A stretch of DNA of 64,000 bases, taken from assembly GCA_903851195.1 (NCBI GenBank), contig CAINNJ010000025.1:1-64000 (forward strand), in the 5' to 3' direction. This DNA comes from an uncultured Acidobacteriia bacterium (GTDB taxonomy: Bacteria > Acidobacteriota > Terriglobia > Bryobacterales > Bryobacteraceae). The position numbers and the translations under genes are program-made. The notes beneath the pieces were generated by a model that saw only the letters and a program-made list of their open reading frames with translations, did no database searches and was not told the origin of the DNA. Below are positions 1 to 64,000 of the stretch, in pieces (position 1 is the first letter of the stretch; every line of letters starts with the position of its first letter).

Positions 1-357
1 GTTCCCGACTTCATCGAAAGCATCCTGCGTGCTCACGGTCCGCTCGATCTCTCGCTCTCTCCGGTCGCGGTGGCCGAACTGGCGCATGGAATCTTCCGCG
101 CCCGGACGCCGGAAGCCGCTCAGACCCGCCGCCTGTTCGTGGAGGAACTGGTCAGCCTGATCCCGGTCCATCCTGCCACCGAACAGACCGGGTGGCTTGT
201 GGGCCAGATCGAGGGACAGGAAACGGCGACGGGAAATGTGCTGCCGTTTAACGATCTGATGATCGCAGCCGCCGCGATTGAGCAAGGCGATGCCGTGCTG
301 ACCAGCAATTTGCGGCACTTTCAGAGAATCCCTAACCTGACCGTTATTCCGTTCTGA
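1..357 (+). CDS. PIN-domain (VapC-like) ribonuclease toxin, 5' end missing
   Basis: The reading frame is open from the first base of the window, so the true start lies upstream and the N-terminal DTN/DxxxL acidic motif is not visible. The visible 118 residues show the later part of a PIN domain: SPVAVAELAHG matches the conserved mid-domain Glu region, and LPFNDLMIAAAA followed by VLTSNLRHFQRIP matches the C-terminal acidic ND and TxNxxHF motifs of VapC toxins. VapC proteins cleave tRNA or rRNA and are neutralised by a partner antitoxin, which should sit just upstream, outside the window. A second PIN-like gene follows 250 bases downstream. The family call is firm; the target is unknown. Confidence 0.82.
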   Translation, partial: VPDFIESILRAHGPLDLSLSPVAVAELAHGIFRARTPEAAQTRRLFVEELVSLIPVHPATEQTGWLVGQIEGQETATGNVLPFNDLMIAAAAIEQGDAVLTSNLRHFQRIPNLTVIPF

Positions 358-386
358 GTGAGAGCGGTAAAATCGGGAGAGGCGTC

Positions 387-608
387 ATGGACTGGGCTGG
401 TTGCGATCTCGTGGAGGTTGATCCCGATAAGGTGGCGGGGCAGCCCGTTGTCAGGGGCACGCGTGTGCCGGCGGATGTCGTGCTCATCGACGAAGAGTAC
501 GGCCGGACGCCGGAGCAGACTCACGCGAGTTTTCCGACGCTTAACATGCAGACCATCCGCGCTCTGCTGACCTTTGCGCACTCTCACGAACCGCAACTGC
601 ACGCGTGA
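387..608 (+). CDS. DUF433 family protein (putative antitoxin)
   Basis: A 73-residue protein. The core VEVDPDKVAGQPVVRGTRVPADVVL is the DUF433 signature, in which GxPxIxGTRIxV is normally followed by a helical half ending in T.EQ...FP.L. DUF433 proteins are small helix-turn-helix-like partners of DUF5615 PIN-like nucleases and are generally treated as antitoxins. The stop codon overlaps the GTG start of the next gene (GTGA arrangement), so the two are translationally coupled. A GGGAGAGG-type ribosome site lies before the ATG. The family assignment is strong; the antitoxin role is inferred from the pairing. Confidence 0.85.
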   Translation: MDWAGCDLVEVDPDKVAGQPVVRGTRVPADVVLIDEEYGRTPEQTHASFPTLNMQTIRALLTFAHSHEPQLHA

Positions 609-943
609 AGGTTCTGCTGGACGAGAACATTCCGCACGATCTGCGGCCGTACCTTTCGCATCACGACACGTACACGGTTGGCTGGCTCGGCTGGGCTGGT
701 TTGAAGAACGGCCGGCTGCTGGAGGCGGCGGAAAGCGGCGGATTCGAGGTTCTGGTTACCGGCGACCTTTCGATGCCGTATCAGCAGAACCTCACGGGCA
801 GAAGTATCTCGATTGTTTCGCTCTCAGCGATTGGCTGGCCGATTATTGAGCCTTATGTTCCGGGAATCGTCAGCGCCGTTGACGCGGCGAGGGCAGGCGG
901 TTTCGTGCGGGTTGACTGCGGGTCTTTCAGGCGAAAAAAGTAA
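605..943 (+). CDS. DUF5615 family PIN-like protein (putative toxin nuclease)
   Basis: A 112-residue protein beginning with MKVLLDENIPHDLRPYL, the LLDEN(I/L)P motif that supplies the first acidic residue of DUF5615 PIN-like proteins. VLVTGDLSMPYQQNL follows, the counterpart of the TxDxxF acidic motif; here it reads TGDLSMP instead of the more usual TxDxDF. It starts at GTG 605, inside the stop codon of the DUF433 gene, which supports a coupled toxin-antitoxin-like pair. The C-terminus is Arg/Lys-rich. Nuclease activity is a family expectation and is not shown by the sequence. Confidence 0.83.
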   Translation: MKVLLDENIPHDLRPYLSHHDTYTVGWLGWAGLKNGRLLEAAESGGFEVLVTGDLSMPYQQNLTGRSISIVSLSAIGWPIIEPYVPGIVSAVDAARAGGFVRVDCGSFRRKK

Positions 944-1009
944 CTTTTGAAGGTGATCTCTGGTCCGGTGGTTCGAACCGGGCGCGGGTAGCTTTGGAGC
1001 ATCGCACCC

Positions 1010-1600
1010 TGATGAACCCGATTCGAGGATCAGGGAGAGGAAATCGATTCTACCGAGATCGTCGCCGGCGACGATGGAGTCGGCGTCGCTCCATGCGCAG
1101 CTCCTGGTCGCCGCATCGCAAGTGGAAGTTGCGATTAGTTCGCCCGAATCGAGGTGCCAGACCTTCAGAGTTTTGTCATCGGACGCGGAGACGACGCGCA
1201 TCCCGTCCCCGCTCATCGCCAGCCCGAAGATCGAGGATGAGTGGCCGGTGAGGGTGCGGAGTTCGGCTCCGCCCGGCGCGGTGAGCTCAAGAGTTCGAAG
1301 GCGCAGCCAGGGCCGCGGCGCAGCTTCGGTAAGGGTCTCCGGAAAATCCCGGATGGAGCAATCCCTGCATGGGGCAGCAAGAGACCGACTACCTGATTTG
1401 CAAACTGGCCCGGATCGTGAGAGATCACATGGGCCGAAAAGCGGAGTGCACAGTGAATCAGCGGCAGCGCGCTCTTCAGTGGTGATTCGGCCCGCACATA
1501 GTCTCGTTGCAAATCGTGCAGTTCGATCGCTCCGGCCGATGGCGGCCTTTCCGCAGTCCCTGAGAATTCATCGTTGACACCAGCTTTCGCAAGCGGTACA
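1010..1600 (-). pseudogene. Relic of a NACHT/APAF-like WD40-repeat protein
   Basis: On the minus strand, residues such as ELHDLQRDYVRA and ALRFSAHVISHDPGQFANQVVGLLLPH match the helical linker that precedes the WD40 propeller of bacterial NB-ARC/NACHT proteins. Around 1360-1375 the frame changes; the second frame continues with PRPWLRLRTLEL, then a WD repeat (RTLTGHSSSIFGLAMSGDG, VVSASDDKTLKVWHL) and at once the typical terminal blade (CAWSDADSIVAGDDLGRIDFL). The middle repeats are missing. The 5' end runs into the promoter of the BlaI gene, and the N-terminal ATPase part is absent. One frameshift plus loss of both the front and the inner repeats make this a decayed fragment, not a gene. Confidence 0.72.
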
Positions 1601-1609
1601 AGTTGTAAC
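1574..1609 (+). promoter_or_regulatory. Promoter and BlaI-type operator of the blaI-like gene
   Basis: TTGACA at 1574-1579 is a perfect -35; 17 bases later TACAAG (1597-1602) is a 4/6 match to a -10 hexamer. The -10 lies in the inverted repeat TACA-AGT-TGTA (1597-1607). BlaI/MecI repressors are known to bind TACA/TGTA dyads, so self-repression by blocking the -10 is likely. The GTG at 1610 begins 8 bases after the -10, leaving no room for a leader. Confidence 0.5.
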
Positions 1610-2020
1610 GTGACAGATCGTAATTATTCCGGCGGGAAGGTCCGAGCTCCGCTCACGGAACTTGAAAACGAAGTGATGGCAGCCGTATGGGAGGCCGGTG
1701 CGTTGTCGGTCGAGGCCGTTCACAAGGCGATCTCCACGAAGCGTGAGCTCAAGGAGGTGACCGTGCGGACCATGCTGCGGCGCCTCGAACAGAAGGGCTA
1801 TCTGCGGCATGAGGCCGAAGGCCGCGCGTATATTTACCGCGCCGTGGAGCCGGCGCGCAGCATGGCGGCGCGGGCGGTGCGGCAGATTATCGACCGGCTC
1901 TGCAAAGGTTCGGTCGAGGAACTGGTTTCGGGACTGGTCGACGCCAGGGTATTGAGCAACGGCGAACTCGACCGGCTGGCCAAAGCGGTTCGCAAGAGTC
2001 GCGAAGGAGGCGGAAAATGA
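1610..2020 (+). CDS. BlaI/MecI/CopY family transcriptional repressor
   Basis: A winged-helix repressor of about 136 residues. PLTELENEVMAAVWEAG is the N-terminal signature of the family; EVTVRTMLRRLEQKGYL is the recognition helix and RAYIYRA the wing. The C-terminal half supplies the dimerisation helices, in which M56 peptidases normally trigger cleavage. The start is taken at GTG 1610, because the upstream TTG at 1574 is the -35 hexamer of its own promoter. The next gene, the M56 peptidase, overlaps its stop by ATGA, giving the classical BlaI-BlaR1-like sensor pair. The controlled genes cannot be read from sequence; the operator next to the start implies autoregulation. Confidence 0.88.
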   Translation: MTDRNYSGGKVRAPLTELENEVMAAVWEAGALSVEAVHKAISTKRELKEVTVRTMLRRLEQKGYLRHEAEGRAYIYRAVEPARSMAARAVRQIIDRLCKGSVEELVSGLVDARVLSNGELDRLAKAVRKSREGGGK

Positions 2021-4335
2021 CTGCTTACCTGCTGGAAGCCTCGTTCCGCGCCGTCCTGATGGCTGCCGGAACCGGGGCTGTGTTGGGGCTGCTCCGCATT
2101 CGGAGTGCGGCGGCGAGACACGCGGCGTGGACCGCGGTACTTGCCGCGATGCTGCTCCTGCCCGCATGGACAGCGTGGGGGCCACGGGTGGCCCTGCCGA
2201 TTCTTCCTGCAGCAGGGCGCGGTGAGCTTGAGCCTATCCTGCCGGAAGGGGATCTGCCGGAAGGGGATCTGCCGGAAGGGGATGGTCTCCAAATTCCACA
2301 CCGCCCCGCGGTGTCCGCTGGTCCCGTAGAACGGGTTAATACCAGCCCGCCCACGCCGGAACCTGCGGCCGGATGGCCCTGGGCGGGGATCGTCCTCGGG
2401 TGCTATTTCGCCGGCGTTAGCGTAATGCTGACGCGGTTGATCGCGGGAACGGTACGTGCGCGTTCTCTGGTGCGCCGCGCCACGGCCGAACGCGGCATAT
2501 TCACGAGCACTGACTGCGCCGCTCCGTTGACCGTGGGATGGCTCCGCCCGGTGATCGTGCTTCCCCCGAATTGGCATAGCTGGCCGGCCGGCGAACTTGC
2601 CGCCGTGCTGATTCATGAACGAGAGCACGTCCGGCGGCGCGATCCCCTGATCCAGTGGATCGCGCTGCTGGACCGGGCCGTATTCTGGTTTCACCCGCTC
2701 GCCTGGTGGCTGGAGCGCAAGCTTGCAGAGCTGGCGGAGGATGCGTGCGATGCAGCCGTGCTGCGTCGCGGCCACGACCCGCGCCTGTATGCCGAGTATC
2801 TGCTGGATCTTGCCCGCGCCGTTCAACACGCCGGCACGCGTCTGCGGCCATGGGGAGCGGCGTTTCACGGTGGCGGCCTCGCTTCGCGGATTCGACGGAT
2901 TCTGGACGGCGGGCCTGTGCAGCCTTTGTCGCGCCGCCGGGCGACAGCTGCCATCGCGCTTTGCGGAATGTCGCTGGCCAGTTTCGCCGCGTGCAACCTT
3001 CAAAACGCCCGGAAACCGGCGCGGGGGCAACTCAGCATGAACGAAATGGGAAAGCGGGATGCCGCGGAACGGGAAAAGAAGGCGGCTGAGGGCCAGGCTC
3101 TCCTCGACGAGGCCAGGAGACTTACTCCCGCGCAGGCCACAAGCAAGGTGGCGAGCCTGCAGGCCAACCCGCGGGACGAGCGCACTTATTACGAACTGAT
3201 GCGCTACTACGAATTCCATTCCGATGTGAAGGGGAAGTCCGCGCTGATTTTGTGGTACATCGAGCACGAGCCGGGGGGCAACGTGCGGCCCTGGAATATC
3301 AATCCCGGCTGGGACCGCGCTGCGTATGAGCACGGCAAACGACTCTGGGTCGCGAATACCAGGAGACCTGGCGCGGGCCCCGAAATCTATGAGCGGGCGG
3401 CGGCGTTTCTCCAGGGCGCCGACAAGCCGCTGGCGGAAGATGTTCTTCTCGCGGGCCGCAAGGTGTATCCGGCAGACGCACGGTGGGGCAGGCTTCTGGG
3501 AGAGCACTACGCCATGGCTCTGCTTGGTTCCGCGGAGCCGCGAACCGAATACAACGTCGTCCGCAGTTTCAGCGTGTCCGAAGCACAGGGACCCTATGCC
3601 CGGAGTGTTCGGGCGAAGCTTGACCAATCCACCGACAGCCGCTTATTGGCGCAGACAGCCCAGGGGCTGATGGCATGGGGGAGCAATCAGGACGGGCGCC
3701 TCAGCGCCGACACCCTGGCGCTTGCGGAATCCCTGACTTCGCGGGCTGCAGTTCTCGATCCTTCGAGCGAAGCGGCCGATTCCATGAAGTTCCGGGTACT
3801 TCAGACAAAGGAAATGGAGAGGCTGATGGACCTGCGGAAGCTCCCGGCCGGAGAGCAAAAGCGCCTCGGAGACGCCGATCGTCTGCTGCTGATCCGGTTT
3901 GAAATGGATCAGGCCTGGAGTCCTTCGGGCAGAAATCCAAACCTCGATCTCGCGGCGGCGAAGGCTCGCGAACTACTGGAACTGGCCCGACGGGCACCTG
4001 GTTCGGCGCACAGCGGCTATGCGGTGTTTGAAGCGAACCTGATGCTTGGCAAGGTCGCCCTGCGGGAAGGACATCGGCGCGAGGGTGCGCGCTGCCTGCT
4101 CGCCGCGGCGGATGCCCCGGCGTCGGAAGAACTCCGCCACGACCCGGTACTGATGAACCTGCCGCGCACGCTGATTGACTGGGGCGAGCGCGATTCGGCG
4201 GCACAGTTCCTGGAACGAATCGCATCGAAAACCCTCCGAGCGAAAGAACTTCAAGAGTGGGCGGCGCGGATTCGAAGGGGCGAGAATCCGGACATGAGGC
4301 CTGTCATGACAGGCTGCGGCCAGGAGCCGTGCTAG
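2017..4335 (+). CDS. M56 family membrane metallopeptidase (BlaR1-like) with long C-terminal extension
   Basis: A 772-residue protein. Hydrophobic segments near residues 10-25, 38-52 and 122-140 precede the zinc motif HEREH (200-204), with the downstream acidic motif AELAEDACD (about 237-245), as in BlaR1/MecR1. A further membrane helix lies at about 308-325. Instead of a penicillin-binding sensor domain, the last ~440 residues are an Ala/Leu/Arg-rich helical region resembling TPR-type repeats. A tandem LPEGD triplet (75-89) sits in the first external loop. The gene overlaps blaI by 4 bases. The likely role is a signal-activated protease that inactivates the adjacent repressor; the ligand is unknown and probably not a beta-lactam. 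Confidence 0.8.
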   Translation: MTAYLLEASFRAVLMAAGTGAVLGLLRIRSAAARHAAWTAVLAAMLLLPAWTAWGPRVALPILPAAGRGELEPILPEGDLPEGDLPEGDGLQIPHRPAVSAGPVERVNTSPPTPEPAAGWPWAGIVLGCYFAGVSVMLTRLIAGTVRARSLVRRATAERGIFTSTDCAAPLTVGWLRPVIVLPPNWHSWPAGELAAVLIHEREHVRRRDPLIQWIALLDRAVFWFHPLAWWLERKLAELAEDACDAAVLRRGHDPRLYAEYLLDLARAVQHAGTRLRPWGAAFHGGGLASRIRRILDGGPVQPLSRRRATAAIALCGMSLASFAACNLQNARKPARGQLSMNEMGKRDAAEREKKAAEGQALLDEARRLTPAQATSKVASLQANPRDERTYYELMRYYEFHSDVKGKSALILWYIEHEPGGNVRPWNINPGWDRAAYEHGKRLWVANTRRPGAGPEIYERAAAFLQGADKPLAEDVLLAGRKVYPADARWGRLLGEHYAMALLGSAEPRTEYNVVRSFSVSEAQGPYARSVRAKLDQSTDSRLLAQTAQGLMAWGSNQDGRLSADTLALAESLTSRAAVLDPSSEAADSMKFRVLQTKEMERLMDLRKLPAGEQKRLGDADRLLLIRFEMDQAWSPSGRNPNLDLAAAKARELLELARRAPGSAHSGYAVFEANLMLGKVALREGHRREGARCLLAAADAPASEELRHDPVLMNLPRTLIDWGERDSAAQFLERIASKTLRAKELQEWAARIRRGENPDMRPVMTGCGQEPC
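2239..2283 (+). repeat. Three perfect 15-bp tandem repeats inside the M56 gene
   Basis: The unit ctgccggaaggggat occurs three times without mismatch (2239-2253, 2254-2268, 2269-2283), in frame, and encodes LPEGD three times in an extracytoplasmic loop. Perfect identity implies recent expansion. Confidence 0.95.
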
Positions 4336-4433
4336 CGGAAGTTTGCCACGGTTCGCCTATCCCGGGTGCAGCGCGCAACGCTCGCCGGTCGCGCGGCACA
4401 TCATCCAAAATCCGGGGACGCTGACGTGACTGC

Positions 4434-4679
4434 CTACTGTTCGCGAGCTTCGTTTTCGCGGCGGGCTTCTTTCACGAGGGCCGGAATGTTTTCCTCGCGG
4501 ATGCCCTTTTCCCGCGCCCGCCTGCCCAGCGTTTCGGACAGCCGGTCGAGCCCGTAATTTGCGGCGTACCGGCGGACGGCGTCCTCCAGAACTTCCGCCG
4601 GCTCGCGGTGCTGGTGAAGCGCTAATTCCTCGATCTGTTTCCGGAGTTCGTCGGAGAGCAAGGTTGTCGTTTGCTGCAT
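4434..4679 (-). CDS. Ribbon-helix-helix (CopG-like) antitoxin-type protein, apparently orphan
   Basis: An 81-residue protein starting MQQTTTLLSDELRKQIEELA. A short beta strand and two helices (REPAEVLEDAVRRYAANYG) fit a ribbon-helix-helix DNA-binding domain, followed by a charged helical tail (IREENIPALVKEARRENEAREQ) of the sort that caps a toxin. No toxin gene follows: downstream lies only about 100 bases before the 3' end of the convergent M56 gene. It is transcribed divergently from the next antitoxin, sharing 66 bases of intergenic DNA. It is probably an antitoxin left after toxin loss, or an independent regulator. Confidence 0.65.
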   Translation of the reverse strand: MQQTTTLLSDELRKQIEELALHQHREPAEVLEDAVRRYAANYGLDRLSETLGRRAREKGIREENIPALVKEARRENEAREQ

Positions 4680-4712
4680 GGCCTTGTCTGCAATTGTCGC
4701 CCAAACGGCAGA

Positions 4713-4739
4713 TTGAAATGCCCGTCTCGCCGTTATACT
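4713..4739 (+). promoter_or_regulatory. Promoter of the mazE-like antitoxin gene
   Basis: TATACT at 4734-4739 is a 5/6 match to a -10 hexamer and ends 7 bases before the ATG at 4746. TTGAAA at 4713-4718 is a possible -35 with a short 15-base spacer. Transcription would begin at or next to the start codon, giving a leaderless message. Confidence 0.45.
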
Positions 4740-4745
4740 TTTGGC

Positions 4746-4985
4746 ATGAAGACGGCGGTTTCAATCCCCGAAGACGTTTTTGCCGGTGCGGAAAGACTGG
4801 GACGCCGGACGAAGCGTTCGCGAAGCGACATTTATGCCGCCGCTCTACGGGAATACATCGCGCGCCACTCCGGCGATGCGGTTACCGAAGCGATGAACTC
4901 TGTTCTGGATGAGGTGGGAGCAACCGGCGCCGACCCTTTTGTTTCGCTTGCGGCACGGAACAGGCTGGAAAGTGTTGGTTGGTAA
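4746..4985 (+). CDS. Ribbon-helix-helix antitoxin (partner of the broken MazF)
   Basis: A 79-residue protein. MKTAVSIPEDVFAGAERL followed by SRSDIYAAALREYIARH is a clear RHH/CopG DNA-binding domain, of the type paired with MazF/PemK toxins. The tail (AVTEAMNSVLDEV, ADPFVSLAARNRLESVGW) is the expected toxin-binding segment. The mazF-like gene begins in another frame over its last codons (TTG at 4979), as in intact pairs. The upstream -10 element is 7 bases before the ATG, so no Shine-Dalgarno site exists. With the toxin destroyed, the gene may persist as a free regulator or as an antitoxin against toxins elsewhere. Confidence 0.8.
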   Translation: MKTAVSIPEDVFAGAERLGRRTKRSRSDIYAAALREYIARHSGDAVTEAMNSVLDEVGATGADPFVSLAARNRLESVGW

Positions 4986-5415
4986 TCTCGCAGGGCGAGA
5001 TCTGGTGGGCAAATTTCTTTTAGTGACCGCTCGGGTTGCAGCCACCGGACACGGCTGAACGGGGTGTTCCACTGAATGACGGCGCCGCGCCCGGCGGCTC
5101 CCGAGCTTCCGTCACCGATCGGTTCCGGTCCCGGTTTTCGCCGCCCAGTAGTTGTCGTTCAGGGCGATGCACTCAATCAGAGCCGGATCGGGACTGTCAT
5201 CTGTGTGCCGCTCACCAGCAATTTAAAGTGGGGTGACGCTCCAGATAATGTAATCCTGGCGTCGAAAACGACAGGGCTGGCCAAAGACTCCGTGGCCAAT
5301 GTCTCTCAGATTGTTACTGTGGACCGGGAACTTCTAACGGAATGTGCGGGTAAGGTCTCAGGGGCGCAGGTTCAAATTGATCCTTGCCGGGCTTGACGTT
5401 GTGCTCGGCAGGTAA
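4979..5415 (+). pseudogene. mazF-like (PemK/MazF) endoribonuclease toxin, interrupted by an inserted repeat and frameshifted
   Basis: The first piece reads VISQGEIWWAN from a TTG at 4979 and stops shortly after. The frame resumes past 5105 with LPSPIGSGPGFRRPVVVVQGDALN, ICVPLTSNL and VANVSQIVTVDR, all conserved MazF/PemK segments. About 91 bases of foreign sequence (around 5015-5105) separate the two pieces and include a stop codon; this insert contains the 82-bp element also found near 30.6 kb. Near 5374 an extra A shifts the last codons: read in the other frame they give LILAGLDVVLGR and a stop at 5413-5415, a normal MazF C-terminus. Two independent lesions mean the toxin is dead. Confidence 0.88.
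5026..5107 (+). repeat. 82-bp dispersed element, copy 1 (inside mazF)
   Basis: The element begins accgctcggg and ends cccgagct, with 7-bp terminal inverted repeats GCTCGGG/CCCGAGC. An internal CAGCC...GGCTG hairpin lies close to the left end. It matches 30581-30662 at 73 of 82 positions without gaps. Here it interrupts the MazF frame. It encodes no enzyme, so it would be a non-autonomous element. Confidence 0.88.
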
Positions 5416-5491
5416 ACTCAGCTGGATGCCTGCCCACGGGATTCGGGCAGCGCGGTTTTCACGCTCTGTGGCACAATCGCAGGTATCCGCC

Positions 5492-6298
5492 ATGGTCGCG
5501 ATCCTCTTGCTTTTGCTGGTTTTGCCCTTCGCGGCCGCCGCCAAAACGTGGCCGGTGGACGGCATTGTGGTCGCGGTGGACCCGCTGGCGCGGACCATGA
5601 TCGTTTCGCACCGGCCGATTTCCAATAAGGGCGAGAATTACATGGCGGCGATGTCGATGCCGTTCCGCACGCTGGAATCGGCGGAACTTACGGGGCTTTA
5701 TCCCGGTGTCCGCATCGAGTTTGAACTGGTGGTGGAGAAAGACCGGTCTTATGCGCGCAATGTCCACAAATCCGGCGGGCCGGATGTGGCGATTCCGGCG
5801 CCGAAGGAACAGTTGAAAATCGGCGATACGGTGCCGGATTTCGCGCTGACCGATCAAGGCGGCCGCATGGTGCGGCTGGCCGACCTGCGCGGCAAGATCG
5901 TTGCCGTCAATTTTTTGTATACGCGGTGTCCGCTGCCGGACGTGTGCCCGCGCCTTGCCGCGAACTTCGCGCTGCTGCAGAAACGCCTGCGGGGGAAAGA
6001 TCTGGTGCTGCTTTCGGTGACGGTGGATCCGGACTACGACACTCCGGCGGTGCTCGCCGAATACGCCAGACGCTGGGGCGCGGAGGAGAGTATCTGGAAG
6101 TTCCTCACCGGGGATGTCGCGAAATTGGCGGCGGCGCTGGGGGAGGTGTACTGGTTCGACGAAGGGTCGATCGGGCACAACTCGACCACGTCCGTGATCG
6201 ATCGCAACGGCAGGCTGGCCGCGGTGGTGGACGGATCTTCCTGGCGCGCGGACCAGCTTGAGAAACTGATTACATACCATCTGGAGCAAGCGCCATGA
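5492..6298 (+). CDS. SCO1/SenC-family copper/redox protein with N-terminal CusF-like domain
   Basis: The start at ATG 5492 gives a hydrophobic leader (MVAILLLLLVLPFAAAA); ATG 5426 is an alternative with a longer, more basic N-terminus. A small beta-barrel-like domain follows (GIVVAVDPLARTMIVSHRPI, YMAAMSMPF) resembling copper-binding CusF-type domains. The thioredoxin-fold SCO domain comes next: VPDFALTDQGG, NFLYTRCPLPDVCPRL with the Cys pair spaced CPLPDVC rather than CxxxC, and GHNSTTSVID with the conserved His. SCO proteins deliver copper to, or reduce, the CuA site of haem-copper oxidases. It overlaps the following TPR gene by ATGA. The cytochrome oxidase itself is not in the window. Confidence 0.83.
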   Translation: MVAILLLLLVLPFAAAAKTWPVDGIVVAVDPLARTMIVSHRPISNKGENYMAAMSMPFRTLESAELTGLYPGVRIEFELVVEKDRSYARNVHKSGGPDVAIPAPKEQLKIGDTVPDFALTDQGGRMVRLADLRGKIVAVNFLYTRCPLPDVCPRLAANFALLQKRLRGKDLVLLSVTVDPDYDTPAVLAEYARRWGAEESIWKFLTGDVAKLAAALGEVYWFDEGSIGHNSTTSVIDRNGRLAAVVDGSSWRADQLEKLITYHLEQAP

Positions 6299-7926
6299 AA
6301 ACGTCCCGGCTGTTTTTTGCGGCATCCTCGATTGCACTGACTCTCTCGGCCGCGCAGGCTCCGCGCACGGCCGATAACTGCACGCCGCCGCCGAGCGCGC
6401 TCGCGCCGACGCTGCCCGCGAAACTTCTGCCTGGCATGGGAAAAGTTCACTTGGCCATCACGACTTCCAGCCCCGAGGCGCAGCAGTTTTTCGATCAGGG
6501 ACTGGCACAGATGCACTCGTTCTGGGCCAGAGAAGCGGAACGTTCGTTCCTGCAGGCGGCCGCGCTCGACCCGGCCGCGCCGATGCCGCAGTGGGGTGTC
6601 GCGATGGTCTCGGCGGGCGACTGGCGGCCGCGGTTCCAGATCGATCTGCTGACGCAGGTGCAGGGCAAACAGACGCCGCCTTCGATGGTTCGCGCGCGCG
6701 CCGCCGCGAAGAAGGCTGTCGAGCTTAGCCAGGCGCCGGGCAAGGCTACGGATCTTGAGAAGCTTTACGTGGCCGCGGTTGCCGCGCGGCGGGATGCCGA
6801 GTCCAAAGACCCGGACGAGGGCTTCGTGAAAGGCATGCGCGCGGTGCTGGCGAAGTATCCCGGCGAGACCGAAGCGCAGCTCGATCTGGCGCTGATGATT
6901 ATGCGCGGGTTCTCGACGACGGACAAGAAACCGCTCGCGCCGGGGACGATGGAGGCGGTCAGCATTCTGCGCTCGCTGTTGCCGAAAGAGCCGGAGCATC
7001 CCGGCCTGCACCACTACATTATTCACGGCTTCGAGGGGTCCACGTTCGCGAAAGACGCCTGGCCGAGCTGCGAGAAGTACACGCAACTGGTGACCAATAT
7101 TCCGCACGCGATTCACATGCCGGGGCATATCTACTCGCAGACGGGGCGCTGGGACGACGCGGTGAAATCGTTCTCCGCCGCGGCCGTGAATGAGCGCGGG
7201 TGGATGAAGCAGGACAAGCTCTACGGGGACGGCCATCACGGCCATAACGTGCATTATCTGGCGACGTCGTACTCGTTCGAGGGCCGTTACGACGACGCTC
7301 TGGAGGCGGCGAAAGAGCTGCTGGGTTACCAGGAGAATCCGGGGCAGGCGGCTTCGGCCGATCTGATGACCAGCGCGTATGCGCAGGGCTGGTTTTCGAT
7401 GCTGCGCGCGCAGATGCAGTTCGAAAAGTGGGATGCGGTGCTGGACGAGACGGTGCTGGTTCCTTACAGGAAGCCGCGGCAGGAAGCGTGGCGGCACTGG
7501 GCTCGCGCGATTGCGCAGGTGAACAAGGGCAACGCCGCGGAAGCCACGGCGGAAGCGAAGCTGTTCGAACAGTCGATGGCGGATTTCCAGAGTAAGACGA
7601 AGCGCCCGGAACCGGCCGAACTGGTGGTCGCGCGGCAGGAACTGGCGGGGCATCTGGAACTGGCGCAAGGCCATGCGGAGCGCGGGTTGAAGCTGCTGCA
7701 GACGGCGTCGGCGGCGGAGCGGCATCTGACTTACACGGAGCCGCCTTACTATCCCCGGCCGGTTGCGGAAGCGCTGGGACATGCGGCGCTGAAGAATAAT
7801 AAGGCTTCGGTGGCGGCGAAGGCTTTCCGGGTCGCGCTGGAGCAGTATCCGGCGGACGCGCATGCGGAGAGCGGTCTTCGCGCGGCTTCCGAGATGACGA
7901 ACCGGAAGCTGCTCGCTGCGCGTTAA
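6295..7926 (+). CDS. Secreted tetratricopeptide-repeat protein
   Basis: A 543-residue protein with a signal peptide (MKTSRLFFAASSIALTLSAAQA). Repeated helical pairs follow, including AQQFFDQGLAQMHSFWAREAERSFLQAAALDPAAPMPQWGVAM, a recognisable TPR block, with others across the chain (GRWDDAVKSFSAA, GRYDDALEAAKELL). The region LHHYIIHGFEGS through IPHAIHMPGHIYSQTGRW carries several His residues, which could bind metal, though this is only suggestive. It is translationally coupled to the SCO gene upstream and lies 4 bases before the amidohydrolase-like gene, so the three probably work together outside the cytoplasm. The exact function is not known. Confidence 0.75.
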   Translation: MKTSRLFFAASSIALTLSAAQAPRTADNCTPPPSALAPTLPAKLLPGMGKVHLAITTSSPEAQQFFDQGLAQMHSFWAREAERSFLQAAALDPAAPMPQWGVAMVSAGDWRPRFQIDLLTQVQGKQTPPSMVRARAAAKKAVELSQAPGKATDLEKLYVAAVAARRDAESKDPDEGFVKGMRAVLAKYPGETEAQLDLALMIMRGFSTTDKKPLAPGTMEAVSILRSLLPKEPEHPGLHHYIIHGFEGSTFAKDAWPSCEKYTQLVTNIPHAIHMPGHIYSQTGRWDDAVKSFSAAAVNERGWMKQDKLYGDGHHGHNVHYLATSYSFEGRYDDALEAAKELLGYQENPGQAASADLMTSAYAQGWFSMLRAQMQFEKWDAVLDETVLVPYRKPRQEAWRHWARAIAQVNKGNAAEATAEAKLFEQSMADFQSKTKRPEPAELVVARQELAGHLELAQGHAERGLKLLQTASAAERHLTYTEPPYYPRPVAEALGHAALKNNKASVAAKAFRVALEQYPADAHAESGLRAASEMTNRKLLAAR

Positions 7927-7930
7927 CACC

Positions 7931-9049
7931 GTGCTCGGATTTTTCATTGCGCTGCTGCAACTGGGCCAGGCGCCGCCGGAGAGTGGCGCGTATATGCTGC
8001 AGGGCGGCACGGTGCATACGATCTCGGGGCCGGTGATTGAAGATGGTTCGGTGCTGGTGCGCGACGGGAAGATCGTCGGCGTGGGGCATCGGCTGCAGGC
8101 TCCCGAGGGTGTGACGGTGATCGATGTTCACGGGCAGCAGGTTTATCCCGGCATGATCGATTCGGCCAGTCTGAACGCGGACCCCGCAAGCGAGCACCTG
8201 AAGGCCGCGCGCATCAATGGCGTGACCACGATGCTGCGGCTGCCCGAGGGCGATCCGGTGGGTGTTGCGACGGATGGTCCGGTGCCGGTGATTCATGTGC
8301 GGTTCCCGGCGATCGCCACGAGGCGGATTCCGCCGCATGAATCGGCGGATGACGACGATGAGCCCACTACGGCGGTTGCCGCTGAGGTTGTGTCGTATGC
8401 GGCGGCGAAGAAACAGCATGACGCGCAACTGAAGAAGCTGAACCGGTTCTTTGACGAGGCGCGGCGGCGGCCCGCGGGACCGATGGGTGCGGTGCTGGCG
8501 GGAACCGCGCCGCTTTTTGTCACGGCGGTCCGGGAGCGGGAGATCCGCGAGGCCGTTGCGTTCGCGGTGAAGCAGAAGATTCGTCTTATTTTGACCGATG
8601 CGTATGAGTGCTATAAAGTCATCCCGTTGTTAAAGGCGCACGATGTGGCGGTGATTCTGGGGCCGCCGCTGACGCTGCCGCTGGATGAGGACGATCCTTA
8701 CGATCGGTCTTACACGACGGCGGCCGAACTGGCGAAGGCGGGGGTGCGGTTCTCGATCGGGACGTTCAGTCAGAGGCTCAGCCGCAACCTGCCGTATCAG
8801 GCGGCGGCGGCGGTTGCGTTCGGGCTGCCGCATGATGAAGGGTATCGGGCGGTTTCGCTGGGGGCGGCGGAGATCCTGGGTTTGGGTAAGCGGTTCGGGT
8901 CGATTGATGAGGGGAAGGCGGCGAATCTGATTGTTTCGGATGGGGATCCGCTTGAGGCCACCACGCATGTGACGCGGGTGTTTATAGAGGGGAAACCGGT
9001 GGATATGGACACGCGGCAGAAGCGTTTGGCGGAGCAGTACAGGCGTTAG
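7931..9049 (+). CDS. Amidohydrolase-superfamily protein lacking metal ligands
   Basis: A 372-residue protein (GTG start). The N-terminal composite beta domain (LQGGTVHTISGPVIEDGSVLV) and the C-terminal end (EILGLGKRFGSIDEGKAANLIVSDGDPLE) are typical of imidazolonepropionase-like amidohydrolases. The metal-binding HxH after PG(L/M)ID is replaced by SAS (PGMIDSASLN), and the catalytic Asp expected near the end of the barrel is also missing (SIGTFSQR). A long charged insertion (ESADDDDEPTT) follows strand one. Hydrolase activity of the usual kind is therefore unlikely; a binding or scaffolding role is possible. The short hydrophobic N-terminus suggests export, with the SCO and TPR partners. Confidence 0.75.
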   Translation: MLGFFIALLQLGQAPPESGAYMLQGGTVHTISGPVIEDGSVLVRDGKIVGVGHRLQAPEGVTVIDVHGQQVYPGMIDSASLNADPASEHLKAARINGVTTMLRLPEGDPVGVATDGPVPVIHVRFPAIATRRIPPHESADDDDEPTTAVAAEVVSYAAAKKQHDAQLKKLNRFFDEARRRPAGPMGAVLAGTAPLFVTAVREREIREAVAFAVKQKIRLILTDAYECYKVIPLLKAHDVAVILGPPLTLPLDEDDPYDRSYTTAAELAKAGVRFSIGTFSQRLSRNLPYQAAAAVAFGLPHDEGYRAVSLGAAEILGLGKRFGSIDEGKAANLIVSDGDPLEATTHVTRVFIEGKPVDMDTRQKRLAEQYRR

Positions 9050-9061
9050 GACCTGGAAAGT

Positions 9062-9099
9062 GCGCCGGTTACCAACCGGCGCGCAGGTTGACAACCTGC
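9062..9099 (+). terminator. Two adjacent perfect hairpins after the amidohydrolase gene
   Basis: GCGCCGGTT-acc-AACCGGCGC (9062-9082) is a 9-bp perfect stem, followed directly by GCAGGTT-gac-AACCTGC (9083-9099), a 7-bp perfect stem. They follow the stop at 9049 by 12 bases. No U-tract follows, so this may be a transcript-stabilising or REP-like structure rather than a classical terminator. Confidence 0.5.
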
Positions 9100-9108
9100 C
9101 CCACATTT

Positions 9109-9395
9109 GAAAGTGGTGCTGACTCAGGATACTTAGTGAAAGTGGTGCTGACTCAGAATACTTAGCGAAAGTGGTGCTGACTCAGAATACTTAGCGAAAG
9201 TGGTGTTGGCTCAGGGTGCTGGTGAAAGTGCTGCTGACTCAGGATACTTAGTGAAAGTGGTATTGACTCAGGATACTTAGTGAAAGTGGCGCTGACTCAG
9301 GATACTGGTGAAACGTTCTGCTGGCTCAGGGTGCTGGTGACAGTGCTGCAGACTGAGGGGTACTGGTGAAAGTGATGATGACTCGGGCTGCTAGT
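9109..9395. repeat. Minisatellite: ten 28-29 bp tandem units
   Basis: Ten head-to-tail copies of a unit close to gaaagtggtgctgactcagg plus atacttagt. Most units contain CTGACTCAG, a 9-base near-palindrome (CTGA-C-TCAG). Units 2 and 3 are identical; units 4, 8, 9 and 10 are more diverged and end in ctggt or ctagt. There are no unique spacers. The array fills almost the whole gap between two convergent genes, and the TAG stop of the porin gene on the minus strand lies within the last unit. Confidence 0.93.
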
Positions 9396-10764
9396 GGCGG
9401 CCGCCTTCGAGGTGGAGGCGGAGCGAGGGAATCCAGACGGGGCCGCGGTCCTGGTTGTAAGCCGGATTCGAGACGTGCTGCAGATCGAAGCTGGCGAAGA
9501 AGCCGGGAAAAAGACGCGCGCTGTAGTAGGTTTCCCAGATCATTTCGCGGCCGTAGCGAAGACGGCCGTCGCCGATCAGGAAGTCATAGCCTCCCGCCGC
9601 CAGATATTGGGCGTGGACGGCTGAGATGCCGCTCGAGGTGAACTCCGTGCCGACGTTGTCGAGAGGGCGATGCCAGCGCGTGCCTTTGGCGGAAACGCCC
9701 GCGGTTGCCAGGCGGTCGATGGCGGTGAAGGCGAAACTCTCGGTTTTGCCGTCGTTCCAGCCGAAGCGGCCGAAGACACCGAGGTCCGCGGTGATGTCCT
9801 GTTCGGCGTTCAGTCCGAAGCCGTATTTCGCGGTGCCGTTCTGCCGCGTGGCCGTCACGTCAGGCCTGGCGCCGGTCGCTTTGGCGAGTGCGATGGCCGC
9901 GCCGTAGTCTCCGGCATCGGCGTGGTTCCAATACTGCAGGACGCGCACGGTTCCGGGGTGCTCTTTGGCGGTGTAACGGTACTCGCCTTCGACGACATCG
10001 CCGCGGTTGCGGAGGAGGCGGCGGTCAAAGCGAAGGCCGTTGGCCACGCGCGGCATGGCGGCGCTGCCGTACCGGAGAGACCAGTGGCGGAAGTTCAGTT
10101 CATGCACCATGCCCCAGGTGTAGCCGCGCACGTCGGCCGGGTAGTCCCAGGCTCCGTTGAACATGACGCCCCAGCCGATGAACTGGGTGCGGGGATCGTG
10201 GGAGAAGCGGTTGTTGTCGAAGAAGTCGGTGAGGGTGAAGCGGCCTGCGGTTACGGTATAGCGGTTCACCGGGCGCGGGCCGGCGAGCTGGTTCGCATCG
10301 CTTTCGGAATCTTCGGTGGGGCCGCCGAGACTGAAGTCGTGGGTGACGTAGAGGCGCGCGACGTAGGGCTTCGGCGTAGCCGTGGCGACGCGGGGCAGTT
10401 CACCGTTGGAGGAGTTCGCCAGCCCGTCAACGCCGCTGAAGCCGCGTCCGCCGGCGATTTCGGGATCGAACACCACCACGGTATTTTTTTCCGCGCGCAG
10501 GCTGAGAAACAGTGTGGTGGTGAGGGACACGTCGCGTTCGGTGTAGTTCTGCAGGCTGAAGGGACCCGAGTAGGGCGAGCGGAACGTGCCGTGATACTGG
10601 CCGATGGAGGTGGCCTGATAGTAGAGGTTCCAGCGCTGCGGAACGACCTGCGCGGGCTGCTTCGAGTCTTCGAGAGGCGGGCTCTGCGCGGGTTGTGGCT
10701 GTTGCTGGGCTGTTGCGATGCGTCCCACGAGCAAGGCGACAGCCAGTACGGTTCGACGGTTCAA
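9391..10764 (-). CDS. OprB-like carbohydrate porin
   Basis: A 457-residue protein with signal peptide (MNRRTVLAVALLVGRIATAQ). The mature part is rich in alternating aromatic/polar strands: RWNLYYQATSIGQYHGTF, VAGRFTLTDFFDNNRFSHDPRTQF, GYTWGMVHELNFRHWSLRYG, and the closing AYNQDRGPVWIPSLRLHLE, a pattern matching OprB-type carbohydrate-selective porins. It would form an outer-membrane beta-barrel. A Pro/Gln-rich stretch follows the signal peptide. The stop codon is formed by the last minisatellite unit. It stands 69 bases downstream of the ankyrin gene on the same strand and could be transcribed with the dehydrogenase operon; substrate uptake for the PQQ dehydrogenase is a plausible but unproven link. 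Confidence 0.75.
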   Translation of the reverse strand: MNRRTVLAVALLVGRIATAQQQPQPAQSPPLEDSKQPAQVVPQRWNLYYQATSIGQYHGTFRSPYSGPFSLQNYTERDVSLTTTLFLSLRAEKNTVVVFDPEIAGGRGFSGVDGLANSSNGELPRVATATPKPYVARLYVTHDFSLGGPTEDSESDANQLAGPRPVNRYTVTAGRFTLTDFFDNNRFSHDPRTQFIGWGVMFNGAWDYPADVRGYTWGMVHELNFRHWSLRYGSAAMPRVANGLRFDRRLLRNRGDVVEGEYRYTAKEHPGTVRVLQYWNHADAGDYGAAIALAKATGARPDVTATRQNGTAKYGFGLNAEQDITADLGVFGRFGWNDGKTESFAFTAIDRLATAGVSAKGTRWHRPLDNVGTEFTSSGISAVHAQYLAAGGYDFLIGDGRLRYGREMIWETYYSARLFPGFFASFDLQHVSNPAYNQDRGPVWIPSLRLHLEGGRH

Positions 10765-10833
10765 CGTTCAGGATAACGTGGTAAATAGCCGAAAAAAACC
10801 GCTAACGCGTGACAAAACGATGAAAAAGAGACT

Positions 10834-12171
10834 CTAGCCCAGCAACGCGGCGATGTGGTGATGGCCCCGCTTCACAGCCCAGGCGAGGGGCGTGGCCCAG
10901 GGTTCCGCGTCCGCTTCCACGGGATCCGCGCCGGCCTGGAGGAGCAGTTTCACGACCTCGATTCGGCCCCAGCGGCAGGCCCAGGCGAGGGGAGTACTGC
11001 GGAGCATCTCGTCGCGGACGTCAAGGCGCGCGCCGGCCTGGAGCAGAGCGGCCGCGAATGGCGCGCCTTCGTCTTCGGTGACGTAGTCCCGCAGCGCCGC
11101 GACCTCATGCAGCATGGTGCGCCCCCACTGGCCGCGGAGGTGAGGGCCGCAGCGCGCGAGCAAAAGGTGGAAACAGTCGAGGTAGGTTCGGCGGTCCAGA
11201 GCCTTGTTGCCGGCGGCGAGCCAGGGGATGTGGTGCCAGAAGGAGAGCGGTTGGCCGAGCATGCCGAACCAGCGGGGATCGTCGGCGGGCCAGTCGATTC
11301 GGTCGAGGGCCATGCGGACGATCTCCGGATCGCCCCCCATGCTTCCGAAGCGGAGCAGTTCTTCGGCGCGGGCGGGGTCTGCGGCGAGCAGTTGGCGCGC
11401 GAGTTCGGTTTCGCGATAGATGGCGGCGGTGTCCGCGCCGACGACGCCGCCGTAGCGCCGGAGGAGCGGCAGCAGGTTCCATTGCTGGTGGCTGTAGGCG
11501 CCGTGAACGGACGATCCGCTGCAGTAGACGTGGACGTTGGGATTGGCGCCGCGGCGGAGGAGCAGTTCGGCCATTCCGGCATGGCCGCGGGCCGCGCTTT
11601 GCCAGAGGGGGGAGCCGGCGGAGTAGACGATTTCCTCGAGGTTGGCGAGGCGCACGCGTTCGTCGGGGTCGAGGCCGAGATCGAGGAGGAACCGCAGGAC
11701 ATCGGGGCGATTGTGTTCCACGGCGGCGGTGAGTGCGCCGTCTTCCGCGGTCAGTTTGCCTTCGGCGTGGCGGGCGCGGAGCCAGGCGAGGTCGCCAGAA
11801 ATTACGGCCGCTTCGGTTGCTGTTGGCGGGGTTTCGGACTCGGCCTCTTCCGCGGCGATAGTCCGCTTCGCTTCTTCTTCGCGGATGATGGCCACGATCT
11901 CGTCGTACCCGCGCTCGGTCGCGAGCGTCAGGGCCTGGGTGGGCTCGCGGAAGGGATAAATGCCCTTGCGCGCGTCGGAACCAAACGCCATTAACAGGCG
12001 AACCATCCGCGGCATGCGACCGAGGACCGCGTAGTGGATGGCGCGGTGTTCGTTGGACTCCGACATGTCCATGTGGACCAGTTCGGGGCGCGCCTGCAGC
12101 ATCGCCTGAACCTGGGCGAGGTCGCCGGCGCGCACGGCGTCGGCGAGCCGAGCTACATCGCCCGAGGCCAT
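10834..12171 (-). CDS. Ankyrin-repeat protein
   Basis: A 445-residue soluble protein. Ankyrin units include AIHYAVLGRMPRMVRLLMAFGSD, AAVEHNRPDVLRFLLDLGLDPDE, LWQSAARGHAGMAELLLRRGANPN, PLAWACRWGRIEVVKLLLQAGADP and PLAWAVKRGHHHIAALLG. The central part (about residues 230-350) shows no obvious repeats. No signal peptide is seen. It begins one base after the stop of the PQQ dehydrogenase gene, so it belongs to that operon. Ankyrin proteins are binding scaffolds; a role in assembling or regulating the exported dehydrogenase is not obvious for a cytoplasmic protein and remains open. Confidence 0.85.
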   Translation of the reverse strand: MASGDVARLADAVRAGDLAQVQAMLQARPELVHMDMSESNEHRAIHYAVLGRMPRMVRLLMAFGSDARKGIYPFREPTQALTLATERGYDEIVAIIREEEAKRTIAAEEAESETPPTATEAAVISGDLAWLRARHAEGKLTAEDGALTAAVEHNRPDVLRFLLDLGLDPDERVRLANLEEIVYSAGSPLWQSAARGHAGMAELLLRRGANPNVHVYCSGSSVHGAYSHQQWNLLPLLRRYGGVVGADTAAIYRETELARQLLAADPARAEELLRFGSMGGDPEIVRMALDRIDWPADDPRWFGMLGQPLSFWHHIPWLAAGNKALDRRTYLDCFHLLLARCGPHLRGQWGRTMLHEVAALRDYVTEDEGAPFAAALLQAGARLDVRDEMLRSTPLAWACRWGRIEVVKLLLQAGADPVEADAEPWATPLAWAVKRGHHHIAALLG

Positions 12172-12172
12172 G

Positions 12173-13747
12173 CTATTTATTCAGGGCGTAGGCGTAGAGC
12201 GAATCGCCCGCGCCGACGACGACGTACTGCCTGCCGTCGAGTTCATAGGAGATGGGCCCGTTGGCAACGGGTCCACCCAGCCGGGAGTGCCACAGGATGG
12301 CTCCGGTGACAGGCTGGAAGGCGATGAAGTTGCCGAAGGGATCGCCGGTGAAGAGCAGGTTTCCGGCGGTGGTCAGGATGCCGAAGTTGCCGCCGCCGAT
12401 GCCGGGGAATTCGTGGGTCCACTTCACTTTACCGGTTTTGTAGTCGATGGCTTTGACGGAGGCTTTCGACCAGAGGTTGTTCTCTTTGCCGGCGAAGCCT
12501 TCGGGCTTTTCGACATCGTCCGTCATGAAGAGCAGGCTGTAGTTGTCGGTCGCGCTCACGTAGAACAGGCCCGTCTGCGGACTGAAGGACGGCGGAGCCC
12601 AGTTGGTGCCGCCGGAGGCCGCGGGCATGCTCAGAATCCCGTCTGGTTTGGGGTCTTTGTCGGCATTCGGAATGGGCTGGCCGCGCTGGTCTTCGCCCTT
12701 CGACCAGTTCAGCGGCACGTAGGGCTTCGACAGAATGTTCTTGCCGGTGACGCGATCGAGCAGAAAGAAGTAACCGTTGCGGCTGGCCTGCGCGATGAGT
12801 TTGCGGGGCTTGCCGTCGATGACGCCATCGATCAGAACGGGCGTTTGCACGGCATCCCAGTCATGCGTGTCATGCGGGGAGGCCTGGAAATACCAGGCCA
12901 TCTTGCCGGTGTCCGGATTGAGGGCGACGATGGAGCAGGTGTAAAGGTTGTCGCCCTTGCGGCCCTGTCCGGCGAAGACGGGATTCGGGTTGCCGGTGCC
13001 GAGGTAGTAGAGATTGAGTTCCGGATCGTAGGTGCCCGGCATCCAGGTCATGCCGCCGCCGTGTTCCATGGCGTCTTTGTTGGGCCACGTTTCCGCGCCC
13101 TTTTCGCCGACGCGCGGGGTGGAGTTCCAGTGCCACTGGGTTTTGCCGGTCTCGGGGTCGCGGGCTTCGAGGTAGCCCGGGACGTCGAGCGAATCGCCAC
13201 CGGTGCCGACGATGACGTGGTTGCCGATCACGACGGGCGCGGGGGTGGAGAAGTATTCGAGGCGCACGTCGCCGATTTCGACATGCCAGCGCTCTTTGCC
13301 GGATTTCGCGTCGAGGCAGATGAGGTAATTGTCCGGGGTTTCGAAGTAGAGCCAATCGCGATACATGCCGAAGCCGCGGCTGCCGATGTGGATGCCGCCC
13401 TTCGATTTCCACTCGTAGTGCCAGAGCTGACGGCCGGTGCGGGCGTCGACGGCCCAGGCGTGGTCGGGAACGGAGAAGTAGAGCACGCCGTTGACTTCAA
13501 GCGGCGTGGCTTTCATGGAGACGCCGCCGGGCGCGTTGGGACCCATGTTGATGCGGTAGACCCAGGCGAGCGTGAGAGAGCCCACGTTCGCGGAGGTGAC
13601 CTGCTTGAGGGGGCTGAAGCGGCGGCCGGAATAATCGCCGTTGTAGGAAGGCCAGGTGTCGGTGGGGAGTTCTTTGAGTTTGGCGGGGTCGAGGCCCTGG
13701 CCACAGAGGATTCCCGCGGAGAGCGCCAGCGCGATCAGGGTTCTCAT
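12173..13747 (-). CDS. PQQ-dependent alcohol-type dehydrogenase
   Basis: A 524-residue periplasmic eight-bladed propeller quinoprotein. The leader is MRTLIALALSAGILCGQ. WPSYNGDYSGRRFSPLKQV is the N-terminal signature of PQQ alcohol dehydrogenases; tryptophan-docking blades recur (YFSVPDHAWAVDARTGRQLWHYEW, LICLDAKSGKERWHVEIG, GTGNPNP). HDTHDWDAVQTPV contains the presumed catalytic Asp. The vicinal Cys-Cys pair of methanol dehydrogenase is not visible. No haem domain is fused; electrons probably pass to the cytochrome c encoded immediately upstream, whose stop overlaps this ATG. The substrate (alcohol or sugar) cannot be told from sequence. Confidence 0.87.
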   Translation of the reverse strand: MRTLIALALSAGILCGQGLDPAKLKELPTDTWPSYNGDYSGRRFSPLKQVTSANVGSLTLAWVYRINMGPNAPGGVSMKATPLEVNGVLYFSVPDHAWAVDARTGRQLWHYEWKSKGGIHIGSRGFGMYRDWLYFETPDNYLICLDAKSGKERWHVEIGDVRLEYFSTPAPVVIGNHVIVGTGGDSLDVPGYLEARDPETGKTQWHWNSTPRVGEKGAETWPNKDAMEHGGGMTWMPGTYDPELNLYYLGTGNPNPVFAGQGRKGDNLYTCSIVALNPDTGKMAWYFQASPHDTHDWDAVQTPVLIDGVIDGKPRKLIAQASRNGYFFLLDRVTGKNILSKPYVPLNWSKGEDQRGQPIPNADKDPKPDGILSMPAASGGTNWAPPSFSPQTGLFYVSATDNYSLLFMTDDVEKPEGFAGKENNLWSKASVKAIDYKTGKVKWTHEFPGIGGGNFGILTTAGNLLFTGDPFGNFIAFQPVTGAILWHSRLGGPVANGPISYELDGRQYVVVGAGDSLYAYALNK

Positions 13748-14541
13748 TTCTTGCTCACCAGATAAGCCAGCACGTCGTGCAGGTCTTTGTCGTTGAAGGT
13801 CTTCATCAGCTTTACGTGTCCCTGCAGAGGCTCTTTGACTTCGAGCGTGACGCCCGGTCCGAGGTTGAAGCCGTGGTATTCGCCGGAGGAATCGCGAATG
13901 CCGGCTTCGAAATCGTCATGGTATTCGAGCACGCCGGTGACGGTTTTGCCGCCCGCGGTGACGGTGGCGGTGGGGCGCGCGGCGGGTCCGCGTCCGCCGG
14001 GATAGACGATCTTGCCGAGGAGCACGCCTTCGTCGTATTTGGAGGCCACGCCGCGCAGGTCTTTCGAGCCGGTGTGGCAGGCGGCACAGTTCGCCGCGAA
14101 GTAGGTTTCACCGCGCTTCGCGTCGCCGGTGTTCACGTTTTTGAGCGTGTAGGAGCCGCGGTCGATGGCGTCCTGCTGGCGGTTGCGGATGAAGGCGGCG
14201 ATATCTTTGATCTGGCCGTCGGTCATCTGCGGGAAGGCGGGCATGCCGGGGCGGCCGCCGCGAATCACGGGGCCGATTTCGTCACCGCCTTCGTCGCGCA
14301 GGGCGACGGCGGAGCGCACCAGATCCGGACCTTCTCCACCTGTCGCGTTGGTGCCGTGGCAGAAGCCGCAGGCGGGGCCGAAGGCGGCTTTCCCGCGTTC
14401 CACGGCGGCGGGTTCGGGCACGGGGCGGCTGATCAGGAACGGGCTGCGCACGGGCCCTCGTCCGCCGGCCGGACTCTGCGCCGAAAGAGCGAGCGCGAAA
14501 GCCAGCGCCGGCAGGCCGGTTTTAAACAGGATAGAGAACAT
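13744..14541 (-). CDS. Di-haem c-type cytochrome, partner of the PQQ dehydrogenase
   Basis: The ATG at 14541 gives a 265-residue protein with a signal peptide (MFSILFKTGLPALAFALALSAQ). Two haem c motifs are present: CGFCHG near residue 60 and CAACHTG near residue 155. GGRPGMPAFPQMTDGQIKDIAAFI supplies a likely Met ligand of the first domain. The C-terminal part (TVTAGGKTVTGVLEYHDDF) is an extra beta-rich segment found with such cytochromes in Acidobacteria. It overlaps the dehydrogenase gene by ATGA and very likely accepts its electrons. It is divergent from the sugar-isomerase operon across only 54 bases. Confidence 0.87.
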   Translation of the reverse strand: MFSILFKTGLPALAFALALSAQSPAGGRGPVRSPFLISRPVPEPAAVERGKAAFGPACGFCHGTNATGGEGPDLVRSAVALRDEGGDEIGPVIRGGRPGMPAFPQMTDGQIKDIAAFIRNRQQDAIDRGSYTLKNVNTGDAKRGETYFAANCAACHTGSKDLRGVASKYDEGVLLGKIVYPGGRGPAARPTATVTAGGKTVTGVLEYHDDFEAGIRDSSGEYHGFNLGPGVTLEVKEPLQGHVKLMKTFNDKDLHDVLAYLVSKK

Positions 14542-14595
14542 AGATGGTGTGCTTGTTACGAGGTTAACGCACCGCCTGATAACGTAAACAACATC

Positions 14596-15375
14596 GTGCC
14601 TGAACCTACAGCAGCGCTCACTTACTTCGCCGACGCGATCTCGCGGCTCGAACAACTGCGGCGCACACAAACCGGGAATATCCAGAAGGCCGCGGATCTT
14701 TGCGCGGACCGCATCTCGAAGGGCGGACTCGTGTTCCTCTTCGGCAACGGCCACTCGCGGATGATGTGCGAGGAGATGACGCCGCGACAGGGCTGTTTCC
14801 CCGGCTTCGTCGCACTGGTGGAACTGGCGCTTTCAAATCACGCCAATATCGTGGGCGCGAACGGACTGCGCGCGCCGCTTTATCTGGAGGGCTATGAGGG
14901 CTATTCGGAACAGATTCTGCGCGGGTACAAGTTCGGCCCGCACGATGCGTTTATCGTGATTTCGACCAGCGGCATCCGGCCGGTGATTGTGGAGATGGCG
15001 ATGGGGGCGCAGAAGCGCGGGATGCCGGTGATCGGCATCGTTTCGAAGGCGCATTGCGAGGTGGCGAAGGCGGCGCACTCGACGGGGAAGAAGCTGATCG
15101 ACTGCGCGGATATTGTGATCGACAACCAGTGCCCTCCGGGCGACTGCGTACTGGAACTGGAAGGTCTGGAATGGCGGACCGGGCCGGTTTCGACGGTGAC
15201 GGGCGCGACGATTATCAATATGATCCGGTGCGCGACGGCGGAGGGTTTGCTGGCGCGCGGGATGAAGCCGGTGCTGCTGCCCAGTCATCAGTTCGTGGGG
15301 AATACGGGGGCGGCGGCGCAGTTGGAAGAGTTCTACGAGGCGTATAGGAAAAGCCTGCGGCATTTGTTTGAGTAG
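14596..15375 (+). CDS. SIS-domain sugar isomerase family protein
   Basis: Starting at GTG 14596 the protein is 259 residues. LVFLFGNGHSRMMCEEM is the phosphosugar-binding loop of SIS domains (compare GNGGS in GmhA), and AFIVISTSGIRPVIVEMAMGAQKRGMPVIGIV contains the second Ser/Thr motif. It most resembles stand-alone sugar-isomerase-domain proteins of unknown substrate. It leads a five-gene run in which each gene touches or overlaps the next, so it probably handles a phosphorylated sugar in that pathway. The upstream GTG choice is supported by the first residues preceding a normal helix (LTYFADAISRLEQL). Several Cys residues (NQCPPGDC) are unusual. Confidence 0.78.
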   Translation: MPEPTAALTYFADAISRLEQLRRTQTGNIQKAADLCADRISKGGLVFLFGNGHSRMMCEEMTPRQGCFPGFVALVELALSNHANIVGANGLRAPLYLEGYEGYSEQILRGYKFGPHDAFIVISTSGIRPVIVEMAMGAQKRGMPVIGIVSKAHCEVAKAAHSTGKKLIDCADIVIDNQCPPGDCVLELEGLEWRTGPVSTVTGATIINMIRCATAEGLLARGMKPVLLPSHQFVGNTGAAAQLEEFYEAYRKSLRHLFE

Positions 15376-15379
15376 GGGT

Positions 15380-15407
15380 GTTCGAGCAGGCGAGTTCGAG
15401 CAGGCGA
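15380..15407 (+). repeat. 14-bp tandem duplication before the SDR start codon
   Basis: gttcgagcaggcga occurs twice head to tail (15380-15393, 15394-15407), the second copy ending at the A of the ATG. Each copy carries a GAGCAGG sequence that could serve as ribosome-binding site, so the duplication doubles the initiation signal. Confidence 0.85.
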
Positions 15408-16156
15408 TGAGGGAAGTTCTGCTGGTGACCGGTTCATCGGGGATTGCGGCGGCTACGGCGCGGTTATGGCCGGACGGGCAGCCCGTGTTCATCGTGGGGT
15501 CGGATGCGGCTGGGTGTGAAGCGCTGGCCGCGGAGTTGCCGGAGGCCGCGTACTTCGTCAGCGATGTGCGCGACGAGATGGGGGTGCGGGCGGCGGTGCA
15601 GAGTTGTCTGGAACGCTTCGGGCGGATCGACGCGCTTTTTAATGTGGCCGGGATCAGTGCGCGTTCGCGCGGGGATGGTCCGCTGCATGAGTGCAGTTCG
15701 GAGGGGTGGGATGCGGCGATGGATGTGAACGCCAAGGGCACCTTTCTGATGTGCCGGGAAGTGTTGCGGGCATGGATGGAGTCGGGTCGGCGCGGCGCGA
15801 TTCTGAATACCGGGAGTGTGCTGGCGCGGCATCCGGAGCCGCGATATTTTTCGACCGCCGGTTATGCGGCCAGCAAGGGCGCGATTGAAGCGATGAGTCT
15901 GGCGGCGGCGGCTTATTATGCGCCTCACGGGATCCGGATCAATGTGCTGGCGCCGGGGCTGGTGAAGACGCCGATGAGCGAGCGGGCGCAGGGGAATCCG
16001 GAGATTCTGGAGTTCGTGAAACAGAAGCAGCCTCTCACGCAGAGTATGCTCAGCGCAGAGGACATCGCCCGGATGGCGGTGTTCCTGCTGCGGCGGGATT
16101 CGGGCGCGGTTACGGGACAGGTGATCACAGTGGACGGAGGCTGGTCAGTCGCATGA
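15407..16156 (+). CDS. Short-chain dehydrogenase/reductase
   Basis: A 249-residue SDR. The cofactor loop TGSSGIAAATA is a shortened form of TGxxxGIG; NVAGISA corresponds to NNAG; the catalytic Ser (NTGSVLA) and Tyr-Lys (YAASKGA) are present, as is NVLAPGLVKTPM; the C-terminus DIARMAVFLLRRDSGAVTGQVITVDGGW is fully typical. It should oxidise or reduce a hydroxyl or keto group with NAD(P). It lies 31 bases after the SIS gene and overlaps the Gfo/Idh/MocA gene by 4 bases, so its substrate is probably the sugar-like intermediate of this operon. The start at ATG 15407 avoids an implausible upstream extension. Confidence 0.88.
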   Translation: MREVLLVTGSSGIAAATARLWPDGQPVFIVGSDAAGCEALAAELPEAAYFVSDVRDEMGVRAAVQSCLERFGRIDALFNVAGISARSRGDGPLHECSSEGWDAAMDVNAKGTFLMCREVLRAWMESGRRGAILNTGSVLARHPEPRYFSTAGYAASKGAIEAMSLAAAAYYAPHGIRINVLAPGLVKTPMSERAQGNPEILEFVKQKQPLTQSMLSAEDIARMAVFLLRRDSGAVTGQVITVDGGWSVA

Positions 16157-17190
16157 AAACAGTTCGGATCGGAATGCTCGGCTCGGGGTTCGTGGCCGAT
16201 TTTTATATGCAGGGGCTGGCGAATGTGAGGGATCACGAGGTGGTGATCAACTACTCGCGTTCCATGGACCGCGCGCGGCAGTTCGCGGAGCGGTGGGGAA
16301 TTCCGTCGTACACCAACGCGCAGCAGGTGATTACGCGGGACGACATCGATCTGTTCATCATCGCGCTGCCGAATGAGGAGCATTTGCCGGTGTCGCTGGC
16401 GCTTTCGGCGGCGCGGCGAAATCAGGTCTGCACGAAGCCTCTGGGGCGCAATGCGGCGGAGGCGCGGCTGATGTATGAGGCGGCGCGCGATTCGGGCGCG
16501 ATCCACGGGTATGCGGAGACGGAAGTGTTCGCGCCGGCGGTGGTGAAGGCGAAGGCGACCATCGACAGCGGCGGCGTGGGCAAGGTGCTGTGGGTGCGTT
16601 CGCGGGAGAGCCACAGCGGGCCGCACAGCCCGCATTTCTGGGACGTGGATAACACGGGCGGCGGCGCGCTGAACGATCTGGGATGCCATTGCATCGAGGC
16701 CGCGCGGTACTTCTTCGGCAAGCAGGACCGCGTGACCGAGGTGATGGCGTGGGGCGCGAATCTGATGCACAAGAACAAAACGAAGGGCGAGGACAACGCG
16801 CTGCTGCTGCTGCAGATGGCGAGCGGCGGCGTGGCGCATTGCGAACTGTCCTGGACCACGCTGGGCGGCCTCGATCTGCGCAATGAGATCCACGGAAGCG
16901 AGGGGTCGATCTTCACGGATGTGACGCGGCAGACGCCGGTGTCGACGTTCACGAAGAAATCGAGCGGGTATGTGATCGAGAAGGCGGATATCGATTTCGG
17001 GTGGACGCGGCCGCTGCCGGAAGAGGCGTTCGCGTACGGGTATCAGGGCGAGATGAAGCACTTCGTGGAGTGCGTGCGGGACGGGGTGCCGCCGCGCGAG
17101 ACTTACGAGGACGGGTATGTGGTGAATTCGATTCTGGATGCGGGTTATCGATCGATGAAGGAGCACCGATGGGTCGACGTGACTTACTGA
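16153..17190 (+). CDS. Gfo/Idh/MocA family oxidoreductase
   Basis: A 345-residue protein with an N-terminal Rossmann fold (IGMLGSGFVADFYMQGL, GxGxxA type). The family EKP motif reads TKP here (VCTKPLGRNAAEA). The C-terminal domain has the FWDVDNTGGGALNDLGCHCIEAARYFFG block with the conserved D...H catalytic region. Members act on sugars, inositols or dehydro-sugars with NAD(P). It overlaps the SDR upstream by 4 bases and the MetE-like gene downstream by 22 bases, so it belongs to the same pathway. Extra Cys/His residues (GCHC) are noted but not interpreted. Confidence 0.87.
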   Translation: MKTVRIGMLGSGFVADFYMQGLANVRDHEVVINYSRSMDRARQFAERWGIPSYTNAQQVITRDDIDLFIIALPNEEHLPVSLALSAARRNQVCTKPLGRNAAEARLMYEAARDSGAIHGYAETEVFAPAVVKAKATIDSGGVGKVLWVRSRESHSGPHSPHFWDVDNTGGGALNDLGCHCIEAARYFFGKQDRVTEVMAWGANLMHKNKTKGEDNALLLLQMASGGVAHCELSWTTLGGLDLRNEIHGSEGSIFTDVTRQTPVSTFTKKSSGYVIEKADIDFGWTRPLPEEAFAYGYQGEMKHFVECVRDGVPPRETYEDGYVVNSILDAGYRSMKEHRWVDVTY

Positions 17191-18179
17191 CTACCGTGAT
17201 CGGCAGCTATCCGTTTCCGGGCTGGCTGGAGTATGCGACCGGTCACCTGGAGGAGTTCGGCGAGGCCGATATCGAAGAGATGCGGAACGATGCGGTGATC
17301 TCGGCGGTGCACGATCAGCTGGCGGCGGGGCTGGATGTGATCACCGACGGGGAGCAGACGCGGTACGACTTTAATTTGTCGTTCTACGGGCGCCTCGAAG
17401 GGATCAGCGGCAAGCCGTTTTCGCCGCGGCGGTTCGGGCCGCCGGCGCATGACCAGCGCGGCAAGTATGCGGTCACGGGGCCGATCCGTTCGGAGCATGG
17501 GCTGGGGGCAGTGGCGGAGTTTCGCCGGCTGGTGCAGATCGCGGGCACGGCGGGGCCGGTGCTGAAGGCGAGCGTGCCGGGGCCTTACACGCTGAGCGGA
17601 CGGATCGACGCGCCGGACCGGTGGAAGATCACGGAGCAACTGCTGCCGGTGGTGCAGCGCGAACTGGAAGCGCTGGTGGCGGCGGGGTGCACGGAGATCA
17701 CGCTCGATGAGCCGTCGATGAGTTGTTATGCGCATCGCGAGGACCCGCGGCGGTTTGTCGAGATCTTCAATGAGACGGTGCGGCCGGTGCGGGGATTGTG
17801 CAGGCTCTCGACGCATCTGTGTTTCGGGAATTACAAGGGGCGAGCGGTGGGGCCGCGGCAGTATGCGCCTTTATTTCCGGCGTTTCTGGGGCTGACGGTG
17901 GATGAGATCCATCTGGAGATGGCGAGCCGGGAGTTTTCGGAGCTCGAGTTAATCCGGCCGATTGCGGAGCGCGGGATCGATGTGGCGCTGGGGGTGATCG
18001 ATGTGAAGAGTTATTACATCGAGACGCCGGACGACGTGGCGAAGCGGGTGGCGCGGTGTCTGGAGTTCGCGCCGGCGAACCAGCTGGCCTTCGCGCCGGA
18101 CTGCGGGTTGAGCCAGACGGCACGTTGGGCAGCGCGGCAGAAGCTGAATAATATGGTGGCGGGAGTGCGCCAGGTTTGA
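17169..18179 (+). CDS. Cobalamin-independent methionine synthase (MetE C-terminal domain) family protein
   Basis: Starting at ATG 17169 the product is about 336 residues, the size of a single MetE catalytic barrel. LLTTVIGSYPFPGWL is the opening motif; DVITDGEQTR and ITLDEPSMSCY follow. THLCFGN provides His216 and Cys218, with Glu250 and Cys312 (FAPDCGLSQTAR) completing a zinc site spaced as in MetE. Such short MetE-like proteins transfer methyl groups or cleave C-S or C-O bonds on diverse substrates and need not make methionine. Its place between a Gfo/Idh/MocA enzyme and a UlaG-like lactonase suggests methyl removal or transfer on a sugar-like compound, which is inference. Confidence 0.8.
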   Translation: MGRRDLLTTVIGSYPFPGWLEYATGHLEEFGEADIEEMRNDAVISAVHDQLAAGLDVITDGEQTRYDFNLSFYGRLEGISGKPFSPRRFGPPAHDQRGKYAVTGPIRSEHGLGAVAEFRRLVQIAGTAGPVLKASVPGPYTLSGRIDAPDRWKITEQLLPVVQRELEALVAAGCTEITLDEPSMSCYAHREDPRRFVEIFNETVRPVRGLCRLSTHLCFGNYKGRAVGPRQYAPLFPAFLGLTVDEIHLEMASREFSELELIRPIAERGIDVALGVIDVKSYYIETPDDVAKRVARCLEFAPANQLAFAPDCGLSQTARWAARQKLNNMVAGVRQV

Positions 18180-18970
18180 CGGGGCTATTAGAGGATATTG
18201 AGCGGTCGAATGTCCGGGACGGCGGCTTTCGGCTCTGGTGGCTGGGGCAGAGCGGTTTTCTGCTGCAGTGGGAGGGCGTGCATGTCCTGCTGGATCCGTA
18301 TCTTTCGGATTCGCTGACGCGTAAGTACGCGGCGACGGATAAACCGCATATCCGGATGACGCCGATTCCGATCGAGCCGGCGCAACTGGCATTCGTGGAT
18401 GTGGTGACTTCGAGCCATAATCATACGGATCATCTGGATGCCGAGACGCTGATCCCGTTGCTCGGGCGCGCGGGTTTAGTGATTCCGGAGGTCAATCGGG
18501 CGTTCGTTGCGGAACGGTTGGGGATCGATCCGGCGATGCCGGTGGGACTGGCGGATGGGCAGAGCGTGGAATTACATGGAGTTCGGTTTACCGGTGTGAT
18601 GTCCGCGCATGAGGAGCCGAAGCCCGAGTATCTGGGCTACGTGCTGCAGTTCGGCGGCTGGACCGTGTATCACAGCGGCGACACCATTCGGTATGACGGG
18701 ATGGCGGAGAAGCTGGCGCCGTTCGGGATCGATGTCGCACTGCTGCCGATCAACGGGCGCGGGCCGGAGCGGCGGGTGGCGGGGAATCTTTGGGGGCGCG
18801 AGGCCGCGCAACTGGCGCACGACATCGGCGCGAAGACGGTGATCCCCTGCCACTACGAGATGTTTACGTTCAATACGGCTCCGCCGGACGAATTCATCGC
18901 GGCGTGCGAGGCGCTGGGCCAGGCCTTCCACGTGATGCCGTGCGGCGGGCGCTACTGCACTTTGAGGTAA
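18176..18970 (+). CDS. UlaG-like metallo-beta-lactamase-fold hydrolase
   Basis: A 264-residue protein from a TTG overlapping the previous stop (TTGA). GFRLWWLGQSGFLLQW is the start of UlaG-type MBL proteins; SSHNHTDHLD (81-88) is the HxHxDH metal motif; SAHEEPKPEYLGYVL, VYHSGDT and IPCHYEMFTFNTAPPDEF provide the remaining His/Asp ligands and the UlaG-specific tail. UlaG opens L-ascorbate-6-phosphate lactone, and relatives hydrolyse other lactones or phosphodiesters. It is the last gene of the five-gene run and overlaps the convergent TolC gene by 19 bases at the 3' ends. Confidence 0.83.
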   Translation: MTGLLEDIERSNVRDGGFRLWWLGQSGFLLQWEGVHVLLDPYLSDSLTRKYAATDKPHIRMTPIPIEPAQLAFVDVVTSSHNHTDHLDAETLIPLLGRAGLVIPEVNRAFVAERLGIDPAMPVGLADGQSVELHGVRFTGVMSAHEEPKPEYLGYVLQFGGWTVYHSGDTIRYDGMAEKLAPFGIDVALLPINGRGPERRVAGNLWGREAAQLAHDIGAKTVIPCHYEMFTFNTAPPDEFIAACEALGQAFHVMPCGGRYCTLR

Positions 18971-20457
18971 TCCGGCAGCCGCTGTTCCGCGTTGCCGAGA
19001 GCGCGCGCGAGACTGAGCTTGGCGAGGTTGTGGGCGAAGAGCGCGGTGATGGCGTCGAGATCGGAAGAGGCGACGGCTTCCACGGCCTGGGTGACTTCGA
19101 CGGAATCGGAGATGCCGGCTTCGAACTTTTCGCGGGTGAGCCGGAGGGTTTCTTTCGCGACATCCTGGTTGTTCTTCGCGAGCTCGAGCTGGCTGGTGGC
19201 GGCGGTGAGGTCGAGGAACGCATTGCGGATGTCGCTCTCGATGCGGCCGCGGATGTCTTCGGCTTCGGCGCGGCGCTGGTCCAGAGTGGCGTCGGCCTGC
19301 GCGATGTCGCCGGCGGCGCGTCCGCCCTGCCAGATGGGAATACGGATGGTGCCGACGACGGTGTAGGTGTGTTCCGCCTGGGTGAAGCGCGGGCCGATTT
19401 CGCCGATATCGGCGGAAAGCGCGAGCGAGGGCAGGCGTTCGGCGCGGGCGGCGGTGCGGGCGCGGGCTGCGGCGCGGACCTGGGATTCGGCCGATTTCAG
19501 ATCGGCGCGGGCTTCGAGGGCCTGCTTCACGGCATCGTCAACGGCCAGCGGCGGGGGCGCGGAGAAGGCGATGGTGTCGGTGATGTCGTAGTTGTTGTTG
19601 GCCGGCAAGCCGGTGAGGCGGGCGAGGTTGATCTTCTGGCGCGCGAGATCATTTTCCAGCGTGGCCAGGCGCTGTTGCTGCGTCTGCTGCTGGACGAGGC
19701 TGCGGTTGACGTCAATCTGCGCGAGGAGCCCGGCCTGGCGGCGCTGCAGGGTTTGGGAGTAGACGGCCTTCGCGGTTTCCAGCTGGACGCGGGCGGATTC
19801 GACCCGCGCACGGGCCGCGATCACCTGCAGATACGCGCCGCCGGTGGCGAGGACGACGATGTCGCGGGAATCCTGCACGGCCTGTTCGTTCGCCTTGACG
19901 ATCTCCTGGCTGGCGCGGTGGTTGTTGAGCGCTGTGAGATCCACCAGATTCTGGGTGAGCGTGGCGCGCACGTCGAAGTAGTTGATGGGGCCGACGACGG
20001 CGGGCAGAAACGGCACTCGGATGCCGAGGGCCTGGAGATCCTGCGTGAGATAGTTTTCGCGCACCGTGCCATTCAGATTGGGCATCAGCGCGCTGCGTGA
20101 GACGCGTTCCTGGCCGCGCGCCTGGCGGACGGCTTGCGCGAGGCCGACGGCGCCGAGGTTGTGCGCGAGAGCGCGGTCCACGGCTTCTTTGAGGGACAAT
20201 TTGCCGGAGAACGGCGCGGAGGACACGCTGCTGTTGCTGCCGGCGTAGGGGCCCTGGACCTGAATGTTCGTGTTCAGGGTGTTGACGGAAGTGGTGGTTC
20301 CGCCGAGCGGCGTTTGCGTGGCTGTGACGGAGCCCGAGGCGCCGCTGCGGCCGGAAAGAGGCAACTGCACGGCCGAGGATCCGCCGCCGCCCGAGGGCGC
20401 ACCGCCCAACTGAGCAAAGGCCGGAAAAGCAATCAGAATAAAGAAGAATTTGCGCAT
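18952..20457 (-). CDS. TolC-family outer-membrane efflux protein
   Basis: A 501-residue protein with signal peptide (MRKFFFILIAFPAFAQ). A Gly/Ser/Gln-rich low-complexity stretch (about 20-75) precedes the duplicated outer-membrane efflux domain: LSLKEAVDRALAHNLG, long coiled-coil helices (ARVESARVQLETAKAVYSQTLQRRQAG) and LALSADIGEIGPRF strands. It starts 4 bases after the stop of the last permease, so it completes the upstream Ybh-like ABC pump by providing the outer-membrane channel. It ends in a convergent overlap with the UlaG-like gene. Confidence 0.87.
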   Translation of the reverse strand: MRKFFFILIAFPAFAQLGGAPSGGGGSSAVQLPLSGRSGASGSVTATQTPLGGTTTSVNTLNTNIQVQGPYAGSNSSVSSAPFSGKLSLKEAVDRALAHNLGAVGLAQAVRQARGQERVSRSALMPNLNGTVRENYLTQDLQALGIRVPFLPAVVGPINYFDVRATLTQNLVDLTALNNHRASQEIVKANEQAVQDSRDIVVLATGGAYLQVIAARARVESARVQLETAKAVYSQTLQRRQAGLLAQIDVNRSLVQQQTQQQRLATLENDLARQKINLARLTGLPANNNYDITDTIAFSAPPPLAVDDAVKQALEARADLKSAESQVRAAARARTAARAERLPSLALSADIGEIGPRFTQAEHTYTVVGTIRIPIWQGGRAAGDIAQADATLDQRRAEAEDIRGRIESDIRNAFLDLTAATSQLELAKNNQDVAKETLRLTREKFEAGISDSVEVTQAVEAVASSDLDAITALFAHNLAKLSLARALGNAEQRLPDYLKVQ

Positions 20458-20461
20458 GTAT

Positions 20462-21607
20462 TTAGCCCAACTGCTTTCGGAATCTCCAGACGCTGAAGGA
20501 AAGCATGACGACGGTAAAGACGATAAGCACCAGAAAATTCGGCCAGAGAGTTTCGAGTCCGCTGCCTTTCAGCAGCACCGCGCGGGTGATGATGCCGAAG
20601 TGCCGCAGGGGGTTGATCAGAGTTACCGGTTGCAGCCAGTGCGGCATGGCTTCGACGGGCGTGAGCGATCCCGATAAAACGGAGAGCGGCGGGTTGACGA
20701 AAAAGCTCATCAGCTGCGCCTGCTGGGCGGAGCGGGTGAAGGTGGCGATCACGGTGCCGATCCCGATGCCGCAGAGGACGCACAGCGCCGCGCCCGCTTC
20801 CACCAGCAGCAGGTTGCCGCGGAAGGGCACGCCGAAGACGAAGCGGATCAGGGTGGTGGCGAGCAGGATCATCCAGCAGAGCAGCAGAAAGAGCGGCGCG
20901 ATCTTGGCGACGATGATCTCGGTGGTGCTGGCCGGGGTCATCAGGAGCTGTTCGATGGTGCCGGCCTCGCGTTCCTTGATCATGGAAGCCGAGGAGATAA
21001 GGGAGCCGTTCAGCATCAGCAGCACGCCGAAGGTGCCGGTGACGATGAACCAGGTGGAGACCAGGCCGGGATTGAACAGGAAGGCTGGATGGAGGATGAT
21101 CCGTCCCTTCGGCTTCATAGGCGGAGCGGACGTTCGCACGATCTGTGCGTGCAGATTCCAGTTCTGCAGCACGCCTTCGGAGTAGCCCTGCGCGATGGCG
21201 GCGGTGTTGGCGTTCATGGCGTTCAACAGGATCTGGACGGTGGACTGGCGGCCGCGGGAGAGGTCGCGCTGGAAATCGACGGGGATGACGAGCCCGGCGT
21301 CGATCTTGCCCTGAGAGATGGCTTCGCCGAGCTGGTTCACGGAAAGGTAGGAACCGCCGAGGACGAAGGCGCCGCTTTCGGTCATGTTCGAGATGAGATC
21401 CCGGCTTTGCAGGGTGTGGTCGAGATCGACGATGCCGAGGTGCAGGTGGTCGATGGTGGCATTCAGGGCGAAGCCGAAGAGCAGCAACTGCAGCGTGGGC
21501 GGGATGACGAGGGAGATGGCCAGGCGCCGGTCGCGGCGGATCTGGTTGAACTCCTTGCCCATGAGCGCGCCCAGGCGGACGCCGAAGAGTTTACTGAGGA
21601 TACTCAT
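20462..21607 (-). CDS. ABC-2 type permease (YbhR/YbhS-like)
   Basis: The ATG at 21607 gives about 381 residues. One N-terminal helix (RRDRRLAISLVIPPTLQLLLFGFAL) is followed by a large extracytoplasmic domain (LGIVDLDHTLQSRDLI through IILHPAFLFNPGLVSTWFIVTG) and five more helices, with the ABC-2 motif IKEREAGTIEQLLMTPAST at the coupling region. It overlaps the preceding permease gene by ATGA. The two permeases with the double ATPase and adaptor form an inner-membrane exporter like E. coli YbhFSR. Confidence 0.87.
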   Translation of the reverse strand: MSILSKLFGVRLGALMGKEFNQIRRDRRLAISLVIPPTLQLLLFGFALNATIDHLHLGIVDLDHTLQSRDLISNMTESGAFVLGGSYLSVNQLGEAISQGKIDAGLVIPVDFQRDLSRGRQSTVQILLNAMNANTAAIAQGYSEGVLQNWNLHAQIVRTSAPPMKPKGRIILHPAFLFNPGLVSTWFIVTGTFGVLLMLNGSLISSASMIKEREAGTIEQLLMTPASTTEIIVAKIAPLFLLLCWMILLATTLIRFVFGVPFRGNLLLVEAGAALCVLCGIGIGTVIATFTRSAQQAQLMSFFVNPPLSVLSGSLTPVEAMPHWLQPVTLINPLRHFGIITRAVLLKGSGLETLWPNFLVLIVFTVVMLSFSVWRFRKQLG

Positions 21608-22716
21608 GCGCTTAACTGCATCCTCCGCATTCTTTTCCAGGCCATGAAGTAGAAGAACGATCCGATCAGGCCAATCATGAGGACGTTGAACCACATGGCG
21701 GGCCAGCCGCCGCCCTGGAGCAGCGCGTCGCGGACGATTTCGATGTAATAACGTCCCCAGACGATGCCGGAGACCCAGCGCAGCCCGGGGGGAATGTTCT
21801 GGACCGGGAAGATGAGTCCGGAAAGGAGAAAGACGAGCAGGAAGCCGCCCAGCGCGACGGCCTGAATGGCGGCGGCCTGACTCGGGATGGCCGCGCCGAG
21901 CATGGTGCCGAAGGAGGCCACGCAGAAGGTATAGAGCACGGTGGCGACGAGGAGCGGCGTGGGGTCGCCCACGATGGTAAGTCCGAACCAGGTATAGAGG
22001 AGGATCATCATGAGGAGCCACTCGGCGAAGGCGATCAGCATGAAGGCGAGGATTTTGCCGAGGAGGAATTCATGCGCCGAGATGCTGGAGACGTAGACCT
22101 GCAGGATGGTTTTCTGTTCGCCCTCCTTCGACATGGCGAGCGCGGCGAGGAGCGGCGGGAACATGGAGATGCCGAGGACGAAGATACCGGGGCCGTAGAA
22201 CTTTTTCGATTCGCGGCCGGGGTTGTACCAGAGGCGGATTTCGGCTTTGACGGAAGCGGGCCGGGTGGCGCCGCCCCCGTCATCCCGGTTCATATACGCG
22301 GCGACAATTTCGCCGGCGTAGCCTTGCACCAGTTTCGCGGTATTGGCGTCGGTGGCGTCGATCATCAGCTGGGTTTCGGTGTTTACGCCGCGGGCGAGGT
22401 CACGTCCAAAGTGCTGCGGAATGATGAGCACCGCTCTGGCCTGATTGGCCACGAATGCCTGGACGGGGGGGCGATCGACGGGCCAGGCCACCACGTGGAA
22501 GGTCTGCGAGGCGCGGAAAGCGTCGATGAACTCGCGGGAAGCGGAGGAGTCGTCAAGATCCTGCACGACGATGGGCAGGGCGGTGACCGTGAGCGAAATC
22601 GCCGTGCCGAGCAGCAGCAGCAGGCACATGGGCAGGATCAGCGCCAGCGTGACGGCCAGGCGGTCCCGGGTAATCTGCGTCAGTTCTTTGGTGGTTTGGG
22701 CGAAAATACGGCGCAT
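21604..22716 (-). CDS. ABC-2 type permease (YbhS/YbhR-like)
   Basis: A 370-residue permease with the same plan as its neighbour: RDRLAVTLALILPMCLLLLLGTAISL helix, an extracytoplasmic domain (VVQDLDDSSASREFIDAF), the coupling segment MSKEGEQKTILQVYVSSISAHEFLLGK, and C-terminal helices ending WKRMRRMQLSA. It directly follows the ATPase gene with no spacing (22716/22717) and overlaps the next permease gene. It should pair with the other permease as a heterodimer. Confidence 0.87.
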   Translation of the reverse strand: MRRIFAQTTKELTQITRDRLAVTLALILPMCLLLLLGTAISLTVTALPIVVQDLDDSSASREFIDAFRASQTFHVVAWPVDRPPVQAFVANQARAVLIIPQHFGRDLARGVNTETQLMIDATDANTAKLVQGYAGEIVAAYMNRDDGGGATRPASVKAEIRLWYNPGRESKKFYGPGIFVLGISMFPPLLAALAMSKEGEQKTILQVYVSSISAHEFLLGKILAFMLIAFAEWLLMMILLYTWFGLTIVGDPTPLLVATVLYTFCVASFGTMLGAAIPSQAAAIQAVALGGFLLVFLLSGLIFPVQNIPPGLRWVSGIVWGRYYIEIVRDALLQGGGWPAMWFNVLMIGLIGSFFYFMAWKRMRRMQLSA

Positions 22717-24678
22717 TTATTCCTCTTTCGCAACCTTTCCCTGTTTCCGGGCTTTTTCCACCACCACGATGAAGACGTCTTCGAGCGAGTACGTCTCTTC
22801 GCGCGCTTCGAGGACCCTGATCTGACTGGCGTTCAGACGATCCGTGGTCTCCCGGATGCCCTGCTCCACCGATGCGTCCGTGATGACGTGCAGGCGGTCG
22901 CCGAAGAGCGAAACGCGCCAGCGGTCGTCTTTCTCGCGGAGCAGATCGGCGGCTTTTTGGGGCTGGTCCACAACGAATTCGAGCAGGTGCCCGCCCTGCT
23001 GCTGCCGGACACCGCCGGGGGTGCCTTCGGCGACCAGTTCACCGGCCACCATGAAGCCGAGGCGGTTGCACTGCTCGGCCTCTTCCAGATAGTGGGTGGT
23101 CACCAGGATGGCGGTGCCCATGTCGGCCAGTTTGTTGATCATGCGCCAGAAGGCGCGGCGGGCCAGAGGGTCGACGCCGGAGGTTGGTTCGTCGAGGAAG
23201 AGGACGCTGGGTTCGTGGAGGATGGAAGCGCCGAACGCGACGCGCTGCTTCCAGCCGCCGGGCAGGCTGCCGGTGACCAGATTCTCTTTGCCTTCGAGAC
23301 CGGAGAAGGCGAGGACCCAGCGCTTCTTTTCCTCGACTTCGTCGGGCGGCACGCCGTAGACGCCGGCGAAAAAGTCGAGGTTCTCGCTGATGGAGAGGTC
23401 GTCGTAGAGCGAGAACTTCTGGGACATGTAGCCGATTTTCTGGCGCACTTCGTCGGAGCGGAAGCCGCCTTTTCGGCCGGCGAGTTCCATGTCGCCGGAA
23501 GTGGCCTCGATGAGGCCGCAGAGCATTTTGATGGTGGTGGTCTTCCCTGCCCCGTTGGCGCCCAGGAGGCCGTAGATTTCACCGTATTTGACGTGGACGT
23601 TCACGTCTTTGACGGCGGTGAAGCCGCCGAAGCGCTTGGTCAGATGGTCCGCGCCGATGGCGGTCTTGCCCTTGAGGTCGGCGTGGGGGTGGCGGCCCGG
23701 GTAAGGCGGCGACTGGACGTCCTGCCCGATGGCGCGGAGGGTGGCGACGAAGGTGTTTTCGAGAGTCGGGCGGTCGACACGGAAGATGTCGGCCTTGAGG
23801 CCCGCGGCGACGAGGCTGGACTCGACCAGTTTGCGCCCGATGGCTTCGTCGGGGACGATGATGTCGAGGCGGTCGCCGAAGCGCTGCACGTCGTAGATTT
23901 CGGCGTGGCGGGCGGATTCGAGGGAAAGGATTTCTTCGGCGCGGCTCAGGTCGTCAGTGTGGAGTTCGAGCCGTTTGGCGCCGAGGTGATCGCGCAGTTC
24001 GGCGGGCGTGCCGATCTCGCGAATTTCGCCCAGGTGCATGAGGGCGACGCGGTGGCAGCGTTCCGCTTCGTCGAGGTAGGGTGTGGCGACCATGATGGTG
24101 AGGCCGTCGAGCGCGAGGTGGGCGAGGGTGTCCCAGAATTCGCGGCGGGAGACGGGGTCGACGCCGGTGGTCGGCTCGTCGAGAAGCAGAACGCGCGGCT
24201 GGGCGACGAGGGCGCAGGCGAGCGCGAGTTTCTGTTTCATGCCGCCGGAGAGCCGTCCGGCGAGACGGTCGGTGAAGCGGTCCATGTCGAACATGGAGAG
24301 ATAGCGATGCGCGCGTTCCTGAATTTCGTGGCGGGGCACGCGCCTCAGATCGCCGATATAGCGGATGTTTTCGGCCACCGTGAGATCCGGATAGAGGCTG
24401 AAGGCCTGGGTCAGATAGCCGGTCTGGGTGCGGGCTTCGCGCGCGGGCTGGCCGAAGATGGCGACCTGTCCGGAGGTGGCTTCCATGACGCCCGCAAGTA
24501 TCTGGAAGGTGGTGGTTTTGCCCGCGCCGTCGGGACCGATGAGTCCGAAGATTTCGCCCGGGTGGACTTCGAAACTGATGCCTTTGATCGCCTCCGTGGT
24601 CGGGTACTTCTTCGTCAGAGTATCCACTTTGATGGCGGCGGAGACGGAGACGGCGGGCGCGCCGGCCGGGGCGGTCAT
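22717..24678 (-). CDS. ybhF: Tandem ABC ATPase (YbhF-like)
   Basis: A 653-residue protein with two nucleotide-binding domains. Domain 1: Walker A GPDGAGKT (48-55), signature LSGGM (143-147), Walker B VLLLDEPTTG, but the H-loop His is replaced (VATPYLDEAE). Domain 2: Walker A GANGAGKT (373-380), signature changed to LPGGW, Walker B VLFLDEPTSG, H-loop TTHYLEEAE intact. Complementary defects suggest that only one composite site is fully active, common in heterodimeric exporters. The adaptor gene upstream overlaps by ATGA and the permease gene abuts downstream. The gene symbol follows the E. coli arrangement. Confidence 0.85.
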   Translation of the reverse strand: MTAPAGAPAVSVSAAIKVDTLTKKYPTTEAIKGISFEVHPGEIFGLIGPDGAGKTTTFQILAGVMEATSGQVAIFGQPAREARTQTGYLTQAFSLYPDLTVAENIRYIGDLRRVPRHEIQERAHRYLSMFDMDRFTDRLAGRLSGGMKQKLALACALVAQPRVLLLDEPTTGVDPVSRREFWDTLAHLALDGLTIMVATPYLDEAERCHRVALMHLGEIREIGTPAELRDHLGAKRLELHTDDLSRAEEILSLESARHAEIYDVQRFGDRLDIIVPDEAIGRKLVESSLVAAGLKADIFRVDRPTLENTFVATLRAIGQDVQSPPYPGRHPHADLKGKTAIGADHLTKRFGGFTAVKDVNVHVKYGEIYGLLGANGAGKTTTIKMLCGLIEATSGDMELAGRKGGFRSDEVRQKIGYMSQKFSLYDDLSISENLDFFAGVYGVPPDEVEEKKRWVLAFSGLEGKENLVTGSLPGGWKQRVAFGASILHEPSVLFLDEPTSGVDPLARRAFWRMINKLADMGTAILVTTHYLEEAEQCNRLGFMVAGELVAEGTPGGVRQQQGGHLLEFVVDQPQKAADLLREKDDRWRVSLFGDRLHVITDASVEQGIRETTDRLNASQIRVLEAREETYSLEDVFIVVVEKARKQGKVAKEE

Positions 24679-25817
24679 GGCAGCTGGATCTCGGCGTCGG
24701 CCGGCATGCCGGGTTTGGCGAAACCGAGCCCGGATTTGAGCTGGAGTTTCACGCCGACCACCTGCTTGACGCGATCGTCGCGGAAGTAGGTATTTTCGGG
24801 TGTGAAGGTGGCCTGGGGATCGACGCGGGAGACGACGGCGTCCAGAGGCTGTTTCGGATTGGAATCGAGAAAGACACGGGCGCGCTGACCGAGTTTCACC
24901 TTGCCGATTTGACCTTCGGGGACGAAGCCGCGGAGATAGACCTTATTGAGGTCGAGCAGCGTGATGAGCGCGGTGCCGGCCTGGACGACTTCGCCAGGTT
25001 CGGCGGAACGGGTGACCACGGTGCCGTCGAAGGGCGCGTAAATGTTGAGGTCTTTGAGGTTTTCCTGCGCTTCCACGAGTTGGGCGCGGGCACGGGCGGC
25101 GTCCGCGGCAGCGCTGGCGATGAGAGGCTGCTGCTGCGCGATCTGCTTCCGGATTCCGGCGGACTGGGTGACGCGGATGCGCGGGTTCGACAGGCCGGCA
25201 CGAGCCACCTGGAGCGCGGCGCGGGCCGATTCCACCTTGCGGCGCGCCGAGTTCACGACGGCCTGCTGGCTTTCCGCCGCCGACTCCGCCTGTTTGCCCT
25301 GCCGTTCGGAAACGGCGCCGTCTTTGGCGAGGCGGGTATAGGCATCGCGATCGTAGACGGCGAGTTTGAGCGACGCCTCCTGCTGGGCGAGTTGCGCTTC
25401 GGCGCTGGCGACTTCGGCCTCCGCCTGATTGACGCGGCTTTCGGCGTCGAGCGAGGCCTGGTCGGTCTGGAGATCGGCGCCCTGCAACTGATCCTGCAGG
25501 ATGGCGATCTGCTGCTGCTGGGAGCGGACGCTGGCGTCGGCTTCGTTGACCTGAGCCTGCGCCTGATCGACGCGGGCGCGCACCTGGCTGTCGTCGAGGG
25601 TGGCGATGATATCGCCGGCTTTGACGGTGTCCCCCTCGCGGAATCGAATGGATACGATGCGGCCCGCCACTTTGGGGGCGATGGCCGAATCGTCCCCTTC
25701 AATGCGGCCGGTGAGCGGGACGATGTCGGCGGGCACTGCCGGCTTCTGGAGCCAGACTTTCCAGACGCCGAAGGCCGCGGCGGCGAGGAGGAGAAGAATC
25801 GGAATCAGCTTTTTCAT
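24675..25817 (-). CDS. ybhG: HlyD/YbhG-family periplasmic adaptor
   Basis: A 380-residue membrane-fusion protein. MKKLIPILLLLAAAAFGVWKVWLQ is a signal anchor; PLTGRIEGDDSAIAPKVAGRIVSIRFREGDTVKAGDIIATLD is the first lipoyl half; a long coiled-coil hairpin (about 80-230) is rich in Ala/Gln; IYAPFDGTVVTRSAEPGEVVQAGTALITLLDLNKVYLRGFVPE is the second half. It abuts the stop of the TetR-type regulator and overlaps the ATPase gene by 4 bases. It would link the ABC inner-membrane complex with the TolC-like channel encoded at the end of the operon. Confidence 0.88.
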   Translation of the reverse strand: MKKLIPILLLLAAAAFGVWKVWLQKPAVPADIVPLTGRIEGDDSAIAPKVAGRIVSIRFREGDTVKAGDIIATLDDSQVRARVDQAQAQVNEADASVRSQQQQIAILQDQLQGADLQTDQASLDAESRVNQAEAEVASAEAQLAQQEASLKLAVYDRDAYTRLAKDGAVSERQGKQAESAAESQQAVVNSARRKVESARAALQVARAGLSNPRIRVTQSAGIRKQIAQQQPLIASAAADAARARAQLVEAQENLKDLNIYAPFDGTVVTRSAEPGEVVQAGTALITLLDLNKVYLRGFVPEGQIGKVKLGQRARVFLDSNPKQPLDAVVSRVDPQATFTPENTYFRDDRVKQVVGVKLQLKSGLGFAKPGMPADAEIQLP

Positions 25818-26543
25818 TCAGGGCTTTCCTTGGTTTGGAGCAGAGCATTGCTTTGAAGACCCCGCGGGGCTTTGAAGAGCCCGCAAACCCGCGAGGGAGA
25901 AGGAGGTGATGTGCTCGGCGATCTGGTGAATGCGCTCGGGGGACATGTTCAGGTCGGGCCAGAGGCGGGAAATGACCGGCCGCGCGTGTGCGTAGTGGAC
26001 AACCTGGCCGATCACGCTGTGCGCGCACAGGCGTGTGGTCTCGTGATCCGGCGGGAGTTCAAGAAGGCGGCCGAGAACCTGTCGCATGAGGGCGTAGTTC
26101 GGGCCGATCACCTGTTCGATCACGCGGTCGAGCCCGGCCGTGGGCTGGGCCATTTCGTGCGCCATGATGCGCACGTGCCAGGAGCCGCGACCGCTGGCCG
26201 GATCGCCCGGCTTCGATAAGAGGTTCAGCGACATGCGCGTCAGCATGCCGGTGATCATCAGGCGCAGGGCGATTTCGGGCGAGAGGCTCTGTTCGGCGAT
26301 GCGCCGGACGTCGTCGTGCCCGGCGACGCAGAGAGATTCCTTGAGCACGGCGTCATAAAGGCCCATTTTGTCGCGGAAATGGTAGTTGACGGCGGCGACG
26401 TTGGCGCCGGCGCGGGCGCAGATATCGCGAACGGTGGTGGCCTGGAAGCCGTGTTCCGCGAAAACTTCGCCAGCCGCTTCAAGCAGGCGGGAGCGGGTAA
26501 TCTCCTGTTCGGGGCTGGGCGGCGGGGCGTCCTTCGGCGGCAT
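25818..26543 (-). CDS. cecR: TetR/AcrR regulator of CecR (YbiH) type
   Basis: A 241-residue regulator. ITRSRLLEAAGEVFAEHGFQATTVRDICARAGANVAAVNYHFRDKMGLY is a TetR HTH; the C-terminal domain (LVLMITGML-like helices, FGPNYALMRQVLG region) matches the DUF1956 ligand domain of CecR. In E. coli CecR represses the ybhGFSR genes and affects drug sensitivity; the same order (regulator, adaptor, double ATPase, two permeases) is found here. The C-terminal tail contains a near-repeat of TCTTCAAAGC 19 bases apart, which may have altered the last residues. A palindrome lies upstream within its likely promoter. Confidence 0.82.
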   Translation of the reverse strand: MPPKDAPPPSPEQEITRSRLLEAAGEVFAEHGFQATTVRDICARAGANVAAVNYHFRDKMGLYDAVLKESLCVAGHDDVRRIAEQSLSPEIALRLMITGMLTRMSLNLLSKPGDPASGRGSWHVRIMAHEMAQPTAGLDRVIEQVIGPNYALMRQVLGRLLELPPDHETTRLCAHSVIGQVVHYAHARPVISRLWPDLNMSPERIHQIAEHITSFSLAGLRALQSPAGSSKQCSAPNQGKP

Positions 26544-26554
26544 CCTGAAACATC

Positions 26555-26584
26555 AGATTAAAACACTTGTTTAACCCGCGTCAA
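26555..26584 (-). promoter_or_regulatory. Promoter and probable CecR operator of the efflux operon
   Basis: Read on the minus strand, TTGACG (26584-26579) is a -35 candidate and TTTAAT or TAATCT (26562-26555) a -10 candidate, 16-18 bases away. Between them lies TTAAACA-AG-TGTTTTA (26574-26559), an inverted repeat with one mismatch, the usual size of a TetR operator. Binding there would shut the promoter and give self-repression. Confidence 0.45.
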
Positions 26585-26623
26585 CAGGTGCGGCTGAGAG
26601 ATTTTCGGATGCGGTCCGAAAGG

Positions 26624-27127
26624 TCAGTTGGGCCGGAGCAACAGGCGGTTATCGCGCAGGGTGCGGCTCAGGTCGCGGCAGAGCAAAGTCCAGACCGGAA
26701 ACGATTCGGAGAGGCGGTCGAAGAGATCCCGCTTCTTCGGATTGACGGAGTGGTGGCTGGCGCGCTCGTAGAGAGACTGGCCGATCTGGTCGAACCAGCG
26801 GACGTTGTGGCGGCGGGCCATCTGGTCGCGGAAGAATCCGGCGAAGAAGAGCACCTGGGATCCGCCCATTTCGAGCACGCCGGGATCGCGGTGCATGTCG
26901 GTCTGGAGCACGAAGTGGTCGAAGACCTCGCCCAGATGGGCCATCGGGGGGATGGAAGAGGTATCGGCGCGCGAGGTTTGGGAGTAGTGCGCCAGAATAC
27001 TGGCTACATAAAGGACTTCATCATCCTTTAGTCTCCGGTCTCCCATGGTTTCCCTGAGATTGACCAGGAAAAAGTTGAGAGCGTGTTGCGAATCAATGGC
27101 GATTAGTTCCTCGAAGAGACTGTCCAT
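26624..27127 (-). CDS. Conserved-looking protein of unknown function
   Basis: The ATG at 27127 gives about 167 residues (MDSLFEELIAIDSQHALNFFLVNLRETMGDRRLKDDEVLYVASILAHYSQ...). The product is acidic-basic mixed, mainly helical, with no signal peptide or membrane segment. Features include FVLQTDMHRDPGVLEMGGSQVLFFAGFF and DRLSESFPVWTLLCRDLSR. No family was recognised. Codon use matches the neighbours, and the start lies far from the following hybrid kinase, divergently transcribed with about 175 bases between. It may be regulated with that kinase. That it is a real gene is likely from length and composition, but its role is unknown. Confidence 0.6.
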   Translation of the reverse strand: MDSLFEELIAIDSQHALNFFLVNLRETMGDRRLKDDEVLYVASILAHYSQTSRADTSSIPPMAHLGEVFDHFVLQTDMHRDPGVLEMGGSQVLFFAGFFRDQMARRHNVRWFDQIGQSLYERASHHSVNPKKRDLFDRLSESFPVWTLLCRDLSRTLRDNRLLLRPN

Positions 27128-27256
27128 GCGACTCCTTTGCGGAAAAAACACTCATTTTGAACCGTGCGAAGGCAATCCGGCGGCCTTTGTAATTGAAATG
27201 ATACGGGCAGGCGGGGACAGGTTCCAAATCGATTCTTTTCATGGGATGCATTCTTT

Positions 27257-27286
27257 TTGACACCGAATATTAACCAACAGCATAGT
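27257..27286 (+). promoter_or_regulatory. Candidate promoter of the hybrid kinase gene
   Basis: TTGACA (27257-27262) is a perfect -35 and CATAGT (27281-27286) a 4/6 -10 at 18 bases. ATAGTA is directly repeated (27282-27287 and 27291-27296). The TTG start at 27303 would leave a leader of about 10 bases. Confidence 0.4.
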
Positions 27287-27302
27287 ACCGATAGTATTCA
27301 CC

Positions 27303-29423
27303 TTGATATCCGTCGCTGTTAAGCTGAAAGTGGTGCTATCCCTCACATTCCGGCGCTGGTTGGTTGCGGGCGTTGCGCTTATTTCGGTTCTGCTGGCAGG
27401 TTATCTGTTTGTCCGGCGACAGACTTCACAGCCCGTTCGGTCTGTATACCGGGCAGTTTATACGAAAAATCCTCCGTATTATTCGGCACTCCCGGGACAG
27501 CGAGCGGTTGGTGTGACGGTAGACCTCTTCGACATTGCCGCGCAGCGGCAGGGCGTGAAGCTCGACTGGGTTTACGCCATGAGCAAGCCCGAAGATTTGT
27601 TGCGCGACCACAAAGTAGATTTCTATCCGATGGGCGTGATCACGCCGGAACGGGAAGCGAACCGGGAGATTCATCTTTCCAGCGAGTGGATGGCGACGGA
27701 AACGTGGATCGTGTGGTCCAGCCGGTTTTCGACCGAGGCTCCGGATCTGACGGGAAAGCCGCTCGGCGTTCCCGACGTGCTGGCGTACCGGCGGGCCGCC
27801 GAACTGCATTTTCCCCGGGCGCAGATGAAACTGAGCGCCGACCGGACCAAAATCATGGACAACCTGTGCCAGGGCGGGACGGTGGCGGCTTTGATGGAAT
27901 CCCGGTCACTGGGCTCTTTTCTGCTGGATCGGCCGGCAGGCTGCGACGGTGTGCCGCTCAAATCGGAACCGGTGCCGGGCACCTATCAGAAGATGGGGAT
28001 TCTGGGACGCCCCGAAGATGCGGCGGTGATCGACGGTCTGCGTGAGCGGCTGGGCGAGATGGCGCGGGACGGCACCATTCAGCGCATCCATCGCAAGTGG
28101 GGCTTCGCGTTCTCACCGGAAACGACGCTGGTCAACGAGCTGAATCTGTCTCTGGAGCGGAGGCGGCAACTGACGATGGCGGTCACGGTGCTGACCGTCC
28201 TTCTGGCCACGCTGGTGGTCATTGCGGTATTTCTTCGGCGCGCGGTGCGCCGTTCACGCGCGGCGGCGACGGCGAAGAGCCAGTTTCTGGCCAACATGAG
28301 CCATGAGATCCGGACGCCGATGAACGGCATTATCGGCATGGCGGAACTGCTGCGGACGGCGGGCACGCTGAGCGGGGAGCAGTTACAGTTGGTGGAATCG
28401 ATCCAGCTCTGCGGCCGCAATCTGACGCAGATTCTGAACGACGTGCTGGACGTCAGCAAGATCGAGGCCGGCAAGGTGGTGATCGAGAACATCAATTTCC
28501 CGGTGGACGACCCGATTCGCATGGTGATGACCACGCTGCGGCCTGAAGCGAACAACAAGGGCCTGCTGCTGACCACGGAGAAAGGTCCCGGCGTGCCGCA
28601 GTGGCTGACCGGCGATCCGATCCGGCTGGCGCAGATTCTGATTAATCTGGTCGGCAACGCGGTGAAGTTCACGGAAAAGGGTTCCGTTTCCCTGCTGGTT
28701 ACGGTGGAGCGGCGGGAAGGCGACAAGGTGGTGCTGCGCTATGAGGTGCGCGACACCGGAATCGGGATCCCGCTGGAGGCACAGAAGCGCCTGTTCGATC
28801 CTTTTACGCAGGCGGATGCATCGATGACGCGCCGATTCGGGGGCACCGGACTGGGGCTGACGATCGTCAAGCGCCTGGCCGAGCAGATGCAGGGCACGGT
28901 CGGCATCGAAAGCGAGCCGGGCCGCGGTTCGCGGATCTGGTTTACGGCGACCCTGCAGACAGGCGTGAAGCCGCCGACGGTGGAAGAGTCGGCGGTCGCG
29001 GAGAAGAAGCCCGACACGAAGCTCAGAATTCTGGTGGCGGAGGACAATCCGGTCAATCAGAAGGTGATCTCCGCGCTGCTGCGGCGTTTGGGTCATGAGG
29101 TGCACATGGTGCCGAACGGCCGCGAGGCGGTGACGCAGCGATTCGCCTCCAGCTACGACCTGATCTTTATGGACTGCCAGATGCCGGTACTCGATGGCTA
29201 TGAGGCCAGCCGGGAGATTCGGCGGACGGAAAACGGCGGCGACGCCATCTGGATTATCGCGGTGACGGCTCATGCGATGAAGGAAGACGTGCAGCGCTGT
29301 CTCGATGCCGGCATGAACGACTATCTGGCGAAACCGTATACGGCGAAGGATCTGGAGCGCAGTATCGCGTCGCGGATGGCGTCGCGAGACCGGCCTGGCG
29401 TGCTGGAATCCGCGGCGGGCTGA
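27303..29423 (+). CDS. Hybrid sensor histidine kinase with extracytoplasmic solute-binding domain
   Basis: A 706-residue protein (TTG start). A membrane helix (WLVAGVALISVLLAGYLFV) is followed by a periplasmic SBP_bac_3-type domain (about 45-275: VGVTVDLFDIAAQRQGVKLDWVY, KPLGVPDVLAYR, MDNLCQGGTVAALM), a second helix (TMAVTVLTVLLATLVVIAVF), HisKA with His334 (NMSHEIRTPMNGI), HATPase (NLVGNAVKFT, DTGIGIP, GGTGLGLTIV) and a receiver with Asp624 (LIFMDCQMPVLDG). It should sense a small solute and pass phosphate to an unlinked histidine phosphotransfer protein. No response regulator with an output domain lies next to it. Confidence 0.9.
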   Translation: MISVAVKLKVVLSLTFRRWLVAGVALISVLLAGYLFVRRQTSQPVRSVYRAVYTKNPPYYSALPGQRAVGVTVDLFDIAAQRQGVKLDWVYAMSKPEDLLRDHKVDFYPMGVITPEREANREIHLSSEWMATETWIVWSSRFSTEAPDLTGKPLGVPDVLAYRRAAELHFPRAQMKLSADRTKIMDNLCQGGTVAALMESRSLGSFLLDRPAGCDGVPLKSEPVPGTYQKMGILGRPEDAAVIDGLRERLGEMARDGTIQRIHRKWGFAFSPETTLVNELNLSLERRRQLTMAVTVLTVLLATLVVIAVFLRRAVRRSRAAATAKSQFLANMSHEIRTPMNGIIGMAELLRTAGTLSGEQLQLVESIQLCGRNLTQILNDVLDVSKIEAGKVVIENINFPVDDPIRMVMTTLRPEANNKGLLLTTEKGPGVPQWLTGDPIRLAQILINLVGNAVKFTEKGSVSLLVTVERREGDKVVLRYEVRDTGIGIPLEAQKRLFDPFTQADASMTRRFGGTGLGLTIVKRLAEQMQGTVGIESEPGRGSRIWFTATLQTGVKPPTVEESAVAEKKPDTKLRILVAEDNPVNQKVISALLRRLGHEVHMVPNGREAVTQRFASSYDLIFMDCQMPVLDGYEASREIRRTENGGDAIWIIAVTAHAMKEDVQRCLDAGMNDYLAKPYTAKDLERSIASRMASRDRPGVLESAAG

Positions 29424-29512
29424 GCTTTCGTTCTGTCTGCCTCCAAAGCTTCTGCGCCTAAAACTTCCGCGCCTAAGACGACAGTGGGCCTCGGTGTGCC
29501 ATGCGGTTTGGC

Positions 29513-30328
29513 ATGCCTATTCTTACGACACAGGACGGAACCGAAATTTACTACACCGATTGGGGCGCGGGCGATGCCGTTGTGCTGATCCATGGCTGGC
29601 CGCTGAACGGCGAGATGTGGGAGAAGCAAGCGACGTATCTGGCCGAGCAGAAGGCGCGGGTGATCCGTTATGACCGGCGCGGCTTCGGCCGGTCGGCGCA
29701 GCCCTGGAACGGTTACGACTACGACACGTTTGCCGCCGATCTGAACGCTTTGATGGAAAAGCTGGATCTGCGAAACGCCGTGCTGGCGGGGTTTTCGATG
29801 GGCGGGGGCGAGGTGGTGCGGTACCTGAGCCGGTACGGCGAGGCGCGGGTGCGGCAGGCCGTGCTGATCTCCGCCGTGACGCCGTTCTTATTGAAGACCG
29901 GCGACAATCCGGACGGCGTGGATGGCGCTACTTTCGCCGGGATCGAAGCGGCGATCCGGGAGGATCGGCCGGCGTTCCTGAAGACGTTCGGGGCGGCGTT
30001 TTACGGGCGGACCATGTTGAAGCACACGGTCTCCGAGGAGGTGCTGGAGTGGAACCAGGCGATGGCGCTGACCGGTTCGGCGCGGGCGACGCTGGCGGCG
30101 GCGCGGGCATGGTCCACGACGGATTTTCGGGAAGACCTGCAGCGGATTACGATTCCCGTGCGGGTAATTCACGGAACGGCCGATGCGACGGTGCCGATCG
30201 AAATATCGGGCAGGAAGTCGGCGGCGCTGCTGAAGAATGCCACGCTGACCGAGTACGAGGGGGAACCGCACGGCCTGTTCCTTACCGCGGCGACGCGGCT
30301 GAACGAGGAATTGCTGTCGCTGCTCTGA
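29513..30328 (+). CDS. Alpha/beta-fold hydrolase (non-haem haloperoxidase-like)
   Basis: About 271 residues from ATG 29513 (ATG 29501 also in frame; MPILTTQDGTEIYYTDWG is the usual family beginning). The oxyanion segment is HGWPLNGEMWE; the nucleophile elbow is GFSMGGGE; the acid is in VIHGTADATVP; the His in GEPHGLF. This set is typical of cofactor-free non-haem chloroperoxidase/esterase proteins, which are usually esterases in vivo. No signal peptide is present. It stands alone between the kinase and the dehydrogenase operon. Just upstream (29450-29480) a 14-base stretch (ttc.gcgcctaa) is directly repeated. Confidence 0.86.
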   Translation: MPILTTQDGTEIYYTDWGAGDAVVLIHGWPLNGEMWEKQATYLAEQKARVIRYDRRGFGRSAQPWNGYDYDTFAADLNALMEKLDLRNAVLAGFSMGGGEVVRYLSRYGEARVRQAVLISAVTPFLLKTGDNPDGVDGATFAGIEAAIREDRPAFLKTFGAAFYGRTMLKHTVSEEVLEWNQAMALTGSARATLAAARAWSTTDFREDLQRITIPVRVIHGTADATVPIEISGRKSAALLKNATLTEYEGEPHGLFLTAATRLNEELLSLL

Positions 30329-30404
30329 AGGCGTTCGAGAGGAAATTCCGGCGATTTTTGCGCGAGACGGGAATAAGTTCGGCGGGCCGGTCATGTAAAG
30401 GCTT

Positions 30405-32213
30405 ATGAACCGGTTTGTCAGGCGCATTTCCCTGGGCATGCTCGCGGGCGGGGTGGCCGGCGTGGCCCTGCTCGCGACCTCTTCCCGCGATTTTCGGCTG
30501 CTGGCGCCGGCGATCCTGGTCGGCGGCGCGTATGCGGCGACGCTGCGGCCCGGGCGCACGGCCAGGGACGCTTTTGTCAAACCGCTCGGGGTTCAGCCGC
30601 CGGACACGGCTGAACGGGTGGTTCCACGGACTCACGGCGCCGCGCCCGGCGACTCCCGAGCTTATGTCGACAGCCTGATGGCGGCGAGCGCGCTGGGCAT
30701 TCCGCTGTGGTGCCTGATCAGCGTGATTGCCCGACCGCTGGCGGGCGGACAGATGCCGGAATGGGGCGCGGAGCAGATGCGGGCGCAGTTCCCCGCCCTG
30801 GTCGGGTGGATTCTTTATGGCGGAGCGCTGGGCGTGCTGGTGCGGATTGTCAGTGACGCCGCGCTGCGCTTCTTCGGGCCCGAAGAGGAACCGGTGCCGG
30901 CCGCGCCGAAAGAGATCCGGCGCATTCTGATTCTGGGCGGCGGCTTCGCGGGGATGCGCACGGCGGCCGCTCTCGAAGAAGAACTGCAGGGCGACGCTTC
31001 GGTTTCGATCACCCTTGTCAGCGAGACCAACGCACTGTTGTTTACGCCGATGCTGGCGGAGGTAGCGGGCGGCAGCCTGGAAGCGAGTCATATCAGCACG
31101 CCGCTGCGGGGCGGTCTGCACCGGACGGAGTTCATCCGGGGGCGCGTGCAGAAGATCGATCTGGAGCGGCGCCTGGTCAGCGTTGGCGAGAGCGGGGCGT
31201 CGGCGGACGATGCCGGTGAGCGGCGCGAACTGGTTTGGGATCATCTGGTCCTGGCGCTGGGCGCGACGTCGAACTACCTGGGCAACGCGAATGTCGAGAA
31301 GCTGTCGTTTAACTTCAAGAGCCTGCTGGACGCGATTCGCATCCGCAACCACGTGATCGAGATGTTCGAGCGGGCCGACCGGGAGACCGATGTCGCGCTG
31401 CGCAAACCGATGCTGACGTTCGTGGTGGCGGGCGGCGGGTTCGCGGGCGTGGAACTGGCGGGCGCGATTAACGATTTCGCGCACGGCATTCTGGCGGATT
31501 ATCCCGGGCTGGAGGCTGGCGATCTTCGCACCGTGCTGGTGCATTCGCGGGACCGGATTCTGCCGGAACTGAGCGAGTCGCTCGGGCGTTATGCGCAGCG
31601 GAAGATGGCGGCGCGGGGCGTGGAGTTTCGGCTCAACACACGGCTGCTGGATGCGCGGCCCGGCGTGGTGGTGCTGGGCGATGGGGAAGTCGAGGCGGAG
31701 ACGCTGGTGTGGACGGCGGGGACGGCGCCGAATCCTCTGCTGAAGACACTGCCGGTGGAGCGCGACAAGCGCGGCGCGGTGCTGGTGGGGGAGACGCTCG
31801 CGGTGCCGGGTCATCCGGGTCTGTGGGCGCTGGGCGACTGCGCGGCGGTTACCGACGCGAAGACCGGCAAGGCGTGTCCGCCCACCGCGCAGTTCGCGCT
31901 GCGGGAGGCGGATACGCTGGCCCGCAATATCTGCGCGGAACTGGCGGGGCGTCCGCAGCGCCCGTTCCACTTCGATTCGCTGGGCGCGCTCTGCGTGGTG
32001 GGGCACCAGACGGCGTGCGCCGAACTGACGGTGCCGTTCGCGCGCAATAAGACGATGCGCTTCTCCGGGCTGTTCGCGTGGCTGCTGTGGCGCGGGATTT
32101 ATGTCGGGAAGCTGCCCGGGGTGGAGCGGAAGATCCGGGTGCTGATCGACTGGACAATCGAGATTTTCTTTCCGCGCGATATTGTGCAGACCATCGATCT
32201 GCAGGGTAAGTGA
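30405..32213 (+). CDS. NDH-2-like NAD(P)H:quinone dehydrogenase with N-terminal membrane module
   Basis: A 602-residue protein. Residues 1-160 hold three or four membrane helices ([64 protein letters not shown]), followed by a flavin dehydrogenase: [23 protein letters not shown] (FAD), [19 protein letters not shown] (NADH), [14 protein letters not shown] and [10 protein letters not shown]. Residues about 58-87 derive from the dispersed element and break the membrane module. Normal NDH-2 enzymes lack this N-terminal module, which resembles a repeat of the next gene's protein. The role is respiratory electron entry at the membrane. Overlaps or abuts the next gene. Confidence 0.85.
30581..30662 (+). 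repeat. 82-bp dispersed element, copy 2 (in frame inside the NDH-2-like gene)
   Basis: Matches 5026-5107 at 73 of 82 positions without gaps, including the GCTCGGG/CCCGAGC ends. The flanks gcttttgtc (30570-30578) and gcttatgtc (30660-30668) agree at 8 of 9 positions, as expected of a target-site duplication. Element plus one flank is 90 bases, so the reading frame is kept with 30 added codons. Confidence 0.88.
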
Positions 32214-32215
32214 GC

Positions 32216-33655
32216 ATGACGGTTCCGGAAACGTGGCGCGATGCGCTGATCGGACTGGCAGTGGGCGCGGTGGGCGGAGTGCTGGGCAGCCTGATGATCA
32301 GCCAGTCGGGGTCCTCTGGTTTGGCGCTGGAGGGGCTGGCGCTGGGCGCCGTTTTTGGGCTGACGTTCGGACTGTTTTTCGCGCGGCGGGCGACCACACC
32401 GGGCGCGGGGCTCATCTGGGGCCTGAGCTATGCGTTTCTCGGCTGGCTGACGCTGCCGGCATGGGCGGTGCCGCTGCTGGCCGGAGGGGGCGGCACGGCC
32501 ATGATGCTGCAGGATGCGCATGTGCATTTTCCGGAACTGGTGGCGGCACTGCTTTGTCTTGGGCTGCCGGTCGGGCTGGCTTTGGGTATCCGGGGGGGTA
32601 TCCGGGGGAGTTTGCGGGAGGCCGCCGATCGCGGCGAGTCTCACTGGCCGCGTGCGCTTTTGACGGGTGGTTTCGCGGGCGTGGTAGCCGGTCTGATTTT
32701 CAGCCGCTGGATGTACGCAGGCGATTTCTTTCCGCTGTTGAGCGGCTTCGGGCAGATGCAGTCGAAAGGGGCGACGGTGCTGCTGCACTTCGGCGTGGCG
32801 CTGGTGATCGGCGCATCCTTCGGCCTGCTGTTTGAGAGGGACATCCGGAGCTATGGTTCGTCCATGGGTTGGGGGCTGGGATACGGGATTTTCTGTTGGT
32901 TCCTCGGCCAGCTCACGCTGCTGCCCGCGCTGGCCGGGCAGGCGCCGGACTGGTCTGTCGACGCCGGCAGCCAGTTGTTCGGATCGCTGGTCGGCCATAT
33001 TCTTTACGGGTTGATTCTGGGTGTGGTTTACGCCAGTCTGGACCGGGTGCGGATCCGGCTGTTCGTGCAGTCCGACCCGCTGAACCGCGAGCGTGAAGGG
33101 CCGGGGTTCCGCGTGCTTCGCTCGCTGCAGTGGGGCGCGATGGCGGGATTCGCGGGCGGCGCGATTTCGAGTCCGGTGATGCTGGCGACGGGGATTCTGC
33201 CGAAGGTGGCGGGTATCGAGACGGCGTTTTCCACCGGCTTCGGATTGCTGGTGCATCTGCTGATCAGCACGCTGCTGGGCATGAGCTACGGACTGCTCTT
33301 TCGCAATGAGGCGCCGAGTCTGGGGCTGGGCGCCTCGTGGGGCTGGCTGTTCGGGATGATCTGGTGGTATCTGGGACCGATGACGCTGCTGCCGCTGCTG
33401 CTGACGGGCGAGTGCGACTGGAGTCCGGCGGCGGCGTCGGCACTGCTGCCATCGCTGCCGGGACATCTGATCTACGGCGCCGCCACGGCATTTACATTTT
33501 TGTTTCTGGAACGGCGGCATCGGGACTGGCTGCTTTCCGATCCGAAGACGGCCGCGCGGGAATTGCGGCGCGTGCGGCCCTCCGGGACACCGGCTCCGGC
33601 GCTGTGGCTGTTCGCGCTGGGAACCGGCGTGCTGCTGCCGATTCTGCTGGGTTAA
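32216..33655 (+). CDS. Multi-pass membrane protein with repeated modules
   Basis: About 479 residues, starting at ATG 32216 (a GTG at 32210 is in frame and overlaps the previous stop). At least ten hydrophobic segments. A module recurs two or three times: [20 protein letters not shown] then [20 protein letters not shown], and [22 protein letters not shown] then [21 protein letters not shown]. The second half of this module resembles residues 135-160 of the adjacent NDH-2-like protein. No named family was recognised. It probably forms a membrane partner or anchor for the dehydrogenase. A 12-bp in-frame tandem duplication is present at 32585-32608. Confidence 0.72.
32585..32608 (+). repeat. 12-bp in-frame tandem duplication
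   Basis: ggtatccggggg is present twice without mismatch, adding a second GIRG to a cytoplasmic or external loop of the membrane protein. Confidence 0.9.
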
Positions 33656-33714
33656 GCGCAGGGGGGGCGTCATTTGGCGCATCAGCGGGATTCGGAACCG
33701 GGCAGGAGCCCTGC

Positions 33715-34134
33715 ATGCGCTGGTTTTGCGAATGGCGCTTGTCCTGCTGTTCACAACGTCAGGTGCTGAAGAAGCTCGCGACATCCGGATTGGCATTGGT
33801 CCTCATGGCAACTTTGCTGTGGGGCGGGTGCCTCTCCTGCGAGCAGTATTTTATGTTCCGCATGTCGGGTGGTGTCTCGGCGCCGACCGACTGCTGCAAT
33901 CCCTCCGGCGGATGCAAGGAACTGCCGGCAAACGGCACCGTTCGGAGTGGGTGCCGCCTGCAGCCGATGGCGCTGAACGATGCGCCGCAGCAGATTGCCC
34001 CGCCGCTGCAGTTCTGCATTTTTACCATCGAGCCCAAGCCGACGGCGATGATTGCCGGGCAAGTGACCACGCTCGACGCCCGGCCGTTCGTCCCGCCCGA
34101 TCGGAACGTTCTCCACTCCCTGCTCCGCCTCTGA
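33715..34134 (+). CDS. Small Cys-rich exported protein heading the Cus operon
   Basis: 139 residues from ATG 33715, which has a GGAG site 6 bases upstream; an internal GTG at 33763 would give the neater lipoprotein leader MLKKLATSGLALVLMATLLWGGC. The segment after the leader is rich in Cys (CLSCEQYFMF, DCCNPSGGCKEL, SGCRLQP) with Met residues, suggesting metal or disulfide chemistry. The last half is Pro-rich (QQIAPPLQFCIFTIEPKPTAMI). No family was recognised. It lies 54 bases before the CusC-like gene, in the same direction, so a role as periplasmic copper/silver ligand or sensor is plausible, but inferred only from context. Confidence 0.62.
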   Translation: MRWFCEWRLSCCSQRQVLKKLATSGLALVLMATLLWGGCLSCEQYFMFRMSGGVSAPTDCCNPSGGCKELPANGTVRSGCRLQPMALNDAPQQIAPPLQFCIFTIEPKPTAMIAGQVTTLDARPFVPPDRNVLHSLLRL

Positions 34135-34188
34135 ACCCGTTCCAGGTCTCGTTCGTTCCTGGAAAGCGGTTCATGAAGAGGAGAAATT

Positions 34189-35451
34189 GTGCGTTTCAAA
34201 AGACGAATCGCGGCTTTGGCCGTGTTCGCGTGGGCCAGCCGCGCGCAGACCGCCGAACCGGCGCGCCTGGCCGACCTGATTGCGGAGGCTCTGGCCGAGA
34301 ATCCGGAAGTGCTGGCCGCGCAGAAAGATTATGAAGCGGCCCGGCAGCGCCCGACGCGCGAGCGCAGCCTGCCGGATCCGGTGCTTTCGGCCGGCTGGTC
34401 GAGCAACGGCGGACCTTTGCCGGGCCAGCAGCTTGGCAGCAATCCGACCAGCAACATCGGGGTCACGGTGTCGCAGGAGATCCCGTATCCGGGCAAGCGC
34501 AGGCTGCGGGGCGAGATCGCGGCGCAGGATGCCGAGGCCGCATTCTGGCAGTATCAGGCGGTGCAGCTCGGCGTGCGGTCGCGCGTGACGCGGCTTTACC
34601 ATAAGCTGCACCACGCCTGGGAAGCCATCGGGATTCTGACCCGCAGCAAAGAAGGGCTGGCGCAGATGATTCATCTGGCCGAAGCGCGGTACACGGCGGG
34701 CAAGACGCCGCAGCAGGATATCTTTCGCGCGCAGACGCAGCTTTCCATGGTGGAAACGCGCATACTGCGGATGCGGCAGGACCGGCTGGCGGCCGAGGCG
34801 GAGTTGAACAGCCTGCTCAACCGGAAACCGGGCAGTCCCGTGGGGGAACCGACGGGCGAAGACGCGCGGCCGCTCACGATGACGGTGGACGAACTGCTCG
34901 CCAAAGCCGCGGCGACGGCGCCGGAACTCGCGCGGCGGAAGAAGATGATTGCGCGCGGTGAGCTGAGCGTCAATCTGGCGCGGAAGGACTTTCATCCCGA
35001 TTACACGGTGGCGGCGGGTTATTACAACCAGGGCTCGATGTCGCCGATGTATCAGGTGCGCGTGGATATCCCGCTGCGGCTGCATGCGGAACAGAAGCAG
35101 CGTCCCGCCCTGAACGAACAGGTGGATCTTCTGGCCAGCGCGCGGCGGGGATTCGAATCGGCCGAACAGAATCTGCAGTTCCGTGTGCGGGAAGCTTTTG
35201 GCGAGGCCGAGACCGCGTGGAGGCTGATGCAGCTGTACGCGGACACGATCCTGGTGCAGAGCCAGCTGACGGTGGATTCCTCGCTGCTGGCGTATCAGAC
35301 GGGGACGGGCGATCTGGCGGCGGTCCTCAATAATCTTGCGACGAAAGCGGACGTCGAGGAACAACTGCACGAACAGGGGCTGAATTACGCGCTTGCGCTG
35401 GCGCGCCTGGAAGAAATGACCGGCGTGGAAATCACGGGAGGCCGCCAATGA
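34189..35451 (+). CDS. cusC: CusC/CzcC-like outer-membrane channel
   Basis: A 420-residue TolC-family protein. The GTG start has a strong AGAGGAG site 6 bases upstream. FAWASRAQT ends the signal peptide; ARLADLIAEALAENPEVLAAQKDYEAARQRP starts the efflux domain; ILTRSKEGLAQMIHLAEARYTAGKTPQQDIFRAQTQ is the conserved coil; the second domain ends LNYALALARLEEMTGVEI. It overlaps the adaptor gene by ATGA. It forms the outer-membrane exit duct of the heavy-metal RND pump encoded next. Confidence 0.87.
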   Translation: MRFKRRIAALAVFAWASRAQTAEPARLADLIAEALAENPEVLAAQKDYEAARQRPTRERSLPDPVLSAGWSSNGGPLPGQQLGSNPTSNIGVTVSQEIPYPGKRRLRGEIAAQDAEAAFWQYQAVQLGVRSRVTRLYHKLHHAWEAIGILTRSKEGLAQMIHLAEARYTAGKTPQQDIFRAQTQLSMVETRILRMRQDRLAAEAELNSLLNRKPGSPVGEPTGEDARPLTMTVDELLAKAAATAPELARRKKMIARGELSVNLARKDFHPDYTVAAGYYNQGSMSPMYQVRVDIPLRLHAEQKQRPALNEQVDLLASARRGFESAEQNLQFRVREAFGEAETAWRLMQLYADTILVQSQLTVDSSLLAYQTGTGDLAAVLNNLATKADVEEQLHEQGLNYALALARLEEMTGVEITGGRQ

Positions 35452-36695
35452 AGTTCGTGAAATTTCTGTTTGCAGTGGTTGTGATTGGACTGCTGTTCGC
35501 GGGCGGGTTCGGGTATGGGCGCTGGTACAGCACGCGGCCGTCGGTGGTTAAGAACCAGCGGAAGATCCTCTATTACGTGGACTCGATGCATCCGTGGTAC
35601 AAGTCCGACAAGCCGGGCGTGGCTCCGGATTGCGGGATGGATCTGGAGCCGGTCTACGCGCAGGGCGCGGGGCCGACAGAGCCCGGCGCGCCGACGAGGC
35701 CGGCAAACGCCGTCGAAGTGACGCCCGACCAGCAGCATCTGATCGGCATGAAATACGGGACGCCGGAATGGACAGACGGCGGGGAAACGATTCACGCGCC
35801 GGGCCGCGTGATGCCCGACGAAACGCTGCTCACCCGCGTGCAGGCGCGCACGGACGGCTGGATCCTGACGGTGGACGCGAACTTCACCGGCAAACCCGTC
35901 ACGCGGGGACAGCCGTTGCTCACGCTCTACAGCCCGGAACTGCTGGCGGCGCAGCAGGAGTATCTGCTGGCGCTTAAGGCGCGCAGCCTGATGCAGCACA
36001 GTTCCATGCAGGAATCGATGGCGAATAACGAATCGCTGGCTGAGGCCGCGCGGCGCAGGCTGCTGCTGCTGAATCTGACGGAAGCGCAGATTGCAGGCGT
36101 GGAACAGGCGCAGCAGCCACTACAAAATATTGCGATCAGCGCGCCGGTCAGCGGCTACGTGATGGCGCGCAACGCGTTCCCCGGCCAGCGGGTTACGGCT
36201 GAGACGGAACTGTATACGCTGGCGGACCTGAGCGGCGTGTGGGTGATCGCCGACGTTCCGGAAGCCGATGCGGCGCGGGTGCGGCCGGGGCAGTCGGCCC
36301 ATGTGACGGCGCCGGGAAGCAACGTTCCGCTCTTTGCCCGCGTGACTTTTCTGCAGCCGCAGGTGGATCCGGTGTCGCGCACGCTGAAGGTCCGGCTGGA
36401 GCTGGCGAACAAGGAAATGCAGCTGCGCCCGGAGATGTGGGTGCAGGCGGATATCGAGCTTGCGGGCGAGCGGCACCTCACGGTGCCGGCCGACGCGGTG
36501 CTGGACGCGGGAACGTCGAAGACGGTGTTTGTCGATCGGGGCAACGGCTACTTCGAGCCGCGCGCGGTGGCGACAGGCGCCCGGAATGCGGACCGCGTGC
36601 AAATTCTGAGCGGCCTGAAGGCGGGAGAGCGCATCGTGACCTCGGGCGCTTTCCTGATGAATTCGGAAAGCCAGATGAAGGCGGCCACGAGATGA
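35448..36695 (+). CDS. cusB: CusB-like RND periplasmic adaptor with heavy-metal-binding domain
   Basis: A 415-residue protein. The signal anchor (FLFAVVVIGLLFAGGFGYG) is followed by YYVDSMHPWYKSDKPGVAPDCGMDLEPVY, the heavy-metal-binding domain with Met, His and Cys ligands found in CusB/CzcB-type adaptors. Then come the lipoyl and beta-barrel parts (RTDGWILTVDANFTGKPVTRGQPLLTLYSPELLAAQQEYLLAL, SGYVMARNAFPGQRVTAETELYTLADLSGVWVIADV). It links the RND pump and the outer-membrane duct and may hand metal to the pump. It overlaps both neighbouring genes by 4 bases, so the three subunits are co-translated. Confidence 0.9.
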   Translation: MKFVKFLFAVVVIGLLFAGGFGYGRWYSTRPSVVKNQRKILYYVDSMHPWYKSDKPGVAPDCGMDLEPVYAQGAGPTEPGAPTRPANAVEVTPDQQHLIGMKYGTPEWTDGGETIHAPGRVMPDETLLTRVQARTDGWILTVDANFTGKPVTRGQPLLTLYSPELLAAQQEYLLALKARSLMQHSSMQESMANNESLAEAARRRLLLLNLTEAQIAGVEQAQQPLQNIAISAPVSGYVMARNAFPGQRVTAETELYTLADLSGVWVIADVPEADAARVRPGQSAHVTAPGSNVPLFARVTFLQPQVDPVSRTLKVRLELANKEMQLRPEMWVQADIELAGERHLTVPADAVLDAGTSKTVFVDRGNGYFEPRAVATGARNADRVQILSGLKAGERIVTSGAFLMNSESQMKAATR

Positions 36696-39600
36696 TCAAC
36701 CGGGTTATCGAGTTTTCCGGCCGCAATAAACTCATTGTGTTTTTGCTGGTGGGGGCGGCAGTAGCGGCCGGGCTGTGGTCCATGGGACATGTGCCGCTCG
36801 ACGCGATTCCGGACCTGAGCGATACGCAGGTGATCGTCTACTCGCGGTGGGATCGCAGCCCGGACATCATGGAGGACCAGGTTACGTACCCGATTTCGAG
36901 CGCCATGCTTTCCGTACCCGGGGTGCGCACGGTGCGCGGGTTTTCGGATTTCGGGTATTCGTATGTCTATATCATCTTCGAGGAAGGAACCGATATTTAC
37001 TGGGCGCGTTCGCGGACGCTCGAATATCTTTCGGCCGTGCAGCCGCGGTTGCCGCAGGGCGTGCGAACGGAACTGGGTCCGGACGCTACAGGCATCGGGT
37101 GGGTGTTCCAGTATGTGCTGACGGATTCGAGCGGGAAGCACGATCTGGCGCAGCTGCGTTCGATTCAGGACTGGTTTCTGCGGTATCAGCTGCAGTCGGT
37201 GCCCGGCGTGGCGGAGGTGGCGCCGCTGGGGGGATTCGTGCGGCAGTATCAGGTGAATGTGGATCCGGTGAAGCTGCAGGCTTACGGCATTCCGATCAGC
37301 CGCGTGGTGGAAGCGGTGCGGACCGGCAATAACGACGTCGGGGGCCGGCTGGTGGAACTAAGCGGCGCGGAGTATATGGTGCGCGGGCGGGGTTATGCGC
37401 AGTCCACGGCGGATCTGGGCGGCATCGCGCTGGCGCAATCCGAAGGCGGCGTTACGGTGCGGGTACGGGATGTCGCGAATGTCGAGTTTGGTCCGGATAT
37501 CCGCCGCGGAATTTCGGATCTCGGCGGGAAAGGCGAAGCGGTTTCGGGCATTGTCGTGATGCGGCAGGGCGAGAACGCGCTGGCGGTGATCGAGCGCGTG
37601 AAAGCCCGCCTGCTGGAGATCGGGCCGGGGCTGCCCCCAGGTGTCAAGATCACGCCTGTCTATGACCGATCTGAACTGATTCTGCGCTCCATCGACAACC
37701 TGAAACACACGCTGCTGGAAGAGCTGGCGATCGTGTCGCTGGTGATTCTGATTTTTCTCTGGCATGTGCCGAGCGCGCTGATCCCGGTGCTGACTATTCC
37801 GATCGCGATCGTGATCTCCTTCGTGCCCATGCATCTGATGGGCGTGACGGCGAATATTATGTCGCTCGGCGGCATCGCGATCGCGGTGGGCGCGATGGTG
37901 GATGCGTCCATCGTGGTGGTGGAGCAGACGCACAAGAAGCTGGAGGAGTGGGAGCGCACGGGGCGCAAGGAAGATTATCACCGCGTGGTGATCGAGGCGG
38001 TGAAGGAGGTGGGCGGGCCGAGTTTCTTCGCGCTGCTGGTGATCGCGGTGGCGTTTCTGCCGGTGCTCGCGCTGGAGGCGCAGGAAGGGCGGCTGTTCCG
38101 TCCTCTGGCTTATACCAAGAATTTTTCGATGATCATCGCGGCGGTGCTGGCGATTACGCTGGATCCGGCGATGCGCCTGCTGTTCACCCATATGCAGGAT
38201 TTCCGCTTTCGGCCACGCTGGCTGGCGCGCGTGGTGAGCGCGGTGCTGGTGGGGAAGATTCATTCCGAGGAGAATCATCCGATCAGCAGGATTCTGATTC
38301 GGGTGTATCAGCCGGTGGCGGCGTGGTCGTTGCGCTGGAAGTGGATCGTTCTGGCGGGCGCCACGGCGGTGGTGCTGGTCACGGTGCCGGTTTACCGGCG
38401 GCTCGGCTCGGAGTTCATGCCGCCGCTCGACGAAGGGGCATTGCTCTACATGCCCACCACCGTGCCGGGCATTTCGGAAACGGAAGCCCAAAAGCTGCTG
38501 CAGGCGCAGGACAGGATCCTCGCGCGCTTTCCGGAAGTGGCGCAGGTTTTCGGCAAGGCCGGGCGGGCCGAGACTTCGACGGATCCGGCGCCGCTTTCCA
38601 TGGCGGAGACTGTGATCACGCTGCGGCCCGTCGTGGAGTGGCGCAAGACGGACACCTGGTATTCGGAATGGGCGCCGCAGTGGCTGATTCCGTGGTTCCG
38701 CCACATCACTCCCGACCACATCTCGCAGGATGAACTGGTGGACCAGATGAACCAGGCGCTTCGCATGCCCGGCGTCTCGAATGCGTGGACCATGCCGATT
38801 AAGAACCGCATCGACATGCTGACCACGGGCGTGCGGACTCCCGTTGGCGTGAAGGTGTTCGGGGGCGACATCCATACGATCGAGCGACTGGGACAACAGA
38901 TCGAAGGGCTGCTCCGGCCGGTGCGCGGGACCCGCAGTGTGTATGCGGAGCGCGCGGCGGGAGGCTATTTTCTGGATGTCGCGTGGGATCGCGAAAAGCT
39001 GGCGCGCTACGGGCTGAGCATGGAAGACGCGCAGGCGGTGGTGACCAGCGCCATCGGCGGCGAGAACGTGACCACGACGGTGGAGGGCCGCGAGCGTTAT
39101 CCGGTGAATGTGCGTTATCTGCGCGGTTATCGCAGCGACCCGGCGGCGCTTTCGCGCCTGCTGGTGCCGGCGACGGGAGGCAGGCAGCAGATTCCTGTGG
39201 CCGAACTTGGCGAAGTGAAGCTGACGTCCGGCCCTTCCATGCTGCGCGATGAGAACGGGCTGCTGAGCGGCTATGTTTACGTGGATATCGCGGGCCGCGA
39301 TCTCGGCAGTTATGTGGAAGAAGCGAAGGGCGTGGTGCGAAAGGGTCTGCAACTGCCGCCCGGTTATTCGATCTCCTGGAGCGGCCAGTATGAAGGGATC
39401 GCGCGGGTGCGCCAACGGTTGCTGGTGGTGATCCCGGTGACCCTTTGCCTCGTGATGCTGCTGCTTTTTCTGAATACCAAATCGGTGGTGAAGACGCTGG
39501 TGATCGTGCTGGCGGTGCCGTTCTCCGCGGCGGGCGCGATCTGGCTGCTGTATCTGCTCGGCTACAACATGAGCGTCGGGGTGTGGGTGGGGCTGATCGC

Positions 39601-39955
39601 GCTGATGGGCGTGGATGCGGAGACGGCGGTTTTTATGCTGCTCTATCTGGATATCGCCTATGAGCAGGCCGCGCGCGAAGGGCGGCTGCGGAATCTGAAA
39701 GAGCTGCAGGCGGCGATTCTGGAAGGCGCCGTGAAACGCATCCGTCCGAAGTTCATGACGGTGGCGGCAATGTTTCTGGGGCTTGCGCCGATTATGTGGT
39801 CCACCGGGACGGGGGCGGATGTGATGAAGCGCATCGCGGCTCCGATGATCGGCGGCATCTTTACTTCATTTTTGCTGGAACTGGTTGTTTATCCCGTGAT
39901 TTACGAGGTCTGGAAATGGCATTTCGAACTCAAACCAAAACTTGCGCGTGCGTGA
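36692..39955 (+). CDS. cusA: CusA/CzcA-like heavy-metal RND efflux pump
   Basis: 1087 residues from ATG 36692. Twelve-helix RND layout: MINRVIEFSGRNKLIVFLLVGAAVAAG helix 1, VPLDAIPDLSDTQVIVYSRW, ELGPDATGIGWVFQYVL, the fourth helix IAIAVGAMVDASIVVVEQTHKK with the proton-relay acidic residues, PLDEGALLYMPTTVPGIS and GVDAETAVFMLLYLDIA. The ELGPDATG form is closest to copper/silver CusA rather than zinc/cobalt CzcA, but metal choice cannot be settled by eye. It drives metal export using the proton gradient, with the CusB- and CusC-like proteins. The downstream small gene starts before its stop. Confidence 0.9.
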   Translation: MINRVIEFSGRNKLIVFLLVGAAVAAGLWSMGHVPLDAIPDLSDTQVIVYSRWDRSPDIMEDQVTYPISSAMLSVPGVRTVRGFSDFGYSYVYIIFEEGTDIYWARSRTLEYLSAVQPRLPQGVRTELGPDATGIGWVFQYVLTDSSGKHDLAQLRSIQDWFLRYQLQSVPGVAEVAPLGGFVRQYQVNVDPVKLQAYGIPISRVVEAVRTGNNDVGGRLVELSGAEYMVRGRGYAQSTADLGGIALAQSEGGVTVRVRDVANVEFGPDIRRGISDLGGKGEAVSGIVVMRQGENALAVIERVKARLLEIGPGLPPGVKITPVYDRSELILRSIDNLKHTLLEELAIVSLVILIFLWHVPSALIPVLTIPIAIVISFVPMHLMGVTANIMSLGGIAIAVGAMVDASIVVVEQTHKKLEEWERTGRKEDYHRVVIEAVKEVGGPSFFALLVIAVAFLPVLALEAQEGRLFRPLAYTKNFSMIIAAVLAITLDPAMRLLFTHMQDFRFRPRWLARVVSAVLVGKIHSEENHPISRILIRVYQPVAAWSLRWKWIVLAGATAVVLVTVPVYRRLGSEFMPPLDEGALLYMPTTVPGISETEAQKLLQAQDRILARFPEVAQVFGKAGRAETSTDPAPLSMAETVITLRPVVEWRKTDTWYSEWAPQWLIPWFRHITPDHISQDELVDQMNQALRMPGVSNAWTMPIKNRIDMLTTGVRTPVGVKVFGGDIHTIERLGQQIEGLLRPVRGTRSVYAERAAGGYFLDVAWDREKLARYGLSMEDAQAVVTSAIGGENVTTTVEGRERYPVNVRYLRGYRSDPAALSRLLVPATGGRQQIPVAELGEVKLTSGPSMLRDENGLLSGYVYVDIAGRDLGSYVEEAKGVVRKGLQLPPGYSISWSGQYEGIARVRQRLLVVIPVTLCLVMLLLFLNTKSVVKTLVIVLAVPFSAAGAIWLLYLLGYNMSVGVWVGLIALMGVDAETAVFMLLYLDIAYEQAAREGRLRNLKELQAAILEGAVKRIRPKFMTVAAMFLGLAPIMWSTGTGADVMKRIAAPMIGGIFTSFLLELVVYPVIYEVWKWHFELKPKLARA

Positions 39956-40620
39956 TCTTTTTGGCCGCGGCGGCCTGCGCGCAGAGTTATCCGGTGCGGC
40001 ATAAACACCTGCGGAACGGGGTGACCGGCACGCTGCGCGTGGACGAAAACGCGATTACGTTCACGGAGCCGGGCAAGCAGGCGAAGCACTCGCGCGTCTG
40101 GAAGTACGACGACATTCAGGAACTCGTGCTGGGCGCTGGCACGCTGCGGATTGTCACCTATGAAGACAACCGGCGCGAGTTCGGGCGCGACCGGGTCTTC
40201 GATTTCGATCATCTGCCCGCGAGCGTTGTTGCCGCCTGGTATCCGGTTTATCGGCGGCGTCTGGACGCGCGGTTCGTGGCGGCGCTGGCGGATCCGGCGG
40301 TGCAGCCCGAGTGGCAACTGCCGGCGAAACTGGCGCGCGGTACCGGCGGGTCGCAGGGCATGTTACTGGTGGCTCGCGATCTGGTGGTTTACAAAACGGC
40401 GGTTTCCAGTGAAAGCCGCAGCTGGCGCATCGCGGACCTGGAGAACATCAGTTCCTCGGGGCCTTTCGATCTGACGATTACGACTCATGAGCGCGGGTTC
40501 CGTTTTCAGCTGAAACACGCACTGGAAGAAGGGCGTTATCAGGAACTCTGGCTGCGTATTAATGAGACGCATGGGTTGCGCATTCTGAGCCGGCCCGGGG
40601 GCCCCACATTACTTGAGTGA
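39916..40620 (+). CDS. Exported protein of unknown function at the end of the Cus operon
   Basis: About 234 residues from ATG 39916, overlapping the pump gene by 40 bases; GTG 39952 (GTGA overlap) would give a shorter leader. CVIFLAAAACAQSYPV is a probable signal peptide end. The body is YPVRHKHLRNGVTGTLRVDENAITF, VWKYDDIQELVLGAGTLRIVTYEDNRREFGRD, then an Arg-rich patch and WRIADLENISSSGPFDLTITTHERGFRFQL: two similar beta-rich PH-like halves. The family was not recognised. Position implies co-expression with CusCBA. Confidence 0.68.
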   Translation: MAFRTQTKTCACVIFLAAAACAQSYPVRHKHLRNGVTGTLRVDENAITFTEPGKQAKHSRVWKYDDIQELVLGAGTLRIVTYEDNRREFGRDRVFDFDHLPASVVAAWYPVYRRRLDARFVAALADPAVQPEWQLPAKLARGTGGSQGMLLVARDLVVYKTAVSSESRSWRIADLENISSSGPFDLTITTHERGFRFQLKHALEEGRYQELWLRINETHGLRILSRPGGPTLLE

Positions 40621-41019
40621 GGCGGGGCTTTGCTGCAACGCGAACTGAAAGAAAGGAGGCTCGCCGTCCTCCGGCCGGCCGGGATGATACCGGATGACGA
40701 TCCACTTCGCGGAGGATTCGCCGGAAGTCCAGCTCAGTTCGGCCTTGACCCTTTTGCCAGGGGCTTCGGCGATGAGCGAGTGCGGAAGGCCCGCGGAGAT
40801 GGCCAAAGGCCCGACCCGCGCCGGCACAGTGGCCTGCTCCGCGGCGGCGGAGGGTTCGGGCGCGCGCTCATAAACCACCTTCCGATCCAGCACAACCCGG
40901 AGAGCGAGACTCGCCTCGGGGTTGATGATCTGAATCGAAATTTCGGCACTTCGCTGGCCGTCCAGAAAACCGGTCAGCAGCAACACAGCGAACAGCCGCG
41001 GCGCGCCATGCAGTGCCAT
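40609..41019 (-). CDS. Small exported protein of unknown function
   Basis: 136 residues with a likely signal peptide (APRLFAVLLLTGFLDGQ). The rest is a single beta-rich segment (AEISIQIINPEASLALRVVLDRKVVYE, GPLAISAGLPHSLIAEA, AELSWTSGESSAKWIVIRYHPGRPEDGEPPFFQF). No family was recognised. Its 3' end overlaps the convergent gene by 12 bases, and it begins 3 bases after the stop of the PEP-CTERM protease gene, so the two are probably transcribed together. Confidence 0.6.
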   Translation of the reverse strand: MALHGAPRLFAVLLLTGFLDGQRSAEISIQIINPEASLALRVVLDRKVVYERAPEPSAAAEQATVPARVGPLAISAGLPHSLIAEAPGKRVKAELSWTSGESSAKWIVIRYHPGRPEDGEPPFFQFALQQSPASLK

Positions 41020-41021
41020 GC

Positions 41022-41927
41022 CTAAGCCTGCCGGCGGCGGCGTCCGATCAGGACAACCGAGCCGGCCAGGGAAAGCAGCATTATGGTGCCGGGTTCGGGA
41101 GTCGGATTCGTGTTGACCTGCGCGGCCGTGCAGCCTTCGATGACGCAGAGTCCGTAAATCTCGGCGCCGCTGAGCAGAGCGCGCTGGCCGATGCCGAAGC
41201 CGGGTTCCGCGACCACGGAGTTGTTGAATAAGCCGCTCTGGGCCGTGCCGTCGATATGCGCGCTGTTACTCACCAGCGGGATATCGAAGCTGTTGGTGAG
41301 ACCGCTCAAAGTGGTGTCCACGGTCAGCTTGCGGCCTACGGTTCCGGACGCGCCCGCGAGATCGAGAAAGCGCTGCAGTCCGGACGAGTATCCCTGGGAA
41401 TGCTCGATTTCATGAATCGCAATGGTCAGGAAGTCCCATTTCCCGGCTGCGGCGTTGCCCATGACGGCGTTGCCGATTCGGCCGACGTTCACGGTGCCGC
41501 CACCCAGCATTCCGTTGGTAGCGGCAATGGTGAATTCGGAGTTGTCCCAGGGAGTGGAGTCGAAATAGAACTGGCTGCCGCTGTTATCGATGCGGATGTT
41601 AGAGGCATTCGGACGGCCGTTCATGTCCGTGCCGGTGACCGCGGAATCGGCGACCGCGCTGTCGCCCGACAGGTCGGCGAGGGTAAAGCCGATGGTTTCC
41701 GACCAGTTGACTCCGACGGCGGCAGTCAGATAGCCGATGGCAACGCCGATGTCGGATTTCAGCACCGCGGTAACATCGGTGCGTCCCGCGGCGGCGGTCG
41801 AATAGAGTTGGCCGGCGGCATCCTGGTAGACAGTGCCAAGGCTGGAGTAATCGGCGGTGATGGTGCCCGCGAAGACGGGGGCAGTCATCAGGAATAGCGA
41901 AGCAGTTAGAACGTGCGTTTTAGTCAT
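41022..41927 (-). CDS. PEP-CTERM-anchored zinc metalloprotease-like protein
   Basis: A 301-residue secreted protein. Signal peptide MTKTHVLTASLFLMTAPVFA; a catalytic-looking motif AIHEIEHSQGYSSGLQRF (HExxHxxG, the metzincin-like zinc site); and a C-terminal PEP-CTERM tail (NPTPEPGTIMLLSLAGSVVLIGRRRRQA: PEP, membrane helix, Arg cluster). PEP-CTERM proteins are processed by an exosortase and displayed or released with exopolysaccharide; no exosortase is in this window. The central part is rich in Asn, Ser and Gly. Related nearby small protein may be its partner. Protease activity is inferred from the motif. Confidence 0.8.
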   Translation of the reverse strand: MTKTHVLTASLFLMTAPVFAGTITADYSSLGTVYQDAAGQLYSTAAAGRTDVTAVLKSDIGVAIGYLTAAVGVNWSETIGFTLADLSGDSAVADSAVTGTDMNGRPNASNIRIDNSGSQFYFDSTPWDNSEFTIAATNGMLGGGTVNVGRIGNAVMGNAAAGKWDFLTIAIHEIEHSQGYSSGLQRFLDLAGASGTVGRKLTVDTTLSGLTNSFDIPLVSNSAHIDGTAQSGLFNNSVVAEPGFGIGQRALLSGAEIYGLCVIEGCTAAQVNTNPTPEPGTIMLLSLAGSVVLIGRRRRQA

Positions 41928-42021
41928 ACTTCCTCCGTTTGTCAGTGACTTACATCACTTTGAAAGGGAGTATAACTCAGCTTGACGCCGGATTCCAGCG
42001 TAAAAATGTTTCACGGCGGCG

Positions 42022-42057
42022 AAAAAAAAAGAGCCCGGCAGTCAGGCGCCGGGCTCT
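42022..42057 (-). terminator. Rho-independent terminator of the di-haem oxidoreductase gene
   Basis: On the minus strand, AGAGCCCGGC pairs perfectly with GCCGGGCTCT (10-bp stem at 42057-42048 and 42039-42030, 8-base loop) and is followed by nine T residues (42030-42022). It lies 23 bases past the stop at 42080. A textbook intrinsic terminator. Confidence 0.93.
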
Positions 42058-42079
42058 GAGTGAGATCACTTAGGCTGGC

Positions 42080-43414
42080 TTACAGGGAGTGAAGGAACGT
42101 GAGCAGATCCTGTTTCTGCGCCGCCGAAAGCCGGTTGTAGCCGTCCACGACGGCGTTGGCCTCGGAACCCGCGCTCTGGTGCGCCTGAATCGCCTGGTCC
42201 AGATCGGACGTTCGGCCGTCATGCAGGAAGAAGAGGCGGCTGCCCAGGCCCCAGAGCGGCGCGCTGCGCCAGTCGTCACCCTGTGCCTGCCCCTGTACGA
42301 TGCCGTCGGCCAGGCCCACGCCCATCTTGTGCACCGCCAGATCCGAGTAAAGCGCAACGGGTTGCTGACTCAGCGCGGCGGAAGTGGAAAGTCCGGATTG
42401 CAGCACCGGCGTATGGCACATGGCGCAGCCGATCTGCGCGAAAACCTGGCTGCCGCGCTGCTGCGCCGGACCCTGTTGCGGAGCAGGCGGAGCGGGCAGG
42501 AAGCGCATGAACTGCACGAAGCCCATCAGATCGCTCATGGAGGCGGTCGGGGTGGTGGCGGTCAGGTTCGTGTGATCTTCCGGAGTGGCGCCTGCCCCGC
42601 AGTTGGCCGTTTCGTCGCGCTCATTGGGAAAGAGTTCGTTGGTGACGCCCTGCTCCACGTTGTAGGCCTCGCCGGCGAACATCAGCAGGGACTTGTTCTG
42701 CGCCTTCCAGCCGAACCTGGTGATGGTGCCGTCGTTACCGTTGCGGTTCTCGTGACCACGGATCCCGAGCGCCTGCTTCTGCGGTCCGTTCGCGGCCAGG
42801 TTGGCCAGGATTGTGGACTCGGTAATCGCCTCGATCAGGCCCGCGCCGAAGACTGGCGTCGGAATGCGGAAAGAGGCGTTTTTCTGCTGCACGGCGGTGG
42901 CGAAGTCCGGCTGTGTAATCGAGCAGCCCGGCGCGTCGGAGCGGCCGGTGACGACGAAGAGATCGTGCACACCGCCATCGGGGGAACCGTCGGCGTTCTT
43001 CGCAAAGCGAACGACGCGCACCGGCCCGTTCTGCTGCAGGAACGCAGGCACGACGTTCCGCGCGCCGTAGTTAGTCGCCATGGCAATCTGCGGATTCACC
43101 TGCGGGCTGCTGCCCCCCACACCGGGATGAGCGTGACACTGGGCGCAACTGTTCCCGTTGAAGCGCGGGCCGAGCCCCACTCCGGCCGCGCCGGGCTGGG
43201 TGCCGGCGACGGAATCCACCTCCGTGAAGCGCGCCGCCCCCTCCTGAAACCAGGCGAGTTCGGTTGCTGTGAGGCCCTGTGGCGGGCGATTGGGAGTGGG
43301 CGGCGGCGGTCCGGGATTGGGTCCCGGTCCCCCCTGCGCGTAGATGTTTTGGGCATACAGGGCCGTTGCGGCCAGCAGCCCAGTGGTCAAGAAGGTTCGT
43401 TTGAAACTGGCCAT
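42080..43414 (-). CDS. Di-haem oxidoreductase (DUF1111, CcpA/MauG-related)
   Basis: A 444-residue periplasmic protein. Signal peptide MASFKRTFLTTGLLAATALYAQ, then a Pro/Gly-rich linker. LTATELAWFQEGAARFTEVDSVAG and GLGPRFNGNSCAQCHAHPG contain the first haem motif (CAQCH); FAQIGCAMCHTPV holds the second (CAMCH). VFGAGLIEAI and FGWKAQNKSLLMFAGEAYNVEQGV are conserved in DUF1111 proteins, which are distantly related to di-haem peroxidases. The substrate is not known. It is divergent from the CpxRA-like pair across 125 bases carrying GTAAA repeats. A perfect terminator follows. Confidence 0.87.
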   Translation of the reverse strand: MASFKRTFLTTGLLAATALYAQNIYAQGGPGPNPGPPPPTPNRPPQGLTATELAWFQEGAARFTEVDSVAGTQPGAAGVGLGPRFNGNSCAQCHAHPGVGGSSPQVNPQIAMATNYGARNVVPAFLQQNGPVRVVRFAKNADGSPDGGVHDLFVVTGRSDAPGCSITQPDFATAVQQKNASFRIPTPVFGAGLIEAITESTILANLAANGPQKQALGIRGHENRNGNDGTITRFGWKAQNKSLLMFAGEAYNVEQGVTNELFPNERDETANCGAGATPEDHTNLTATTPTASMSDLMGFVQFMRFLPAPPAPQQGPAQQRGSQVFAQIGCAMCHTPVLQSGLSTSAALSQQPVALYSDLAVHKMGVGLADGIVQGQAQGDDWRSAPLWGLGSRLFFLHDGRTSDLDQAIQAHQSAGSEANAVVDGYNRLSAAQKQDLLTFLHSL

Positions 43415-43436
43415 GAACCGAGTACAACAGGCAAAT

Positions 43437-43484
43437 GTAAAGTATTTATGCTCACTATCGGGGTAAGTGTAAAGCTACAGTAAA
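43437..43484 (+). promoter_or_regulatory. GTAAA direct repeats between di-haem oxidoreductase and response regulator genes
   Basis: GTAAA occurs at 43437-43441, 43469-43473 and 43480-43484, with GTAAG at 43463-43467. The last pair is GTAAA-N6-GTAAA, one helical turn apart. CpxR of E. coli binds GTAAA-N5-GTAAA, so the adjacent OmpR/CpxR-like regulator may bind here and control both divergent genes. This is sequence resemblance only. Confidence 0.38.
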
Positions 43485-43539
43485 CAGGCGTCCCGATCTG
43501 AAAATTTCCGCTATACATGGATAGTATCCGCACTTTGAA

Positions 43540-44265
43540 ATGACCAATACTCTCAGCACAAAACTGCTTCTGGTGGACGACGACCTGAAGCTCTGCCGTC
43601 TGATCTGCAGTTATCTGGAGCCGATGGGCTATTCGGTTTCGACCGCGCACAACGGCACGGAGGGGCTCGCCATGGCGCTGGCGGGCGAGTACGACGCCAT
43701 GATTCTGGACGTAATGCTCCCGCAACTGGATGGCTTCGAGGTGTTGAAGAGGCTGCGCGCGCACTCCAATCTGCCGGTGCTGATGCTGACGGGGCTGGGG
43801 GACGAGGCGGATCGGATCGTGGGTCTCGAGATCGGGGCGGACGATTATCTGCCCAAGACGTTTTCCACGCGGGAACTGCTGGCCCGGCTGCGCGCGGTGA
43901 TCCGGCGATCCAGAATTACGATGGCCTTCAAGAAGGAAGAGCGCGACGCGGCGGTTACGGTGGGCGAACTGCGCGTGGATCCCGAGACGCACGAGGCTTC
44001 CGTGAACGGGAATGCCGTGGGTCTGACGGCCGTCGAATTCGATCTGCTGCTTTCGCTCGCGCGGGCGGCGGGCCGGGTGAAGACTCGTGAGCGGCTGCTG
44101 CTGGAGGTGGCGGAGCGGGACTTCGAGGCGTTCGATCGGTCCATCGACGTGCATATTTCTTCGATCCGGAAAAAGCTGGGGGACGATCCGAAGGCGCCGC
44201 GCTATGTGCAGACCATCCGGGGAGTCGGCTACATGATGCTGAAGCCGGGAACGGCGGCGGAATGA
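43540..44265 (+). CDS. OmpR/CpxR-like response regulator
   Basis: A 241-residue protein. The receiver has acidic pocket DDD at 13-15, phosphoacceptor Asp57 (AMILDVMLPQLDG), Thr84 and Lys106 (DDYLPKTF; the usual KPF is KTF). The C-terminal OmpR winged helix contains VGLTAVEFDLLLSLARAAGRVKTRERLLLEV and IDVHISSIRKKLGDDPKAPRYVQTIRGVGYMM. It overlaps the sensor kinase gene by ATGA, so the two form a standard pair, most like CpxR-CpxA. Likely targets are itself and the divergent di-haem oxidoreductase. Confidence 0.9.
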   Translation: MTNTLSTKLLLVDDDLKLCRLICSYLEPMGYSVSTAHNGTEGLAMALAGEYDAMILDVMLPQLDGFEVLKRLRAHSNLPVLMLTGLGDEADRIVGLEIGADDYLPKTFSTRELLARLRAVIRRSRITMAFKKEERDAAVTVGELRVDPETHEASVNGNAVGLTAVEFDLLLSLARAAGRVKTRERLLLEVAERDFEAFDRSIDVHISSIRKKLGDDPKAPRYVQTIRGVGYMMLKPGTAAE

Positions 44266-45836
44266 AGGGAAAACTGCCTTCGTTGCCGGGCAGCCTTTCG
44301 CGGCAGATCTTCGCTCTGGCGTTCGTGAATCTGGGTTTGCTGTTGCTGGTGTTCCTGGTGTTCGCGCGCTACCAGTACCGGCTGGAGTTCGGATCGTTCC
44401 TGTTCGCGCCCGCGCGGGACCGGCTGGAAGCGGTGGCGGCGGAGGTGGCGCTGGATCTGGAACAGACGCCGGTGGAGCGGCGCACGGAACTCATGGGCCG
44501 TTTCGCCGCCGTTTACGGGGTGGATTTTTATCTGTTTAAGAACGAAGGCACGCAGTTGGCGGGAAAGCCCGTTCAGCTGCCTGTGGAAGTCCGTCGACGT
44601 CTGGAAGGGCCGCGGCCCCGCGAGGAGGCCGTGCAGCCCCGTGGGCAAGGGCGCGGAGAGGGGCGCGGGGAAGGAGCCGACGGCGGGCCGGAAGACGAAG
44701 GAGTGCCGCCGCGACGCCGTGGTCCGCCGCCCCCGGATCGGCGCGGACCGTCGCCGGGGTTGCGCGGTCCCACACCTGGAAGGCGTGGTCCGCCACCGCC
44801 TCCGGGTCAGGGTGGCCGGGTTTTCGAGATGCCGGTCGGCAACTTATTCTGGGCTGGCGTCCGTATCCCCGTCGAAGAGCCCGGGCAGGAAGGCCAGGTG
44901 CGAGGCACGCTGCTGCTTGCCGCGACATCCTTTTACGGAACGCCGCTGTTCTTCGATTTCAAACCGTGGCTGGCGGCGCTGATCGCCGTGATGGGGATTT
45001 TTGTCGTCTGCTGGCTGCCCTTCATCCGAGGCCTGACGAAGACGATCAGCCGTATCACGGAGGCCGCGGAGCAGATCGAGCAGGGCAATTTCGAGATGGA
45101 GCTGCCGGTGGACCGCAGCGATGAACTCGGGCATCTGGCCACGGCGATTAACCGGATGTCGGCCCGGCTTTCGGGCTTCGTGAGTGGCCAGAAGCGGTTT
45201 CTCGGGGACATTGCGCACGAACTCTGCGCACCGATTGCGAGGATGCAGTTCGGCCTCGGCATTCTGGAGCGGAAGACGGACGAAAGCCAGCGCGCCGCCG
45301 TGGACGATGTGCAGGACGAGATGCGCCAGATGTCCGGGCTGGTGAGCGAACTGCTCTCGTTTTCGAAAGCGGGGATGGAGAAGAAAGACCGGCCGCTGGG
45401 GCCCGTGGACGTTGGCGAAATCGCCCGGCGCGCGGCGGAACGGGAAGGCGGGTCGCCGGCGTTTCATATTGAGATTCCGGAACCGGTCAAGGCAATCGCG
45501 GACGCCGAGTATCTGCTCCGGAGCCTGGGAAATCTGCTGCGCAACGCGCTGCGCTACGCGGGCGACGCGGGCCCGATCACCGTGTCCGCCCGGCGGGAGA
45601 AGAACGAAGTGGTGATCGCCGTGACCGATTGCGGGCCAGGGCTGCCACCCGAGGAACTGGACCGGATTTTTACGCCGTTTTATCGGCTGGAGGCGTCTCG
45701 TAACCGGGACCACGGCGGGGTGGGACTCGGGCTTGCCATCGTGAAGAGCTGCGTGGAGGGCTGCCGGGGCCAGGTGCGCTGCCGGAACCGGCAGCCTTCG
45801 GGCCTGGAAGTGGAAATCCGTCTGGCCGCGGCGTGA
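44262..45836 (+). CDS. CpxA-like sensor histidine kinase with Arg/Gly/Pro-rich sensor insert
   Basis: A 524-residue kinase. First helix at 16-35; external domain about 36-232, in which residues 115-185 are a low-complexity insert of GRG, PRRRGPPPPDRRGP and similar; second helix (WLAALIAVMGIFVVCWLPFI); HAMP (about 258-305); phosphoacceptor His319 (LGDIAHELCAPIARMQ); HATPase (NLLRNALRYAG, DCGPGLPPEEL, GGVGLGLAIVKSC). Normal CpxA sensor domains lack such an insert. It may be disordered and sense acidic polymers or envelope folding, which is speculative. Coupled with its response regulator. Confidence 0.9.
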   Translation: MKGKLPSLPGSLSRQIFALAFVNLGLLLLVFLVFARYQYRLEFGSFLFAPARDRLEAVAAEVALDLEQTPVERRTELMGRFAAVYGVDFYLFKNEGTQLAGKPVQLPVEVRRRLEGPRPREEAVQPRGQGRGEGRGEGADGGPEDEGVPPRRRGPPPPDRRGPSPGLRGPTPGRRGPPPPPGQGGRVFEMPVGNLFWAGVRIPVEEPGQEGQVRGTLLLAATSFYGTPLFFDFKPWLAALIAVMGIFVVCWLPFIRGLTKTISRITEAAEQIEQGNFEMELPVDRSDELGHLATAINRMSARLSGFVSGQKRFLGDIAHELCAPIARMQFGLGILERKTDESQRAAVDDVQDEMRQMSGLVSELLSFSKAGMEKKDRPLGPVDVGEIARRAAEREGGSPAFHIEIPEPVKAIADAEYLLRSLGNLLRNALRYAGDAGPITVSARREKNEVVIAVTDCGPGLPPEELDRIFTPFYRLEASRNRDHGGVGLGLAIVKSCVEGCRGQVRCRNRQPSGLEVEIRLAAA

Positions 45837-45906
45837 CGAATTTATTTCTCTAGCAACAGGCCCGCGTGCCGATAAGCCTCATAGCGACAAAAGGGCGCGG
45901 CAACGC

Positions 45907-47013
45907 ATGATCACACTCGCACCATACCTGAAGTCACGCGGGGGCAGTACGGCCGGGGAAAGAGAGGCCGAGGCGCTGAACCGAATCATTTCGGTGCTGC
46001 TGCAGGGAATCGCGCTGCACGGGTTCAACTACGAGCCGGCAGCCTTCGCGGCGTTCGAGAAATCCATCCGGAAATTGCGGGCCGATTTCGACCACGTGAC
46101 GGACGAAGCCACGGCACTGCTGCTGACGGGCGCGGCGATCCGGCGGCTGGAGGAGCACAATGCCGCCGCGGAGCAGTATCTGACCGCCCGTCGAAACGAA
46201 GAGGCAGCGGTGGTCGCCCTGCTTTCCGAGACCCTGCTGCAGGTGACCAAGGCCGGTCCGGAGACGATGGTGCGCGTCAAAGAGATCGAGCGGGATATTT
46301 CTCTGGCAACCAGCATTGAAGAGATGGCGGCGGCGCGGGGAAGGCTGGAGGCTTGCCTGGCGGTCTTGCGCGAGGGGTCGGGCGCGGGAAAGGAGGCCTC
46401 GCTGCCGGAGACGGGTCGGGGCGAGGCCGGCACGGACCCCATCACCGGTCTGCCGGATGCGCGATGCGCAACCACGGCGATTGCGGAAATCTGGCACCGC
46501 CGGAACGATTCTCATGCGGCGGTGCTGGCGCCGGAGCGGATCGAGAGCATCAACATGCGGTTCGGATTTCAGGCCGGAGACCAGGTGTTGCTGTTCCTCG
46601 GACAACACGTGGCGCGACAGCTTGCTGCCGGCGACCGGCTGTTCCGCTGGCGGGGCCCGTGTCTGCTGCTGCTGATGGAGCGGCCGCTGCCGGAGGCATT
46701 CGTCACCGCGGAACTCGGCAGACTGGCCCCGGCCCGCGTGGAGACGGCGCTCAGCTTTCGGGAGCGGGAAGTTCTGGTGCCAGTGTCCGCCGCGTGGACG
46801 CTGTTCCCCCTGCGCGGGATGTCGGGCCCGGACGAACTCATCCAGAAACTGAACGAATTTGCGGGCAGCCGGTCATGGGCGGGCGCCGAACGATCGCCGC
46901 CGCGATGTAAAGACACGCGCGGGGTGGGGCAGTGGGAAGTGCAGGTAGGGCAGGTTCAGTCGGCCGCAGCCTCGAAGGCGGAGGCCGAAGAGGTCACTCG
47001 CTGGAAATGGTAG
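45907..47013 (+). CDS. Degenerate GGDEF-domain protein
   Basis: A 368-residue soluble protein. The N-terminal ~160 residues are helical (AEALNRIISVLLQGIALHGFNYEPAAFAAFEKSIRKL). DPITGLPDARCATTAIAEIW resembles the D.LTGLxNR start of GGDEF domains, and INMRFGFQAGDQVLLFLGQHVARQL their middle, but the GG(D/E)EF active loop is replaced by RWRGPC near residue 247. Diguanylate cyclase activity is therefore not expected; such proteins often bind c-di-GMP or protein partners instead. It lies 70 bases after the kinase gene and overlaps the convergent ABC/cNMP gene by 58 bases. Confidence 0.7.
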   Translation: MITLAPYLKSRGGSTAGEREAEALNRIISVLLQGIALHGFNYEPAAFAAFEKSIRKLRADFDHVTDEATALLLTGAAIRRLEEHNAAAEQYLTARRNEEAAVVALLSETLLQVTKAGPETMVRVKEIERDISLATSIEEMAAARGRLEACLAVLREGSGAGKEASLPETGRGEAGTDPITGLPDARCATTAIAEIWHRRNDSHAAVLAPERIESINMRFGFQAGDQVLLFLGQHVARQLAAGDRLFRWRGPCLLLLMERPLPEAFVTAELGRLAPARVETALSFREREVLVPVSAAWTLFPLRGMSGPDELIQKLNEFAGSRSWAGAERSPPRCKDTRGVGQWEVQVGQVQSAAASKAEAEEVTRWKW

Positions 47014-49148
47014 CGTTCCAGCGAAATACAAGTGCAGGCGGAAAGCGTGCGGACCGTGCCCATGGAGGCCCCGAAGTAGTCACCGTCCTGCATGACCACG
47101 GCTTCTTCCTCGCCGATCCACGCCTCCACGGTGCCCCGGACAAGAATATACAGCTTGTCGGTCGGGTCACCCTCGACCAGGATGGTGCGTCCGGAGGGAA
47201 AGTGCTCCGTCGCGAAGCATTTTGCGAGTTCGGTAAGACATGGCCAGGGAAGGTCTTCAAAATCCGGCAACAGCTGCAGGCGTTCGGGCTCCACATCAAC
47301 GTGCCGTCCGTCCGGGGAGAAGCGAAAGCCGCTCTGCTTTTGCCAAAGTTCGGCGTAGTATGGGCAGGAGGCGAGCAGCGATTCGTGGGTTCCCTGCGCG
47401 ATCAGCCGCCCCCCGCTTAGCCCCCCCTCGTTCAGTCCCCCCTCGTTCAGCACCCCCTCGCTCAGAACCCCGTCGCTCAGCACCCCGTCGCTCAGAACAA
47501 AAATACGGTCTGCGCCCGCGACGCACGCCAGGCGGGACGCGGCGGCGATGACGGTGCGACCCGCCGTGACGCGCCGGAGTGTCTCCTGCAGGGCGGCTTC
47601 CCGCGCGGGATCCAGTTCATAACCGATTTCATCCAGCAGCAGAACGGAGGGATCCCGGAGGAGGGCCCGGGCGAGCGCGAGCCTCTGCCGGACCTCGGCG
47701 CTCAGCTGGCTGCCGTCCACGCCCGCCGGCGTTTCGTAGCCTCGCGGCAGGCGCGCGATCAGCGGTTCCAGGCCGGCGGCGCCGGCGGCACCCACGATCG
47801 ATTCGGCCGAGGCGTCCTGACTTCCCAGTCGGATATTCGCCAGCAGGGAGATATCGAAAATCGAGTGGTCCTGCGCCACAAGGCCCATGCGGCTCCGCAA
47901 GGAAGCCTGCGTGAAGTTTTCAATTGGCGTTCCGTCGAGAAAGATGGCTCCCGACGAGGGATTTTCGAAGCGCAGCAGGAGATTCAGCAGGATCGTCTTC
48001 CCGGACCCCGAAGCGCCGACGAAGGCCGCGTACTGGCCGCAGGGAATGCGAGCCGTGATGCCGCCCTGAACGTTATCGAAAAGAATTTCGCGCCGCAGGC
48101 CCGTGAATACTTCGGCATCCGGCGCGTCGAGCACGGTGTCCGGGTCGTTGAAGCGGCTCCGGATGTCGCGAAGGGCAATGCGGGCCTTCGACAGGAGGAG
48201 CAGCCAGCCCGACAAACGGCTGAGAGCGGCGCTCAGCAGCAGGGTGAGGATGATCAGCGAGATCATGTTCGCCAGGGTGATCGCCCGCGTGAAGAGGAAA
48301 AAGAAACTCATCACTGCTGTCACGATGTGCAGAATCAAAATTCCGAGCAGGGGCACGCGCGACGCCAGGGCGGATGCGAACCCCGCCCTGGAGACCGCGC
48401 GAAGGTAGCCGCCGCCCGCTCGCCGGAACGAGGCGGCGAACATCGGCTCCAGACCGAACGCGCGAATGAGGGGCTGGGCGCGGACGGTCTCATCGATGAG
48501 GTCGAGGGCCTCGGTTCCGGCTGTTGCGTCAGCGCCTTCGCGGCGCCCGAACGCGCGCGGCGCCAGCAGGGTCCACAGCCAGTAAGAAACCGCGACAATT
48601 CCCGCCGCGAAATGCGTCCAGACGATTAAGAAAGTAAAAAATAATGCTTCGAGAAAAGGCAACAACCCGCGGGAAATTCCGCCCGCCGCGGCGGCCGCCA
48701 CCACCCCCGTCGAGGCGGCAATCTCCTCTTTGAGACGCAGGGCCTCCGGACCCGCGTGAAACGCCATCGGCATCCGCTGCAGGCGTTCGAACAGGGTCTG
48801 CCGGAGGTTCATCAGAGCCCGGCCCCGGAAGCCGGCGTAAAGGTAATCCCGCAGCACTCCCAGCCCGCTGATCAGGATCAGAGCGAGAAGGAGACGGCCA
48901 ACGGGCAGCAGGAGCACGTCCCGAACGGGGCCGCGGACAGCGGCGCTCAGCGCCCGGTTCAGCGCGCGGCCAAAGCCGAAAGGAAGAAAAGCAAGAAAGC
49001 CGGCCTCCAGCACGGCGAGGAAAAAAATTAATGCGATCAATTGAAATGAACGCCGGGGAAAAAAGGATATCTTTTCCGGCGACAATAAGGGTTTATCAGC
49101 GGTCAACGGACATCCTACCGGCGAGTATCGCATGAACGGCCCCGCCAT
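46956..49148 (-). CDS. ABC exporter with degenerate ATPase and C-terminal cyclic-nucleotide-binding domain
   Basis: About 730 residues. The ATG at 49184 would overlap the divergent lactate permease start, so the internal ATG at 49148 is preferred. Numbering below is from 49184. A six-helix exporter domain (about 45-335) is followed by an NBD: Walker A GASGSGKT (390-397), signature changed to QLSAE (493-497), Walker B LLLDE (515-519), H-loop His replaced (AAASRLACV). A tandem (V/G)L(S/N)(D/E)G run occupies 564-590, just past the NBD core. Residues 640-735 form a cNMP-binding domain (SGRTILVEGDPTDKLYILVRGTVEAWIGEEE, MQDGDYFGASMG). ATP use may be weak and ligand-gated. The transported compound is unknown. 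Confidence 0.8.
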   Translation of the reverse strand: MAGPFMRYSPVGCPLTADKPLLSPEKISFFPRRSFQLIALIFFLAVLEAGFLAFLPFGFGRALNRALSAAVRGPVRDVLLLPVGRLLLALILISGLGVLRDYLYAGFRGRALMNLRQTLFERLQRMPMAFHAGPEALRLKEEIAASTGVVAAAAAGGISRGLLPFLEALFFTFLIVWTHFAAGIVAVSYWLWTLLAPRAFGRREGADATAGTEALDLIDETVRAQPLIRAFGLEPMFAASFRRAGGGYLRAVSRAGFASALASRVPLLGILILHIVTAVMSFFFLFTRAITLANMISLIILTLLLSAALSRLSGWLLLLSKARIALRDIRSRFNDPDTVLDAPDAEVFTGLRREILFDNVQGGITARIPCGQYAAFVGASGSGKTILLNLLLRFENPSSGAIFLDGTPIENFTQASLRSRMGLVAQDHSIFDISLLANIRLGSQDASAESIVGAAGAAGLEPLIARLPRGYETPAGVDGSQLSAEVRQRLALARALLRDPSVLLLDEIGYELDPAREAALQETLRRVTAGRTVIAAASRLACVAGADRIFVLSDGVLSDGVLSEGVLNEGGLNEGGLSGGRLIAQGTHESLLASCPYYAELWQKQSGFRFSPDGRHVDVEPERLQLLPDFEDLPWPCLTELAKCFATEHFPSGRTILVEGDPTDKLYILVRGTVEAWIGEEEAVVMQDGDYFGASMGTVRTLSACTCISLERYHFQRVTSSASAFEAAAD
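47415..47498 (-). repeat. 15-bp tandem repeats (5.6 copies) in the ABC/cNMP gene
   Basis: On the plus strand the units read gcttagccccccctc, gttcagtcccccctc, gttcagcaccccctc, gctcagaaccccgtc, gctcagcaccccgtc and a partial gctcagaac. They are in frame and encode (V/G)L(S/N)(D/E)G repeats. Units differ by 1-4 bases. Confidence 0.93.
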
Positions 49149-49182
49149 CAGCGCCTGGCTGCTGATATGATGCCATTCGCTC

Positions 49183-50799
49183 ATGTGGCAACATAATTAC
49201 ATTCCCGTCGGCAACAGTCTTCCGCTTTCGGCGCTGGTGGCCGCGCTTCCCATTTTCGTTCTTTTGTTCATGCTGGGCGTGGTCCGCAAGGCGGCCTGGA
49301 TTTCTTCTCTGGCGGGTCTGGTCGCCGCCATGCTGGTGGCTTATTTCGCTTATGGCATGCCGCCCGCCGTGATGCTGAGCGCATTCGCATACGGCGCGGC
49401 GCAGGGCCTGTTTCCCATCGGTTGGGTGGTTTTCTGCGCCATTCTGCTTTACAACATCACGGTGAAAACCGGCAAGTTTGAAATCGTGAAGAATTCCATC
49501 GGGAATCTGACGGGCGACCGGCGGCTGCAGGCGCTGCTGATCGCCTTCGCGTTCGGGGCTTTCATCGAAGGCGCCGCCGGTTTCGGGACGCCTGTCGCGG
49601 TGGCCGCCGCGATGCTCACGGGCCTTGGGTTTTCGCCGTTTTACGCGGGCGGCATCTGCCTGCTGGCGAACACGGCGCCGGTCGCGTTTGGCTCCATCGG
49701 CATCCCCATTGTGACGCTGCAGAAGGTGACCGGGCTTTCGCTGGCGCGCCTGAGCGCGGGCGTGGGACGGATCTGCGCTCCGGTTTCCCTGATTGTGCCG
49801 GCGTACCTGATTCTGGTGATTGGCGGATGGCGCGGTCTGATGGGCGTGCTGCCGGCCGCCATCGTCTGCGGCGTGGCTTTCGGCGGGACGCAGTTCCTGG
49901 TGTCGAACTTCATGGGACCGGATCTCACGGATATTCTTTCTTCGCTGGCGGCGCTGGGCTCGCTGGTGCTGCTGCTGAAGGTCTGGAGCCCGAAGGACAA
50001 GTTCCACATGGAGGGCGACGGTCCCGTGCCGCCGCGCAAGGTGATTCCGGTGGGCGAGGCGCTGCTCGCGTGGTCCCCGTTCATCCTGCTCGTGATCTGC
50101 GTTCTGACCTGGGGCCTGCTCAAGCCGGAATTCAACAAGCACAGCATTATTTTCGAGTGGCCCGGGCTGCACAATCTGGTTCAGAAGATGCCGCCTGTCA
50201 CGGCCAAAGCGACGCCTTACGACGCGAAGTACAGCTTCGACTGGCTGTCGGCCGCCGGCACCGCGTGTCTGGTCGCTTCGATCCTTTCCTCCTTCGTGCT
50301 GCGTCTTTCGCCGTCAACCTTCTTCAGCGTGCTGGGCAGCACGGCGAAGCAGCTGATTTACGCCGAAATGACGATCGGGATCGTGCTGGGGCTGGCGTTT
50401 CTGATGAATTATTCGGGCTCGACCGGCACTCTGGGCCTCGGATTCGCCACCACCGGCGCGATGTTCCCGTTCTTCAGCGCGCTGCTCGGCTGGATGGGCG
50501 TGTTCCTGACGGGCAGCGACACGTCCGCCAATGCCCTCTTCGGCAACCTGCAGGTGGTGACGGCGCAGCATCTGGGGATGAACGCGACGCTGATGGCGTC
50601 GGCGAATTCGGCGGGCGGCGTGATGGGCAAGATGATCAGTCTGCAGAGCGTGGCGGTGGCTTCCGCCGCGACCGCGATGGCGAGCGGCGAAGAGAGCCGC
50701 CTGTTCCGCTTCACGCTGCGGCACAGCATTCTGCTGGCTTCGGTGATCGGCGGGATCGCGATGTTCTACGCGTATGTAATGCCGTCCTGGGCACCGTAA
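49183..50799 (+). CDS. lctP: L-lactate permease (LctP family)
   Basis: A 538-residue membrane transporter. MWQHNYIPVGNSLPLSALVAALPI is the usual family N-terminus, followed by more than twelve helices; FAFGAFIEGAAGFGTPVAVAAAML is the LctP signature, and GSDTSANALFGNLQVVTAQHLGMNATLMASANSAGGVMGKMISLQS the conserved C-terminal block. It imports lactate or glycolate with protons. The ATG lies opposite the alternative start of the divergent ABC gene, so its promoter must lie within or before that gene. A hairpin follows the stop. Confidence 0.92.
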   Translation: MWQHNYIPVGNSLPLSALVAALPIFVLLFMLGVVRKAAWISSLAGLVAAMLVAYFAYGMPPAVMLSAFAYGAAQGLFPIGWVVFCAILLYNITVKTGKFEIVKNSIGNLTGDRRLQALLIAFAFGAFIEGAAGFGTPVAVAAAMLTGLGFSPFYAGGICLLANTAPVAFGSIGIPIVTLQKVTGLSLARLSAGVGRICAPVSLIVPAYLILVIGGWRGLMGVLPAAIVCGVAFGGTQFLVSNFMGPDLTDILSSLAALGSLVLLLKVWSPKDKFHMEGDGPVPPRKVIPVGEALLAWSPFILLVICVLTWGLLKPEFNKHSIIFEWPGLHNLVQKMPPVTAKATPYDAKYSFDWLSAAGTACLVASILSSFVLRLSPSTFFSVLGSTAKQLIYAEMTIGIVLGLAFLMNYSGSTGTLGLGFATTGAMFPFFSALLGWMGVFLTGSDTSANALFGNLQVVTAQHLGMNATLMASANSAGGVMGKMISLQSVAVASAATAMASGEESRLFRFTLRHSILLASVIGGIAMFYAYVMPSWAP

Positions 50800-50823
50800 G
50801 AGGCGGCACCGCGTTCCCGACGG

Positions 50824-50844
50824 ACGGGCAGTTCCTCTGCCCGT
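50824..50844 (+). terminator. Hairpin after the lactate permease gene
   Basis: ACGGGCAG-ttcct-CTGCCCGT (50824-50831 and 50837-50844) is a perfect 8-bp stem with a 5-base loop, 24 bases past the stop. The following tctaaaactt is a poor U-tract, so termination strength is uncertain. Confidence 0.55.
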
Positions 50845-50870
50845 TCTAAAACTTGGGGACCGAATAACGC

Positions 50871-51578
50871 TCACAGACTCCGGACCGGCAGAGAAACCAC
50901 GTCATCCACGCGCATGGTTTCCTTCACGACGAACGGCTCCCCGTATTTGACGCCGATCAGGTTGCCGTAAAACCGCGCCATGGCCGCGAGGCGGTCGCGG
51001 ATCTCCGCTTCGTCGGGAAACAGAGCGGAGCCTTCCTCGACGGGCCCGTACTGCGAGCGGTAGGTCAGCAGGGAATCCATGCGGCTCTCGAAGTACGCGG
51101 TGATATCGACCACGAACGAAGGCGTGACGTTCGCGTAGATTGACGAGTAGATGATCTTGAACGGGCGGTGCGGTTCCGTGTACTGGTCGATCTTTTTCAG
51201 ACCGGCGAGGAAACAGGCCTCATAGCCGATCTCGGAGGCGCGGTAATGGTCCGGGTGCCGGCCTTCCCAATACGGCAGGATCACGGTGCGCGGCCGCAGT
51301 TCGCGAATGCGGTGGGCGAGGGTCATCCGTCCGGCCATCGTATTCTCCAGACGCGCGTCCGGAAAGTGCAGATTCTCGCGGTGCGAGACGCGCAGCACCT
51401 TCGCCGCAGCCTGGGACTCGGCCACGCGGATCTCCGGCGAACCCCTGGTGCCCATGTCGCCCGCGGTCAGATCGATAATCGCGGTGCGGTACCCCGCCTC
51501 CGCCATGCGCAGCAGCGTGCCGCCGCAGGTCTGCTCCACATCATCGGGGTGAGCGGCAATAGCTAACAGATCGAGCAT
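50871..51578 (-). CDS. bshB1: PIG-L family deacetylase, BshB1-like (bacillithiol synthesis)
   Basis: A 235-residue protein. AIAAHPDDVEQTCGGTLLRM contains the zinc motif AHPDD of PIG-L enzymes; DMGTRGSPEIRVAE, RENLHFPDARLENT and YWEGRHPDHYRASEIGYEACFLAGL (second His motif) are the diagnostic blocks of BshB1, which removes the acetyl group from GlcNAc-malate in bacillithiol synthesis. BshA and BshC are not in this window, so completeness of the pathway is unknown. It follows the rhomboid gene by 5 bases on the same strand. Confidence 0.87.
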   Translation of the reverse strand: MLDLLAIAAHPDDVEQTCGGTLLRMAEAGYRTAIIDLTAGDMGTRGSPEIRVAESQAAAKVLRVSHRENLHFPDARLENTMAGRMTLAHRIRELRPRTVILPYWEGRHPDHYRASEIGYEACFLAGLKKIDQYTEPHRPFKIIYSSIYANVTPSFVVDITAYFESRMDSLLTYRSQYGPVEEGSALFPDEAEIRDRLAAMARFYGNLIGVKYGEPFVVKETMRVDDVVSLPVRSL

Positions 51579-51583
51579 GATTT

Positions 51584-52252
51584 TTACCAGTAAATATCCC
51601 GGCGCGGAAAGTAACGCTGGCGGGTGCCCATGACCTGCACCAGCACCATGCCCGCGATAAAGCCGCCGATATGGGCGAACCAGGCGACACCGGCGTCGCT
51701 CACGCTGGTGTGGGCGATCGAGCCGTAACCGCTGAACAACTGCGTCACGAACCAGTACAGCAGGATGAACATTGCCGGGATATCGACGGTGGTGACGAAA
51801 AAGAAGACGAAAACCAGCGTCCGGATATTCGAGCGCGGAAATTTCAGCAGGTAGGCGCCCATGACGCCGGCGATGGCCCCCGAAGCGCCCACCGTGGGCA
51901 CCCGCGAATAGTAATTAAAGACGAAGTGGACCAGCGCCGAGATCACCCCGCAGCTCAGGTAGAAGCCGAGGAATTTCGAGTGGCCCATGGCGTCTTCCAG
52001 ACTCTTGCCGAAGGCCCAGAGGAAGAGCATGTTGCCGATGATGTGGCTCCACCCGCCGTGGAGAAACATGTACGTGAAAAGCGACTCCAGCCGCAGATGC
52101 GCCGGCACCACGCCATAAAGCGTCATGAAGTAGTTGCGGGAGTAATCGTCCAGCAGGAGTTCGTAAAAGAACACCAGGGCGCAGGCGACGATCAGCAGAG
52201 TGGTGACGATGGGCGCGGTGTACGTCGGCCGGTCATCGCGCAGTGGAAACAT
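51584..52252 (-). CDS. Rhomboid family intramembrane serine protease
   Basis: About 222 residues from ATG 52252. Six or seven helices. LESLFTYMFLHGGWSHIIGNMLFLWAFG is the conserved H.xxH..N segment; TVGASGAIAGVMGAYL contains the catalytic Ser; WFAHIGGFIAGMVL contains the catalytic His. The protease cuts single-pass membrane proteins within the bilayer. It lies 43 bases after the PfkB kinase gene and 5 bases before the BshB1-like gene, on the same strand. Confidence 0.88.
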   Translation of the reverse strand: MFPLRDDRPTYTAPIVTTLLIVACALVFFYELLLDDYSRNYFMTLYGVVPAHLRLESLFTYMFLHGGWSHIIGNMLFLWAFGKSLEDAMGHSKFLGFYLSCGVISALVHFVFNYYSRVPTVGASGAIAGVMGAYLLKFPRSNIRTLVFVFFFVTTVDIPAMFILLYWFVTQLFSGYGSIAHTSVSDAGVAWFAHIGGFIAGMVLVQVMGTRQRYFPRRDIYW

Positions 52253-52295
52253 GCTGTTTACCTGTTCAGTGCTATCCGTTTCGATGCAGCTTCGG

Positions 52296-53261
52296 TCAGG
52301 TTCGGTTCGCCCGGCGGGCGATGTCCGTCTGCGTGCGCCGTTCGCCGCGCGCCAGCAGGTTGCGCGCTTCGTCGAGCGTCGCGATGCCATCGGCGCCGAC
52401 CGCGCCCCGTGCGCCGACCGCCGTGCAGTTCAGCGCGGCCATGGCGTTGGAGAATCCAAGAGCTTCCGCCATCGGCATCTGCTGCAAAACAGCATAACAG
52501 AATGCGCCGTGGAAGACGTCTCCGGCGCCCGTGGTGTCCACGCAGTTCACCACGAACGCCGGCGAGTAGACGAAGCGTCCGTCTTCGAGCGCCAGCGCCC
52601 CGTGCGCGCCGAGCGTCATGGCTGCCACCCGGACGCCGTGCCTTTCCTGAATGGTCTGCAAGGCCAGAAAGGGATCTTCGAGGCCGGTCCAGCGCGCGGG
52701 AAATTCCGAGCTGGCGACCAGATAATCGACATGAGAAAGCACTTTATCGAATCCGGCGTAAAGTGTGTCCACGTCGACAGTTACCGGAATGCCATGTTCC
52801 CTCGCGATGCGCGCGGCGCGTTCCACGGCGGGGGTATCGTGGCCATCGATGTGGAGGAGGCGCGCGCAGGTGATCTGCTCTTCGGTAATCTCTTCGGGGG
52901 CCAGGGTCAGGCAGTCGGGGCGGCTCCAAAACACGGTCCGCTCGCCCGTGGCCTCATCGATAATGATGTACGCCGACTGGTTGGGGCAGCCGGTTCGCTG
53001 CTGCACATGGTCGATATTGACGCCTGAGGCGCGCAGGCTGTCGAGTTGGAGCCGCCCGCGTTCATCGTCACCCACAGTGCCGATATATTTCGAGCGCAGG
53101 CCCAGCTTCGCGCAGGTCACGATGGCGCTGGCAACCTGGCCGCCCACCGAGTACTGTTCGCCGTGGAACGGCACCTTGCCTCCGTACGCGGGGAAATGCG
53201 GCACGCGCAGAAGGGTGTCGGTCGCGTTCAAACCCACGCCGACGACGTCGAATTCATTCAT
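52296..53261 (-). CDS. PfkB-family carbohydrate kinase
   Basis: A 321-residue kinase. VVGVGLNATDTLLRVPHFPAYGGKVPFHGEQYSVGGQVASAIVTCAKLGLRSKYIGTVGDD is the ribokinase N-terminal motif and lid region; NCVDTTGAGDVFHGAFCYAVLQ is the C-terminal signature with the catalytic Asp in DTTGAGD. It phosphorylates a sugar or nucleoside, but the substrate is not readable. Its ATG overlaps the stop of the Dcd gene by 4 bases, so the two are co-translated, which would fit nucleoside salvage. Confidence 0.88.
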   Translation of the reverse strand: MNEFDVVGVGLNATDTLLRVPHFPAYGGKVPFHGEQYSVGGQVASAIVTCAKLGLRSKYIGTVGDDERGRLQLDSLRASGVNIDHVQQRTGCPNQSAYIIIDEATGERTVFWSRPDCLTLAPEEITEEQITCARLLHIDGHDTPAVERAARIAREHGIPVTVDVDTLYAGFDKVLSHVDYLVASSEFPARWTGLEDPFLALQTIQERHGVRVAAMTLGAHGALALEDGRFVYSPAFVVNCVDTTGAGDVFHGAFCYAVLQQMPMAEALGFSNAMAALNCTAVGARGAVGADGIATLDEARNLLARGERRTQTDIARRANRT

Positions 53262-54400
53262 GTCTGGAAAGCCTTGAAGTGTTTGCTCAGTTTCAGCCCC
53301 TGGCGCTGGTAGGAAGAGCCGATACCCTCGCCATAAAGCACCCGCGGGCGCTCCAGCAGTTTCTCGAAAACCAGACTGGCCACCACCTGGCCGTCTTCGA
53401 GAATAAACGGCACCTCATGAGACCGGACTTCGAGCACCGCCCGCGTCCCGTTGATCTCGCCCGAGCCGTAGCCGAAACCGGGATCGAAGAAACCGGCGTA
53501 GTGGATGCGGAACTCCCCCACGGTCGGATCGAAGGGCACCATCTCGGCGGCGTACTCGGCCGGAATGCGGACCTTTTCCCGCGAAGCGAGGATATAGAAG
53601 TCCTCCGGATCGAGGATCAGCGTGCGGCTGTCGTTGCGGCGGATCGGATCCCAGAAATCTTCCGGCGCGTAGTGCTGCACGCGGGCCAGATCCACCAGCG
53701 GCGCATGTTTCTTGGCGCGGTAACCGATCACGTCCGACCCGTCGATTCCCACCAGATCGACGGAAAGCCGCAGCCCGTTGCGGATATCCGCCGCGCCGCG
53801 CGATTCATCCGGCAGGTAAACCAGGGCCTCTTTGCTCTCCAGCTGGCGCAGCAGCAGGTCGGACGGCGTATGCTCGCCGCGGAATAAACGCAGTTGCGAG
53901 AGGCGTTCGCCCTGCCGGACCACGACGCTGAAGGTGCGCGGCACAATCTCGGCATAGAGCCGGCCTTTGTAGCCGGGGGCGACGATCTCGAACTGCCGGC
54001 CTTCATCCGTGATCAGGCGGGTAAAGATGTCGAGGCGGCCGGTGGAGCTTTTCGGGTTCGCCTTGCCGGAGACATCCGGCGGCAGCGTCAGCTCTTCCTG
54101 CAGCGGAACGATGTAAACGCAGCCTTTTTCGAGCACCGCGGGACGGGTGAGGTCCAGGGTGTGGAGGCGGTACTGTTCCAGCTTGCCCGTTACCGTGGCC
54201 GAACCGGTGGCGAGAAAGCTGGCGCGGACCCGGTAGGCCTCCGCGCCGAGCCGCAGGTCAAGCGACGAGGGTTGAATCTGCTCCGGCAGTATGGGCGTGC
54301 GTGCACGAATCGCGCCGGACGCGATCAGTTGCTCCAGCGCCTGCGAAGGCAGGACGCCCTGGGGCAGATCGGAGAACGCGCGCTGTAGCTCCACTGTCAT
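53258..54400 (-). CDS. dcd: dCTP deaminase (Dcd), long two-domain form
   Basis: About 380 residues from ATG 54400 (ATG 54418 is also in frame). Classical Dcd enzymes have about 190 residues; here two dUTPase-like folds are visible: QIQPSSLDLRLGAEAYRV ... GKANPKSSTGRLDIFTRLI with IVPRTFSVVVRQGERLSQLRL, and a second half with PEDFYILASREKVRIPAEYAAEMVPF, HYAGFFDPGFGYG and EVRSHEVPFILEDGQVVASL. The SSTGR segment corresponds to the catalytic Ser/Arg region. It would convert dCTP to dUTP. The 5' end overlaps the upstream sigma factor gene by about 143-161 bases in a different frame. Confidence 0.85.
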   Translation of the reverse strand: MTVELQRAFSDLPQGVLPSQALEQLIASGAIRARTPILPEQIQPSSLDLRLGAEAYRVRASFLATGSATVTGKLEQYRLHTLDLTRPAVLEKGCVYIVPLQEELTLPPDVSGKANPKSSTGRLDIFTRLITDEGRQFEIVAPGYKGRLYAEIVPRTFSVVVRQGERLSQLRLFRGEHTPSDLLLRQLESKEALVYLPDESRGAADIRNGLRLSVDLVGIDGSDVIGYRAKKHAPLVDLARVQHYAPEDFWDPIRRNDSRTLILDPEDFYILASREKVRIPAEYAAEMVPFDPTVGEFRIHYAGFFDPGFGYGSGEINGTRAVLEVRSHEVPFILEDGQVVASLVFEKLLERPRVLYGEGIGSSYQRQGLKLSKHFKAFQT

Positions 54401-55685
54401 GCGAGTCGAATTTCCCATAATCCCATGCCGGGTTTGTCGATGCCCGCCTCCGCTTCGCTTCCCGAATCCGGTCGAGTGCCCTCAGTTCAATCTGACGAAC
54501 GCGTTCGCGGGTAACGCCAATCAGCTTTCCCACTTCTTCGAGCGTGCGCTCGCCCGCGCCATCGAGGCCGAACCGCAGCCGGATGGTCTCCCGCTGGCGC
54601 TCATTCAGCAGGCCGAGCAGTTCCGTGGCCTGGCGTCGCAGGTCCTCCGCGGCGACCAGATCGCCGGGATTCAGACTGTTCGGGTCCGGCAGCAGTTCGC
54701 CGAGGTGCATCTCGCCGTCACCGCTGACCGGCAGATCCAGGGAAACCACTTCCGGAGTGAGCCGTGTAGCCCATTCCACCGTTTCGAGGGGCAGGCCGCA
54801 ACGGTCCGCCAGTTCTTCGGCATGCGGCTCGCGGCCGAGGGACTGGCAGAGCGACCGGGAAGCCTGCGTGACTTTACCGATCACTTCGACCATGTGGACG
54901 GGAATCCGGATGGTGCGGGACTGATCCGCCACGGCCCGGAGAATTGCCTGACGCACCCACCAGCAGGCGTAAGTGGAAAAACGGCAACCGCGGCGGTGGT
55001 CGAACTTTTCGACCGCCCGCATCAGTCCGATGTTGCCTTCCTGAATGACGTCCGCGAAGGCAAGGCCGCGGCGGCGGTAGTGTTTCGCCACGCTGACCAC
55101 CAGGCGCAGATTGGCGCGAACCAGCCGATCTTTTGCGTGGTTCGTTTCCGCCAGTAGTTGGCCTGCACGGGCAAACGCCTGGTGAACGGCGGCGGCGCGC
55201 ATGCCGAACGCAAATTCCAGTTCGCGGACGGCTCGCTCGCAGCCGCCCTGTTCGGCGTCCCGAAGGAGGGCGTCGGCGTCCAGAAGGCGGCGAAATATCC
55301 GTTCCGCGGTTTCATCGTCCCAGTGTTCCGCGCAGGCGAGTCGCGACAGACGGACACGATACCGCGCGTCGGGCCACCCGGAATCCTCGCGCGCCTGCGC
55401 TGTCAGTTCTTTGGCTTCAGGCAATTCGGCTTCGACAAATTCGGCGATTAGGAAGGGCAAACGGGAGAGCGTCCGACGCAGTTTTCGCTGTCCGTTCATG
55501 ATCTGCCTGCCGAGCGCCACTTCGGCTTCCCGATTCAGCAGCGGCACATCCCGCAGCTCATGCAGGTAATGCCACAGCAGATCGTCGGGCTGGTCTTTGT
55601 GAGCGCTTTCGCAGGTGTCGCCTGGGAAGAGGTGTTCGTCGACAACTGAGGCGAGCGCTTCGACCTCCTCCGGGTTGTAAGTCAT
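54258..55685 (-). CDS. RpoD-like sigma-70 factor with C-terminal read-on into dcd
   Basis: A 475-residue sigma factor. Region 1.2 (DDLLWHYLHELRDVPLLNREAEVALGRQI), region 2 (RLVRANLRLVVSVAKHYRRRGLAFADVIQEGNIGLMRAVEKFDHRRGCRFSTYACWWVRQAILRA), region 3 (IRIPVHMVEVIGKVTQ) and region 4 (LLNERQRETIRLRFGLDGAGERTLEEVGKLIGVTRERVRQIELRALDRIR) are all present. There is no large region 1.1, so it is a short group-1 or group-2 factor. After region 4.2 about 57 residues run on in a frame overlapping dcd; such a tail is not normal. Either the stop was lost or a late frameshift occurred. Confidence 0.88.
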   Translation of the reverse strand: MTYNPEEVEALASVVDEHLFPGDTCESAHKDQPDDLLWHYLHELRDVPLLNREAEVALGRQIMNGQRKLRRTLSRLPFLIAEFVEAELPEAKELTAQAREDSGWPDARYRVRLSRLACAEHWDDETAERIFRRLLDADALLRDAEQGGCERAVRELEFAFGMRAAAVHQAFARAGQLLAETNHAKDRLVRANLRLVVSVAKHYRRRGLAFADVIQEGNIGLMRAVEKFDHRRGCRFSTYACWWVRQAILRAVADQSRTIRIPVHMVEVIGKVTQASRSLCQSLGREPHAEELADRCGLPLETVEWATRLTPEVVSLDLPVSGDGEMHLGELLPDPNSLNPGDLVAAEDLRRQATELLGLLNERQRETIRLRFGLDGAGERTLEEVGKLIGVTRERVRQIELRALDRIREAKRRRASTNPAWDYGKFDSHDSGATARVLRSAPGRPAFAGAGATDRVRRDSCTHAHTAGADSTLVA

Positions 55686-55760
55686 ATACCTTGCCGTGCA
55701 ACCGGTCGGCCATGGAAGGTGATTACAGGGATATGACAGGTGGCCACTCTGCCGAATTCC

Positions 55761-55802
55761 GGCTCCGCGCGACTGCGTCTTATCGCGCAGTCGCGCAGAG
55801 CC
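55761..55802 (-). terminator. Long hairpin between S9 peptidase and sigma factor genes
   Basis: GCGCGACTGCG (55767-55777) pairs perfectly with CGCAGTCGCGC (55786-55796) around an 8-base loop; outside this GGCTC (55761-55765) pairs with GAGCC (55798-55802) beyond one mismatch. It sits 14 bases after the S9 peptidase stop on the minus strand. There is no U-tract. Confidence 0.55.
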
Positions 55803-55815
55803 AGAGCCGGATGCC

Positions 55816-58221
55816 TCAGTTCTTCAGGTACTTGTCGAACCAGGCCAGTTCTTCGTAAAGCACGTGTTCCATGGTCTCTTTGCCGCGGTAACCGTGGGCT
55901 TCCGCGGGCAGCATGACCAGCCGGACCGTGCCGCCGTTGCCGCGAATAGCCGCGTAAAGGCGCTCGGACTGAATCGGGAAGGTGCCGGTGTTGTCGTCCG
56001 CCTCGCCGTGGATCAGCAGGATGGGCGCTTTGATGTTGTTGGCGAACCAGAAGGGCGACATCTTCGTGTAGACATCCGGCGCTTCCCAGAAAGTGCGCTG
56101 CTCGGCCTGGAAGCCGAACGGCGTCAGAGTTCGATTGTACGCGCCGCTCTCCGCCACGCCGGCGCGGAAGAGCGAGGTGTGCGCCAGGAGGTTCGCCGTC
56201 ATGAACGCACCGTAGCTATGGCCGAAGACACCGACGCGCTCGCGATCCACCACACCCATCTCCACCGCCTTGTCGATGGCCGCCTTCGCGTCCATGGTGA
56301 GTTGTTCCACGTAGGTGTTGTTGACGGTGTCGGGATCTCCGATGATCGGCATGGCCGCGTTGTCCAGCAGCGCGTAGCCGTGCAGCACGGGCAACTGGTG
56401 GTAGGTGAGTTCGGTGAAGGATTGCGTGGAGTGGCCGGTCACCTGACCCGCCGTATCGGCGTCGCTGAATTCATACGGATACGCCCAGACCACCGCGGGC
56501 AGGCGCGTGCCGGCCTTGTAGTCGGCGGGCAGATAAAGCGTGAAGGAAAGCGGCACGCCATCGGCGCGCTTGTAGGTCACCAGCTGTTTTTTGATGCCTT
56601 CAGTCTGCGGCGCAGGGTTAGTGAAGTGGGTGAGCGCCTTGAGCGTCGCGCCGGTGCGGATGAAGTAGTTCGGGGGCTCGGTCGGGCTCTCGCGGCGGGT
56701 CAGCAGGCGCTCGCCTTTGTCGTCGAGGACCGTGACGACCGTCTCATAGGCCGTGGGTTCCGACTGGAAAATACGCTGCGCTTTGCCGGTGGAGATGTCG
56801 AAGCGATCAATGAAGGGATGGTCGCCTGTCGGTGAAGCGCCCGCGCCGGACATCAGGATCTCTTCGCCCGCCTGAATCACGGTGCGGCGTCCCTGGGGCG
56901 TCATCTTCATGAGCGGCGTGCCGGGATCGTGATAGGCATCGCGCTCATTGCGGCTCGAGAGGACTTTGGCTTCGGCGCCGGGCTTATCGAGATCGATCTC
57001 CATGGTGCGCACCACGCGTTTGGCGCGTTCGTAATCCTCGACGAGGGCTTTGCCGTTGGCGAGAGGCTGGATGCCGCGGAAGCGCTGTTCGGTCCGGAAG
57101 ACCTCTTTGGGCTCGCCCTGGAACGGCGCGGCGTGCGAGACGATTTTGTCGCGATACGGCACCTTTTCTTTGGGATTGCCGCCATCCTGCGCTTCCACCC
57201 ACAGCAGCGTGGCGGGCTTTTCGGGCAGCCATTCATAGGAACGCGGCCCGGTGCGGACACCGCCGATGGGCGTGCGTTCGGCCAGCGCCAAAGCCGCGAT
57301 TTTGTATTCGGGCTTCGCGTTGCGATCCCAGACTTCCACGTCCTGCGGGAAAGATCCGGCGGGCAACTGGTACGAGTAGGGCCGGTGCAGGCGCGCCACC
57401 ATGAGGTGTTTCTCATCCGGGGACGGGCGAACCATGGTGAAGATGCCGGGCTTGCCGAAGGGCGTGGCTTTGCCGGAGGCGGAATCGAGATACGCCAACT
57501 GCGCGGTCGCATAGTAATCGAAGAGGTCTTCGTCGTGCGGATTCGAGAGCAGGTCTTCGAAGGTGGGCGCGGGTCCGGCGTGCCCCAGACTCTCCTGCGT
57601 ATGCGGACCGGAGGGCACCGCGCCTTCTTTGGGCGCCGCGCCGCGTCCCGCCGGAATCAGGTGAACGATGAGGGTTTTGTTATCTCCCAGCCACTCCACC
57701 GCGCCGTTTCCGGCCCCGCCGCGGCCGCCGCCGCCCACGCGAACGCCGTTGATCGCGGAGCCTTCCACCTTGTGAGTCTGGCCGGTCGCGGTGGCGCCGA
57801 GCCACAGCTCGATGCCGTGGGCGGTGGTGTTGGTAAAGGCGAACTGCTTGCCGTCCGGGCTCCAGACCGGAGCGCCGAGCTTGGCCGCTCCCGGCAGAGT
57901 GACCTTCACGTCGCCGCCGTCGGAGAGGCGTTTAATGCTGAAGGAGGTGTAGTTGGGCGCGAGGTGCATCCCGTTGGTGTTGGAATCGATCCGGATGCCT
58001 GCCAGGCGCAGCATCGGCTGCGCGACCTCCGCGATGGCGGGGTAGCGCACGGGCTGCATCAGGATCGCGTAATCGTGCTGGGGGCTGACGGAGATGACGG
58101 GGGTCAGCGGGGCATTGAGAACGTCGAGAACTTCTTTCGGAGGTTTTTGATAAGGGGTCTCGCCGGCCAGAACAAACGTGGTTATGACCAGGAGGGAGGC
58201 GGAGCGGATTGGTCGGCGCAT
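55816..58221 (-). CDS. S9 family serine peptidase (glutamyl endopeptidase-like)
   Basis: An 801-residue exported protein (MRRPIRSASLLVITTFVLAG). An N-terminal beta-propeller (about 25-540; LAPNYTSFSIKRLSDGG, APVWSPDGKQFAFTN, MVRPSPDEKHLMVARL) covers an alpha/beta hydrolase domain: VGVFGHSYGAFMTANLLAHT (Ser), LIHGEADDNTGTFPIQSERLYAAI (Asp) and MLPAEAHGYRGKETMEHVLYEELAWF (His). Gly-rich GGGGRGGAGNG lies in the propeller. The QTEGIKKQLVTYKRADGVPLSFTLYLPADY junction is typical of the prolyl-oligopeptidase group. It degrades peptides in the periplasm. Divergent from the GntR operon. Confidence 0.9.
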   Translation of the reverse strand: MRRPIRSASLLVITTFVLAGETPYQKPPKEVLDVLNAPLTPVISVSPQHDYAILMQPVRYPAIAEVAQPMLRLAGIRIDSNTNGMHLAPNYTSFSIKRLSDGGDVKVTLPGAAKLGAPVWSPDGKQFAFTNTTAHGIELWLGATATGQTHKVEGSAINGVRVGGGGRGGAGNGAVEWLGDNKTLIVHLIPAGRGAAPKEGAVPSGPHTQESLGHAGPAPTFEDLLSNPHDEDLFDYYATAQLAYLDSASGKATPFGKPGIFTMVRPSPDEKHLMVARLHRPYSYQLPAGSFPQDVEVWDRNAKPEYKIAALALAERTPIGGVRTGPRSYEWLPEKPATLLWVEAQDGGNPKEKVPYRDKIVSHAAPFQGEPKEVFRTEQRFRGIQPLANGKALVEDYERAKRVVRTMEIDLDKPGAEAKVLSSRNERDAYHDPGTPLMKMTPQGRRTVIQAGEEILMSGAGASPTGDHPFIDRFDISTGKAQRIFQSEPTAYETVVTVLDDKGERLLTRRESPTEPPNYFIRTGATLKALTHFTNPAPQTEGIKKQLVTYKRADGVPLSFTLYLPADYKAGTRLPAVVWAYPYEFSDADTAGQVTGHSTQSFTELTYHQLPVLHGYALLDNAAMPIIGDPDTVNNTYVEQLTMDAKAAIDKAVEMGVVDRERVGVFGHSYGAFMTANLLAHTSLFRAGVAESGAYNRTLTPFGFQAEQRTFWEAPDVYTKMSPFWFANNIKAPILLIHGEADDNTGTFPIQSERLYAAIRGNGGTVRLVMLPAEAHGYRGKETMEHVLYEELAWFDKYLKN

Positions 58222-58284
58222 GATCGATTCTAGCGGACGGATCCCGTGCCGTGGCGCCGGGTGGCGCGGCGAAAGAAGATCCGA

Positions 58285-58316
58285 TTGACTCCGCTGTACT
58301 ATGCGTCATAATACAG
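58285..58316 (+). promoter_or_regulatory. Promoter and operator of the GntR-ABC operon
   Basis: TTGACT (58285-58290) and CATAAT (58307-58312) are spaced by 16 bases. The inverted repeat CTGTACTATG-cgt-CATAATACAG (58294-58316) has 10-bp arms with one mismatch and covers the -10. The GTG start at 58319 lies 7 bases after the -10. GntR/YtrA repressors bind such palindromes, so self-repression is likely. Confidence 0.62.
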
Positions 58317-58318
58317 CT

Positions 58319-58699
58319 GTGATTCCTTTCCGGCTGACTTTTCAGCCCGGCACTTCGTTGTATGAACAGGTGGTCTACGCGGTGAAACGCGCCATCGTCT
58401 CCGGCCAGATGCGCCCGGGCGATTCGTTCCCGTCCGTCCGCGTGCTCAGCAAAGAGCTGAAGATCAACCCGAACACGGCGCATAAGGTGGTCACGCAGCT
58501 GATCGGCGAAGGGCTGCTGGAGGTCCGTGTCGGCGTGGGAACCGTGGTGGCGGCGCTGCCGACCTCCACCGCGACGGAGCGATCGCGGCTGCTGAAACAG
58601 GAACTGGAGCAACTGGTGGTGGAAGCGAAGAAGCTGGGCATGGAACTCGACGACGTGCTGCAGGCGGTGACCCAGCACTGGAAACGACTGGGCAGGTGA
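58319..58699 (+). CDS. GntR family (YtrA subfamily) transcriptional regulator
   Basis: About 126 residues from GTG 58319; the in-frame ATG at 58301 lies inside the -10 and operator, so it is rejected. LTFQPGTSLYEQVVYAVKRAIVSGQMRPGDSFPSVRVLSKELKINPNTAHKVVTQLIGEGLLEVRVGVGTVV is the GntR winged helix; the short C-terminal helix (LLKQELEQLVVEAKKLGMELDDV) is typical of YtrA regulators, which accompany ABC transporter genes. Its stop overlaps the ATPase start (GTGA). It probably represses the operon until an inducer, possibly an antimicrobial, appears. Confidence 0.88.
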   Translation: MIPFRLTFQPGTSLYEQVVYAVKRAIVSGQMRPGDSFPSVRVLSKELKINPNTAHKVVTQLIGEGLLEVRVGVGTVVAALPTSTATERSRLLKQELEQLVVEAKKLGMELDDVLQAVTQHWKRLGR

Positions 58700-59613
58700 A
58701 TATGACGGCGACCGACTATCCGATTACTTGCGACGGGCTTTCGAAAAAGTACCGCGGCGCGGATGCGCTGGAGGGACTGCACCTGCGGGTGCCGGCGGGC
58801 AGCATCTACGGCCTGGTTGGCCCGAACGGCGCGGGCAAGACGACGGCCATTCAGACGATGATGAACATCGTGCGGCCCACCCGCGGCGCGGCACGCATCC
58901 TCGGAACGGATTCGCGCCGTCTGGGACCCGACGATTTCGCTCGCATCGGCTATGTTTCCGAAAACCAGCAGATGCCGGACTGGATGACGGTCGGGTACTT
59001 CATGAATTACCTGAAGCCGTTTTATCCCACGTGGGACGACGCGCTCGCGAACGAGATGCTGCGCGGTTTCGACCTGCCGCTGAACCGCAATCTCAGTCAG
59101 TTGTCGCGGGGCATGCGAATGAAAGCGTCCCTGGCCTCTTCGCTGGCGTACCGGCCGAAGCTGCTGATTCTCGACGAGCCCTTCAGCGGCCTGGACCCGG
59201 CGGTGCGCGACGAGTTCATCGAAGGCATGCTGGAATCGGCGGCGGGTGGCGACACGACGATTTTTATTTCCTCCCACGATCTGGCGGAGATCGAGAGTTT
59301 CGCGAGCCATGTCGGTTATCTGGAACGCGGGCGGCTGCAGTTCTCCGAAGAGATGAGTTCGCTCACGGCGCGTTTTCGCGAAGTGGTGGTCACGCTCGAA
59401 GCGCCGCTGACGGAACTGCCGCGGCAACTGCCCGCGACGTGGCTGCGTCCGCAACTCGCGGCGAGCACGGTGCGCTTCGCGGCCAGCGATTTCGATGAGG
59501 AGCGGACGCCGGCGGAGATTCGGCAGTTCTTCGCGGCGGCACGGGACATCTCGGCTGCGCCAATGGCGTTACGGGAGATCTTCGTGGCGCTCGCCCGGCG
59601 GAACGCGAAATGA
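58696..59613 (+). CDS. ABC transporter ATPase of the GntR operon
   Basis: A 305-residue ATPase (GTG start overlapping the regulator stop; ATG 58702 possible). Walker A GPNGAGKT, Q-loop VSENQQMPDWMTV, signature reads LSRGM instead of LSGGQ (LSQLSRGMRMKASLASSLAY), Walker B LLILDEPFSGLDP and H-loop ISSHDLAEIE. The C-terminal extension (about 215-305) is a variable regulatory part. It serves the two paralogous membrane proteins that follow (4-base overlap with the first). Export is likely because no substrate-binding protein is present. Confidence 0.9.
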   Translation: MNMTATDYPITCDGLSKKYRGADALEGLHLRVPAGSIYGLVGPNGAGKTTAIQTMMNIVRPTRGAARILGTDSRRLGPDDFARIGYVSENQQMPDWMTVGYFMNYLKPFYPTWDDALANEMLRGFDLPLNRNLSQLSRGMRMKASLASSLAYRPKLLILDEPFSGLDPAVRDEFIEGMLESAAGGDTTIFISSHDLAEIESFASHVGYLERGRLQFSEEMSSLTARFREVVVTLEAPLTELPRQLPATWLRPQLAASTVRFAASDFDEERTPAEIRQFFAAARDISAAPMALREIFVALARRNAK

Positions 59614-61004
59614 GGCAGGCGTTTCACATTTTTCGGACCAACGCCAGACGCTTGTGGCCGCAGATCGCGCTGTTCGTTGTGGTGCTCGCGCTGAAGAATG
59701 TCGGGTATCGATTTGCATTGCTCTTGCTGCCCGCGTGCTGGTTTCTGATCGCCGCGCTGGTCCATCAGGAGGCGATTCCGGGACACCGGCAGTTCTGGAT
59801 CACGAGGCCATACCGCTGGACCAGCCTGCTCGGCGCGAAGGTGATGTTCATTCTGATTTTTATTCATGCGCCGTTGCTGGTCTCCGACTGCGTCGGCCTG
59901 ATCCGGGAAGGCTTCTCTCCGCTGCATGACGTAAGCGGGCTGATCGAACGGCAGGCACTGCTTTCGCTGGAGCTTGTGGTGCCGCCGCTCGCCATCGCTT
60001 CGGTGACCAGCGGCATCACGCCGTTCGCGGGGTTTTATGTGCCGTTTGCGTTGTTCTCCCTTGCGGCCTGGTATGGAGTCATCCCGATGTACATCAATCC
60101 CGGCATTACAGGGCTGGACTGGCTGGCTTCGCAGATTCTCGCGGTCGCGGCCGGGGTCATTCTCGCCGTGGTAATCGTCCGGCAATACGCAGCGCGTCAC
60201 ACCCTGTCGGGGCGCGCCGGGGTGGTCGCCGCGCTGCTGCTTCCGTTCCTGCCCGTGGCCTGGAACACCGCTCTTTACGCGACCACACTGGCCATCAAAC
60301 CCGGCGCTTTGGCGCCAATGCGACTGGAAGCGGACCCGGGCCGCATGGCGGAATGGGAAGGGGAGACCTGCTTCAGCCTTCCCGTAAAGCTTGTGGGCGC
60401 CGACCCCTCCCTCGATCTGGATCCGTTAGGCGCCAGGGTGGCGGTGGATGCGCCTGGTTTTCATCTGCAGGGCGGCTGGCAACGGGAGACGTCCCTGCGG
60501 GAGCGCGGCGACGGGTATCGCGAAAAGGTCTGCATGGCGAGAAGCGACTATACGCGCGCGGTCGACCAGTCGGACCGGCATGGAACGGTGGCCGTGACCG
60601 CCACGGTGGCCTTCGCGGCGTGGCCGGGCTCGGTGCAGTCCCGCGCCTGGCTGGGCCGGGGAAGAGTTGCCGTGCCCGGAGTTGGAACGTGTGCAAGTGG
60701 TCCCTTCGGTCCGCGCTGTCTGACTCCACTGCGTCCGGAACGTCGCGGGTTTGCGGTATGGGAGGAAAGAGGACTTCACCTCGCCACCCTCACATACGGC
60801 CGTTATCATTTGCCTTTCGAAGTGACGCTCGGGACAAGTCCGGTGTTGTCGTTTAGTCCCCTGATCTTCCCCAATTACAACCGCTTCGATTTCATTGTCG
60901 GCCCGAACGCGGAGATCTCGTTCAGCACGCGGACGAACGGCGCGATTTACTCGGTTCAGCTGCATTACCCGCGGGTCCGCCTGTTTGCCGCCGGAGCGAA
61001 ATAA
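59610..61004 (+). CDS. ABC-2-type membrane subunit with C-terminal extracytoplasmic domain (first paralogue)
   Basis: A 464-residue protein. Six helices in the first ~240 residues (RLWPQIALFVVVLALKNVG; FALLLLPACWFLIAALVHQEAIPG; GAKVMFILIFIHAPLLVSDCVGL; others to AGVVAALLLPFLPVAWN), then a beta-rich extracytoplasmic domain (about 245-464). The HQEAIPGHRQFWITRPY motif and the LVSDC motif recur in the next gene, showing that they are paralogues. Permease function comes from operon position; the precise family was not recognised. It overlaps the ATPase gene by 4 bases. Confidence 0.75.
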   Translation: MRQAFHIFRTNARRLWPQIALFVVVLALKNVGYRFALLLLPACWFLIAALVHQEAIPGHRQFWITRPYRWTSLLGAKVMFILIFIHAPLLVSDCVGLIREGFSPLHDVSGLIERQALLSLELVVPPLAIASVTSGITPFAGFYVPFALFSLAAWYGVIPMYINPGITGLDWLASQILAVAAGVILAVVIVRQYAARHTLSGRAGVVAALLLPFLPVAWNTALYATTLAIKPGALAPMRLEADPGRMAEWEGETCFSLPVKLVGADPSLDLDPLGARVAVDAPGFHLQGGWQRETSLRERGDGYREKVCMARSDYTRAVDQSDRHGTVAVTATVAFAAWPGSVQSRAWLGRGRVAVPGVGTCASGPFGPRCLTPLRPERRGFAVWEERGLHLATLTYGRYHLPFEVTLGTSPVLSFSPLIFPNYNRFDFIVGPNAEISFSTRTNGAIYSVQLHYPRVRLFAAGAK

Positions 61005-61006
61005 CA

Positions 61007-62536
61007 ATGAACCTGGTTCTCCACATCTTCCGTAAAGACCTGCGCCGTCTGCGCCTGCACATTGTCGTCTTCGCCGCGCTGGTCGGCGCGTTCGCGATGC
61101 TTGACATCGCTTATGATCCTGGCCCTGGCTCGGCGCTTGAAATCCCGCGCTCAGCGCTGGAGGGACTGATTACGCTTACTGCCTGGTGGCTGGTTGCCAC
61201 GGCGGTTCACGAAGAGCCATTGATCGGCGGGACGGCATTTTGGCGCACCCGGCCTTACAGCCGCCCCGAACTGCTGTTCGCCAAAGTCCTGCTGTTCGCC
61301 GCCGTGATTCTGCTGCCGTTGTTGCTCTCGGATTGCCTGATTCTGGCTGCCCAGGGCCTGCCGCTGCTTTCACAGGCCGGCGGACTTCTGCTGCGGCAGG
61401 CGGCGTTCGGTGTCTGGCTCATCCTGCCGCCCTTCGGCATCGCCGCGTTGACGCGGGATCTCACGCAGTACGCCGCCGGCTGGTTTCTGGTCGCGGTCTG
61501 CGGAGTCGCGCTGCTGCAGTTGAAAGGCGAGTCGCCGCTGCTGGCGAACGACTTCTCCTGGTCGATCGTCGGGATGATCGCGTTCTTCAGCGCGGCCCTG
61601 ATGGCAGGCGCCTTGGGTCTTCAGTACCGCAACGGACGGACCGCGTGGAATCGCGCGCTCTTCGCCTTTGCGCTGATTCCGCCCGCGCTGCCTGTGTCCT
61701 GGGACGGCGCGCTTGGCGCACAGCGGATTTTCGTGCCAGCCGCCGACCGCGCGGAACGAATCCGGATCCGGCCGGCGGCGGATCGCCTCGCGCACGCCGC
61801 TCCGCGGACAAGCAACGATGCGTTCTGCGTGGATATCCCGGTGCAGGTAAGTGGCCTCGAAGAGGCGTGGCATCTGGTGATGGTGGCAGGCAGCGCGGAG
61901 TTCACCACGACCGGCGGGCGGCATCTCAAACGGGCCGGCGGCGATCAGGAATCATGGCTGCGTCAGGAGATGGGCGAGTACTGGCAGACGGCCTGCGTGG
62001 TCGGGAACCCGGGCGGCGTTCATGCCGCCGCCACCGTCAGCGCCGTATTCGCCATCATGGACGAAGAAGCGCAGTTCATCGCTCAGTTCCGCGGCGAGCC
62101 GGTAATGGCGCCGGATGTGGGCTTGTGCGAGATCCGGCCGTCCGGGGACGAGGCGCGATTGTTGTGCCGCGCCGGCGTGCGTCCACCGGCCACGGGTATC
62201 GTTCGGCTGCATACGGGTATGAGCGGCCAGGTCATTCCGCCCGGGGCGGGCGTGGCACTGCACGAGGCGGCAAGCGGGTCGATTGACGCGGGCCCGGATG
62301 GTTCCGACATCTCCTACTTCAATCATGCCTGGGCGCCCTGGCACGTGCTGCCCGGCTTCAGCCCGGTGTTCAAGTGGAACTGCCTGGTCGCGGAAGGCGG
62401 GCGTGGTTTACGTCCCGCGCTCAGCGGCGCCTTCGTGGATGTCGCGTTCGTCAAACGCCACCCCATCGCTTTCCTGCAGCGCACGTTCACGGTGCCGGAC
62501 CTCGTTATCGGCACGCCAGGCGGCCCCGCAAGATAA
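61007..62536 (+). CDS. ABC-2-type membrane subunit with C-terminal extracytoplasmic domain (second paralogue)
   Basis: A 509-residue protein starting 2 bases after its neighbour's stop. Shared features: HIFRKDLRRLRLHIVVFAALVGAFAML, ATAVHEEPLIGGTAFWRTRPYSRPELLFAKVLL, LLLSDCLILAAQGL, and LLANDFSWSIVGMIAFFSAALMAGALGLQ, followed by a soluble domain from about residue 250. The pair probably forms a heterodimeric channel with the upstream ATPase. The large external domains could present or bind the substrate, unlike simple ABC-2 exporters. The exact substrate is unknown. Confidence 0.75.
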   Translation: MNLVLHIFRKDLRRLRLHIVVFAALVGAFAMLDIAYDPGPGSALEIPRSALEGLITLTAWWLVATAVHEEPLIGGTAFWRTRPYSRPELLFAKVLLFAAVILLPLLLSDCLILAAQGLPLLSQAGGLLLRQAAFGVWLILPPFGIAALTRDLTQYAAGWFLVAVCGVALLQLKGESPLLANDFSWSIVGMIAFFSAALMAGALGLQYRNGRTAWNRALFAFALIPPALPVSWDGALGAQRIFVPAADRAERIRIRPAADRLAHAAPRTSNDAFCVDIPVQVSGLEEAWHLVMVAGSAEFTTTGGRHLKRAGGDQESWLRQEMGEYWQTACVVGNPGGVHAAATVSAVFAIMDEEAQFIAQFRGEPVMAPDVGLCEIRPSGDEARLLCRAGVRPPATGIVRLHTGMSGQVIPPGAGVALHEAASGSIDAGPDGSDISYFNHAWAPWHVLPGFSPVFKWNCLVAEGGRGLRPALSGAFVDVAFVKRHPIAFLQRTFTVPDLVIGTPGGPAR

Positions 62537-62560
62537 CGGACGCGATATCCTCGTTCGTAC

Positions 62561-63484
62561 ATGCTTCGATGGCTGGTGGTCGGTATCGGCGACGTCACGC
62601 GCAAACGGGTGATTCCCGCAATTCTCGAAGAGCCGCGGAGTGAACTGTATGGCGTGGTCACCCGCGATCTGACGAAGGCCGCGGCGTATCCGGGCGCACG
62701 CGCGTGGACCACTCTGACCGAAGCCTTACAGGACAGTAACATCGACGCTGTCTACGTCGCGTCGCCCGTTCTCTTCCACGGCGAACATACGTTGACCAGC
62801 CTCCGCGCCGGCAAGCACGCGCTCTGCGAGAAGCCGTTGGCCATGAATTATCCGGAAGCGCAGAGCATGGCGCGGGAGCCGCGCGCGCCGGGGCAACTGC
62901 TGGGCGTGGCGTACTTCCGCCGGCTTTTTCCGAAACTGATTCGCGCGAAACAGCTGATTGCCGAGGGCGTGATCGGCCAGCCCGTGCTGGCGGAGGCCAA
63001 CTGCCATGGCTGGCTCGAAAGCGAAGAGCGCGGCTGGCTGCGGGATCCCGCGCTGGCGGGCGGCGGTCCGCTCTATGACATCGGCTCGCACCGTATCGAC
63101 GCGTTCAATTTCCTCTTCGGGGAACCGGTCGCGGCCACCGGGCTGCGCTCCAACGCGGTGCACCAGATGGGCGTGGAAGACTCCGCCAGCGTGCTGATCA
63201 ACTACGCGCACGGCGTGCGCGGCATCATCGATGTGCGCTGGAATTCACGCGTACGCCGGGACCAGTTCCGCGTGATCGGCACCGAAGGCGAGATGGTGCT
63301 CGACCCGCTGCAGGGCGGCCAGCTTCGCTATGGAGATCGGGAAGAAGACTTGCCAATACATTCCAACGTGCACTACCCGCTGGTTGCGAACTTCACGGCC
63401 GCGGTGCTGGATGGAGTGCCGCTCGCGTGTCCCATCGGCGACGCGATTCAGACCGACTGGGTGACCGCGCAGGTGATGAAGTAG
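62561..63484 (+). CDS. Gfo/Idh/MocA family oxidoreductase (second in the window)
   Basis: A 307-residue protein. WLVVGIGDVTRKRVIPAIL is the Rossmann start (GIGDVT in place of GxGxxA); HALCEKPLAMNYPEAQSMA holds the EKP motif; WLRDPALAGGGPLYDIGSHRIDAFNFLFGEP holds the D..H catalytic block. It is shorter than the 345-residue copy near 16.6 kb and differs in loops, so it is not a recent duplicate. It stands 24 bases after the ABC subunit gene and 3 bases before the EamA-type gene, so it may belong to either group. Confidence 0.87.
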   Translation: MLRWLVVGIGDVTRKRVIPAILEEPRSELYGVVTRDLTKAAAYPGARAWTTLTEALQDSNIDAVYVASPVLFHGEHTLTSLRAGKHALCEKPLAMNYPEAQSMAREPRAPGQLLGVAYFRRLFPKLIRAKQLIAEGVIGQPVLAEANCHGWLESEERGWLRDPALAGGGPLYDIGSHRIDAFNFLFGEPVAATGLRSNAVHQMGVEDSASVLINYAHGVRGIIDVRWNSRVRRDQFRVIGTEGEMVLDPLQGGQLRYGDREEDLPIHSNVHYPLVANFTAAVLDGVPLACPIGDAIQTDWVTAQVMK

Positions 63485-63487
63485 CCG

Positions 63488-64000
63488 ATGCCTGCACCCG
63501 CACTCGCTCCTATCGGACTGGCGATGGCCGCCACCATGTCCGTCTCCAACGTGCTGACCGACGTGGCGCGCAAACACGCGCTCACCGGGCGCGACCTCAT
63601 TCCGACCACGTTCTGGATCCGCACCGCCGTCACCGTGGTGATCGCGCTGGTGCTGCTGTTCCGCGTCGCGACAGGCTCCGCGATTGTGCTGCGCGACGTC
63701 GGCCCGCTGTTCGGCATCGAGTCGCTGCACTTCGCGCCGCTGCCGACTTTCCTTGCATACCTGCTGCTCGACGTGCTGCTGATCTCCGGCGTGACTTGCC
63801 TCTATTTCCGCTCCCTGCAGATCTCGCCGCTTTCCATGTGCGTGCCGTTCCTGGCGTTCACGCCGGTGTTCCTGATTCCCACCGGTTACGTGATTCTGGG
63901 CGAAGTGCCGTCGCCGCTGAAGGCGGTGGGCGTGGCGCTGATCGTGGTTGGTTCGATGGTGATGCACCGGCGTCTGTTCGCGGAAGGCTGGATGGCGCCC
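63488..64000 (+). CDS. EamA/DMT-type small-molecule permease, 3' end missing
   Basis: 171 residues are visible (MPAPALAPIGLAMAATMSVSNVLTDVARKHALTGRDLIPTTFWIRTAVTVVIALVLLF...). Five hydrophobic stretches; the block LLLDVLLISGVTCLYFRSLQISPLSMCVPFLAFTPVFLIPTGYVILGEVPSPLKAVGVALIVVGSMVM is the typical second half of an EamA domain. The gene runs off the window end, so its full length of about 300 residues is only expected. It follows the Gfo/Idh/MocA gene by 3 bases. Substrate unknown. Confidence 0.78.
   Translation, partial: MPAPALAPIGLAMAATMSVSNVLTDVARKHALTGRDLIPTTFWIRTAVTVVIALVLLFRVATGSAIVLRDVGPLFGIESLHFAPLPTFLAYLLLDVLLISGVTCLYFRSLQISPLSMCVPFLAFTPVFLIPTGYVILGEVPSPLKAVGVALIVVGSMVMHRRLFAEGWMAP

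Follow-up and report, generated by a model that had tools for sequence, protein, structure and literature searches.

An in-frame insert in an NDH-2-like gene as a probable copy of a new palindromic repeat family

We consider it likely that the segment inserted in the NDH-2-like gene of the window (the whole stretch of 64,000 nucleotides that was analysed) belongs to a new family of palindromic repeats that are selfish, non-autonomous and protein-compatible; the family occurs mainly in one genus, probably of the Acidobacteriota. That a mobile repeat lies in frame within this gene had been proposed in a sequence-only reading, and this was borne out: the ORF is uninterrupted, copies of the repeat are dispersed, and the orthologues were free of the element in 8/8 cases. 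The family consists of palindromic repeats of about 80-95 bp, found mainly in one genus, and the member in the NDH-2-like gene belongs to the type here named module A. We propose that the repeat is selfish and that its in-frame copies would persist because the peptide is tolerated; transposition would proceed as a single-stranded hairpin, probably performed in trans by a Y1/HUH transposase of the IS200/IS605/RAYT type. The sequence at 30570-30668 agrees with the first description of the segment. The features of the two module A copies in the window, both scored with a covariance model (CM), are as follows.

30405-32213, + strand: NDH-2-like gene, with N-terminal helices, an FAD/NAD domain and an NDH2 C-terminal domain; carrier of the insert
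30572-30661, + strand: module A copy (L001), one 90-nt repeat unit, in frame, coding for a 30-residue peptide
30570-30578, + strand: left junction GCTTTTGTC, the left end of the element, for which the family has the consensus CTTTTGAGGAAC, with TGTC as a possible host copy
30584-30590, + strand: 5' arm of the terminal stem, GCTCGGG, exact complement of 30655-30661
30596-30610, + strand: 5' arm of the inner stem, partner 30639-30653; across 52 copies, pairing is seen in 90.1% of cells
30639-30653, + strand: 3' arm of the inner stem, partner 30596-30610
30655-30661, + strand: 3' arm of the terminal stem, CCCGAGC, pairing with 30584-30590
30660-30668, + strand: right junction GCTTATGTC, in which GCTT is the element end; host ATGTCGAC codes for the conserved YVD
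5015-5112, + strand: second module A copy, CM score 90.5 bits, inside a PemK/MazF-like ORF, which it interrupts

The ORF at 30405-32213 encodes 602 aa and is open from end to end despite the repeat. Its protein matched the Pfam domains Pyr_redox_2 (2.8e-41) and NDH2_C (2.4e-08) and is 63-70% identical to its orthologues; the relatives of the gene occupy ten loci, 7 of them in Acidobacteria of some kind and 3 in Opitutaceae. In a structure model, the insert lies between the helices at residues 30-46 and 84-113, a long way off the FAD/NAD domain (173-501), and appears as a disordered loop with a pLDDT of 26-27 at residues 51-80. This model is weak evidence, because its alignment was shallow (9 sequences) and its mean pLDDT was 63.4. 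The insert had been placed between membrane helices; N-terminal helices do flank it on either side and resemble membrane helices when the sequence is read by eye, so that the membrane part of the claim goes by the look of the sequence only. Most likely, the insert makes the loop that joins two N-terminal helices longer and is tolerated there, and the NDH-2-like enzyme, with a longer loop outside the flavin domain, would probably still be working. The gene downstream of it (window 32210-33652) showed a match to DUF1440. Still further downstream, the orthologous loci have a stretch with ~30% identity to residues 83-169 of the NDH-2-like protein.

Alignment with orthologues lacking the insert had been suggested as a check, and it gave a uniform result. 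Of ten NDH-2-like loci found by the scan, eight extend across the site, and none of these eight has the segment (columns 52-84); the two remaining loci (L106 and L107) are unaligned across the site. Directly to the right of the gap, the eight orthologues read AYVD, AYAD or AYAE. No orthologue with the N-terminal part of the NDH-2-like protein was found in 12 other genomes of the same genus that were searched. For other genes that carry the repeat, the insert is absent from 18/19 homologues of an amidohydrolase (own-genome and other paralogues counted), 5/5 homologues of a SnoaL-like protein, 17/17 of lipoyl synthase (LipA) and 1/1 of a propeller-like protein (G016). In the single exception among the amidohydrolases, which is in G017, a different element of the family is situated at the same junction. 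The insertion was also said to add exactly 30 codons. This figure fits the repeat period of 90 nt rather than the gap in the orthologues, which spans 33 columns, because the three residues beyond 30 are taken as an ordinary difference of the flanks.

The genome to which the window belongs comprises 7.72 Mb in 67 contigs, and the window is within contig C25. A BLAST search with 87 nt of L001 returned 54 matches in this genome at E <= 0.01, far above chance, and gave 47 aligned pieces that each span 61 or more query positions; two of these pieces (L028 and L034) are probably one copy at two contig ends. The CM was built from 52 copies (alignment A1) out of 59 candidates, leaving out L015, L017, L038, L039, L040, L044 and L090 (length was not the reason for L039), and matched L001 at 30570-30667 with 102.6 bits. 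With this model, the own genome (G000) gave 86 matches or more, against 100 in G008, 43 in G018, 11 in G014 and 9 in G017, the four same-genus genomes together having at least 163; these counts are lower bounds, because scoring was limited to 150 candidates in each genome. By BLAST, matches were present in 5/61 genomes, the own genome counted. Among 150 genomes drawn from the taxonomic family, a CM match at 1e-6 was obtained in 6 (27 candidates scored per genome), one being the own genome, while the others belong to different genera and matched weakly; three of these weak loci were read, and the end TTCTGAGGAAC was seen in two of them.

The usual unit of module A is 90 nt, and thus the downstream frame is preserved. 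Sister modules have another stem and the same ends as module A: a query that included module B's 5' half (its stem is GCGCACA/TGTGCGC) gave 26 matches, and there are further sister modules besides B. The copies are single or organized in head-to-tail arrays, some of which are mixed, with sister modules joined to module A through a common junction, GCTTYTGAGGAAC. Repeat copies or arrays were located at or <1 kb from the ends of contigs C10, C14, C19, C27, C38, C53 and C55; these positions make it probable that longer arrays cause breaks in the assembly. A separate tandem array in the window (9108-9384; 29-bp unit, 9.6 copies) has a consensus unrelated to the repeat family.

The second copy in the window is 88% identical to L001 over 88 nt (5026-5113). 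The downstream part of its PemK/MazF-like ORF (4985-5396) matched PemK_toxin at 9.7e-18; the upstream part, read by hand, runs to ...GEIWWANFF and then stops at the left junction of the repeat, and the frames differ on the two sides. The repeat is thus able to disrupt a gene and not only to extend one. Just upstream, a small ORF (4671-4985) has the look of a ribbon-helix-helix antitoxin by eye and gave no Pfam hit.

The EKPLG frame of module A codes for a 30-residue peptide rich in Pro and Gly. It is open in 29/36 A copies of 98 nt, and a second frame on the + strand is open in 26/36, so that openness alone is no proof of selection on the peptide. Because one frame is open in most copies, an insertion in that phase of module A would add a loop or a tail instead of killing the gene. 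Every in-frame case of module A found in the own genome uses the EKPLG frame, and this sole use may be due to the phase of the target or to a milder peptide. The protein genes concerned, including two from G008, are listed here.

NDH-2-like (L001): EKPLG frame read through
Amidohydrolase (L009): EKPLG frame read through, directly behind an apparent signal peptide (by eye)
SnoaL-like (L041): EKPLG frame read through, directly behind an apparent signal peptide (by eye)
Propeller-like by eye, no Pfam hit (L049): ~68 added residues, readable as three modules
Glucuronyl-esterase-like (L021): probable in-frame insert at the N-terminus
2Fe-2S protein (L002): module A forms the C-terminus
Lipoyl synthase (L012): module A forms the C-terminus
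PIN domain (L048): module A forms the C-terminus, at the start of an array running off the contig
L-aspartate oxidase (L044): ends five residues into module A
Polysacc_synt_2 protein (L260, G008): in-frame copy, other strand
HlyD-like protein (L273, G008): in-frame copy

In-frame domestication of a mobile element in a respiratory enzyme had been called unusual in the sequence-only reading. The in-frame insertion is not unique to the NDH-2-like gene: the same frame is used in several other genes, and Rickettsia offers a precedent, as described in excerpts of PMC2229807, PMC10969869 and PMC3733652. In-frame copies of related elements were found in two other species (G017 and G008). Pfam domains lay beside the insert or tail in 8/9 genes tested, and the exception was L049, which had no hit. 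The glucuronyl-esterase-like case is only probable because the N-termini of the homologues do not align; the peptide was present in 0/11 homologues over the stretch compared. At L034/L028, a stop codon within the repeat interrupts a gene that looks sulfatase-like by eye. A codon-model survey of 125 copies (51 own, 74 from relatives) found 4 in frame and open, 19 with a same-strand coding signal on both sides but in another frame or with a stop, and 102 with a one-sided signal, no signal, signals on opposite strands, or short flanks. By these counts, the majority of copies do not seem to lie within genes. The survey is rough, in that it misses short N-terminal cases and places the C-terminal extensions of L002 and L012 among the 19; L041, L021 and L049 were detected by reading frames, not by this survey.

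A tolerated insertion suffices to explain the in-frame copy, and there is no need of domestication. Were the loop a domesticated and useful part of the enzyme, as in a true exaptation, one could understand that the gene is open with its frame kept, and that in two species (L009 in the own genome, G000, and L137 in G017) different elements of the family occupy the same N-terminal junction of the amidohydrolase. However, L001 is still near the repeat consensus and must therefore be either young or unadapted; unrelated proteins contain the same peptide, and in the structure model the insert is a disordered loop of low confidence. We therefore hold exaptation to be very unlikely. A broader proposal is that the family as a whole was shaped by selection for protein compatibility, which would have produced its thirty-codon unit, its one open frame for a soluble, linker-like peptide and a target fitting the signal-peptide junction, enabling it to spread through genes; the independent uptake of an element by two species at one junction of the secreted amidohydrolase would agree with this. 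We regard the proposal as rather unlikely.

The ends of the family are TTYTGAGGAAC on the left and GCTT on the right, beside a TTYT-type site. How an insertion is placed can be seen at the amidohydrolase site, around which G014 and G017 are 98.7% (left) and 96.2% (right) identical. In G014, the empty site reads ACCACTCCC followed directly by TTTGACATT; in G017, the filled site reads ACCACTCC, 79 nt from TTCTGAGGAAC to GTCCGCT, and then TTTGACATT. The net difference is 78 nt, or 26 codons, in frame and with no duplication. The host end of lipoyl synthase, EQASQA as seen in G003, recurs only to the right of the insert.

These sites bear on the 9-bp target duplication that the sequence-only reading had suspected in the flanks of L001. 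The two flanks, GCTTTTGTC and GCTTATGTC, are indeed present, but the left CTTTTG equals the family consensus and the right GCTT is the conserved end of the element itself, which leaves about TGTC as a possible duplication at L001. As a rule for the family, such a duplication does not hold, being absent from the G014/G017 pair and not significant in 82 isolated copies, for which the register test gave 414 vs 397.6 (z 1.6; 15/300 shuffles). In 30 isolated copies, the matching register had a z of 0.4 and the largest of 16 registers a z of 2.9. When arrays were kept (124 copies), there was an excess at the matching register (z 3.1; 0/200). Duplication-like matches of the flanks were noticed in the single copies L252 (11 bp), L270 and L251 (8 bp each), in the arrays L003 and L046, and at L001. 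The last two observations, together with the terminal inverted repeat given by the 7-bp stem, are what could be expected of a classical MITE, that is, a deleted IS with terminal inverted repeats that is moved by a DDE transposase and makes a target duplication of ~9 bp. Against this, the excess in isolated copies is weak in the larger set and z is 0.4 in the smaller one, and neither the G014/G017 pair nor the EQASQA end of LipA shows the host sequence on both sides; we consider a classical MITE unlikely.

Instead, we read the junctions as those of a repeat that would insert beside a TTYT-type site without regular duplication of it. Seen on the opposite strand, the element follows a target ending in TCARAA and has this motif at its own end as well. 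Elements of the IS200/IS605 type have a target motif before the element and the same motif at the element end. The left-end motif of the modules, in its exact forms, was found in 0/20 Y1 loci examined, of at least 39 Y1 matches in the genus, and in G017 modules are present with no Y1 match at E <= 0.001. A single RAYT-like gene (L124, among the 20 loci) is present in the own genome; it scored 64.7 bits with NCBIfam, below the cut-off of 80. Its stop-to-stop frame (L124:1393-2133, on C18) and a frame of the other strand both contain VGNLRPIGNRP, so that this transposase may be surrounded by another kind of short repeat.

By folding back, the repeat can form one long hairpin from its terminal 7-bp stem and its inner 15-bp stem. 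The terminal stem is exact in 32/36 A copies of 98 nt (42 A copies in all, less 6 of other lengths) and in 13/22 R copies of relatives. With the terminal, inner and left-end/centre helices, 87.1% of cells were paired, vs 29.8-53.5% when the partner was slid. The covariation evidence for the stems is mixed: cells with double changes numbered 23 vs 11.5 in shuffles (0/500 as high), while the pairs with double changes (5 vs 3.8; 96/500) and the pair types (15 vs 15.6; 410/500) were not unusual, and the covariation score of 0.073 was no better than that of a one-column slide of -1 (0.075). A long hairpin would also be formed by a structured RNA, such as a self-cleaving ribozyme or a processing hairpin, which would be removed or cleaved in RNA so that the peptide is never made, and GGAAC at the left end could pair with the central GTTCC across the terminal stem (78.1% of cells paired). 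However, this left-end/centre helix, which crosses the terminal stem, was rejected as unsupported by double changes (one such cell); Rfam at the gathering score gave 0 matches in the window, the fold energy of L001 is ordinary for its composition (z -0.57), and a DNA hairpin element would show stems too. An RNA element is accordingly highly improbable to us. A tRNA-derived repeat was also rejected, as there is no tRNA in the window.

In-frame palindromic elements are discussed mainly in Rickettsiales and in some REP-rich bacteria. The repeat described here, which we favour as a selfish and tolerated element, belongs to an apparent free-living soil lineage of Acidobacteriota in which copies are numerous and sister modules, several host proteins and a sister genome free of the element are available. 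It may therefore provide comparative genomics and enzymology with a system for testing how selfish DNA survives inside protein genes and whether it may become useful later. It is also a warning for annotation, because 30-residue inserts in such proteins can be derived from repeats.

Among the literature matches listed, there was no prior description of the present palindromic repeat family, and its behaviour can be compared with that of several known systems. In excerpts of PMC2229807 and PMC10969869, Rickettsia and Wolbachia are described as having short palindromic repeats of several families, both intergenic and in frame in unrelated genes, with a conserved encoded peptide; an excerpt of PMC3733652 gives a CGTC tag for the RPE of R. 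conorii. Here too, a palindromic repeat is in frame in several unrelated protein genes, whereas the end consensus is CTTYTGAGGAAC ... GCTT, with no CGTC (by eye). Compared by descriptions, the present family is further set apart from RPE by belonging to what is probably another phylum, by its 90-nt unit and by its head-to-tail mosaic arrays. GTAG REPs, according to an excerpt of PMC3733652, are palindromes that occur as dimers and clusters, some in ORFs, where more than half of the inserts add 20-30 residues. The geometry of insertion in our repeat is likewise compatible with a Y1 transposase as in GTAG REPs and REPINs, but GTAG is not found at the consensus ends (by eye), and the unit is larger; the left-end motif of the modules, in its exact forms, did not occur in the 20 Y1 loci examined, L124 included.

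In Acidobacteria, TIR repeats with TIRYT, tyrosine transposases of the IS200/IS605 group, are reported in section 16 of PMC3733652. These resemble our family, by description and not by sequence, in having inverted repeats and probably in the phylum, although no transposase gene flanked by the present modules was found. As to the subterminal hairpins of IS200/IS605 elements, the inner and terminal stems of our repeat make up a single long hairpin instead of two separate ones at the ends. Correia/NEMIS, ERIC and other bacterial MITEs are non-autonomous elements whose open frames are fused to host ORFs, and the Correia/NEMIS and ERIC type has target duplications and TA ends, as stated in an excerpt of PMC2229807. 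Our repeat is like them in being non-autonomous and in the fusion of its frames to host ORFs, and unlike them in that duplication is not consistent. Taken together, the present family shares the behaviour of RPE, but not the tags printed for RPE or REPs.
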